Assembly: GCA_020351995.1 (NCBI GenBank) | Contig: CP070674.1 | Span: forward strand, 686,489 to 725,145 | Length of the DNA: 38,657 nt | From: Candidatus Zixiibacteriota bacterium | GTDB lineage: Bacteria > Zixibacteria > MSB-5A5 > GN15 > FEB-12 | Direction: 5' to 3' | Part shown: positions 1-38,657 of the stretch, piece after piece | How the letters are laid out: the number at the start of each line of letters is the position of its first letter | How positions within the stretch are numbered: the stretch's first letter is position 1 | Notes under the pieces: model-generated | Told to the model about the DNA's origin: nothing | Database searches by the model: none | Seen by the model: the letters and a program-made list of their open reading frames with translations, nothing else | Position numbers and translations under genes: made by a program

Positions 1-4
1 CATG

Positions 5-89
5 CGGAGAGGTAGGGATTCGAACCCTAGGTACCCGAAGGTACAACGGTTTTCGAGACCGCCGCTTTCGACCACTCAGCCACCTCTCC
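5..89 (-). tRNA. tRNA-Ser (anticodon CGA)
   Basis: The reverse strand folds as a class II tRNA. The seven-base acceptor arms GGAGAGG and CCTCTCC pair, followed by a G discriminator. The anticodon loop reads CTCGAAA on a five-pair stem, so the anticodon is CGA and it decodes UCG serine codons. A long variable arm (GTACC/GGTAC with a TTCG loop) is typical of tRNA-Ser, and the T loop contains TTCGAAT. No 3' CCA is encoded; the next bases are CATG, so CCA must be added enzymatically. No integrase or att duplication was seen beside it. Confidence 0.96.
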
Positions 90-471
90 GATTCAATTGT
101 CACCGACCCGGAAACCCACTCAAATGGCGGGCCACCCGAAGCCGGCCAGCTAAATTTACGAAATCCGCCCCGATTGTAAAGGTTTTTGGATAAGCCCCCA
201 CTGCCCCACAATTTCTCTACAACTCCAACCCTGATTGCTACTCTGCGCCTATTAGTAGGCCACGCCGTAGGCATCCAAAATTTCGAACCCCTACGGAGAA
301 ACCAAAAAATGACGAAACGAACCCAAATCGCCGTAAGCCATTACCGGTAAGCCACGTACAACAAGGTTCTGAATAAAGGAGTAACAGTGACATGCCCTGT
401 CACCAACCAGACTTACATTGGAACGCATCAATAAACAGGCGCATAAACATGAAGTCGATCACTCTTTGTCC
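90..471. other. Intergenic stretch without recognised gene
   Basis: No convincing reading frame or RNA was seen between the tRNA and the GIY-YIG module. The only structure noted is a ten-base perfect palindrome, TTACCGGTAA, at 341-350. A short forward frame across the tRNA is an artefact. Confidence 0.6.
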
Positions 472-495
472 ACTTGAAGCCATGCAGCTTCAAGT
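472..495. repeat. Hairpin upstream of GIY-YIG gene
   Basis: A perfect nine-pair inverted repeat: ACTTGAAGC at 472-480 and GCTTCAAGT at 487-495, with the six-base loop CATGCA. Its end overlaps the start of the palindromic repeat at 494. It forms the outer left edge of the GIY-YIG module and may be part of that element. Confidence 0.7.
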
Positions 496-520
496 CATTC
501 CCGCGAAAGCGGGAATCCAG
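494..520 (+). repeat. dRS3-like palindromic repeat, left copy
   Basis: The core is ATTCCCGC-GAAA-GCGGGAAT (497-516), eight pairs closed by a GAAA tetraloop, with GTC before and CCAG after. This matches the style of short dispersed repeats of Neisseria (dRS3) and many other bacteria. The right copy at 854-880 is the same sequence in inverted orientation with a compensatory base-pair change. Confidence 0.85.
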
Positions 521-531
521 GAAAGTACGCG

Positions 532-822
532 ATGAAGACAGCCTTTGTCTACATCCTTGCTTCTAAGAAGAACGGTACGCTCTATACCGGAGTCACTTCG
601 GATCTGGTCAAGCGCGTAGCAAACCATAAGATGCGAGAAACCGAGGGCTTTTCCTCCAAATACGAGGTGTACATACTGGTCTACTACGAGTGTCATGACG
701 ACCTAAGGGAAGCTATCATGAGAGAAAAGCGAATCAAGAGGTGGAGGCGTTCATGGAAACTGGAACTGATCGAAAAATCGAATCCCAATTGGCGTGATCT
801 ATATGATGATATCGTGGGTTGA
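532..822 (+). CDS. Single-domain GIY-YIG nuclease
   Basis: This 96-residue protein is essentially one GIY-YIG domain. The VYIL and YTG pair near residues 6-20 corresponds to the GIY and YIG strands. Conserved basic residues follow in KRVANHK (about residues 26-32), and REAIMREKRIKRW near residue 63 carries the expected catalytic glutamate. The length is normal for the UPF0213/URI-like single-domain group. It should make a metal-dependent cut in DNA. AGGAAA lies eight bases before the ATG. The gene stands alone between two inverted palindromic repeats, which suggests that the repeats are its substrate or that the whole unit moves as a cassette. I recall reports of related single-domain nucleases (Ssn) acting on single-stranded repeats of this kind; applying that here is inference. 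Confidence 0.9.
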   Translation: MKTAFVYILASKKNGTLYTGVTSDLVKRVANHKMRETEGFSSKYEVYILVYYECHDDLREAIMREKRIKRWRRSWKLELIEKSNPNWRDLYDDIVG

Positions 823-830
823 GACTGCAA

Positions 831-848
831 CCTCCGCTACTGCGGAGG
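831..848. repeat. Hairpin downstream of GIY-YIG gene
   Basis: A perfect seven-pair hairpin, CCTCCGC-TACT-GCGGAGG, starts eight bases after the GIY-YIG stop codon. There is no T-run after it, so it is a weak terminator candidate. With the hairpin at 472-495 it gives the module a hairpin on each flank. Confidence 0.65.
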
Positions 849-853
849 CGCGA

Positions 854-880
854 CTGGATTCCTGCTTTCGCAGGAATGAC
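854..880 (-). repeat. dRS3-like palindromic repeat, right copy
   Basis: This is the reverse-complement orientation of the repeat at 494-520, matching at 25 of 27 positions. The two differences are partners in the stem (CCCGC/GCGGG becomes CCTGC/GCAGG), so the hairpin is kept. The core is ATTCCTGC-TTTC-GCAGGAAT. Confidence 0.85.
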
Positions 881-961
881 TTGTCCTCGACGGACAAGGT
901 CTCTCGGTCTGTGGTTTGCCGGTGCATGAAGATTGCCTACCCTGGAGCGCGGTCAACAAAA

Positions 962-1004
962 CAGGCTAAGCCTGCTCCCCTTGATAAGGGGGATTGAGGG
1001 GGTT
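962..1004. repeat. Second palindromic repeat cluster
   Basis: CAGGCT-A-AGCCTG at 962-974 is followed by CCCCTT-GAT-AAGGGG (977-991) and then a GGATTGAGGGGG tail. The second part resembles the CCCCTT/AAGGGGG-type short repeats scattered through many bacterial genomes. No coding function is apparent. Confidence 0.55.
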
Positions 1005-1040
1005 ACCCGGATTCAAATAACAAACATGATCCGACCACGC

Positions 1041-1553
1041 CTAATCCCGCCGGAAACTGCCTTGCTCAACCAGCTCCTTCTGGCGAGCGATCACCTTGCG
1101 GAGAAAACCAAATCGAGGACGAACCACCTGGAACGCGAAAAAGGAGAATATCACAAAGAACAAAAGCGGTTCAAACTGGGCTGTGAGATAAAAATAAAGT
1201 ATCCCATACAGAACGATGCCGGCGATAATCAGAAATATGCTCTTCGACTTCGACGACATGAAATCGATCAGGTAGTCCTCGAAAGTCTCCTTGCGGCGGA
1301 TCATCGGCTGATGCATCACCTTGTTGCGCAGCCACAGCGCCACACCGGCCTGCGCCACCGACACGCCGCCCAGGACCCAGAAGAGCGTTTCCGCCATCTC
1401 GGGAATCCGGTTGGAGAGCGTCTGCTGCCGGTCAAAATAGTAGCAAACCACCAAAAGACCCATCGGGATCAGGACATTGACCGCCATCCCGAAATACAGG
1501 GGCTTGATTATGATTCGATTGAGATCAAACTCGTCATCAAATAACGGGGACAT
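1041..1553 (-). CDS. Small polytopic membrane protein (unknown)
   Basis: I do not recognise a family. The 170-residue protein has about four hydrophobic segments (roughly residues 19-38, 57-76, 104-121 and 124-142) separated by charged loops, and a basic tail near RQKELVEQGSFRRD. It probably sits in the inner membrane. The start is an ATG that lies 17 bases inside the preceding gene, so translation is probably coupled. It is the third gene of a tadA-led operon. The upstream gene product has the same size and layout, so the two may form a heteromeric pair. Both could be diverged paralogues, but no clear shared motif is visible. Confidence 0.75.
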   Translation of the reverse strand: MSPLFDDEFDLNRIIIKPLYFGMAVNVLIPMGLLVVCYYFDRQQTLSNRIPEMAETLFWVLGGVSVAQAGVALWLRNKVMHQPMIRRKETFEDYLIDFMSSKSKSIFLIIAGIVLYGILYFYLTAQFEPLLFFVIFSFFAFQVVRPRFGFLRKVIARQKELVEQGSFRRD

Positions 1554-2007
1554 TGCTTTCCATCCTTATGACAAACTCTTCATAGCCCGACTTCCTGGGC
1601 CAGTATATGAACGTCCAGACAATCCCGATGGGATAAAAGTACAGCATCCGGATTGTTTCGGCACTAAGAAACACCTGAAGCAACCCGTACAGGTAAATGG
1701 CGTCGACAAACGCGATTCTTATTATAGCCAGATTGAAATAGAGTTGCTCAAGTGTCATCTTCGTCTGCTGGTTTTTTCTGTAAGCATCTATCTGGAACCG
1801 CTCTATCACTCTTGCAAAAGCAGGTTGAATGACAGCTATTATGAGCAGTATATACAGCATCATGTCGAGTTCACCGCCGCCCTTCGGAGTTACGTCGACA
1901 ACGTACCCGATGACGGCGTAGACGATCGGGCTGGCCACGAGCGCGACGAAAGCCGTGAGATTGACCTTCTTCCAGAACGATTCTGCCTTCTCATCCCATA
2001 CGATCAA
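1537..2007 (-). CDS. Small polytopic membrane protein (unknown), TTG start
   Basis: A 156-residue protein with no recognised family and about four membrane segments (near residues 15-37, 49-66, 95-116 and 118-136). The start is a TTG whose last two bases are the TG of the tadA TGA stop (TTGA overlap). An AAGGAG motif lies eight bases upstream inside tadA, which strongly supports this start. Its 3' end overlaps the next membrane gene by 17 bases. The tight overlaps on both sides argue for one transcript and stoichiometric expression. No signal peptide or catalytic motif was seen. Confidence 0.75.
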   Translation of the reverse strand: MIVWDEKAESFWKKVNLTAFVALVASPIVYAVIGYVVDVTPKGGGELDMMLYILLIIAVIQPAFARVIERFQIDAYRKNQQTKMTLEQLYFNLAIIRIAFVDAIYLYGLLQVFLSAETIRMLYFYPIGIVWTFIYWPRKSGYEEFVIRMESNVPVI

Positions 2008-2480
2008 TTTATCTTCTCCTTGTTATCGCGTACCTGCCGGAAGAAGTCTTTCATCATGGCGCCGATCTCATCGGCCAGCACCCCGCTGACAACTTCTATA
2101 CTATGGTTAAGACGCGGTTCGATGGGAAGATTAAAAATTGAGCCGCAGGCTCCGAACTTTGGGTCATGCGCTCCGAAGACTATGGTCTTGATGCGCGATA
2201 AAACCGCCGCCCCGGTACACATGGCGCACGGTTCTAACGTTGAAAAGAGGTAACAGTTTTCCAGTCGCCAGTCGCCAAAATGGTTGTAGGCCGCCGACAG
2301 AGCCAGTATCTCGGCGTGGGCCGTAGCGTCGTGCAGCGATTCCGTCTGGTTGTGGCCACGCCCGATTATACGGTTTTCGAAAACGACAATAGCGCCTACC
2401 GGAACCTCACCGTTCTCGAACGCCTCTTCCGCCTCGCGCATGGCCATGGCCATGAAATCAGGATACTTGTCCGGCGTCAT
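2004..2480 (-). CDS. tadA: tRNA-specific adenosine deaminase TadA
   Basis: TadA deaminates adenosine 34 to inosine in the wobble position of tRNA-Arg(ACG) in the cytoplasm. The cytidine/deoxycytidylate deaminase fold is clear: EVPVGAIVV near residue 25, the zinc and proton-shuttle motif HAEILA near residue 55, and the second zinc motif PCAMCTGA near residue 84. At 158 residues it has the usual length, and the N-terminus lines up with that of known TadA proteins. No Shine-Dalgarno site precedes the ATG; instead a promoter-like -10 box ends six bases before it, so the message may be leaderless. It heads an operon with two small membrane proteins. Confidence 0.96.
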   Translation of the reverse strand: MTPDKYPDFMAMAMREAEEAFENGEVPVGAIVVFENRIIGRGHNQTESLHDATAHAEILALSAAYNHFGDWRLENCYLFSTLEPCAMCTGAAVLSRIKTIVFGAHDPKFGACGSIFNLPIEPRLNHSIEVVSGVLADEIGAMMKDFFRQVRDNKEKIN

Positions 2481-2486
2481 AGGGGC

Positions 2487-2514
2487 AATATAGACGGTTT
2501 GAAACGTGCGACAA
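2487..2514 (-). promoter_or_regulatory. Putative tadA promoter, leaderless
   Basis: On the minus strand TTGTCG (-35, 2509-2514) is separated by 16 bases from TATATT (-10, 2487-2492). Only six bases lie between the -10 box and the tadA ATG, placing the predicted transcription start at the start codon. No ribosome-binding site is visible. Confidence 0.5.
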
Positions 2515-2681
2515 ACGCTTTTTTGGATGCTCTAATGACTTGATGGTGCGCGACTGGAACAATGTTTTTATTGACTGATCGACCAATGATTGATTTGGTT
2601 CGTTAGACGCGGGGAGGAGGCTTATCACGCAACGGGGTTTTTCATGCATAAGTCCGTGAATTCGATCGCCAGGAGGTATAT

Positions 2682-3200
2682 ATGAATCAGGAAACCGCCG
2701 GTAGCCCGATCTATACCGAGGTCCAGCGTTTTCGACAGGGCTGGGTCTGGATACTTATAATTGTCATCGCCGTCATTATGTGGGCTTTGATCATCGAGCA
2801 ATTGTTATTAAGCAATCCGCTCGGTCAACCGGCGATGCCGGTCATATTGTTGATCGTCTTCTGGTTGCTGTTTGGCATAGGCTTTCCGGCCTTGTTTCTC
2901 TTCGGCGGGCTTCATACTCAAGTGCGCCCTGACGGCATATATGTGCAATTCAAACCGTTTCATCTTTCCCCACGTAAACTGGCCTTTGGTTCCATCACAC
3001 GATGCGAAGTGCGTACATACAAAGCACTGCGGGAATACGGCGGTTGGGGCATTAAGTGTGGTAAGGGTGGTCTTTCGTATACCGTCAGCGGAGATAAAGG
3101 ACTGCAACTGAAGTTTACTGAAAACCGACCACTACTAATCGGCTCGCAGCGCGCCGAAGAGCTCTACGCCGCTGTCAGGCCGAAACTGAACCTGCCATAG
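2682..3200 (+). CDS. DUF6141-like membrane protein
   Basis: This 172-residue protein has two hydrophobic segments (about residues 20-43 and 51-76) followed by a soluble beta-rich C-terminal half containing VRPDGIYVQFKPF and KLAFGSITRCEVR. That is the layout of DUF6141-type proteins, which resemble a PH-like domain anchored in the membrane. The function is unknown. The start has a strong AGGAGG motif seven bases before the ATG. It is divergent from tadA and convergent with hemW, so it is probably a single-gene unit. The family assignment rests on the layout and the IxCEVRxYxPLREYGGWGI-like region. Confidence 0.75.
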   Translation: MNQETAGSPIYTEVQRFRQGWVWILIIVIAVIMWALIIEQLLLSNPLGQPAMPVILLIVFWLLFGIGFPALFLFGGLHTQVRPDGIYVQFKPFHLSPRKLAFGSITRCEVRTYKALREYGGWGIKCGKGGLSYTVSGDKGLQLKFTENRPLLIGSQRAEELYAAVRPKLNLP

Positions 3201-3227
3201 CGTCCGTCGGCAACAAAGGCCTTGTAG

Positions 3228-3276
3228 GTCGAAATCCCCTGCCCGGCAGGGTTCGTCGCCAGACGAAGGTTTCGAC
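3228..3276. repeat. Cloverleaf-like three-stem intergenic element
   Basis: Seven perfect pairs close the element: GTCGAAA (3228-3234) with TTTCGAC (3270-3276). Inside lie two adjacent hairpins, CCCTG/CAGGG (3237-3251) and TTCGTC-GCCA-GACGAA (3252-3267). The 49-base unit sits between the convergent DUF6141-like gene and hemW. It could be a dispersed palindromic repeat or a bidirectional transcript end; there is no T-run. Confidence 0.7.
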
Positions 3277-3284
3277 ACTTCGAG

Positions 3285-4424
3285 CTACTTGATCAATCTT
3301 CGGGTGATCTCGTCGGCCAGGACGATGCCGTCATCAGAAAGGCGAAGGCTCCCCTTTTCAGGTATGAGATGGCCCGAACGCACGAGCATCTCGTACTGCC
3401 TGCGATCGAGACACGCTTCCAGGGGAACGCCGAATCTCTGTGAGAACATCTCGCGGCTGATACCGCCGGCGGTGCGCAACCCCAGCATGATGGCCTCGGT
3501 CATGCGTTCTTCGCGACCCGACTTATCTACTGACCGCGGCAGTTCGTTCTTTTGAAGCAGCCCAATATATTCGGACACGTTGGCCCGATTCATAAAACGC
3601 TGCCCGTTGATGAACGAGTGCGCCGATGGTCCCAGGCCGAGATAGTCAGAGCCGTGCCAGTAGCTCAGATTGTGTCGGCATTCGAAATCGGGTTTGGCAA
3701 ACGACGACACTTCATATCGGGTGTACCCGGCTTCGATAAAACGCTGGCAACTTCCTTTGTACATGGCCAGCGAGAGCTCGTTGTCTGGCAGGCGAACTTT
3801 CCCGCCCCGCACCATCGTGGCCAGCGGCGTACCTTCCTCGACCGTCAACTGGTAGAAAGAAATATGAGGTGGATCGAGATCGATTATCTGGTCGATGTCG
3901 TCGACCAGCATCCGACTGGTCTGAAAAGGCAGACCGAAGATGATATCGACCCCGAAATTCTTAAAGCCTAGAGCGTTCGCGTAATAGATGGCTCGCTGCG
4001 AATGATGTGGGTTGTGTTCCCGCCCCAGAATCTTAAGGACTTTCGTGTTAAACGATTGGATCCCGAACACGGGGCGGTTGACGCCGAGCTTCCCGAAAGC
4101 GCGCAGATTTTCCAGGGTGACCGACTCCGGGTTGGATTCGATAGAAAATTCAAGGTCATTACTCAATGCGAAATGCCTTCGCAACAGGTCGAGCCAGTCG
4201 GCGAGACTTTCGGTATTGATTAGCGATGGTGTCCCGCCGCCGATGAAGATGGTGCTTATATCGCGACCGCTGTCACCCAGGTTTTCGGCGGCCAGTCTGG
4301 TTTCGGTCTTGAGAGCCTCGAAAAACTCAAGCTCCGCCGCCCCATGATATATCTCTTTATAGAAGTCACAATAAGAGCACTTGCTGGCGCAAAAGGGATA
4401 ATGTAAATAGAGGGAAAACGACAT
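3285..4424 (-). CDS. hemW: Heme chaperone HemW (radical SAM)
   Basis: A 379-residue radical SAM protein of the HemN/HemW family, long misnamed oxygen-independent coproporphyrinogen oxidase. The [4Fe-4S] cluster motif CX3CX2C is C12, C16 and C19 in FCASKCSYCDF. GGGTPS near residue 62 is the family SAM-binding motif, and the C-terminal region has the usual winged-helix-like layout. In characterised bacteria HemW binds heme and delivers it to respiratory proteins rather than oxidising coproporphyrinogen; that role here is inferred. It starts four bases after the lepB stop codon, so the two are probably co-transcribed. It ends next to the cloverleaf element. Confidence 0.93.
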   Translation of the reverse strand: MSFSLYLHYPFCASKCSYCDFYKEIYHGAAELEFFEALKTETRLAAENLGDSGRDISTIFIGGGTPSLINTESLADWLDLLRRHFALSNDLEFSIESNPESVTLENLRAFGKLGVNRPVFGIQSFNTKVLKILGREHNPHHSQRAIYYANALGFKNFGVDIIFGLPFQTSRMLVDDIDQIIDLDPPHISFYQLTVEEGTPLATMVRGGKVRLPDNELSLAMYKGSCQRFIEAGYTRYEVSSFAKPDFECRHNLSYWHGSDYLGLGPSAHSFINGQRFMNRANVSEYIGLLQKNELPRSVDKSGREERMTEAIMLGLRTAGGISREMFSQRFGVPLEACLDRRQYEMLVRSGHLIPEKGSLRLSDDGIVLADEITRRLIK

Positions 4425-4427
4425 CGA

Positions 4428-5153
4428 CTAAATCGAAGTACCGAGTCTTTCCCAGCGGATATTCGAGGGGAAGTTCCACAACGCATACCCTATCCAGTGG
4501 AAAGCATCGATAATGTATGGAAATTCCCATCCGGGTGCGTCGCTGTCAGGCTGCCACGACCAGTAGACGAAAACGGCTTTGCCGATGATGTTTTCACGCG
4601 GCACCTCGCCCCAGAAACGACTGTCGCGACTGTCGTCACGATTGTCACCCATGACAAAATAACCGTCGAACGGTACCAGGTAAGGTCCGAAATTATCGCG
4701 GAAAGACAGGTCGCCGGGAATGATCCGCTTGTCGGTGTGCTTGGCGTGAAGGGGAATCGGTGCGACCTCCTCATCGACATATAATACCTTATCGGCCACC
4801 TGAACCGCCTGTCCCGCCGTAGCTACAATCCTCTTGATGAACTCCTTGTCGGGATTGTTGGGATACCTGAAAACGATTATATCGCCGACCTCCGGCTCCT
4901 TGCCGAAATCGTAGGCAAGCTTGTTGACAAAGATGTAGTCACCTTCGTAGAGGCAGTTCTCCATCGACGAAGAGCTCACCCGATAGGCCGAAACGACGAA
5001 TACCCTCAAAAGCAGCGCCGCCACCAGGGCGATTATAGCCGTTTCAAGGTATTCCCTCCAGAGCGGTTTTTTGTCTTTCTGAAGGAGGACCTTGCTGGCG
5101 TGTTTCTCACGTTCAGCCTTGGTTATATCATGGATTAGGAAATCTTGATCCAT
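4428..5153 (-). CDS. lepB: Signal peptidase I LepB
   Basis: LepB removes signal peptides from exported proteins at the outer face of the inner membrane. From the chosen ATG it has 241 residues. One membrane segment lies at about residues 38-58. The catalytic serine follows at residue 63 in SSSSMENCL, and the general-base lysine is at residue 107 in EFIKRIVATAG. Box E is visible as GDNRDDSRDSRFWG. The residue after the serine region is ENC rather than the common PTL, a mild variant. An in-frame TTG at 5183 would add ten residues; neither start has a good ribosome-binding site. It precedes hemW by four bases. The many exported proteins in this window are its expected substrates. Confidence 0.95.
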   Translation of the reverse strand: MDQDFLIHDITKAEREKHASKVLLQKDKKPLWREYLETAIIALVAALLLRVFVVSAYRVSSSSMENCLYEGDYIFVNKLAYDFGKEPEVGDIIVFRYPNNPDKEFIKRIVATAGQAVQVADKVLYVDEEVAPIPLHAKHTDKRIIPGDLSFRDNFGPYLVPFDGYFVMGDNRDDSRDSRFWGEVPRENIIGKAVFVYWSWQPDSDAPGWEFPYIIDAFHWIGYALWNFPSNIRWERLGTSI

Positions 5154-5183
5154 ACGTAGTAAGTTATCGGTTTTGCCCCTCAA

Positions 5184-5700
5184 TACTTTAGCATCGGGGG
5201 CGCCTTCGCATCGCTAAATATAAACCAAGGCCCAAGTTATAGCCACCTGATATTGACCCGTCGATTCCCCAGATGATTTCAGAGTATGGCGAGCCGAAAT
5301 AAGCTCGCGGGCGGTCAAGATCGCCGATTTTGCGCCAATTTTGCGCACGAAAGCATTAAACAAACGGCTGGCCTTATCAGTCCTTTGTAATGGAATCGCA
5401 GATTCAGCGGCTCCAGCGGTAGACTGTACCGGGCACAACGCCAACCCGAGCAGTCGACGCCGTCCGCGGGAAGGCGCTGAGACACAACGGTTAAGGCGAG
5501 TAAGAATGACGACAACCACCTTGATTGACAGGGGCGGCCTGTGTAGGCCTTCTCGGCTTTTCGCGGGCCCGGCACATCTGCGGCACTATTACCTAATCTG
5601 CCAATCCCTTCACCCGATTCAAAACAGTCGAGGCTTGACGTCTGACGACTTGCCGAAACTCATGTCGATTCCATATACCGAAGAACTTTTAACTTTTAGC
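5184..5700. other. Gene-poor stretch
   Basis: Several overlapping reading frames of about 60-140 codons exist on both strands, but none has a good start, a plausible composition or a recognisable domain. No rnpB, tmRNA or SRP RNA signatures were found. Weak promoter-like boxes occur near 5635-5680 and might serve the terminated RNA that follows. Confidence 0.5.
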
Positions 5701-5714
5701 AAGGAGGACCAGCT

Positions 5715-5744
5715 ATGGGGAGTTATGTCCGCCTTGATTTCTGA
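5715..5744 (+). CDS. Possible nine-residue leader peptide
   Basis: ATG at 5715 opens a nine-residue frame (MGSYVRLDF) ending in TGA. AAGGAGGA (5701-5708) is an excellent ribosome-binding site six bases upstream, better than most full genes here. The coding part carries the left arm of the 9-bp hairpin at 5725-5766. The segment CCGCCTT inside the frame could instead pair with the ribosome-binding site, so two exclusive folds are possible. This is the geometry of an attenuation leader. It may equally be chance. Confidence 0.35.
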   Translation: MGSYVRLDF

Positions 5745-5876
5745 TCGGAGGGAATAGGGCGGACATCCACGAAGACAAGGTTTGTATAGCTTACTTAGCC
5801 AGGATTCACGTCTATCTCTTGAACCGCAACGTAATACACATCTATTCTGGCTAAGTAGTATGATCTTGTGTAAGAC

Positions 5877-5915
5877 GAAGACCCGATGAGCTAACTGGCT
5901 ATCGGGTCTTCTTTT
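5877..5915 (+). terminator. Strong intrinsic terminator
   Basis: GAAGACCCGAT (5877-5887) pairs perfectly over 11 bases with ATCGGGTCTTC (5901-5911), followed by TTTT. A small inner AGC/GCT stem lies in the loop. It ends a plus-strand transcript that contains no conventional gene. Confidence 0.88.
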
Positions 5916-5963
5916 GACCTATATAGTATTGGCTGGCCCCCTCTATCTTGCAACCGCACCTCG

Positions 5964-6013
5964 TTGGAAAATAGTTCCAATCTGCTCAGAAACCGCACAA
6001 TCGTTTATATAAT
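5964..6013 (+). promoter_or_regulatory. Dyad and -10 box upstream of small gene pair
   Basis: TTGGAA-AATAG-TTCCAA (5964-5980) is a perfect six-pair dyad. A consensus TATAAT lies at 6008-6013 with no good -35 box at the usual spacing. That arrangement suits an activator-dependent promoter, with the dyad as a candidate protein-binding site. A second short dyad, GTTAC-TT-GTAAC, follows at 6031-6042. Confidence 0.4.
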
Positions 6014-6128
6014 ACACTCTCTTTCAAAAGGTTACTTGTAACACGAGTCCCGCCGGCCAGTGGCGGCATCCGGCTTGCAAAAAGTAGTTGTGAACGAAAT
6101 GAAACTACTTCAGCAGGACGGTAGGAAT

Positions 6129-6362
6129 ATGAGAGTGAAGTTTGTTCTCACCATGGATGATGTAGAAATTGACGACAAGGTAATAGATCAGATCATAATG
6201 GACTGGGAAACCGATATCGGGCAGGAAGAGATTCTGGAGCTTTCGCACAAGTGGATAACCTCCAAGAATTTCTTGACAACCCGTATGGAGGGGTTGGTTC
6301 GGGTGGGGGAATCATCGCTGATGATCGAGCCACTGGAGGAGGATCAGAATGTCGAATGGTGA
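6129..6362 (+). CDS. Small acidic protein of unknown function
   Basis: A 77-residue acidic soluble protein without a recognised domain. It contains DDVEIDDKVIDQIIMDWETD near the N-terminus and ends in EPLEEDQNVEW. The chosen ATG has AGGA ten bases upstream; an in-frame ATG at 6099 and a GTG at 6060 would lengthen it to 87 or 100 residues but have no ribosome-binding site. It overlaps the next gene by 14 bases, so the two are probably translated together. A TATAAT box lies about 110 bases upstream. Confidence 0.65.
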   Translation: MRVKFVLTMDDVEIDDKVIDQIIMDWETDIGQEEILELSHKWITSKNFLTTRMEGLVRVGESSLMIEPLEEDQNVEW

Positions 6363-6684
6363 CCTGTTGACCCAGGCCAGACAGTTAGCCGAGGGGGCGG
6401 CGAAGAAAGCCGATGAGTTCTCCGGGGTATTGGGCTCGGCACAAGGTTTCATTCTGGAGCAGTTCGGTCAGAATGGTCTGTACGCCGCCTATATACTCGT
6501 CGCGGCGCTCTCGGTTTTCATACTATCAAAACTGGTCAAAATTACCTTTGCCACCGTAAAGTACCTCGTGATACCTTCAATGGCTCTCGCCTTTCTCGGT
6601 TCATTCTTCGTGCCTTATTCGTTTCCGACTCTGCTCCCGGTAACGGTGACAGTCTGTTCGGTATTTTTGCTGTTCAAGGGCTGA
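6349..6684 (+). CDS. Small membrane protein of unknown function
   Basis: A 111-residue protein with a polar helical N-terminus (about residues 1-40), then two or three hydrophobic segments (about residues 44-62, 66-85 and 91-110). GGAGGA lies eight bases before the ATG inside the preceding gene, supporting this start and translational coupling. No catalytic motif is visible. With the small acidic protein before it, it may form a membrane-recruited pair; that is inference from the overlap only. Confidence 0.75.
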   Translation: MSNGDLLTQARQLAEGAAKKADEFSGVLGSAQGFILEQFGQNGLYAAYILVAALSVFILSKLVKITFATVKYLVIPSMALAFLGSFFVPYSFPTLLPVTVTVCSVFLLFKG

Positions 6685-6895
6685 GTCGAGACCTGTCGGT
6701 TTAATTCAATTGTTTGAGTCCAAAACGCGGGCCCAACATCCCTCGCCCGTTCGCCCTACTTCCTTCCTTAACAACGAGTTAATCATGTTCCAAAGTGCTT
6801 GGCAGCCGGATTGCAGGGAATGGTAATGGAACTGTTTCAAGAACTTCCCTCGCTAAACATCAGAATGCCGGGGAAATATTCGGAGGCGGTACGTT

Positions 6896-7348
6896 ATGAC
6901 AGACGACAAAACCTGCATTCATTGTAGAAGGCGGCTCATCCAGAAGAACGGTGTCTGGATATGCCAGAGGTGTAACTCGCGCGACCTCGAGTACGCCAGG
7001 GTATTCATCGAAGAGCGCGACGATGAGGATTATGTCTTTATAGAGTGTCCGGGAGCGACGCTTTATGAAAAAGGTAGCGATGAGATAGTGGCCGGAGTGA
7101 GATTCCTCGATGATAACGACCCTCAGAAAGGTTATGATATCGTCGAACATCCTGTTTATGCCCCGACGCATACCAAAAGGAGACGAATCAAAAAGGAAGC
7201 TCTGGGTAAGATTCGTCGTTGCCAGGGATGCCAGGATTACACGGTGCGAATGCGGCGTCCTGAGGGTCCGGATTTCTTTGTACCCTCGGTGAAACACCCA
7301 AAGAGGAAAAAACTGAAAACAGTCGAGTACGTCACCTACGAACCATAG
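6896..7348 (+). CDS. Zinc-ribbon protein of unknown function
   Basis: A 150-residue basic protein. Two cysteine pairs near the N-terminus, CIHC (about residue 7) and CQRC (about residue 23), form a zinc ribbon. A further CQGC near residue 107 lies in a basic region (KRRRIKKEALGKIRRCQGC). The C-terminus is lysine-rich. Zinc ribbon plus basic patches suggests nucleic-acid or ribosome binding, but no family was recognised. GGAGGCGG lies shortly before the ATG. The gene is monocistronic by spacing, with about 210 bases before it and 270 after it. Confidence 0.8.
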   Translation: MTDDKTCIHCRRRLIQKNGVWICQRCNSRDLEYARVFIEERDDEDYVFIECPGATLYEKGSDEIVAGVRFLDDNDPQKGYDIVEHPVYAPTHTKRRRIKKEALGKIRRCQGCQDYTVRMRRPEGPDFFVPSVKHPKRKKLKTVEYVTYEP

Positions 7349-7433
7349 ATGCCTATTACATTCAGGACGGGGCGCAAGAGTTCCAAACGCGTTGTCAATC
7401 TTCGATGTTCCTTGCGGAGGGCACGCTTCCGTG

Positions 7434-7462
7434 TTGACACGGGGTCGGCCTTCGCTTATCTT
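7434..7462 (+). promoter_or_regulatory. Promoter of the GT-C/TPR gene
   Basis: A perfect -35 box TTGACA (7434-7439) is followed after 17 bases by TATCTT (7457-7462). It would give a leader of about 150 bases before the ATG at 7620, containing the hairpin at 7511-7537. Confidence 0.6.
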
Positions 7463-7510
7463 TAATATAGAGCCTCTACGGCCGCATCACTTTGATCATA
7501 AATGGGAGTG

Positions 7511-7537
7511 AGGCATTGCGAGCTGTCGCGAATGCCT
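7511..7537 (+). promoter_or_regulatory. Leader hairpin
   Basis: AGGCATT-GCGA (7511-7521) pairs with TCGC-G-AATGCCT (7526-7537): 11 pairs, one bulged G and a GCTG loop. It lies in the long untranslated leader of the following gene. There is no T-run, so it is a stabilising or regulatory hairpin rather than a terminator. Confidence 0.45.
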
Positions 7538-7619
7538 GCTAATCGTAGATAGATTTAGTTAAGACAACTTAATCACAATAAGGCCTGCGCCCGGTCGGCG
7601 CCGGCTGAACCCCGTTGCT

Positions 7620-9635
7620 ATGAAGTCTCAGACGGTGGCGACAGCGGTCACGTCTCTGGTGACGATTTTGCTCTATGGTGTTGCCTGGATTATTCCTCTT
7701 AATTCGGCCTGGGGTGTACACCAGCTTGCATTCTTGAGCAAGCCATGGTTGGCAATACCGGGACTTTCGATACTGGCAATAGTGATCATAGCTTTCTGGC
7801 CGTCATCATCGGCAAGGCTGAACACTTATATCGAGGCGCTGTCAAGGCTGATTTGGGAACGAGGGTTACCGCCGAAGCTGGCAATGGTGTCGCTGGCCGC
7901 TTTCTTCTACCTTTTTCGACTACCCACCTACTTCACCGGCGACGGATACCACCTGCTAAATTCTTTCGGTGGTCTAAGTACATACCACGCTGAGGCAACC
8001 AAGTATGGGGCGGTATTGATAATACGCGTGGTGCAGGGGCTGCTTGGTGAATTCACGTATGAATCCGCTCAAACAGCCTTTCAGATTGTCAGCATTATCT
8101 GCGGAGCCGTGACAATTTTGCTGATGATAGGTATCGTGGGCGAGTTATCGAACGATCGGGTCAAGCGTCTTCTATCGTTGATGGTACTGCTCTTCTCCGG
8201 AGGAATTATAATCTTCTTTGGACACGTCGAGTTCTACTCGATGGTGTGGGTGGCAACGTCACTGTGGCTTCTGCTTTCACTTCGCAACTTCAATCAAGTT
8301 GGCTCGATTGCTGCAATTGTGGCCGTTTTTGGTGGCATGGTGCTTTGCCATGTGGAAAGCCTGAGTCTTTTACCGGCGCTGTTCTACCTGCTGTGGCGGC
8401 GTGTCAAACGCGACTCTGCGGTTGCGGTTAGAACCTCGCCCATAGTGATCCTCGCCGCCGCATTACCGGTTCTGGCAACCATAGGCAGTGCGGTGCTGAG
8501 TCATTCGAGTAACGAATTCGCCCGGTACTTCCTCCCGCTTACCGGTTCTCGCGGTTCTTTCGCCGACTATTCTATCCTGTCATGGCAACACTTACACGAG
8601 ATTGGAAATCTGATCATAGCTCTATGTCCTGCCGTCGTGGTTCTGGTTGCCCTACTATGCTGCCTCAAAGACAGGGGTCACCGCAGGGATGCGGTGTATT
8701 TTCTGCTTCTGGCATCATCGGGGGGGCTGAGTTTCGTATTGGTGATTAAGCCGGAGCTGGGAATGGCCCGGGATATTGATTTGATGTCGCTGGCGGTATT
8801 TCCGACGGTTCTCCTTCTTCTGTCCGTTATCGGTGCGTCCAGGGATAGGTTATCAGCCCGTGTGGCGATGATAGTAGCCGTCGTATGTGTTGCCGGTACC
8901 GTCACCTTCATGGCGGCCAACATATCACGCGGTTCCGCTGAAAACAGGGTGTTGGCCTTGCTGACGCATTATGGAGAAAGAGATCGTGGCGGGTGGAATT
9001 CATTCGCAGCGTATACACAGCGTAGCGGTAACGAGCGGAACCATCGGCTGGCGATTACCAGGATGTACGAATTTTTTCCGGGTGACGCTACATTGAAGAG
9101 GATAGACTCGCTGGTTCGCAAGGGCGGGCTGGACGAGGCGGAGGTTCTCGCATCCCGACTCGTCGAGCGTAACCCGAACGACGGAGTATACCTTCGCACG
9201 CTGGCGAGTATCCAGTCGCTTCAGGGTAGGTTTGACCAGGCCTTGTACAGCTACGAACGTGCCTTGCAGCTGCGCCCGGACAACGTCACATACTACGGTG
9301 CCGGTATGCATTTGCAGCGAGCGGGCAAGTATAAGGAGGCGTTGGCCATGTTTATCCGCGCTCACGAACTTGCCCCAAAGTCGGAAAACATTCTTGAGGC
9401 TATGGCCGCGTCGTGCCTGCACATCGGGGATATTGTCGGTGCAAAGGCATTGGCCGACACCCTTTTTGTAATAAGGCCGAATGCGCCCGGCGGGCATGTC
9501 GTAATGATGCTGGCTGCCCTGGCTGAGCGAAACATAGAAGCCGCCCGTACCTCATACCTCGCTTTCAAGACGTCTGGTGTCGGGAGACCGGACTACGCCG
9601 AGATTATCGAGACATACGGGGCGCTGCTTGATTAG
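7620..9635 (+). CDS. GT-C-like polytopic membrane protein with C-terminal TPRs
   Basis: This 671-residue protein has about 11-12 membrane segments in its first 440 residues. The rest is soluble, with about four tetratricopeptide repeats (residues about 490-665, for example GRFDQALYSYERALQLRPDN). After the early membrane segments the loop YFTGDGYHLL carries an acidic residue at the place where GT-C glycosyltransferases keep their catalytic aspartate. GHVEFYSMVW lies in a later segment. The layout matches membrane glycosyltransferases that use lipid-linked sugars, with TPRs for partner binding; the enzymatic role is inference. The ATG has no clear ribosome-binding site. It stands alone with its own promoter. 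Confidence 0.82.
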   Translation: MKSQTVATAVTSLVTILLYGVAWIIPLNSAWGVHQLAFLSKPWLAIPGLSILAIVIIAFWPSSSARLNTYIEALSRLIWERGLPPKLAMVSLAAFFYLFRLPTYFTGDGYHLLNSFGGLSTYHAEATKYGAVLIIRVVQGLLGEFTYESAQTAFQIVSIICGAVTILLMIGIVGELSNDRVKRLLSLMVLLFSGGIIIFFGHVEFYSMVWVATSLWLLLSLRNFNQVGSIAAIVAVFGGMVLCHVESLSLLPALFYLLWRRVKRDSAVAVRTSPIVILAAALPVLATIGSAVLSHSSNEFARYFLPLTGSRGSFADYSILSWQHLHEIGNLIIALCPAVVVLVALLCCLKDRGHRRDAVYFLLLASSGGLSFVLVIKPELGMARDIDLMSLAVFPTVLLLLSVIGASRDRLSARVAMIVAVVCVAGTVTFMAANISRGSAENRVLALLTHYGERDRGGWNSFAAYTQRSGNERNHRLAITRMYEFFPGDATLKRIDSLVRKGGLDEAEVLASRLVERNPNDGVYLRTLASIQSLQGRFDQALYSYERALQLRPDNVTYYGAGMHLQRAGKYKEALAMFIRAHELAPKSENILEAMAASCLHIGDIVGAKALADTLFVIRPNAPGGHVVMMLAALAERNIEAARTSYLAFKTSGVGRPDYAEIIETYGALLD

Positions 9636-9717
9636 CCCACATCGGAACCCGACAGCGCATCGGCATACAGATACTCAACTCAGGTTACTGTGATAAGGAA
9701 AGTTGTGAGGATGGTCT

Positions 9718-10710
9718 TCAGGATGCTCGCCTGCGACTTACGACACGCAGGGCATCGGCCATGAGTCGGTAGAGACCTTTTTCGGAATTGGCCCGGATCG
9801 CCGTGAAACACTTATCACAGACGTTCTTGCTTGAAAACTCACGAACCAGTTCATCCTGAGAATCGTACATATCGCGGAACATACCGCACGGCGTGAGCTT
9901 TCCCCAGGGATTCACAATCAGGAATCTTCTTCCGGCCCGGCAGTTCGGCTGCCGGCCGGTACGGAAGAAATCCATCATCTGGTAGAGAGTCCATTTGGAG
10001 GTGTGAATTGAGTAGCCATCATTTTGCATCTCCAGGAGCTGATCCACGACCCGTTTCAAGTCGGTTTGGTCGTCCGGCTTGCTTACCAAATAGTCGGTGT
10101 TGTTGGTTCGGAGAGAATTGTAGGTACTGAAGTTCACGGCCACACCCCATTTTTTAGCCAGATCGGCGATCCTGGGCAGGTCGCGGAAGTTGTCACTCTG
10201 CACCACACACGCCAGAATAATGTCGTTGTTGCCATATTTTGCCAGCCGCGGCATAAGATCAGCGATCTTTTCGAAATTGCCCTTCAGGTTGCGAAACTCG
10301 TTCTGACGTTCATCGGGATAGTCAAGAGAGATTGAAAACTGATCGATTCCGGACTCGCGCAGTTTGAGATAGCGTTCTTCATTCAGGATGGTAACATTGG
10401 TGGTTATAACAAAGACCGCCACCGGGTCACGCCGCCGCATCTCGGCCACTATATCGTAAAGGTCCTTGCGAAGGGTGGGCTCGCCACCGGATATCTGGGC
10501 CACGGCCGGTTTTAGTCGCTCCAGATGGCTTGCGAAAACCCCCGGACCCAGGCGAGGCTCCTCGATGTAGTCCCCGAGATCACAGTGCTTGCATCGAGCG
10601 TTACAATTATAGGTTATTTCAAAAGATACGCACACCGGTCGGCCGACAACGATATTCTTGAGAGTCCGGGCGGCAATCCGTGCCTTTCGGCTGGCGGTTA
10701 ATTCGGGCAA
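9718..10710 (-). CDS. Radical SAM protein with SPASM-like tail
   Basis: A 330-residue radical SAM enzyme. The cluster motif CX3CX2C is C36, C40 and C43 in CNARCKHCDLG. SGGEPTLRKDL near residue 95 is the SAM-binding GGE motif. C-terminal cysteines (CRAGRRFL, TPCGMF and NVCDKCF) form a SPASM/Twitch-like auxiliary-cluster region. Such enzymes modify peptides or small molecules; no substrate gene is visible next to it, so the reaction is unknown. The start codon is TTG with GGAGAA eight bases upstream, which decides the start. It is divergent from trpR-trpB across a 280-base intergenic region. Confidence 0.87.
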   Translation of the reverse strand: MPELTASRKARIAARTLKNIVVGRPVCVSFEITYNCNARCKHCDLGDYIEEPRLGPGVFASHLERLKPAVAQISGGEPTLRKDLYDIVAEMRRRDPVAVFVITTNVTILNEERYLKLRESGIDQFSISLDYPDERQNEFRNLKGNFEKIADLMPRLAKYGNNDIILACVVQSDNFRDLPRIADLAKKWGVAVNFSTYNSLRTNNTDYLVSKPDDQTDLKRVVDQLLEMQNDGYSIHTSKWTLYQMMDFFRTGRQPNCRAGRRFLIVNPWGKLTPCGMFRDMYDSQDELVREFSSKNVCDKCFTAIRANSEKGLYRLMADALRVVSRRRAS

Positions 10711-10929
10711 AATAACTTCTCCATGTTATCGGAACGTACTCTGCGGCTGAGCACTGTCCAGTGTAGTCGACTAAGTATATGGTATGTATCCCGAAGATAC
10801 AAATACTTTTATTGACTAATGTCAGCGGCAAAGCCGCGGCCGAAAGACGCCAAGTCGCTCATTTCCAACGCCTACGGTGACCCCGGGTTTGCTGTGGGCG
10901 AGCGCCTGTCCTTTCGGTACAGAAACATC

Positions 10930-10975
10930 TTGACAAAAATACCTTTTCATATATAATGTTTCTATACATAGAAAC
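10930..10975 (+). promoter_or_regulatory. trpRB promoter with overlapping TrpR operator candidate
   Basis: A perfect -35 box TTGACA (10930-10935), a 16-base spacer and a perfect -10 box TATAAT (10952-10957). Immediately after it, GTTTCTAT-AC-ATAGAAAC (10958-10975) is a perfect dyad with eight-base arms, covering the predicted transcription start. A bound repressor there would block RNA polymerase. Since the next gene encodes a TrpR-family repressor, autoregulation by tryptophan-loaded TrpR is the simplest reading. An additional GAAAC half-site lies at 10922-10926. Confidence 0.8.
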
Positions 10976-10989
10976 AACAGGGAGGGCCG

Positions 10990-11298
10990 GTGGCCCGTAA
11001 CGATGAAATAACAGGCGTTTTTGCTGATATCAAAGACACCACGACTATGAAACGCCTTTTCAAAGAGATATTTACTCCTGCTGAGATTCGGGATGTTGCC
11101 CTTCGATGGCGACTTATGAAGATGCTTCATAGGGGAGTCCCGCAGAGGGAAATTGCCGCAAAGCTGGGAATCAGCCTGTGCAAAATTACCCGCGGCTCCA
11201 GAGTGCTGAAGGCACGAAGGTCGGTATCGAAGAAAATTCTGGATCAAAAGAAAGGAGTAAAACATGCATCGCGCAAGAAAACTGGAGCCTTTACCTGA
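10990..11298 (+). CDS. trpR: Trp repressor family protein TrpR
   Basis: A 102-residue all-helical DNA-binding protein. The second half matches Trp[13 protein letters not shown], then QREIAAKLG and [14 protein letters not shown], giving the helix-turn-helix at about residues 50-70. The arginines that hold tryptophan in E. coli TrpR have counterparts: one of R39/R41 in the first motif and R68 in ITRGS. Tryptophan would therefore be the corepressor. The start is GTG with GGGAGGG just upstream. It overlaps trpB by 35 bases, so repressor and enzyme are made together. It lies directly behind an 18-bp dyad. Outside Gammaproteobacteria and Chlamydiae such operon-linked TrpR proteins are uncommon as far as I know. 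A generic YerC/TrpR-like regulator is the alternative. Confidence 0.9.
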
Positions 11299-12484
11299 CG
11301 TTAACGGATATTTCGGTCAGTACGGTGGACAATATGTCCCCGAACCCCTCATTAACATTCTCAACGAAATCACTACCGCCTACCTTTACTACAAAGACAA
11401 CCATGAATTCCAGCAGGAACTCAGAGACCTTCAGAGGCGCTATGTCGGTCGTCCCAGCCCGGTGTATTATTGCCGCAATCTCTCCAAAAAGCTTGGCGGG
11501 GCGCAGATCTATCTCAAACGCGAAGATCTCAACCATACCGGGGCGCACAAGATAAACCACTGTCTGGGTGAGGCTATTCTGGCCAAGCGAATGGGCAAAA
11601 AGAAAATCATCGCCGAGACCGGAGCCGGGCAACACGGAGTGGCTCTGGCTACGGCGGCGGCGCTGGTCGGGCTGGAGTGCGATATCTACATGGGTGAAGT
11701 TGACATGGAGAAGGAACACCCCAATGTAGTACGCATGAAGATACTGGGAACTAATGTCGTGCCGGTCAAAATCGGCCTGAAAACGCTCAAGGAGGCGGTC
11801 GACGCGGCGTTCGAAGGGTACGTCCAAGATCCCGTGAATCAGTTTTATGCAATCGGTTCGGTAGTGGGGCCGCATCCCTTCCCGATGATGGTGAGGGATT
11901 TTCAGAAGATCGTCGGAGAGGAAGCCAAGAGGCAATTTCGAGAGATGACCGGTCGTCTTCCGGGCTGTCTCGTGGCCTGTGTCGGCGGCGGATCCAATGC
12001 GATTGGGTTGTTCACAGCCTTTCTCGACGATATCGCGGTCAGGATGTATGGCGTGGAGCCGTCGGGGGTGGGATTCAAGACCGGCGACCACGCCGCGACT
12101 TTGACTCTGGGGTCGCCCGGAATCATCCACGGGTTTAAGTGCTACGTGCTCCAGGATAAACAAGGGCGACCCCTTCCGGTTTACTCTATTGCCTCCGGCC
12201 TTGACTACCCCGGAGTTGGCCCCCAACACAGCCATCTCAAGGATATCAAGCGGGTGGAATACGAGACAATCAGCGACGCCGAGGCGATTGACGCCTTTTT
12301 CGAACTGTCGAGGACAGAAGGAATCATTCCGGCTCTTGAAAGCGCTCACGCTGTAGCCTATGCGATGAAACTGGCTCCGAAGATGGAGAGTTACGAAACC
12401 ATACTGGTCAACCTGTCAGGGCGGGGAGACAAGGATATCGACTATGTGGCCGCCAAGTACGGTCACAAGTATGGGGTTAACTAA
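11264..12484 (+). CDS. trpB: Tryptophan synthase beta subunit TrpB
   Basis: TrpB joins indole and L-serine into L-tryptophan using pyridoxal phosphate. The 406-residue protein is full length. [13 protein letters not shown] at the N-terminus marks the TrpB1 type. The PLP lysine is K96 in HTGAHKINH, the catalytic glutamate E118 in AETGAGQHG, and GGGSNAIG is the phosphate loop. AAGGAG precedes the ATG inside trpR. No trpA is adjacent and no other trp gene is in the window, so the operon may serve indole salvage, or the alpha subunit may be encoded elsewhere. A GC-rich hairpin follows the stop codon. Confidence 0.97.
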
Positions 12485-12496
12485 CAACAGGAGAAA

Positions 12497-12527
12497 GGCG
12501 GGCCCGCTCTCGTCGGGCGGGCCCGCC
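12497..12527. terminator. GC-rich hairpin after trpB
   Basis: GGCGGGCCCGC (12497-12507) and GCGGGCCCGCC (12517-12527) pair perfectly over 11 bases with a nine-base loop. No T-run follows on the plus strand. It lies between the trpB stop and the convergent gene ending at 12553, so it probably ends or stabilises both transcripts. Confidence 0.65.
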
Positions 12528-12552
12528 GCACAACACCATTTCGAAATCCGCG

Positions 12553-13158
12553 TCACTCTAATTCGGAGAGGATTTTCGTCAAACAGATTAGACGTTCCGT
12601 ATAATTCTGTACGTGGGTAGCCTGAAGCTGTGACTCTTCTGTGATTTCCTGTGACCAGCACAGACAGCGCGGTAGGATGCGCAAAGTTGCGAATGGCTCG
12701 AGGCTTCTCACAGCATGTTGAAAGTCCTGACGGCGAAGAAGTGTTTTCCCTTGACCTGTCTTGGCCGACAGAAAATAACGCGCATCCAGCTCCGGATTGT
12801 CGATTTCGGTTTCCTCGGTAAGCCGTAAGGCTTTCCGGAGTCTGTCCATCAATGATTCGTGTCGAATGAGAATGTCGTACTTGGTTGGAGTCAGCACAAA
12901 TACTTTAAGGAATTCCACACCATCCTGACCATCGATCCAGACCACATCGCCCATCGGGGAATTGCTGATTTCGATAAAGACCTCATACCGGCCGTATCTG
13001 GTTCGCAGGTTTGGATAACTGTACAGCTCAGCATCGGCAATGCGAAAGGAAGAATGCTGCGGATCGTTCTTCGGCCTTTTGACCTCGCCTCCCCATAGGC
13101 CGGCAATTTCCTCAAGCAGTTTGTCGAATTCTTTGGACCAGCGCTTACTGAATAGCAT
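12553..13158 (-). CDS. Conserved-looking protein of unknown function
   Basis: A 201-residue soluble protein that I do not recognise. The N-terminal half is mixed alpha/beta: residues 1-25 are helical, then YGRYEVFIEISNSP and EFLKVFVLTPTKYDILIRHE are strand-rich. The C-terminal part is helical with a few cysteines. No signal peptide or membrane segment was seen. GGGAGG lies six bases before the ATG, which decides the start. Upstream is a promoter with a dyad over its -10 box. It is convergent with trpB and probably monocistronic. Confidence 0.75.
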   Translation of the reverse strand: MLFSKRWSKEFDKLLEEIAGLWGGEVKRPKNDPQHSSFRIADAELYSYPNLRTRYGRYEVFIEISNSPMGDVVWIDGQDGVEFLKVFVLTPTKYDILIRHESLMDRLRKALRLTEETEIDNPELDARYFLSAKTGQGKTLLRRQDFQHAVRSLEPFATLRILPRCLCWSQEITEESQLQATHVQNYTERLICLTKILSELE

Positions 13159-13190
13159 ATATTACCTCCCGCGAAAACGGTCTCGGTCGA

Positions 13191-13227
13191 TAGTGTCTAC
13201 ACTAAGTATACCTCCGTGCCCGGTCAA
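13191..13227 (-). promoter_or_regulatory. Promoter with dyad over the -10 box
   Basis: On the minus strand TTGACC (-35, 13222-13227), a 17-base spacer and TAGTGT (-10, 13199-13204). The dyad TAGTGT-CT-ACACTA (13191-13204) covers the -10 box, so a repressor binding it would occlude the promoter. The regulator is unknown. Confidence 0.4.
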
Positions 13228-13278
13228 TTATTTTATCGGGCCGCAAAAATTCCAGCCGATGGTCTTAAGTCGGACAAC

Positions 13279-14181
13279 CTAAGGAGTGAGATCATCATAC
13301 ACGAACTTAACCAAATCATCCGCCGGAATGAACCCCTGATTGCCTTCGTCGAATTCCACCGTGGGTTTGGCAGCAATGATTTCTTCCAATGACCTGCCGT
13401 CGTCAACCATACCCTGAACCCTGTTCATTATGGTTGCCAGCATGTCCCGGTACGCCTTGAACCCGGCATAATCCGTCACCGGACCGTGACCGGGAATAAC
13501 GTGAGTGTTTTCATTAATTTTCGCGAGAATGTCGTCAATGGCTTTAATCAAACCCTCGAAGTTGCCCCCGTTTTCCAGGTCAATGAAGGGATAGATTTCA
13601 TTGAAAAAGATGTCGCCGACATGAACTACGTTGGCATTCTTGAAGTATACGACCGCGTCGCCATCGGTATGAGCCGGTCCTACGTGATAGACTTCTATCT
13701 CCTCGCCGTTGAAATGGAGAGTAAGGCCGATTTCAAATGCAATATCCGGCAGCCACTGACCGCTGAGGGGGGGATGCTGTATTTGGAAGTAAGCGATCGA
13801 ATTGCCGGACATCTGCCGCTTGCGGACATTTTCGTGAGCTATTGTCACAGCTCCGGATTGACTGATCAACTCGTTGCCCCCGGTATGGTCGAGATGGTAG
13901 TGAGTGTTGACAAGGATTCTTGCCGGACCGCCGCCAAGCTCTTTGATTTTTTCTGCTGTCTTCGGGTAGAGTTCGGCGTTTGGGTGATCGACTTGAAGGG
14001 TACCGTCCTCTCCTATCAGCACGCCGATGTTTCCACCGCGGCCGCTCAGCATATAGACATTACCGGCTAATTGCTGCGCGGAGATTGTTATTTCATCCGT
14101 CTGGGCCAATAATGATGTCGGTAGTAACACGGACAGAACCAGTGCTGCCGATATGACGATTTTCGGAATTGCGGTTTTCAT
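13279..14181 (-). CDS. Secreted metallo-beta-lactamase-fold hydrolase
   Basis: A 300-residue exported protein. The signal peptide spans about residues 1-27, ending in LLPTSLLAQ. The metal-binding motif HYHLDH gives H94, H96, D98 and H99, followed by TGG. A later metal histidine lies in VGPAHTDGD and another in VIPGHGPVTD. This is the family layout of periplasmic MBL hydrolases related to class B enzymes; the substrate is unknown and could be an ester, lactam or thioester. The ATG at 14181 has GAGG ten bases upstream, preferred over an in-frame TTG three codons earlier. It is next to an exported peptidase, which fits a nutrient-scavenging role. Confidence 0.88.
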   Translation of the reverse strand: MKTAIPKIVISAALVLSVLLPTSLLAQTDEITISAQQLAGNVYMLSGRGGNIGVLIGEDGTLQVDHPNAELYPKTAEKIKELGGGPARILVNTHYHLDHTGGNELISQSGAVTIAHENVRKRQMSGNSIAYFQIQHPPLSGQWLPDIAFEIGLTLHFNGEEIEVYHVGPAHTDGDAVVYFKNANVVHVGDIFFNEIYPFIDLENGGNFEGLIKAIDDILAKINENTHVIPGHGPVTDYAGFKAYRDMLATIMNRVQGMVDDGRSLEEIIAAKPTVEFDEGNQGFIPADDLVKFVYDDLTP

Positions 14182-14326
14182 TATGAGCAACCCTCGTATT
14201 TGATATTGATTTTTTATTAATTACGAACCCTGGCAACCTTTTGATAACAATGTTTACCCGGAAATGCAAGTCGGAGTCTGAAAGGCTTCGATTTCTCTAT
14301 CGCGGCAGACATTGGGGCCCGATGTA

Positions 14327-15706
14327 TTACATTCGGGGAACACCGGGATCATCATATTCAATGGCAGGCCTTGCCTGTGCAGACGTCTGCAGGTCGATCC
14401 CCAGCCATGTTTCCAGTTTTTCGTATACCGGTGTCGGATCAGACAAAGTCTGGATCTCAACCGAGTGATTAGCGCCGGGTTCCATGATAAGAAGAGCATT
14501 TGCGCCGCCGCCAAACTCAACCGCTGCGGCCGACCAGGGATCCATAACGCCGTACACATAGATAATACTGTCGCCCTGGGTGCTCAGCCACTGTCCAATA
14601 TCCTGCAGGACCTCAGGGTGGTACACTAACTCGACTCCCGCGGGCGCCAGGCACGAATAAGTCGGATCGGGAAGTGCTTCCATCAGGTCCAGCAGGTGGT
14701 CATCTACCAGCCGATAGTAGCCTATTTCAGTATATATCTGATAGTAGACAGGGCCGTAATATTGGATGTATTCAACAGAAAAGAGGTCAATCCCGGAGAA
14801 TGTCATCAGGGCCTCGAACATCTCAAGATAGGTACTGGTCTCATCAGGTACATCATCGCAGTTACCCGGACTGCTCTGAAAGAATGCGAAAGGAAATTCA
14901 AGCACTGAAAACTCCAGAACCGAATCCATACTCATTGAAAACGTCAGCGAGCTGGTGTCAGCATAATAATCGAGGTATGGCAGGAGATTATCGCGCTCCT
15001 GGAGACACAGTGTCTGAAACTGCCTGATCTTCTCCCGGCACGCCTCATCGCTGACAACTTCCGAAAGATAAGTCTCAAAGCGAGTATCTTCCGTATCGAA
15101 TACAATCGGCGCTACCATGGCGATTGTAATAGCTACATCGTCGGGATAGAAGCGTCGATGAAAAAGTGCCGCCTGGCCGCCCTTGCTCCTCCCGGTACTC
15201 ACCCACTGACCGGTATAGATCTCCTTGAACAGTTCGACGATGCGGTGGTGATCGGCGGCGGCTTGAGCAACCGTAAGGTACTGCCAGTCGACCGGGTATG
15301 GGATCGATGTGCCCATGTACCTATGCGATATGTGAAGTTGATTGGCGGTGAGAATACCACAGACCTCTCCGACCCGATTACGCCATTCGGCGTATCCGGA
15401 AGTTCTCATGACCATCGGGGCGTCTTCGTCGAAGTGAGAAAGATACACCCGCTGGTTGAAGGTTCCGGAGGCGGGGTTATTATGGTCGATGGGTTGAGCG
15501 ACCTCAATCTCAAAAGCCCGGGTGTGAAACGATTCCGACGGTGGATCGATTTCAGTTGCGGCCACACCCGGGAGAGAATTGAGCCGCACCAGAAGATCAG
15601 CAGGTTCGGGTGGTGGGTTCGGCTCTGTTGCCTTTTTCGAACAGCCGCATAGGCTAATCGCGATCAAAAAGAACAGCAGGTGCCTGTTGACTGGGTTTGA
15701 TTTCAT
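14327..15706 (-). CDS. Peptidase S37 family lipoprotein (PS-10-like)
   Basis: A 459-residue lipoprotein: SLCGC ends the signal peptide with the lipidated cysteine at C22. The alpha/beta-hydrolase core fits family S37, the Streptomyces tripeptidyl aminopeptidases. The nucleophile elbow is GRSKGGQAALFHRRFYPDD with serine 174. YGVMDPWSAA supplies the probable catalytic aspartate, and EPGANHSVEI the histidine. It probably releases tripeptides from peptide N-termini at the cell surface. AGGGG lies upstream of the ATG. A neighbouring MBL-fold protein is encoded downstream on the same strand with 146 bases between them. The family match is from motif memory, not alignment. Confidence 0.85.
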   Translation of the reverse strand: MKSNPVNRHLLFFLIAISLCGCSKKATEPNPPPEPADLLVRLNSLPGVAATEIDPPSESFHTRAFEIEVAQPIDHNNPASGTFNQRVYLSHFDEDAPMVMRTSGYAEWRNRVGEVCGILTANQLHISHRYMGTSIPYPVDWQYLTVAQAAADHHRIVELFKEIYTGQWVSTGRSKGGQAALFHRRFYPDDVAITIAMVAPIVFDTEDTRFETYLSEVVSDEACREKIRQFQTLCLQERDNLLPYLDYYADTSSLTFSMSMDSVLEFSVLEFPFAFFQSSPGNCDDVPDETSTYLEMFEALMTFSGIDLFSVEYIQYYGPVYYQIYTEIGYYRLVDDHLLDLMEALPDPTYSCLAPAGVELVYHPEVLQDIGQWLSTQGDSIIYVYGVMDPWSAAAVEFGGGANALLIMEPGANHSVEIQTLSDPTPVYEKLETWLGIDLQTSAQARPAIEYDDPGVPRM

Positions 15707-15913
15707 CTGGCTATCCCCTTATTCATCATACATGCAGACGGACCGGTCATGCTAATGTTTCAAAAAATTTCCTAACGGCAAATTATGCCAGCATACTGGA
15801 GGACGTTGGCGGTAAACGGCTTGTTTTCAGACTTCTTCCGGTATTCGGGACCCGGGCTCAGTGGAAGTATTGGCGGTGTACAAGTGGTACCGGAGTGTAT
15901 TATATTAGTCCGT

Positions 15914-16888
15914 ATGGCACTGCACGTACACATAGCTGGTACGCATGACGAGAGTTTTCTGTGCGCCTTACAGCCTCTGTTGGATTCCGGCATCACGCTG
16001 ACGGTTGGTGAGGACGCGCCCGATCCGGCGGAATACGAGATTCTTATCTGCGGTGTGCCCAGTAAGGAACTAATCGAAGCCAGCCCCGCGCTCAGGCACT
16101 TGATTGTCCCGTGGGCGGGATTGCCGGTAAAGACCCGGGACCTGATGCTCAACTATCGTCATATTACGACCCATAATCTGCATCACAACGCCGTTCCAGT
16201 TGCCGAATTGGCAGTAGCCATGATGCTGGCGCTGGCTAAGGACCTGCGGAATATCGACGCTTCCCTGCGAAAAAACGATTGGACGCCGAGATATGAGACG
16301 GGCGCCATCGATATGGTGGCGGAGAAGACGGCTGTGGTCGTGGGTTATGGTGCCGCAGGTAAGGAAATCGCTAAGAGGTGTCGGGCAATGGGCATGAATG
16401 TGCGAGCGGTCCGTCGCAGCGGACACGAGCCCAATGACGGTGCGGTTGAAATCTATCGGGCGGAGGATTTGGAAGCCCTGTTGCCCGACGCTCAAGTCAT
16501 CTTTTTGTCACTACCTCTTACAGAGCACACCAAAAGAATGATGGGCGAAAGGCAACTATCACTCCTGCCTGCGGGGGCAATCTTGATAAACGTATCGCGG
16601 GGACGCATCATAGACGAGAAAGCTCTGTACGACATACTTGGCACCGGTAAAATAAAGGCAGGATTGGATGTCTGGTATAATTATCCGGATCTGCAGGGGG
16701 GCAAATCGGACGTACCGCCATCTGACTACGCGTTTCACGAGTTGCCCAACGTTATCATGACGCCGCACCTGGCCGGGAATTCCGACATGACCGAGGTGCT
16801 CCGGGCGCGTGAGCTTGCGCGTCTTCTTAACACAGCAGCAGGCGGGGAGCAGTTGCCTAATTGCGTTGATTTACAGAGAGGGTATTGA
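15914..16888 (+). CDS. D-2-hydroxyacid dehydrogenase
   Basis: A 324-residue NAD(P)-dependent dehydrogenase of the D-isomer-specific family, which reduces 2-oxoacids or oxidises D-2-hydroxyacids. The Rossmann motif is VVGYGAAGKEIAKRC near residue 138. The substrate arginine lies in INVSRGRIIDEKAL and the catalytic histidine in PNVIMTPHLAGN. The N-terminal catalytic lobe is short. The start at ATG 15914 is preceded by TATATT only seven bases away and no ribosome-binding site, so a leaderless message is possible. An in-frame start at 15785 would add an unlikely 43-residue extension. It leads a co-directional run with NTF2-like, cupin and methyltransferase genes. Confidence 0.9.
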   Translation: MALHVHIAGTHDESFLCALQPLLDSGITLTVGEDAPDPAEYEILICGVPSKELIEASPALRHLIVPWAGLPVKTRDLMLNYRHITTHNLHHNAVPVAELAVAMMLALAKDLRNIDASLRKNDWTPRYETGAIDMVAEKTAVVVGYGAAGKEIAKRCRAMGMNVRAVRRSGHEPNDGAVEIYRAEDLEALLPDAQVIFLSLPLTEHTKRMMGERQLSLLPAGAILINVSRGRIIDEKALYDILGTGKIKAGLDVWYNYPDLQGGKSDVPPSDYAFHELPNVIMTPHLAGNSDMTEVLRARELARLLNTAAGGEQLPNCVDLQRGY

Positions 16889-16909
16889 TTCTTTAAAGGA
16901 GAAATCTCG

Positions 16910-17350
16910 ATGAATCACTTGGCAGCCATTAAATCCAGGATTGACTCTTTTTATGAAATTATATCCGGTACCACAGGTCAGGTACGTGATTGGGATAAAA
17001 TGCGTTCACTGTTCATTCCCGGAGCATATGTGGTGATTTGCCTGTCATCGAAGAGCAAAGGAGCGACCGCCACAGTGATGGGAATCGACACCTACATTGA
17101 GAATCTTGCCCGTTTTCTGAGGGATAATGATTTTCATGAGATCGGAATCATCCATCGGACGGAGATATTCGGTAACATCGCCAGCGTTATAAGTACCTAC
17201 GAAGCACGCCACTCGCCTGACGAGAAAGACCCGATGAAGCGAGGAGTAAATTTTATTCATTTGTGTCAGGACAGCGGCGCGTGGCTGATAACCAGTATGA
17301 TCTGGAGAGATGAAGACGAGGAATGTCCGTTGCCTGAGAAATACCGTTAG
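16910..17350 (+). CDS. NTF2-like / SnoaL-like protein
   Basis: A 146-residue soluble protein. The N-terminal helix (IKSRIDSFYEIISG), the helix around DKMRSLFIPGAYVV and the strands around ASVISTYEARHS and GVNFIHLCQDSGAWLITSMIWRDE match the cone-shaped NTF2-like fold, a small-molecule-binding or isomerase fold. No catalytic residues can be assigned. AAAGGAG lies eight bases before the ATG, 21 bases after the dehydrogenase, so the two are co-transcribed. Confidence 0.78.
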   Translation: MNHLAAIKSRIDSFYEIISGTTGQVRDWDKMRSLFIPGAYVVICLSSKSKGATATVMGIDTYIENLARFLRDNDFHEIGIIHRTEIFGNIASVISTYEARHSPDEKDPMKRGVNFIHLCQDSGAWLITSMIWRDEDEECPLPEKYR

Positions 17351-17425
17351 TGACGGGGCAACCTCGACATGACTCCTGCGTAATAAAGGGAATATCCGCA
17401 ACGACAATCAATCATGGAGGACGCT

Positions 17426-17785
17426 ATGGGGTTTATTAAGCTGGATCAACTGCCCGAGCTTCAGATAGCGAAGGGAATATACGGTCGCGCGGTAACCGCC
17501 GATTGTGTAACGGTCTTTCACGCAAAGCTGGAAAAAGGGGTTCTCCTGCCGGAGCACTCGCATCATAACGAACAGGTTGTAAACGTTATCGAAGGCGAGC
17601 TGGAGCTCATCGTCAAAGGCGAAACGTACAGTCTCGTGCCGGGAACAGCAATGGTTCTCGAGCCAAACGTACCCCACTCCGGACGGGCCGTGACCGACTG
17701 CCTGGTAATTGACGTGTTCCATCCGGTGCGGAAGGATTTCGCTGGAACGAGCTTTGGCGGTTACCCGTCAGAAAAGAAATCTTAA
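17426..17785 (+). CDS. Cupin-domain protein
   Basis: A single-domain cupin of 119 residues. Motif 1 is PEHSHHNEQVVNVIEGELEL with two metal histidines, and motif 2 is PNVPHSGRAVTDCLVIDVFHP with the third. It probably binds a divalent metal and acts as an isomerase, dioxygenase or sensor; the ligand is unknown. An ATG at 17414 exists four codons earlier, but the GGAGGA that serves as ribosome-binding site lies inside those codons, so the later ATG is chosen. It is the third gene of the dehydrogenase-led run. Confidence 0.9.
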   Translation: MGFIKLDQLPELQIAKGIYGRAVTADCVTVFHAKLEKGVLLPEHSHHNEQVVNVIEGELELIVKGETYSLVPGTAMVLEPNVPHSGRAVTDCLVIDVFHPVRKDFAGTSFGGYPSEKKS

Positions 17786-17808
17786 GTACGATTACTTGAA
17801 TTGCCGCG

Positions 17809-18516
17809 GTGGATCCTATAATTGACAGGTTAAAACAGGCCAACGGGGGGAAGATTCTTGATGTTGCCACGAGTCATGGCGACTTCCTGCGTCTGCTGGT
17901 CAACGCTTTTGGTCAATACTCCGAAGCTATCGGTGTCGATATGGCACCCGATAGAATAGAAAAGGCCAGGGAGAAGTCTGACGCCGGTTTTAGGTTCGAG
18001 GTGATGAGCGCTGAGCAACTCGAATTTCCCGACGACCACTTCGATACCGTTGCTATCCGTCATTCTCTGCATCACTTAGAAAACGTTGGTGCGGTTCTGG
18101 CCGAGATGAAGCGCGTCCTGAAGCCGGGGGGTCTGTTCATTGTTTGCGAGGTCTTTCAGAGCCCTGAAACTTTGAGAGAGAATTCACAGCGCCACATTCA
18201 TCACTGGTGGGCAGCGGTCGACCGGGCGCTGGGTGTACCACACTTCGAAACCTTCACCAGGGCGGAGATTCTTGCGCTGGTCGATCCGCTGAAGTTGAAA
18301 GAGAAAGATATTTTCGAACACCTTGATGATTTTGACCAGGCGGACAGCCACGAGATTGTCAAACAGTTGATAACCATATCCAGCGACTGTATCGAGAGGT
18401 TGACCGCTAACAATGGTCCGCAGAAGCTCATAGATAAGGGTAATGAGTTGATTGAAAGATTCTCGCGCCTGGGGTTCACCGACGAGAAGGTGGTGTATGT
18501 TCTGGGTTGTAAGTGA
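17809..18516 (+). CDS. Class I SAM-dependent methyltransferase
   Basis: A 235-residue Methyltransf_11-type protein. Motif I is ILDVATSHGDFL, a variant in which the usual glycine-rich loop is partly replaced. The acidic motif II residue follows in IGVDMAPDRI, then FDTVAIRHSLHHLENV and VLKPGGLFIVCE for motifs IV and VI. It probably methylates a small molecule. The start is GTG, 23 bases after the cupin, without a clear ribosome-binding site. Linked to a dehydrogenase, an NTF2-like protein and a cupin, it suggests modification of a small hydroxy- or oxo-acid, but no pathway can be named. Confidence 0.88.
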   Translation: MDPIIDRLKQANGGKILDVATSHGDFLRLLVNAFGQYSEAIGVDMAPDRIEKAREKSDAGFRFEVMSAEQLEFPDDHFDTVAIRHSLHHLENVGAVLAEMKRVLKPGGLFIVCEVFQSPETLRENSQRHIHHWWAAVDRALGVPHFETFTRAEILALVDPLKLKEKDIFEHLDDFDQADSHEIVKQLITISSDCIERLTANNGPQKLIDKGNELIERFSRLGFTDEKVVYVLGCK

Positions 18517-18518
18517 CC

Positions 18519-18536
18519 GGCGTGCGCTCACACGCC
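18519..18536. terminator. Hairpin between convergent genes
   Basis: GGCGTG-CGCTCA-CACGCC is a perfect six-pair hairpin. It fills the gap between the methyltransferase stop and the dipeptidase stop. No T-run is present, so it is a weak bidirectional end signal. Confidence 0.4.
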
Positions 18537-19537
18537 TACTTTAGTCCTTCAATAAACCGAACGGCGTTGCCGTAGGCGATGGCCGCAACCGTCGAGTTAT
18601 CCATTTCAGGAAGCAAGGAATCGAGAACCGCCTGGTACTTGCCGGCGTGCTCATGTTGTTCGAAGTAAAACGGTATCCGGCTTGGATCGGGATGGCTGTT
18701 GGTGCAGAAATAATCGGCTCCCAGGGCGAGAGCACTCCGCCCACCTTTTTCAAGACCGTGGACAACGTGTCTTGTCAAATAGTCCGGATTTTCCGGGTGA
18801 AGAAAAGCGCGCAGGAAGTTGATACCAATTAGCCCTCCCCGATCAATGATGGCCCGAGCCAATTCATCAGGGAGGTTGCGCCGGTGATCGTAAATGGTCC
18901 GGAAATTAGAGTGACTGGCGATTACAGGAATATTCAATCTCTGGCTGTCGACACAGTCGATTATGTCGTGCGCGAGAGCGTCGCTGGTGTGCGACAGGTC
19001 CACCGCGATCTTCCTTCCGGTGATATACTCCAGAAGCGAACGCCCGTCCTCTTTGAGCCCAATATCAGTTCTGTTACCGCCTCCGAAGCGGTTTTCACCG
19101 TGGTGAGTCAGCGAGATGTAAAGTGGTTTTCCCGTTCGCGCCGTAATGTCCTCTAGCATCGCAAATGCCTTTTCGAGTGGCTCACCGGGTGGGCACAGAG
19201 CTGAGGCGTTTTCAACGGCGGAGATTATAGTGACGCCTTCAGATTTAAGAAACTGGTCGGCGGCGGTTGTGTCATTAAGCAAGGTGAAATGTCCGTCGTA
19301 TTCTGTCAGCAGCCTTTCAATCCAGGCCATCTGGGCCTCGGTGATGGCTATATCCGGATGCTCCTCAACGGAACTTATGGCCATAATCTGAAGCTTGACA
19401 TTGCCCTGCCTTAAGTACGGTATGGCGCAGCCTATGTCGGACCCGTTATGCGGATCGGCGCCGGACACGGTAGCCAGGTAGTGCGGCATATCGCAATGGA
19501 GATCGATTATGGGATGTAGATTCGATTTATCGTCCAT
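18536..19537 (-). CDS. Membrane dipeptidase-like metallopeptidase (M19)
   Basis: A 333-residue M19 family (renal-dipeptidase-like) amidohydrolase. The N-terminal metal motif is IDLHCDMPH. SAVENASAL carries the bridging glutamate, and LTHHGENRFGG, DLSHTSDAL and ASHSNFRTIYDHRRN hold the remaining metal and substrate residues. It hydrolyses dipeptides, often including D-residues. No signal peptide is seen, so it is probably cytoplasmic despite the family name. It fits with exported peptidases nearby that would feed dipeptides into the cell. It is convergent with the methyltransferase gene. Confidence 0.93.
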   Translation of the reverse strand: MDDKSNLHPIIDLHCDMPHYLATVSGADPHNGSDIGCAIPYLRQGNVKLQIMAISSVEEHPDIAITEAQMAWIERLLTEYDGHFTLLNDTTAADQFLKSEGVTIISAVENASALCPPGEPLEKAFAMLEDITARTGKPLYISLTHHGENRFGGGNRTDIGLKEDGRSLLEYITGRKIAVDLSHTSDALAHDIIDCVDSQRLNIPVIASHSNFRTIYDHRRNLPDELARAIIDRGGLIGINFLRAFLHPENPDYLTRHVVHGLEKGGRSALALGADYFCTNSHPDPSRIPFYFEQHEHAGKYQAVLDSLLPEMDNSTVAAIAYGNAVRFIEGLK

Positions 19538-19601
19538 AGTTTACGTATGCATCATACGTCGATAGCTGGATAATCGTTTCACCTGATAAAGAAAACGGCG
19601 G

Positions 19602-19626
19602 GGGCGGGAACATTTCGTCCCCGCCC
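19602..19626 (-). terminator. Intrinsic terminator after DUF1761 gene
   Basis: On the minus strand GGGCGGGGA-CGAAATG-TTCCCGCCC forms nine pairs, including one G-T wobble. GTTTTC follows shortly after. It lies 20 bases downstream of the DUF1761 stop codon. Confidence 0.65.
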
Positions 19627-19645
19627 AATATCTTTTAGCGTTACG

Positions 19646-20056
19646 TTAGCGCCAGGCGCCGATGATTATCCCCGCTACAATGAGTGCCACAATGTGAAAC
19701 AGGGCGTTAATGAAAGTCAGACCGGCAGGCCGTTTTTCGAAGATGTCATTCATGAAAAAGGTGGCTAAGACAAAACAGACGCTGACGAGCAGGCCGGTTA
19801 TGATGCCATCGCTGATACCGCCGCCGCCTCTCCAGAGCAGTATTCTCGCGATGCCGTATGATGCGATGAATCCAAAGATTAATGCTAGGATGTAGTTAAT
19901 TAGCGTCGCGCCGCCGGCCAGCTGTTCTTTGGTTTTGCCGATTCCCTTCATCCAGGCTGAGCCGAAAAGCAGCGGCGAATACCACAGTGAGCCGATGATG
20001 AGATATGCTACGGCGGCCACAATGACAGCCAGGTAGTTGATTGCCACTGGTTCCAT
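19646..20056 (-). CDS. DUF1761 family membrane protein
   Basis: A 136-residue protein with four membrane segments (about residues 8-28, 52-71, 80-101 and 113-134). INYLAVIVAAVAYLIIGSLW followed by YSPLLFGSAW is the characteristic DUF1761 start. The function is unknown. GGGAAGAG precedes the ATG. A terminator follows it, so it is probably monocistronic. Confidence 0.9.
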   Translation of the reverse strand: MEPVAINYLAVIVAAVAYLIIGSLWYSPLLFGSAWMKGIGKTKEQLAGGATLINYILALIFGFIASYGIARILLWRGGGGISDGIITGLLVSVCFVLATFFMNDIFEKRPAGLTFINALFHIVALIVAGIIIGAWR

Positions 20057-20230
20057 AGTTCTCTTCCCTTGATTTTGGTTATGAAAAAAAGCGCTACGGA
20101 TCTATGCCCAATTATAGGACTGTTAAAATCTTTGCTCAACAGAAAAATTCCGTCTAAAAAAAGATAGCCGGCGACTGAATATCGCCGGCTGAGTGGTCTT
20201 ATTTCGTCCGCGAAAGTCGGTACCGGTGCC

Positions 20231-21259
20231 TTAGATCTCCACCGGTGCCGGACCGGACCGGAACAGGTACCCGATAAGATAGTCAATATCCCCAATATTC
20301 AGCGCCCCGTCGCCATTTACGTCGGCTGCTTCGAATACCCCCGGCGCTGGCCCATTGCGATTCAGGTAGCTGATTAAGAATTCTACATCGTCGATATCCA
20401 CGCGGCCGTTGCCGTCAACATCCCCGCGCTTGCTGTGACCGCCGCGTCGGGGAAGGCTAAAGGTGGTGATACCGTAAACCCCGTAATCCTCTCCGGGCGC
20501 ATTTTCATGCCAGCGATACCAGTGGATATCGGTGTCCCATTCGTCGTAAATGGCATACTCCATGGTTTCGTCGTTGTAGCCGATGGCGGTCACAAAGTGG
20601 TCGGTGTTGTAATGCGCCCAGCTATCGACAAGCAGGACCATCGGGCGGTTATTGTCGATTTCTTCTTTGAATCGTTCCCAGCTAAAGTCGGCCCAGCGGA
20701 TATTCTCGCTCTTCACATCGGCGCCCGGATATACCATTTTGACATAGCCGGTAAGAGCCGGGGCGACATGGATAAACCAGCTCCATCCGTACTTGTTGCC
20801 CTCGGAGCTTCTCGAGGTTAACATGAAGTCTGCCAGGCAGTTGTCCTGATGCACCTCCCCGCCCAGTTCTGACTTGTCCTCTAAAAGGATTGACCTCTCT
20901 ATCGGGCAGGCGTAATCGGTGTAGTGATTGAGAACTTCGTTGTCGCAGTCTTCAACGCCGCCGTCGTCGGCTATCACGGCATCGACCGCTGCTGTCTGTG
21001 TAATCGCGTCGCCGGGTACCAGGTCCGGGTAACCGTTACTGTCCCAGTAGCCGATTACCATTCCCGCCGCGGTTGGGCCACAACCATGCCGCCACAAATA
21101 AGCGGGAACGTCTTTGATAATGACCTGGGCGGGCGATTCCGGGCGTAAGCCTAAGTCAGCATCCAAGGGCCGGTGAGGACCACTGGTACTCTGCTGGCCC
21201 CATGTCAAGGTGCTGCAAAGACAGACCGCTACAAGCACTGCTGCCTTCATCGCTTTCAT
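20231..21259 (-). CDS. Secreted papain-fold (C39-like) protein with dockerin tail
   Basis: A 342-residue exported protein. The signal peptide covers about residues 1-21. The domain at about residues 45-270 has a C39_2/papain-like active site: cysteine 60 in HGCGPTAAG, histidine 221 in TDHFVTAIGYND and aspartate 239 in AIYDEWD. Residues 279-338 form a dockerin-like domain with two calcium-binding loops, GDVDGNGRVDIDD and ADVNGDGALNIGD, each followed by a YL..GPAP segment. It is probably a cysteine peptidase held at the surface or in a complex. No cohesin gene is in the window. GAGGAG lies upstream of the ATG. The dockerin style is a main clue to a Zixibacteria-like host. Confidence 0.88.
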   Translation of the reverse strand: MKAMKAAVLVAVCLCSTLTWGQQSTSGPHRPLDADLGLRPESPAQVIIKDVPAYLWRHGCGPTAAGMVIGYWDSNGYPDLVPGDAITQTAAVDAVIADDGGVEDCDNEVLNHYTDYACPIERSILLEDKSELGGEVHQDNCLADFMLTSRSSEGNKYGWSWFIHVAPALTGYVKMVYPGADVKSENIRWADFSWERFKEEIDNNRPMVLLVDSWAHYNTDHFVTAIGYNDETMEYAIYDEWDTDIHWYRWHENAPGEDYGVYGITTFSLPRRGGHSKRGDVDGNGRVDIDDVEFLISYLNRNGPAPGVFEAADVNGDGALNIGDIDYLIGYLFRSGPAPVEI

Positions 21260-21333
21260 GATGCCTTCTCCTCATGTTCTGCTGATTGGTTTTGGAGATG
21301 TAATGGTACCACTAATATAATGGGGTGGGACAG

Positions 21334-21362
21334 TTTATGCAAGTGGACAAAACCTCGGTCAA
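21334..21362 (-). promoter_or_regulatory. Promoter of the papain-fold/dockerin gene
   Basis: On the minus strand TTGACC (-35, 21357-21362), a 17-base spacer and CATAAA (-10, 21334-21339). It leaves a leader of about 70 bases before the ATG at 21259. Confidence 0.45.
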
Positions 21363-21503
21363 CCCTCCCATAAGATACTTCGCTGAGTTCAGGCGCGAAG
21401 ACCTGCCCGGGAAATCAGATCTTCCGGGCCCGCAAACGGGGCCTTTCGGTACTCACTAAATCGGCCCATTGCCCTGTGTCCGATTGTTGAATATATTTGT
21501 TCC

Positions 21504-22388
21504 ATGTTGCGCATGCTCAAGCAGCCGAGTCAACCCATTGCCGGCGCCAGATACGGTCTGGTTGTCTCTCTGTCGTTCAGTCTTTTTGTTCTCGCTTTTC
21601 TTTATGTCTTCGAGCCGTTTGGACTCAATCTGGTCGAACCCGGCCGGAGAATAAATCTCATCATTGGCTACGCGGTCACGTGTTTCGTTATCCTCCAGGC
21701 CAATATCCTCATCATGCCTCGCATATTCCCGGGATTCTTCAAAGATGAGAATTGGATCCTCGCCAAAAAGATTCTCTGGCAGTTGTGGCTCGTCTTTACG
21801 GTTGGAGCCGGTTGTTTCCTGGTCAACAGCTGGATGCATCTTCAACATGGAGAAAACCGGTTTAATGTCGGTCGTTTCATGTATTTTCAGTTGACTACTA
21901 TGCTGGTTGGAGTCTTCCCGATCGTCATTCTGAATTTGCTGGCCAATAACCGGTCCCTGAGACTCCATTCGAAACTCTCCCGTGAGATGTCCTCTCAATT
22001 AGAATCCAGAGACACAGTGGCTGTATCAGAATCCGAGCGCGGTGATGTCGCTGTCCTTCTCTCTGAAAACGAGAAAGAAAGGTACGAAGTAGATCCTGAT
22101 GACATCATCTATGCTCTATCCGAAGGCAACTACACGAAGATCTTTGTTGCCGGAGAACAGGAGGAAAGATTGTTTATTCGCAGTAGCCTCAAGAGGATTG
22201 CGCACCAGCTGGTCGAGTATCCCTTCCTGTTCCGGTGCCATCGAGCCTATATTGTGAATCTCCGAAAGGTGACAGACATTACCGGTAATGCCCAGGGATT
22301 GAGGTTGACTCTGGAAGACTCAGCAACGAGCATCCCGGTTGCCCGCGGATATGTAGGCCGATTTAGACGACAACTGCAAGCAGGTTGA
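21504..22388 (+). CDS. Membrane-anchored LytTR transcriptional regulator
   Basis: A 294-residue protein with four membrane segments in its N-terminal half (about residues 21-41, 50-70, 88-107 and 124-145), a linker, and a LytTR DNA-binding domain at about residues 195-290. Typical LytTR features are ALSEGNYTKIF, LFIRSSLKRI, FLFRCHRAYIVNLRKV and SIPVARGYVGRFRRQL. It has no receiver domain, so it would sense a membrane signal directly or through a partner. It lies 135 bases upstream of an acylase gene on the same strand, a possible target. Confidence 0.9.
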   Translation: MLRMLKQPSQPIAGARYGLVVSLSFSLFVLAFLYVFEPFGLNLVEPGRRINLIIGYAVTCFVILQANILIMPRIFPGFFKDENWILAKKILWQLWLVFTVGAGCFLVNSWMHLQHGENRFNVGRFMYFQLTTMLVGVFPIVILNLLANNRSLRLHSKLSREMSSQLESRDTVAVSESERGDVAVLLSENEKERYEVDPDDIIYALSEGNYTKIFVAGEQEERLFIRSSLKRIAHQLVEYPFLFRCHRAYIVNLRKVTDITGNAQGLRLTLEDSATSIPVARGYVGRFRRQLQAG

Positions 22389-22523
22389 AGCCGTGCGGTT
22401 TGTAGCCGGTCCCAAAATCCTGCATTTCATCCCAACCTGACAGGAACCGGTTAACCGCCTGGGTACTTTTGCGTATATTGGCACAGAAGCGGGATGGTCC
22501 GATAAGCGAAAGGAAGTTCTGTA

Positions 22524-23624
22524 ATGCAAAAAGCTAGAAGAGTGCTTCGCATAATAACTATCCTGGCCATACTTCTGTCGATTGGATGGCACCAGGGATT
22601 AACTTGCTCCACTTTCATTCTAAAAAGCGAAGCAGAGCTGGTTTTTGGCGGCAACCTCGATTTCTATACCAGCAGGGGACTGGTTATCGTAAACAAGCGG
22701 GGTGTGGCCAAATCGGCCTTTCTGGCCCCGCCGGAAACTCCGGTGAGCTGGGCTTCGAAATACGGCAGCATAACCTTTAATCAGGTCGGCCGCGAGTTCC
22801 CTTTTGGCGGACTGAACGAGAAAGGCCTGGTCATCCAGATGATGTGGCTGGAGGCCACGGATTATCCCCCTGTTGATGACCGGCCCGCGATTCAGGCCCT
22901 GCAGTGGATTCAGTACCAACTCGATAATTTCGCCACGGTCTCGGAAGTTCTCGAAAGTGAAAGCAAGCTCCGGATTTCCGCTCCCCAGGCGACGGCCAAA
23001 CTGCACTATCTCATAGGTGATGCTGGCGGTAAGGCCGCGACGATTGAGTTCATAGGCGGGAAACCGGTTTATCACACCGGCGAGAGTCTGCCGGTGGTGG
23101 CGCTGGCCAATAGCGCCTACGGCGATTGCCTGAGGTTCCACGATAGCCTTAGCCTGGAAGAAAGGACCGGATGTGTATCGTATAGTTCCGGGGATCGTTT
23201 TGTCAGAATCGCGAAGGCTATAGATGATTTCAATTCCGGGAATAATATCTCTGGCGTCAAACACGCCTTCGATATCCTCGAATCAGTCAAAGCACCCAGA
23301 CGGGGCAGCCACTGCACCGCGTGGAGCGTTGTATACGATGTCAAGAATATGCGGCTTTTCTTCAAGACTTTCGAGAATCCCGAGGTGAGGATTATCGAGT
23401 TTGACAACTTTGACTTTTCCTGTGCGTCGCCCGTGATGGTGTTGGATATGAATACCGATCTTACCGGCAGTTCCGATGAGTTTATTGAATATACTCCCGC
23501 CGTAAACGAAGAGCTCGTATCAAAAGTGATGACTGCGTATAAAGAATCGGGTTTTCTGAGCGAAGTCACCGATGAGGCTATTCAGTTGCTTGCGCACTAC
23601 CCTGATTATCTGAAGTGTCGATAG
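22524..23624 (+). CDS. Choloylglycine hydrolase / penicillin V acylase family protein
   Basis: A 366-residue exported Ntn hydrolase of the linear amide C-N hydrolase family. A signal-like segment (about residues 8-27) ends in GLTCSTF; cysteine 28 is the expected nucleophile, exposed by signal removal or autoprocessing. FGGNLDFY and FPFGGLNEKGLVIQMMWL match family elements. It would cleave amides such as conjugated bile salts, penicillin V or N-acyl homoserine lactones; the substrate cannot be told from sequence alone. AGGAAG lies shortly before the ATG. Confidence 0.9.
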   Translation: MQKARRVLRIITILAILLSIGWHQGLTCSTFILKSEAELVFGGNLDFYTSRGLVIVNKRGVAKSAFLAPPETPVSWASKYGSITFNQVGREFPFGGLNEKGLVIQMMWLEATDYPPVDDRPAIQALQWIQYQLDNFATVSEVLESESKLRISAPQATAKLHYLIGDAGGKAATIEFIGGKPVYHTGESLPVVALANSAYGDCLRFHDSLSLEERTGCVSYSSGDRFVRIAKAIDDFNSGNNISGVKHAFDILESVKAPRRGSHCTAWSVVYDVKNMRLFFKTFENPEVRIIEFDNFDFSCASPVMVLDMNTDLTGSSDEFIEYTPAVNEELVSKVMTAYKESGFLSEVTDEAIQLLAHYPDYLKCR

Positions 23625-23693
23625 CCTTTGGCAAGCTATCGAATGCTGCTTTATGCGCCTCGGGGCATCAGGTAAAAATGGTTCCGGCGTGAT

Positions 23694-23765
23694 CTAGTCC
23701 ACGGCTTCAAAAACTCCCCGGTCGGTCACCACTTTTCTGACGCCGTTGTCAACCCGTAAGTTCAT
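23694..23765 (-). CDS. Possible 23-residue ORF coupled to PD40 gene
   Basis: The ATG overlaps the TGA stop of the PD40 lipoprotein gene (ATGA). It encodes 23 residues, beginning MNLRVDNGVRKVV and ending DRGVFEAVD before TAG. The overlap suggests translational coupling. No domain was recognised, and no ribosome-binding site is apparent apart from the overlap. It could be the remnant C-terminus of a lost gene. Confidence 0.25.
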   Translation of the reverse strand: MNLRVDNGVRKVVTDRGVFEAVD

Positions 23766-24781
23766 TCGCGAGCTTTTTCACGCAATTGCCAGACGAAATC
23801 TGCATCCACCCAGTACAGGGTACCGGTGCCGTTTTTTGGGCTCTGGTATAGATTTATCAGTTCTTGGTAGGTCTTGCCCTTATAGGCCTCGGGTTCCCAC
23901 GTTATAAAGCTGGTGTAAAAAAGGAACTTTCCGTCGGCGGAAACGAAGGGGATGGTTTCACTCTCCGGGGAATTGACCGGGGCGCCAAGATTCACGCACC
24001 GTGACCATGTGCCGTCTTCTTCTCTAAAGCTGATATAAAGATCGCTCCTGCCAACACCACCGGGCCTGTTAGAGTGAAATACCAGGTAACTCTCGTCGGG
24101 TGCGACAAATGGCCCGCCTTCGTTGTATTCGGTGTTGATGTCGCCGGGCAGCTTCTGGGGCTGCCCATAAGAGCCGTTATCATATGCGGAAAAATAAATG
24201 TCGAAGTTCTGGCCGTCTTCAGACATCGATTGAAAGTAGATCATACCGCTTGAGGCTACGGCCGGGTTTATTTCTGGATTCCCGCTGTTGAGCGGAAAGC
24301 CCAGATGAATCGGATCTGACCAGTGTTCTCCCTTCTTTTCTACCCTCCAGATGTCATGGCTGGTGTTCTCGGCCGTACCACCGGGAAGCGGTCGAACTGA
24401 AGAGAAAAACAAACTATTTCCGTCGGGAGAAAAACAGGGTCGGTAGTCCGAATAAAAACCGGAGAAAGACGCTACCTCGGGAGACGACCAGACACCACCG
24501 ACACTTTTCAGGTGTATGATAACATAGTGCGGATACTTGTTATTCGCGGTTACGTAAAAACACTCGTCTCCAGAAGTCGAGATTGCGATTCCCAGTTCAT
24601 GATAACCTCGCGAAACAAGCCCGGGAGCGAACAGATCGGGTGTGGTGCTTGGCGCGGGCTGCCCCAGATAAGGTCCGCGCAGTTCCGGAGAAGATGTATT
24701 ATCGGCCTGTGACTTCCGCCGACAGGATATAGAGGTAGCGCAAATTACAGCCAATACCGTTATTAACAGTTGTACCCGCAT
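23762..24781 (-). CDS. PD40 (WD40-like) beta-propeller lipoprotein
   Basis: A 339-residue lipoprotein: the signal ends in ATSISC with the lipidated cysteine near residue 20. Repeated CFSPDGNSLFFSS-like motifs mark PD40/TolB-type propeller blades. GPYLGQPAPSTTPDLFAPGL at the mature start has a close counterpart in the divergent gene at 24971. Probably a periplasmic or surface binding protein; the ligand is unknown. GGAAGGA precedes the ATG at 24781, preferred over an in-frame start eight codons upstream. Its 3' end overlaps a possible 23-residue ORF. Confidence 0.87.
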   Translation of the reverse strand: MRVQLLITVLAVICATSISCRRKSQADNTSSPELRGPYLGQPAPSTTPDLFAPGLVSRGYHELGIAISTSGDECFYVTANNKYPHYVIIHLKSVGGVWSSPEVASFSGFYSDYRPCFSPDGNSLFFSSVRPLPGGTAENTSHDIWRVEKKGEHWSDPIHLGFPLNSGNPEINPAVASSGMIYFQSMSEDGQNFDIYFSAYDNGSYGQPQKLPGDINTEYNEGGPFVAPDESYLVFHSNRPGGVGRSDLYISFREEDGTWSRCVNLGAPVNSPESETIPFVSADGKFLFYTSFITWEPEAYKGKTYQELINLYQSPKNGTGTLYWVDADFVWQLREKARE

Positions 24782-24970
24782 ATAATTCCTTCCGTTTACA
24801 TACATATACGTAACCGGTCGCCGACCTTGCTCTCTTATTGTGGGGAAGAACGACTTTCAGTCGTCCGTGCTCGTTACAGTCAAAAACCAATGGCAACAAG
24901 GCATAGATAGCGGCGTATATTGTCTTATAGGCATGGTTATTCGAAAGCTTTGCTTGGAAAGGTAAGAACT

Positions 24971-25831
24971 ATGTTCGAATCTAGTTTGAGGGCCGTTTTG
25001 CGAGTGACACTTTCACTTGCCCTCATCGGTATCGGCGCCGCCCAGGAATCTCCAGTTCAGACAGGAGAGTATCTGGGACAGGTGCCACCTGACTCTATAC
25101 CGGAGATCTTTGCCCCCGGCATAATCTCGGTCGAAGGAAGGTATGAATATGGGCTGGCGGTATCGCCTGATGGCAATGAGATATTCTTCACGGCCGACGG
25201 TCCGGGTGACGGCCTGATGGTCATGCGTCAGGTCGACGGTGTCTGGACCAAACCCGAGGCGGCCAACCTGACCGGCAAAGGAATCTGGGAATTTGAGGCT
25301 TTCTATACGGTCGATGGCTCAAAGGTGTTCTTCTCGGCAATCGAGGAGGTTCGCAAGTCCAGAATATGGTATTCTGAAAGAGACACCACCGGCTGGACAT
25401 CAGCCACCATGCTGGAGTCACCGGTTAACTCGGTCGATGTATTCTGGGCCACCTTTACGAAAGACGGTACGATTTACTACACCGACATCAATCAAGGCAA
25501 GATATTCCGGTCGAAGCTCGTCGATGGCGCTTATAAGGTTACCGAAGATGTCGGCCTGCCCTTCGGGGTTCATCCTTTCATATCCCCTGACGAGAGTTTC
25601 ATACTGTTCAATGCCAAAGACGATTTATACATCACTTTTCGTCAGGACGACACTACCTGGGGTGAGCCGTTATCTCTGGGAGACCAGATAAACTCATCTT
25701 ATGGCGAAACATGCCCGTCGCTCTCACCGGATGGGAAATACATATTCTTCAGCAGGTACAACGAGCCGGAAGAGAAATCCAACATTTACTGGGTCAGCAG
25801 TAAGGTCATCGAAAAACTCAGGTCTTACTGA
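24971..25831 (+). CDS. PD40 (WD40-like) beta-propeller exported protein
   Basis: A 286-residue exported protein with a Sec signal (about residues 1-22, ending IGIGAAQ). The mature part starts with GEYLGQVPPDSIPEIFAPGI, the same block as in the divergent PD40 lipoprotein, and contains AVSPDGNEIFFTA, FISPDESFILF and SLSPDGKYIFFSR blade motifs. The two are divergent paralogues sharing a 189-base intergenic region, one lipidated and one not. AAAGG precedes ATG 24971; an upstream in-frame start would spoil the signal peptide. The 3' end overlaps the convergent ankyrin/MBL gene by seven bases. Confidence 0.87.
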   Translation: MFESSLRAVLRVTLSLALIGIGAAQESPVQTGEYLGQVPPDSIPEIFAPGIISVEGRYEYGLAVSPDGNEIFFTADGPGDGLMVMRQVDGVWTKPEAANLTGKGIWEFEAFYTVDGSKVFFSAIEEVRKSRIWYSERDTTGWTSATMLESPVNSVDVFWATFTKDGTIYYTDINQGKIFRSKLVDGAYKVTEDVGLPFGVHPFISPDESFILFNAKDDLYITFRQDDTTWGEPLSLGDQINSSYGETCPSLSPDGKYIFFSRYNEPEEKSNIYWVSSKVIEKLRSY

Positions 25832-27450
25832 AGCTGCTGACAACAATAATGAAAACTATCCCCGCTGTTTGCCGCGCAACCTATTTGACCCTGGTAGCCG
25901 CGCTCGCGAACCCAATCGGCATGCTTGAGAAACAGGTATTCGGCGTCGACCGCATGTTGCGGGAAATACACTTTTGGGCTCAGCTTCTGTAGTGCGTAGA
26001 GAGCTCCTTTGCGAACGGTCTCCGGTGTCCCCAGGCTGCATCCGGTGATAGGCAGAAAGGCAAGGTCTATTGGCTTGCCAAGGCTCGCCAGGTAATCGAT
26101 CTGGTCGGTATACTCCGCCTGCAGTTCGTCTTTGCCGTTAGAGTGATCACCGGCATGGAAAATTACCAGGCCGTCCACTTCAATCAGGAAACCGACACCG
26201 GCATCAGTAGCCGCAATGGTACTGATTTTTATCCCGTCGACAATGTGCTCGGTGCCCGGAGCGCTGTATAGGTAATCGGTCTCGGCTCTGGGCTCGTGGC
26301 CAAAGACATAGGTAATTTCGGGAATCACTTCCTGCCACTGGAGGATGTGAGAATCGTAGTGGTCACCGTGCTCATGAGACGAGAAAACCACAACATTCAA
26401 ATCCTTAATTTCATCCGGAACGATTCTGCCGTTGGACAGGGCGGGTACGTCCGGATTGCACGGAGGAATATAATAATCGAATATAAGTAGATGATTGGCC
26501 GTCTTGACGGCCCACCCCGAGTGCGAAAGATACCATACAACGGCATCCTTGGCATCGACTTCGCATGAGAGCATGTCGGTCTTTACAACCTCATCTTCCG
26601 GCTGACCCAGTTCCGCGCCGTGGCTCCGGAGCAAGGCTGCCACAGTCGGATTCGCGTAGCGTACGGCATAGTACAAAGGCTGTTTTCCCGCATTATCGAG
26701 TCTGGAAATGTCGGCCCCATAATCCAGAAATGCCCGTGCCATAGCCGAATCCCCTCTTATCGCGGCCATATGCAGGAAGCCGTAACCGTAGTTCGGGTCG
26801 ACATAATTCAGATCAGCTCCGAACTCCAGCAGGACACGGATGATCTCGGTGTTGCCGAAGTTGACCGCCCGAATGATCGGCATTGGGGCGCGTACCGGGT
26901 CCGGGGAAATATTTGCATCTATATCCTGTTCCAACAAATATCGGGTCATTTCGGGGTGACCACGAACAACCGCCAGGTGAAGCAGCGTGGAACCGTGTTC
27001 TGTTTGATCGTTAATATCGCCGCCCTTTTCGATAAGGTACGCAATCAGTTCAACGTTCCCGCACCTGGCCGCCGACAGCATGGGCGAATTATCATACCTG
27101 TCGCGATGGCTCACCGATGCACCCTTCTCGACAAGAAGCTGCGCGACCCCCAGATGTCCGAGCATGGCTGCGGAAATTAGGGGAGTACTGTTGTCGTTGT
27201 CGCCAGCGTCGATATCCGCACCTCGCTCAACAAGCAAGCGACTCATTTTCAGGTCACCGTAGTAGGCCGCGATATGAAGAGGTGTAGAGCCGTCGTTATC
27301 CCGTTGATTAATGAGGCCTGGGTCCTCGTCGAGCAGCCGGGTAACTGTTTCGATGTCTTCCGAGACCACTGCGTAGTGGATATCGTCGGCCATTGTGCTG
27401 ATACTAATCAGCATCGTCAAGACCGCTGCGATTATTGCCGTACGGGTCAT
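25825..27450 (-). CDS. Ankyrin-repeat / metallo-beta-lactamase-fold fusion
   Basis: A 541-residue protein with an N-terminal signal (about residues 1-21). Residues 25-285 hold about eight ankyrin repeats, for example DGSTPLHIAAYYGDLKMSRL. Residues 300-541 form an MBL-fold domain of the UlaG-like type: H359, H361, D363 and H364 in SSHEHGDHYDSH, then VIFHAGDHSNG and VYFPQHAVDAEY supplying further metal ligands. The fusion suggests ankyrin-guided recognition of a partner or substrate for the exported hydrolase. AGGAGG lies eight bases before the ATG, decisively over an upstream in-frame start. It overlaps the convergent PD40 gene by seven bases. Confidence 0.88.
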   Translation of the reverse strand: MTRTAIIAAVLTMLISISTMADDIHYAVVSEDIETVTRLLDEDPGLINQRDNDGSTPLHIAAYYGDLKMSRLLVERGADIDAGDNDNSTPLISAAMLGHLGVAQLLVEKGASVSHRDRYDNSPMLSAARCGNVELIAYLIEKGGDINDQTEHGSTLLHLAVVRGHPEMTRYLLEQDIDANISPDPVRAPMPIIRAVNFGNTEIIRVLLEFGADLNYVDPNYGYGFLHMAAIRGDSAMARAFLDYGADISRLDNAGKQPLYYAVRYANPTVAALLRSHGAELGQPEDEVVKTDMLSCEVDAKDAVVWYLSHSGWAVKTANHLLIFDYYIPPCNPDVPALSNGRIVPDEIKDLNVVVFSSHEHGDHYDSHILQWQEVIPEITYVFGHEPRAETDYLYSAPGTEHIVDGIKISTIAATDAGVGFLIEVDGLVIFHAGDHSNGKDELQAEYTDQIDYLASLGKPIDLAFLPITGCSLGTPETVRKGALYALQKLSPKVYFPQHAVDAEYLFLKHADWVRERGYQGQIGCAANSGDSFHYCCQQLQ

Positions 27451-27558
27451 TCTCTTACCTCCTGAGGAGTCTAGTGCGGCCGTTCGGCCAGCTGTCGTAG
27501 TCCTGCACAATTGTAATAAATGTATGTCTGGCGCACCAGTGCTCAATTGGCTACGGTA

Positions 27559-28584
27559 CTAATTCTGCAGGGAATACGAAACCAGCACCGCGCGACGATC
27601 TTGAAAGTACCCCGAAGCTTCAAAAAGCAGCACGCCTACCCGAGGAGCGAAATAAATCCTGCAATCCGAGTATATCCAGAAATTGCCGCTAAATTCGTAG
27701 ACCGTAGTAAATTCGCCGGCCGGTACGATAATAGATGTATCCGTAATAAGGCGGACATAACGGGTGTTGGCAATGTCGCCTTCCACCAGGCTGTAAAAGG
27801 TGTCGACCGCGTTTTCCGGCTCGATATAAAACAGCATAGGGTAGCTCCAGCAACTGCCGTAGGGCCGAAAAAACTCTCCGGACTGACGAAGATAGACCGA
27901 ATCTCTCCGGAGCATGATACTTGCGTCCCAGGAATACAGGAAGTCGGTGGCGTGCGAAAGCTGCCACCATGTGCCAAGAACATCCTGAAATTGATGCATT
28001 ACGGCGACATCATATGTTTCAGTGGTAATACTGCCGTTGACCCACACCGTATCGGCATAAGTCCAGCTGTTACCGGTTTCCAGCGGGAAGAAATCACCCG
28101 AAACCGCAGGTGGCAGCGTATCCGGTTCAATCAGTATAGTTGCGACATATTCGGAATCGGGAAACACCTGCCCGGCCTCCTCTCGCATCGGTGTTAGTTC
28201 AAGCAAGCTGAACTGATACCCCGCCAGGTGGACCGGAAGACCCGGCCGATCCTCACCGACCGAATCCGGAGGAACGGCATCAATCGGAAGTCGCATCCGG
28301 CCAATCTGGTCTGACAGGCTAAGCTCAATCTCGGCGAAGCCATTATCAATGTAGACCACTCCGTACACTTGGTCCTTGATAGGCACCCGCCAGTCCAAAA
28401 GCACTGAATCGAAATGTAGTGCGATAGATGTGTCGGGTATTACAGCGCTCTGGTGCCAAGCTAGCTGGACAGTATCTGGGCCGCCTAAATCGACCGGTTT
28501 TAGAGGTTTGTCGTTATTTGAACACGAAAGAAGGATGAACCAGTACAGTAATGGCATTATCAGCAAAGAACGGATTCGCAACAT
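27559..28584 (-). CDS. Lipoprotein of unknown function
   Basis: A 341-residue lipoprotein. The signal MLRIRSLLIMPLLYWF ends in ILLSCSNND with the lipidated cysteine near residue 21. The mature protein is rich in beta-strand stretches and aromatic residues, for example FFPLETGNSWTYADT and YVRLITDTSIIVPAGEF. The latter resembles repeats common in exported proteins of FCB bacteria, but no family was recognised. CAGGAG lies five bases before this ATG, so the longer in-frame start at 28728 is rejected. It sits 108 bases upstream of the ankyrin/MBL gene on the same strand. Confidence 0.78.
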   Translation of the reverse strand: MLRIRSLLIMPLLYWFILLSCSNNDKPLKPVDLGGPDTVQLAWHQSAVIPDTSIALHFDSVLLDWRVPIKDQVYGVVYIDNGFAEIELSLSDQIGRMRLPIDAVPPDSVGEDRPGLPVHLAGYQFSLLELTPMREEAGQVFPDSEYVATILIEPDTLPPAVSGDFFPLETGNSWTYADTVWVNGSITTETYDVAVMHQFQDVLGTWWQLSHATDFLYSWDASIMLRRDSVYLRQSGEFFRPYGSCWSYPMLFYIEPENAVDTFYSLVEGDIANTRYVRLITDTSIIVPAGEFTTVYEFSGNFWIYSDCRIYFAPRVGVLLFEASGYFQDRRAVLVSYSLQN

Positions 28585-28836
28585 AATCTCCTGAGCCTGT
28601 AGCATTTGAGACATCCCCGACAAAACGCGGGCACTGGGCTCGTTTTCGGGGAATGGAATATGCCTAAGTCTAATACGCTGGAAAGGAACCGCAAGTTGCG
28701 GTTGTACTGTGGCGTCGGTACGCGGCATCAGGGTTCGACAAGAGCCGTATAGGTTGACTGAACCTTTTTCTCACCACTGCGTATTTCAAGTAGAGAAAAT
28801 ACGCCGCTGTTTCTAGTCAAGGATTACGCTGGTACC

Positions 28837-30180
28837 ATGTTGAAAGCTAGGATACTGATAGCGCTGTGTGGCTTGAGTGCCCTTCTTTTGTTGTCGGTAG
28901 GCTGTGATAAGTCCGTAGAGAGCAAACCGGTCACTCCGACAGTGGTCTCCGAACCAGTCTTGGAGGCTGCAGTCGGGCAAGAATATACGTATGCCGTCGA
29001 CGCCGTCGCTGATCCGCCTCCAACCTACCGCCTGGATCAGGCTCCGGCGGGCATGACCATCGACGCAACAAGCGGTATTATCTCCTGGACACCTACACCC
29101 GAAAGCCCATTTGATTCGAGAGTAATAATCGTTGCAAGCAATTCTGCCGGAAGCGATTCACAGGGCTTTGTCATTCAGGTCGCCGGATTGGAGATCCAGG
29201 GCTGGGAAACCAGCGGCCTGGTGGGAGAGGATATCGACCCTGAAGCCATCCGCGCCGTGGCGAGCGATATCGAAGACGGTACTTACCCACAGATAAACAG
29301 CCTGGTCATCGTGAGAAACGGAAAGCTGGTTTTCGAGGAGTACTTCAACGGCAACATTCGCAACAGTGCCCACAACATCTACTCCGCCGAGAAATCTATC
29401 ACCTCGTGCCTGATGGGAATAGCTATCGACCAGGGTCTCGTGGTCGATGAAAACGAATTGCTTTATCCTTTTTTCCCTGAATACGAGACATTCGAAAACT
29501 GGTCGGCGTGGAAAGATCAGATCAGCCTCAAGCACCTCCATACCATGACCAGCGGCTTTGAGCTGGAAGGAGAAGACTACGATCTATGGGTCAATAATGT
29601 CGGTCCCAGGGACTGGATCAAGTTCTATCTTGACCTGCCCGTTGTCGCCGAGCCTGGAACAGCTGTCGACTACTCGAGTCTCAACGACCGCCTTGCTGGC
29701 CATGTGATAGAACGTCGCGCCCAGCTGCCGCTGCCTCAATTCGCGTTTGCCAATCTCTTTCAACCGCTCGGGATGACCTTTTACAATTGGAGTGCCTGGG
29801 ACCCCTTAAACTCCTCCATGATATCATCGCAACTGGCGCTGAGGCCGATCGACATGGCTAAGTTCGGCCAGATGTATATGGACGGGGGAGTGTGGCAGGG
29901 TAACCGGATAGTCGCCGAGGAATGGGTGACGCGTTCGACAGTTGCCTTCATTGGCAATTACGGTTACAACTGGTGGGTGTACCGATGGACAACGCCTGTC
30001 GGCGATATCGATACTTACTATGCTTTCGGTAACGGTGGTAACGGAATCTGGATCTTCGAGTCACTGCAGATGATTGTCGTGATGACCGGAGATTATTTTG
30101 TCCAGCCCGACTACTGGCAAAATCAGCAGCAAATTCTCAAGGAAAGAATCATCCCGGCCGCGGTCCTTGGCCCTCAATGA
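28837..30180 (+). CDS. Serine hydrolase (beta-lactamase family) lipoprotein with Ig-like domain
   Basis: A 447-residue lipoprotein (signal ending LSVGC, cysteine 23). Residues about 35-115 form a putative Ig domain of the He_PIG type (PAGMTIDATSGIISWTPT). The rest is a class C beta-lactamase/DD-peptidase-like domain: the SxxK motif SAEK lies in NIYSAEKSIT, and VDYSSLNDRLAG takes the place of the YxN motif with serine instead of asparagine. It probably hydrolyses peptides or esters in the periplasm. The ATG has no strong ribosome-binding site. The end is 20 bases before the LysE gene, so they may be co-transcribed. Confidence 0.88.
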   Translation: MLKARILIALCGLSALLLLSVGCDKSVESKPVTPTVVSEPVLEAAVGQEYTYAVDAVADPPPTYRLDQAPAGMTIDATSGIISWTPTPESPFDSRVIIVASNSAGSDSQGFVIQVAGLEIQGWETSGLVGEDIDPEAIRAVASDIEDGTYPQINSLVIVRNGKLVFEEYFNGNIRNSAHNIYSAEKSITSCLMGIAIDQGLVVDENELLYPFFPEYETFENWSAWKDQISLKHLHTMTSGFELEGEDYDLWVNNVGPRDWIKFYLDLPVVAEPGTAVDYSSLNDRLAGHVIERRAQLPLPQFAFANLFQPLGMTFYNWSAWDPLNSSMISSQLALRPIDMAKFGQMYMDGGVWQGNRIVAEEWVTRSTVAFIGNYGYNWWVYRWTTPVGDIDTYYAFGNGGNGIWIFESLQMIVVMTGDYFVQPDYWQNQQQILKERIIPAAVLGPQ

Positions 30181-30199
30181 TGGCGGCCATGAGGTTAAT

Positions 30200-30844
30200 A
30201 TGCTACCCCTGCCTGACACAACGTCACTTCTTCTTTTCGCCACGGCCAACTTCCTGGTCCTGATAGTGCCCGGACCGGCAGTTATGTACACCGTCACCCG
30301 GAGCCTCGACCAGGGCCGGAGAGCGGGATTGCTGTCGGTATATGGTCTCGCTCTGGGGACCTTTCCGCATGCCCTCGGCGTTGCGCTGGGTGTAGCCGGA
30401 CTCTTAGCCTCTTCAGTCATAGCCTTCGATTTCATGAGATACGCCGGGGCCGCTTACCTGGTGTACCTGGGTATTTGTCGTTTCCGGCAAAAGGGGAACG
30501 GCTCGGCGAGTGAAAGTGGAAGCTCGAAGAGCGGTATCGCTGCGTTTTGGGAAAGCTTTACTGTAGGAGTACTCAACCCAAAGTCCGTGCTATTCTTCTT
30601 GGCTTTTCTCCCTCAGTTCGTGGATCCCGCCCGCGGCAATCCATTAGTCCAGACTCTGCTGCTCTGGCTGATATCCCAGATTATGGCAGTGGGTGTGGGA
30701 AGCGCCTACGCCCTGGCAGCCGCCTGGCTTCGACAATGGCTGTTGAGGCGCGCGGCCAGGCCGGCCGCGGGTAATTACATCGCCGGAAGCATTTACGTGT
30801 TTCTCGGTTTAGCCCTGGCCGTCACCGGCTCGAGGTCGAGATGA
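30200..30844 (+). CDS. LysE/RhtB family exporter
   Basis: A 214-residue inner-membrane transporter with about six hydrophobic segments. FLVLIVPGPAVMYTVTRSLDQGRR is cut here only by length; its PGPAVMYTVTRSL part is the LysE/RhtB signature. GVLNPKSVLFFLAFLPQFVD carries the second conserved block. Members export amino acids such as lysine, threonine or homoserine lactones. AGG lies a few bases before ATG 30200; a longer frame starting at 30098 overlaps the previous gene and lacks support. It overlaps the next gene by four bases (ATGA). Confidence 0.9.
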   Translation: MLPLPDTTSLLLFATANFLVLIVPGPAVMYTVTRSLDQGRRAGLLSVYGLALGTFPHALGVALGVAGLLASSVIAFDFMRYAGAAYLVYLGICRFRQKGNGSASESGSSKSGIAAFWESFTVGVLNPKSVLFFLAFLPQFVDPARGNPLVQTLLLWLISQIMAVGVGSAYALAAAWLRQWLLRRAARPAAGNYIAGSIYVFLGLALAVTGSRSR

Positions 30845-31197
30845 AAAAGGTCATCGTTGTTATGATCGCCATCGTCGTCGGTCTGCTTCATTTCCTGACA
30901 GGCCCGCACTATCGCGGTCCCTTCCCGATCTTTGTCAATGGTTACCTGATCGATATCCTGCTGCCCTTTGCCATGTATCTGATCCTGGGTGTTGTTAGGC
31001 ACCCGATCATACACCGCCCCGTTACCAGGGCTGTGCTGGTATTCATGGTTGGAGCCACCACAGAGACCCTGCAGTATTTCGGAGTGCCGATCTTCGGCCG
31101 GACATTTGATCCGTTGGACTACCTGATGTTCGCTGTTGGCATCTGCCTGGCGGCAGTTTTCGAGCGAATTGTACTGCCTCGATTATTACAAAACTAA
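30841..31197 (+). CDS. VanZ-like small membrane protein
   Basis: A 118-residue protein with four membrane segments (about residues 3-20, 33-52, 62-76 and 92-110). ETLQYFGVPIFGRTFDPLDYL resembles the VanZ signature E..Q.F.P.R.fd..D. The role is unknown; VanZ gives low-level teicoplanin resistance in enterococci, but most family members have no known function. ATGA overlap with the LysE gene shows that it is in the same operon. Confidence 0.68.
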   Translation: MKKVIVVMIAIVVGLLHFLTGPHYRGPFPIFVNGYLIDILLPFAMYLILGVVRHPIIHRPVTRAVLVFMVGATTETLQYFGVPIFGRTFDPLDYLMFAVGICLAAVFERIVLPRLLQN

Positions 31198-31223
31198 CCG
31201 GCCAGGGATGGTAAGATAACATG

Positions 31224-31976
31224 CTACAGGCTGAACGCGAGCTGAGCAAGTACTGAAATCTGACGGGTTTTGAGCTTTGCCGCCTCTCCAGATTCGTTAG
31301 CTATAAATATTCCGACCTCCTCGCCTGCGTCCACATCCTCGACATCCTTGAAGGCATTACTAAGACCCATCGAATAGTTCGCGATTAGTTCCAGCCGGTT
31401 CGCGCCCAAATCAAATCCGAAACCTCCGCCAAAGATGAAATTGAGCTGGGTCTTACTGGCATTCAAAATTTCGGAAACTCCGTCATTATTGACCACGATA
31501 CCACCACCGACATTCCTCCAGGCATGTTTGCTGGAGGTCTTAAGGCCCACCGAACCACCGCCGAAGAAAAACGGACTGAGGGCTGACCCGGTGGGGATTT
31601 GAAAACTGACCAGCACGGGGACTTCGATATAATCGAGACGAATCCATTGTGTCAGGGTAATGAGTGAGTCCATCAGGTACGACTCGTACGTCCATTCGCT
31701 CCCCTTTTGCACATAGATCAACTCGAGTTGAAGTGCAATGTATTTATTCAGATGCAGCCGTCCGAACCCCCCTACCGTTACTCCCGTGACATAATCTGGA
31801 CCCTTGTAAAAGAGAAGAAAATATGACAGTCTATTGTCGGCGTCGTCACCGCCGAACGTCATATAATTCATACCGATCTTGGGGCCGAGTTCGAACTTGC
31901 CGCCGGCCTGCGACGTCGAAAAGCCAGCCACGAGAGCCAGCCCGGCCATGGCGGTAATCACCACTATTCGCTTCAT
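31224..31976 (-). CDS. Outer-membrane beta-barrel protein (paralogue A)
   Basis: A 250-residue exported protein: the signal MKRIVVITAMAGLALVAGFS ends near AGG. The mature part alternates amphipathic strands (GPKIGMNYMTFGG, YIALQLELIYVQKGSEW, LDYIEVPVLVSFQIP) with a terminal aromatic-type strand RQISVLAQLAFSL. This is a porin/PorT-type small barrel. It is a tandem paralogue of the gene at 32159-32893, with very similar signal, strand order and C-terminus. GGGAGG lies ten bases before the ATG, and the upstream region is also conserved between the copies. Convergent with the VanZ-like gene. Confidence 0.87.
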   Translation of the reverse strand: MKRIVVITAMAGLALVAGFSTSQAGGKFELGPKIGMNYMTFGGDDADNRLSYFLLFYKGPDYVTGVTVGGFGRLHLNKYIALQLELIYVQKGSEWTYESYLMDSLITLTQWIRLDYIEVPVLVSFQIPTGSALSPFFFGGGSVGLKTSSKHAWRNVGGGIVVNNDGVSEILNASKTQLNFIFGGGFGFDLGANRLELIANYSMGLSNAFKDVEDVDAGEEVGIFIANESGEAAKLKTRQISVLAQLAFSL

Positions 31977-31983
31977 GAAATGT

Positions 31984-32027
31984 TTCCTCCCTTGGATCTC
32001 TCAGGGGTCGCTTGATCGTAATTCAAG
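31984..32027 (-). promoter_or_regulatory. Conserved leader with dyad, copy A
   Basis: A 16-base block (31984-31999) is identical to one at 32901-32916 in front of paralogue B and includes the ribosome-binding site. Next to it the dyad CTTGA-N7-TCAAG (32011-32027) recurs at 32928-32944 with a different spacer, so the arms are kept while the centre is not. This fits a protein-binding site shared by both genes. Confidence 0.5.
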
Positions 32028-32073
32028 ATACGACGTCTGCGTAGAAATATCCAGAGATTTCGTGTGTAATGCG

Positions 32074-32116
32074 TCAGCCTGACCGTTGCCTCTGAATCGG
32101 TCAACGGTCAGGCTGA
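32074..32116. terminator. 15-bp hairpin between barrel genes
   Basis: TCAGCCTGACCGTTG (32074-32088) pairs perfectly with CAACGGTCAGGCTGA (32102-32116) over 15 bases, with a 13-base loop. It lies after the stop of paralogue B and upstream of paralogue A. On the plus side it is followed by TAGATTTT. It is probably the end of the upstream transcript. Confidence 0.7.
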
Positions 32117-32158
32117 TAGATTTTGGCCGTCTGAGCCGGTCCGGCGCTGGAGAATATG

Positions 32159-32893
32159 CTACAGCCCGAAGGCGAACTGGGCAAGTATTGAAATCTGGCG
32201 GGTCTTGAGTTGGGCCACATCTCCGGTTATATAGTCGACCATATATATCTCGTCGTCCTCCGCGTCACCCGGATCGTCCGCATCCTCAAAAGCGTTACCC
32301 ATGCCCATCGAGTAGTTGGCGGACAGTTCCAGGCGGTTCGTGCCGAGATTAAAACCGACACCTGCTCCAAAAATGAGGTTAAACTGAGTCCCACTCGCAT
32401 TCAGGATTTTGTAAGATTCCGCCTCATCATCTATCCCCGAGCCGCTAATCTTAGCCTTAAATTTGCTGGAACTCTTGAAGCCCACCGAGCCACCGGCAGA
32501 GATAAACGGGCTGAGAGCTGACTGAGTGGGGATGTGAAGACTGAGAAGTACAGGTATCTCGATATAATCGAGGCGCACCTGTGCTGTGAACTTAACGGAC
32601 TCGGCCACGTCGAATTCCCATTCACTGCCTTTCTGCACATAAGCCAGCTCGAATTGAAGCGCAACGTATTCACTTAGATATACCCGTCCAAAACCGGCTA
32701 CGGTAAATCCCGTAAGGTAACCAGGGTCGTCATCAATGACACCCATGAGATTGTTGGCATCGTCACCACCTACAGTCATAAGATTCAGGCCCAGCTTGGG
32801 GCCGAGTTCGAATTTGCTGCCGGCCTGCGGCGCCGAAAAGCCGGCCACGAGAGCCAGCACGGCCATAGCAGTAATCACCACCACTCGCTTCAT
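32159..32893 (-). CDS. Outer-membrane beta-barrel protein (paralogue B)
   Basis: A 244-residue exported protein with the signal MKRVVVITAMAVLALVAGFS, nearly identical to that of paralogue A. Strand-like blocks GPKLGLNLMTVGG, YVALQFELAYVQKGSEW, LDYIEIPVLLSLHIP and RQISILAQFAFGL match the paralogue one for one. A small barrel, possibly a porin or structural outer-membrane protein. GGGAGG lies ahead of the ATG. The tandem duplication included at least 60 bases of upstream sequence. A hairpin separates the copies. Confidence 0.87.
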   Translation of the reverse strand: MKRVVVITAMAVLALVAGFSAPQAGSKFELGPKLGLNLMTVGGDDANNLMGVIDDDPGYLTGFTVAGFGRVYLSEYVALQFELAYVQKGSEWEFDVAESVKFTAQVRLDYIEIPVLLSLHIPTQSALSPFISAGGSVGFKSSSKFKAKISGSGIDDEAESYKILNASGTQFNLIFGAGVGFNLGTNRLELSANYSMGMGNAFEDADDPGDAEDDEIYMVDYITGDVAQLKTRQISILAQFAFGL

Positions 32894-32900
32894 GAAAAAG

Positions 32901-32944
32901 TTCCTCCCTTGGATCTTTTGGCGTTTGCTTGATCCTTACTCAAG
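32901..32944 (-). promoter_or_regulatory. Conserved leader with dyad, copy B
   Basis: The same 16-base block as at 31984-31999 lies at 32901-32916, and the dyad CTTGA-N7-TCAAG lies at 32928-32944. The arms match copy A; the spacer differs (TCCTTAC against TCGTAAT). Confidence 0.5.
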
Positions 32945-33041
32945 ATACCGAATTTGGAAAAAGGTGTCCAGATATATATTCGTTGAACGTGACGAGAAAT
33001 TCGGGCGGGTATAAGAATGCATGTCCGTGAGATAACGTTAC

Positions 33042-33914
33042 CTATTCTTTCCCCGTAACCCTCTCTATATAGGATAACCCCTGCTCCCCCACGTAACTGT
33101 CGGGTTTTGAATAAAAAGGATCGGAAAGCGCTTCCTCGATAGAAATAAACTCCCAACCATTCTGCTCATACCAATCGAGAAGGGTGTCCAAATAGTACGA
33201 ATTGATGAGATTCATGTGCAAAAGCAGGATGTGATTTATTGCCTTCCCATTCACCTCGACAGCAAGTCGCTCGTAGTATTCAGTCTTAAATATCATATGC
33301 TCGACATACTCTTGACCAATCGTCTGGGCAGCGGAAGAATCTGATTGTAATGCCTTAACAAAGCGCAGATTAAAACCGGCCTCGTCGTTATCGATACTAA
33401 CTGGCGCAATAATGAATTCGTTTCTTTCGAGGTATGAAAGGACGGAGTCTTTCTTGGCGACATCGTCTCCACGATGTAAGAACGGATATCGGAAATACTT
33501 ACATGGCATATCCAGTTGGCTTATTAGATTACTGCACTTCTCAATGTCGCGTATGTAGTCCGAAGCGCTCACCTTATTCAAATCCCAATGATTGAAGGTG
33601 TGATTGCCGACCAGATGTCCCGCGTCAATAAACGATCGAACCAGGTGTTCGTTCTCGGGTCTAAGACGCTGTCCAACCAAGAAACCTATCGCGCGTACAT
33701 TATGTTGTTCAAGTGTTCTCATAATGCGGTTGAAGTACGCTATTTGGTCATTAACGGTAAGTATATCGTGAGAAAGAGTCGGAAGGTCATCAAAGCTGAT
33801 GGCAATCTTCCTCGCGCTATTCTGACGTGGGTCCGGTTCGCCAGCGTCGATGGCAGCCGCCGGAAAAATAGCCATGGCCAAAAATACACTGAGTATCAGC
33901 CTGTAGGCGTTCAT
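33042..33914 (-). CDS. Secreted polysaccharide deacetylase-like protein
   Basis: A 290-residue exported NodB-homology protein. The signal covers about residues 1-25. ISFDDLPTLS carries the catalytic aspartate and metal aspartate, NHTFNHWDL the two metal histidines, and KYFRYPFLHRG the third motif. It should remove acetyl groups from peptidoglycan or another polysaccharide. ATG 33914 is chosen because the signal peptide starts there; an in-frame GTG at 33965 overlaps the preceding gene's stop, but neither has a clear ribosome-binding site. Downstream of the two serine hydrolases on the same strand and perhaps in their transcript. Confidence 0.88.
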   Translation of the reverse strand: MNAYRLILSVFLAMAIFPAAAIDAGEPDPRQNSARKIAISFDDLPTLSHDILTVNDQIAYFNRIMRTLEQHNVRAIGFLVGQRLRPENEHLVRSFIDAGHLVGNHTFNHWDLNKVSASDYIRDIEKCSNLISQLDMPCKYFRYPFLHRGDDVAKKDSVLSYLERNEFIIAPVSIDNDEAGFNLRFVKALQSDSSAAQTIGQEYVEHMIFKTEYYERLAVEVNGKAINHILLLHMNLINSYYLDTLLDWYEQNGWEFISIEEALSDPFYSKPDSYVGEQGLSYIERVTGKE

Positions 33915-33961
33915 ATAGCATACTTGTGGATGATCGGAGTCACTCCTCATAGCCGAATCAT

Positions 33962-35776
33962 TCACTTTCTTATAAACAGCGACCCGTAGACGTGGTCTAG
34001 GTTTTCGGACATGAGCCGGAAATCGCGAACCGTCCCATCATCATATCGATGAAATACAAGAAATCCTTTCTCGCTGTAGAAGAGATCTAATGCCAGTGGA
34101 AGGCACGATAGTTCCTGCAAGCCAAGAAAATCGCGTGCGATCAGACGATTCTCGAGCTCATCGAACTGAAAGGTCCGCTGTAATTCGGTTGAATAGTATA
34201 ACCCCGCATACTCAGCCAGACCGCTGCTCGACCTGAAATCGTCCGCCGACCATCGCACTGCCCGGGACGCAGCGCCGAATTTTACCTGTACCAGTTGATA
34301 ACCACTTGTATCCGGAATGTCAGCGAATAAAGACTTGAGGCCCGCGTAGGGCCCGTCGGCCGCCAACTGCTCTGGAATCAAGAAAACAAAATATCGCTGA
34401 AACCAGCCATTGTTGTCAACAAACGTGCCGCCATCAATTGAGAGCAACTCGCCCCCATAAACGTTCTTGCGGTTCCATACGGAAGATACATAGTCACGGT
34501 AATAGAGCCTGTTACCCTCAAGAAAAACGCAGACAAATCCGTCTTCGTCGGTTCTGTAGATGCCCTCATACAGCGTCAACTGCTCGGTGGGAATTGTGAC
34601 TGGTGTCTGTGACGGGGCGTACTGGCTAAGCGGATAGTATGTCTTGAGTGATATTCCAGATCGGGAGAAAAGAATGTCCGCAAGGAAATTGTACATCTGG
34701 TCGTTCATGGCGCGCCCGTTGTGAACATTGCTAAGCACGATATAGCAGGCGTCTATTTCAAGAAGTCGCGTCAATCGCGCTCGAAATCCATAATTGCCTC
34801 CGGTGCCGATTCCGTACTGTGTTACTGTGTCCACTCCATCGTTGTAAACATGTTTCGCGAGCGTTGCCACGTTTGTTCGCACCAGCAGGTCGTTTATCTT
34901 GAATTGCTCCTGAAAAAGTAATTCCTTGGAGGGTTTGGAAAGTACAAGGTCGTTACCGGGATCGAGAATCCTCTGGAATTTGAACAGGTCGCCGGTGGTG
35001 CTTACCATATCACCGGCGCCAATGAGGTTTGACGGCACTTCTTCAAGATCAAAAACTAATCCATTGATGCCTTTCTTATAGCCAATCGCTAAATTCTGGA
35101 AGGTGGTGAGATTGTTATCTACAAAGGTATTATTCATGTCGAGCGGTTCACAAATATACTCACGAAGCAACTCGGCGAACGATCGGCCGGTTACCCCTTC
35201 CATGATGAGGGCCAGCACCGTGTAACCGGGTGACGTGTAAGTCGTGCCCTCTCCGGGTTCATGCGCCAACTCTTTATCCCAGAACAACTGGAGATATTCT
35301 CTCGGGGTGTGATAGAGCAAATCGTGTCCACCAAAGTAATCCGGGATTGCCTGAAAGTGGTGTTTGATGCCGGATTGATGCAGAAGAAGTTGATGTACTG
35401 TAATTTTCTCGGCTTTGTCTTTCGGATACTCCGGAAGGTAAGTGTCAATGGTGGCTTCTAAGTCAATAAGTCCTTCCTCCACCAGCTTGAAAATCAGAAT
35501 GGTTGTGAAGTCTTTCGACACCGAGGCAAGCTGGTACATGGTGTTAGAGTCGTTGCGAATGCTGAAGCTGCGATCGGCGTAACCGTAGCCTTTATTCAAC
35601 AGGATCGTGTCACCGATGGCCAACAGAATTGTTCCATTGAACTCGTCGGGTAACGAGGCTATAAACTCATCTACCTGCTGTTCGATACCGGAGTCACCGA
35701 TTGGTGATTGAGCACCCGCGTGAGCGCAAATCAGCAAGACGATAACTCCCGCCAAAAAATATTGAGCTCTGGTCAT
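33962..35776 (-). CDS. Serine hydrolase, beta-lactamase family (paralogue A)
   Basis: A 604-residue exported protein. A signal peptide covers about residues 1-22. A class C beta-lactamase-like domain follows with the SxxK motif S85-V-S-K88; YTSPGYTVL occupies the YxN position with serine in place of asparagine. After about residue 390 two beta-rich accessory segments follow (YEGIYRTDEDGFVCV, YAGLYYSTELQRTF). Family members include DD-peptidases, esterases and aminopeptidases. It is a tandem paralogue of the gene at 35883-37625; residues 30-52 are identical in both. GGAGAA lies six bases before the ATG. The accessory part ends in SLFIRK. Confidence 0.9.
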   Translation of the reverse strand: MTRAQYFLAGVIVLLICAHAGAQSPIGDSGIEQQVDEFIASLPDEFNGTILLAIGDTILLNKGYGYADRSFSIRNDSNTMYQLASVSKDFTTILIFKLVEEGLIDLEATIDTYLPEYPKDKAEKITVHQLLLHQSGIKHHFQAIPDYFGGHDLLYHTPREYLQLFWDKELAHEPGEGTTYTSPGYTVLALIMEGVTGRSFAELLREYICEPLDMNNTFVDNNLTTFQNLAIGYKKGINGLVFDLEEVPSNLIGAGDMVSTTGDLFKFQRILDPGNDLVLSKPSKELLFQEQFKINDLLVRTNVATLAKHVYNDGVDTVTQYGIGTGGNYGFRARLTRLLEIDACYIVLSNVHNGRAMNDQMYNFLADILFSRSGISLKTYYPLSQYAPSQTPVTIPTEQLTLYEGIYRTDEDGFVCVFLEGNRLYYRDYVSSVWNRKNVYGGELLSIDGGTFVDNNGWFQRYFVFLIPEQLAADGPYAGLKSLFADIPDTSGYQLVQVKFGAASRAVRWSADDFRSSSGLAEYAGLYYSTELQRTFQFDELENRLIARDFLGLQELSCLPLALDLFYSEKGFLVFHRYDDGTVRDFRLMSENLDHVYGSLFIRK

Positions 35777-35823
35777 ACCGTATTCTCCATATTAAAAGAA
35801 CTGTAGCGCCTAAGATCCCTTCA
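35774..35823 (-). promoter_or_regulatory. Conserved leader of serine hydrolase A
   Basis: CATACCGTATTCTCC (35774-35788) and the 27-base block at 35797-35823 (AGAACTG..GCGCCTAA.ATCCC) recur with three mismatches before paralogue B at 37623-37637 and 37648-37674. The duplication therefore included the 5' leader and probably the promoter. Confidence 0.5.
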
Positions 35824-35882
35824 TCTTCCCTGTGATACCCGTGAGTCGGATTGTCGGCTGTCAGGATGATAAGTCGGATCGA

Positions 35883-37625
35883 TCACCTCTTTATGAAGAG
35901 CGAGCCAAACAAGTAGTTGTCCACCTCCTGTGCCCTGTAAACGAAATGCCTGACGGAGCCGTCCGGGTACCGCTCAAAGATGAAAAACCCCTGATCGGAG
36001 CCAAAAATATCATGTGTCAGAGGAAAAAGAACGGTCTTGTCACGGCCCATGAAGTTGTTCAGTGACAGTTGTCCTCCCTCACTGGACACGGTAAACGCTT
36101 TCTGTAACTCGACTGAAACGTATGTCCCGGGATATTCAGCTGTATCGACCGCCGCCGTATCTTGCATCCTGTGTCCTAAGCCAACAAACCGACCGTCTTT
36201 GGCTGCCAGTATGCTGTCGGCCGCGGCTACGCCTTCAGAGAGATGGTAAATGCGAAAATACACATCATTTCCACCATCGCATCGAAACTCAGCCCCGTTC
36301 CCGTCGTCACTGAGTATCTGCAATTCGCCTTTGGCAGCGTAGTATGCCCCCCATGCGTCGTAGTACATTTGATATTGGAGCATATCGCCGATCAGCGATA
36401 CAACAACAAAGCCCTTCTCGCCGGTGCCGCTGAGCTGATAGACCCCTGTATAAGCCTGCAGGGAGGCGGATTCGACCGTAATAGGCTCACTCACGAGCAT
36501 CGAGTCCCACGCCGGATTATCCGATACGCGACAGAGTCCTCGTTCACGCAGCAAAAGATCCTCCAAAAACACATACATCTTCAGACCCATAGCTCGATCT
36601 TTGTGCACGTTGCTCAGTACGATGTAACAGGCATCCTTGTCCAATAACCTTGTCATCCTTGAGCGAAATCCGTAGTTACTGCCTGTACCCAGACCACGCA
36701 CGGTTACTGTATCGGTTCCCTTTCCATCGCATGAATCAACGGGTATCGTCGCCTCTGATTTCGGCAACACGGCCTTGTCATTATCGGAAAGTAATACCTC
36801 CGAACCCGGTATCATTGCACGATTGAACTTGAAAAGATCACCGGTGGTGCTCACAATATCGCCGGAAGCTATTATTATCGATGGTTCCTCGGTGCGGTCA
36901 CGTACATATCCTGCCAATCCCATCTTATATCCGCATGCCATATTCTTGTGGATCGTGAGATTATTTTCGACAAATGTGTTATCCATCCCGAGCGGCGTGA
37001 AGATATAGTCCTCGACCAACTCGGCGTATGTTCGTCCGGTGACCTGTTCAAGGATAATTCCGAGTAGCCAGTAGCCCAGGGTGGTGTATGTCCAATCTTC
37101 TCCGGGTTCGTGGGCAAGGGGTTCATTACCGAACACGTCAATGTATTCCTTGGGTGTGTGAAAGACCCTATCCAGGCCACGGAAATAGTCCTTAATGGCA
37201 TTGAAATGTTGCTTAATGCCCGACCTGTTATGCAGCAAATGATTGATGGTTATGCGACTGGCTTTATCTTTCGGGTAATTCGGTAGATATTCATCTATAG
37301 TTGCGTTTATATCCAAAAAGCCCTCACGCATGAGCATAATTGTCAAAACGGCAGTGAAGGTCTTCGTCATAGACGCAATTTGAAACGACGTATGAGCGGT
37401 GTTAGGAATATCGTAAGTACGATTGGCCAGGCCATAACCTTTATTCAGCAGTACGGTATCGCCGACCTCCAACAGAATCGTTCCGTTGAACTCGTCGGGA
37501 AGTGAGGCAATGAACTCATCTACCTGCTGTTCGATGCCGGGGTCGTTAACCAGTGGTTGGGCAACTACTCCACCACAGATCAGTAAGCCAATAGTCGCCA
37601 GTATAAAATATCGAGCCTTTTTCAT
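35883..37625 (-). CDS. Serine hydrolase, beta-lactamase family (paralogue B)
   Basis: A 580-residue exported protein with a signal at about residues 1-22. SxxK is S85-M-T-K88; the YxN position reads YTTLGYWLLG, again without the asparagine. Beta-rich accessory segments follow (AYTGVYQLSGTGEKGF and AEYPGTYVSVELQKAF), and the end is SLFIKR, matching SLFIRK of paralogue A. Together with the lipoprotein at 28837 this makes three related hydrolases in 9 kb. GGAGAA precedes the ATG. It lies 106 bases before paralogue A and may share its transcript or have its own, since the leader is duplicated. Confidence 0.9.
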   Translation of the reverse strand: MKKARYFILATIGLLICGGVVAQPLVNDPGIEQQVDEFIASLPDEFNGTILLEVGDTVLLNKGYGLANRTYDIPNTAHTSFQIASMTKTFTAVLTIMLMREGFLDINATIDEYLPNYPKDKASRITINHLLHNRSGIKQHFNAIKDYFRGLDRVFHTPKEYIDVFGNEPLAHEPGEDWTYTTLGYWLLGIILEQVTGRTYAELVEDYIFTPLGMDNTFVENNLTIHKNMACGYKMGLAGYVRDRTEEPSIIIASGDIVSTTGDLFKFNRAMIPGSEVLLSDNDKAVLPKSEATIPVDSCDGKGTDTVTVRGLGTGSNYGFRSRMTRLLDKDACYIVLSNVHKDRAMGLKMYVFLEDLLLRERGLCRVSDNPAWDSMLVSEPITVESASLQAYTGVYQLSGTGEKGFVVVSLIGDMLQYQMYYDAWGAYYAAKGELQILSDDGNGAEFRCDGGNDVYFRIYHLSEGVAAADSILAAKDGRFVGLGHRMQDTAAVDTAEYPGTYVSVELQKAFTVSSEGGQLSLNNFMGRDKTVLFPLTHDIFGSDQGFFIFERYPDGSVRHFVYRAQEVDNYLFGSLFIKR

Positions 37626-37674
37626 GCCGTATTCTCCTTACTGAGGAAGAACTGCGGCGCCTAAAATCCCTTCA
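37623..37674 (-). promoter_or_regulatory. Conserved leader of serine hydrolase B
   Basis: Second copy of the leader described before paralogue A: CATGCCGTATTCTCC at 37623-37637 and the block at 37648-37674. Confidence 0.5.
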
Positions 37675-37767
37675 CCCTATCTACGGTATGTGGGTTTGGA
37701 AGTTTCGCCGTCTGGAGCAACACACGCAACTGCTTGATCCGGAGGCCGGCGGTCCCGATTGTAGTTG

Positions 37768-37787
37768 CCTGGTTCAAACCAACCAGG
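37768..37787. promoter_or_regulatory. Hairpin in divergent intergenic region
   Basis: CCTGGTT-CAAACC-AACCAGG, seven perfect pairs, midway between paralogue B and the M61-like gene. The remaining roughly 300 bases between the two genes show no other structure that I can support. Confidence 0.4.
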
Positions 37788-37922
37788 TGATAGGAGTGGT
37801 TCTTGGATTTTCCGGCCGACGGATTCTGAATCCCTGGATTCACCCCAGATTCGCCCAGAAGGGAACAACCCGAACTGTTTGTCGTATCAGAGTAAAGAAT
37901 CTACGCTCAAGAGGAGACTTCG

Positions 37923-38657
37923 ATGACACGCTCTTTGTCCTTGACCAGTCTCGTTCTGATTCTAGTTTGCATTTTGTCATGTTCTTCGGCTCAGAAACGG
38001 GACACGTATCGAGTGGAAATCGATCTGAGTGCTGTCACGGATGACAGGCTGACGATCGAGATATTGCTTCCGGAGATCAACCGAGACAGCTTGGAATTCC
38101 GTTTGCCTGATTACGTTCCGGGAGCATATCGCTCTTATGAGTATGGTGAACTGATTGAGCGGTTTGAGGTTTTTGACGTCGACGGTTCACTACTGCAATC
38201 CTCGCGATCCGGTCCCAACGCCTTCTTGATCCCGCAGTCATCGAAAGTACGCCGAATAACGTACGACATCAATGACGTCTGGGATTACGGCAGTGATTCT
38301 GAAGTCCTTGCACGGATGTTCGGCCAGGATACCGGATTGCAGATTGCCCTGGATCCAACAGGGACATCGTTCATTGAGGATTCCGCCTTCCTGCTAAACT
38401 TCGGAGCTATAATCGGGCATATTGAGTCTTATTTGTCGACACCCATCGAACTGAATATCAAACGGCCACAGTATTTCTTCGGGGCAACATCCTTAGAGAA
38501 GACCTCGACAACTGATACGGATGATACGTATCTGGTAAACGATTATTACGCGCTGATCGATGGTCCGATCATGTACTGCAGGCCGGATACGGTGAGCACA
38601 GTTGTTGACGGACAGGTCTATCACATTGCCACTTACTCCGGGTCCGATACGAATCGC
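37923..38657 (+). CDS. M61-like peptidase, N-terminal part (runs off window)
   Basis: An open frame of 245 codons continues past the window end. It starts at ATG 37923 with GAGGAG nine bases upstream. The first 24 residues form a signal (TSLVLILVCILSCSSAQ) that may be a lipoprotein type. The mature start YRVEIDLSAVTDDRLTIEI with LPDYVPGAYRSYEYGELI and NAFLIPQSSKVRRITYDI matches the N-terminal beta domain of M61 glycyl aminopeptidases (LPxWxPGxY). The catalytic HEXXH region lies beyond the window. An exported aminopeptidase fits the neighbourhood. The assignment rests on the N-terminal domain only. Confidence 0.78.
   Translation, partial: MTRSLSLTSLVLILVCILSCSSAQKRDTYRVEIDLSAVTDDRLTIEILLPEINRDSLEFRLPDYVPGAYRSYEYGELIERFEVFDVDGSLLQSSRSGPNAFLIPQSSKVRRITYDINDVWDYGSDSEVLARMFGQDTGLQIALDPTGTSFIEDSAFLLNFGAIIGHIESYLSTPIELNIKRPQYFFGATSLEKTSTTDTDDTYLVNDYYALIDGPIMYCRPDTVSTVVDGQVYHIATYSGSDTNR

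Follow-up and report, generated by a model that had tools for sequence, protein, structure and literature searches.

Results

A terminated, structured element upstream of a two-gene operon

Positions 5701–5915 of the window (the whole stretch of DNA that was analysed, 38,657 nt at positions 686,489–725,145 of a single-contig genome) hold a strong Shine-Dalgarno (SD) sequence, a nine-codon ORF whose ATG at 5715 follows it after 7 nt, two stems and an intrinsic terminator. The SD and ORF are present in the sequence as the original prediction described them, and its two stems and strong terminator were seen in the predicted fold, a set of separate hairpins. Minimum free energy for 5701–5915 was −83.5 kcal/mol, compared with −60.8 ± 4.9 kcal/mol for dinucleotide shuffles (z = −4.63); none of 200 shuffles folded as well. 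The features of the locus are:

5526..5554, + strand: promoter relic, TTGACA (5526–5531), 17 nt, then CCTTCT replacing TATAAT; matched to the promoter of relatives
5606..5615, + strand: leader motif CCCTTCACCC, which varies on CCUCAC, a motif present in 28 of 41 leaders (2.2 expected)
5701..5707, + strand: SD AAGGAGG; GGAGG is followed 5–10 nt on by ATG in nearly all copies
5715..5744, + strand: mini-ORF MGSYVRLDF*, stretched to nine codons in the window; read from the sequence
5725..5766, + strand: P1 hairpin, from the fold; the anchored helix beats shuffles family-wide
5775..5870 (start approximate), + strand: P2 stem, a shortened form of a longer domain, from the fold
5867..5878, + strand: 3' motif UGUGUAAGACGA, family consensus UCCGYAAUACGA, from alignment A2 and model R1 (38 bits)
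5877..5915, + strand: intrinsic terminator, with hairpin 5877–5911 and T-run 5912–5915, from the fold
5927..5945, + strand: inverted repeat resembling an activator site, between terminator and sigma-54 promoter; TATGGG-N-CCCATA-like in relatives, with 3 mismatches here
6065..6079, + strand: sigma-54 promoter GGCAT-N5-TTGCA of the downstream operon, from family comparison

The downstream operon (6129–6684) is uncharacterised and belongs to Zixibacteria; its two genes encode a 77-aa protein (P0001) and then a 111-aa probable membrane protein. Neither product matched a Pfam or NCBIfam family above cut-off, and the predicted fold of P0001 (mean pLDDT 78) had no significant PDB match. Second, diverged copies of the 77-aa protein were noted elsewhere in four genomes of family f4 (G048, G055, G057, G058).

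An Rfam scan of 5701–5915 produced no family reaching its gathering score; the best weak match, to the trpB ncRNA motif RF04312, reached 20.6 bits (E 2.6) where 59 is the cut-off. Covariance models for tmRNA and RNase P RNA did not match at the locus and found their clear targets elsewhere in the genome (194 and 300 bits). The 6S RNA model matched neither the locus, which is not one long hairpin with a central bubble, nor any other part of the source genome (G000). OLE RNA was likewise without a model match at the locus, even at E 10.

Homologs across one Zixibacteria order

A DNA search found the element in a genome of the same genus (G002) and a match to its terminator in G009; in each case an orthologue of the small protein encoded at 6129 lies downstream. 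P0001 served as the anchor for collecting homologous loci, and was itself found in 46 of 54 genomes of the family and 70 of 80 of the order; with such sampling, RNA copies unlinked to P0001 are under-sampled. The element lies upstream of this same small-protein gene in more than 50 genomes of one Zixibacteria order, its architecture recurring in dozens of genomes from families f1, f3 and f4; it was not found at the P0001-upstream position in family f2 or in other orders. Two f3 loci (L067, L068) have an RNA about twice as long, with an SD, an MK* or MR* minigene and different intervening sequence.

Model R1 describes the 3' module in 59 positions and was built with the copies of the window and G002 left out. 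It found 5861–5918 in the window at 38 bits (E 7e-7; its E-values are rough), as the sole hit at E ≤ 0.1 in the whole source genome. Genomes generally had one strong copy, and almost nothing strong was found outside this order. DNA similarity searches of phages and plasmids gave no match to the element, and a text search of one library of open-access papers gave none that mentions Zixibacteria together with noncoding RNA. The suggestion of a new small RNA is supported, in the form of an order-wide, syntenic, terminated and structured element with no Rfam match. Judged from sequence comparison, 5701–5915 holds a diverged copy of a structured RNA, hitherto undescribed, that is found across one Zixibacteria order. 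The divergence of the window copy lies in its longer ORF, shortened core and degenerate −10 box.

Promoter and leader

In relatives a sigma-70-like promoter, TTGACA-N17-TATAWT, is predicted upstream of the RNA, scoring at least 13 in 35 of 43 cases compared with 3.7% of shuffles, and its −10 box falls at a median of −139 from the SD. Starting some 140 nt ahead of the SD, the RNA would carry a C-rich leader (C/G 1.67). The window promoter scored only 10.8; it keeps TTGACA at 5526 and has lost its −10, making expression of this copy uncertain. Lacking a recognizable −10 box, the window copy may be weakly expressed or decaying. The sole perfect TTGACA-N-TATAAT promoter-like site within the window lies at 10930–10957. 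At the other end of the element, terminators were strong in all 48 relatives tested, none being weaker than −16 kcal/mol.

Folding predictions pair the SD with the C-rich leader, to an extent of 0.75 compared with 0.63 for shuffled leaders (p = 9e-4). The leader segment predicted to pair with it varies from genome to genome and is seldom CCUCAC, so that no partner is conserved.

An SD and start codon followed by an early stop

The strong ribosome-binding site and the start codon are the most conserved parts of the RNA, more so than ORF length, and SD–AUG spacing stays within 5–10 nt across copies. A stop codon falls within three codons after the conserved AUG in 31 of 52 distinct copies; the other two frames of the same copies have 4 and 5 early stops, and shuffles have a mean of 7.6 and a maximum of 19, although the copies are related by descent, so that the result with shuffles cannot be read strictly as a probability. 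Selection for the early stop is best argued from the variety of codons and stops across the three families. The short ORFs include ME*, MK*, MR*, MD*, MI*, MT*, MII*, MIE* and MGP*, with codon 2 varied and the stop being TGA in 13 cases, TAA in 12 and TAG in 6. Longer ORFs, of 7 to >40 codons, occur in about 40% of copies, so that a short ORF is preferred, not required.

The nine-residue ORF singled out by the original prediction is present in the window and in G002, and is not conserved beyond them; most relatives have 1–3 codons. In the same genus, the G003 ORF is MGS* (ATGGGGAGTTAA), where the window reads ATGGGGAGTTAT..., indicating that the window ORF is a lengthened version. As a family these RNAs have the parts of a ribosome minigene, namely SD, AUG, normal spacing and selected early stop; the window copy itself, at nine codons, falls outside the two-to-six-codon range of minigenes. 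The probable role of such a minigene is to load a ribosome, not to encode a peptide.

Stems and core

In most copies P1 starts 9–16 nt downstream of the A of the AUG. Tested as an anchored helix against shuffles, it reached z > 2 in 20 of 52 copies, with a median of 1.65. The two arms of P1 are unrelated in sequence between genomes, yet still complementary. Within the genus there are compensatory stem changes: UCCGCC/GGCGGA in the window, UCCGUC/GACGGG in G002 and UCCAC/GUGGG in G001. P2 occupies the same place in these three genomes with a stem of unrelated sequence.

Most relatives have a core of 200–300 nt, with enriched CAGGGA and CCUAUCAUCC loops; one f4 genome is almost without a core, with 76 nt from SD to 3' motif. 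RNAalifold, applied to a whole-element MAFFT alignment, recovered only the terminator, a result we attribute to a core too diverged for this approach.

The proposed switch between P1 and pairing of the SD with 5729–5735 fared less well. That pairing (6 of 7 pairs, one A-G mismatch) is of moderate quality in the window (z = −1.75) and in G002 (z = −2.5), but it is not a family feature, with a mean z of −0.39 over 48 copies. Competition of another kind would be expected, between P1 and a ribosome on the start codon, because P1 starts 9–16 nt from the AUG.

A proposed mode of action

The reading that we favor, with somewhat better than even confidence, is a structured RNA in its own right, which carries a minigene that loads a ribosome and lets it terminate almost immediately, and which acts in trans and is not an attenuator of the genes at 6129. 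The RNA gene would be laid out as a C-rich leader, SD-AUG-(usually 1–3 codons)-stop, P1, a variable core, UCCGYAAUACGA and a terminator, with the start of P1 inside the stretch that a ribosome at the start codon would be expected to cover. If the gene is transcribed, a ribosome would most likely load on the minigene and terminate almost at once, thereby occupying the 5' part but leaving the structured body folded. Such occupancy would protect the RNA from 5'-end decay, keep P1 open, or both; the lifetime or fold of the RNA would then depend on translation initiation and not on any amino acid. The RNA would act in trans via its exposed conserved motifs. Several findings sit poorly with this reading: about 40% of copies have longer ORFs, most of the SD pairing is predicted to be taken up by the C-rich leader, with no conserved partner, every placed copy but one is adjacent to the sigma-54 operon, and the window copy has no recognizable −10 box.

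The usual view of structured bacterial RNAs is that they avoid ribosomes; here ribosome loading and immediate release would be among the most conserved features. Such a family would tie the structure or stability of an RNA to the availability of ribosomes, and would be the first described RNA class of its kind for Zixibacteria.

One rival, which we consider unlikely, is a passive 5' stabilizer: the SD and AUG would do nothing but stabilize a small RNA, with no regulated switch, the short ORF sparing its body from ribosomes. Greater conservation of SD–AUG than of ORF length fits such a role, for which there are precedents in STAB-SD sequences and in protection by mini-ORF ribosome-binding sites (PMC3997798, PMC8708949). 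In those precedents, however, SD binding alone can suffice, which leaves conservation of the AUG and early stop unexplained, and the conserved spacing of P1 also argues against it.

Relation to the downstream operon

About equally improbable in our judgement is the cis attenuator or leader, in which transcription from the upstream promoter halts at the terminator unless the state of the mini-ORF ribosome permits read-through into 6129. In its favor, the RNA stays beside P0001 in nearly all genomes while its other-side neighbor varies (lepB in 6 of 55, and about 20 unrelated neighbor clusters). Against it, the operon has a sigma-54 promoter of its own, GGCAY-N5-TTGCA with at most one mismatch, which separates the terminator from the gene in 94 of 101 loci. 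The terminators are strong and there is no sign of an antiterminator: complementarity of the terminator 5' arm to upstream RNA had a mean z of +0.26, and 0 of 48 copies fell below −1.5. No control codons are conserved in the leader ORF, which mostly has one or two variable codons after the AUG and so offers nothing to sense, and it usually lies 200–300 nt from the terminator. A stand-alone copy of the RNA in G029 (L155) is far from P0001, with only a convergent PAPS-reductase-like gene beyond it. Upstream of the P0001 gene of that genome (L038) the sequence is different and lacks the RNA. The sigma-54 promoter, the missing antiterminator and the stand-alone copy speak against the translation-coupled attenuator that the original prediction put forward for the 6129 genes. 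Because the RNA keeps its place beside P0001 while the other neighbor changes, there is room for a cis role, and functional linkage to the P0001 operon, in cis or as a partner, may exist.

A more elaborate scheme, which we consider rather doubtful, makes the RNA a sensor of translation initiation: the contest between P1 and a ribosome on the 1–3-codon ORF would set its fold and trans activity, which would thus reflect the ease of initiation, perhaps within a ribonucleoprotein with products of the P0001/P0002 membrane operon.

A CsrA sponge is very improbable. Its putative binding sites would be AUGGAGGA, AUGGAG and the CAGGGA loop; csrA is in the genome and CAGGGA is enriched (18 vs 3.7), but GGA in the RNA body overall is at chance, at 243 compared with 243.1 expected, where a Csr/Rsm sponge should exceed chance, and the second GGA is missing from several f4 copies. 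That this is a small mRNA with the nine-residue peptide as its product can scarcely be right despite the strong SD and the nine codons shared with G002, since the ORF is unconserved in length and sequence and mostly has 2–4 codons including the start.

Comparison with known systems

That a ribosome bound at a mini-ORF can protect mRNA is well established (PMC8708949; reviewed in PMC3997798), and start-stop ORFs have been detected by ribosome profiling (PMC11955535). The RNA resembles leader-peptide attenuators in its SD, short ORF, stems and terminator, and differs from them in having no antiterminator and no control codons, and in that the next gene has its own promoter. It resembles OLE RNA (PMC12054373, PMC12265935), which is large and structured, has an SD-like segment contacting the translation machinery, and has an associated membrane protein; the SD/anti-SD mimic of OLE RNA binds bS21 (PMC12054373). 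Unlike the RNA here, OLE RNA is about 600 nt long, strongly conserved in sequence and without a minigene. STAB-SD 5' stabilizers (PMC3997798) are SD-like untranslated sequences that can bind ribosomes and block 5' decay; here, by contrast, an AUG and usually a stop follow the SD at proper spacing.

The two- to six-codon leader minigenes axe-txe mg2, the LEE4 mini-ORF and phage lambda bar share with the RNA a strong SD, an AUG and an early stop (PMC8708949, PMC8012679), and those of axe-txe and LEE4 are thought to act in cis, the ribosome shielding the RNA (PMC8708949, PMC8012679). Whereas these minigenes are either toxic or followed on their mRNA by a protein gene, the minigene here heads a terminated, structured RNA and has been kept across families.
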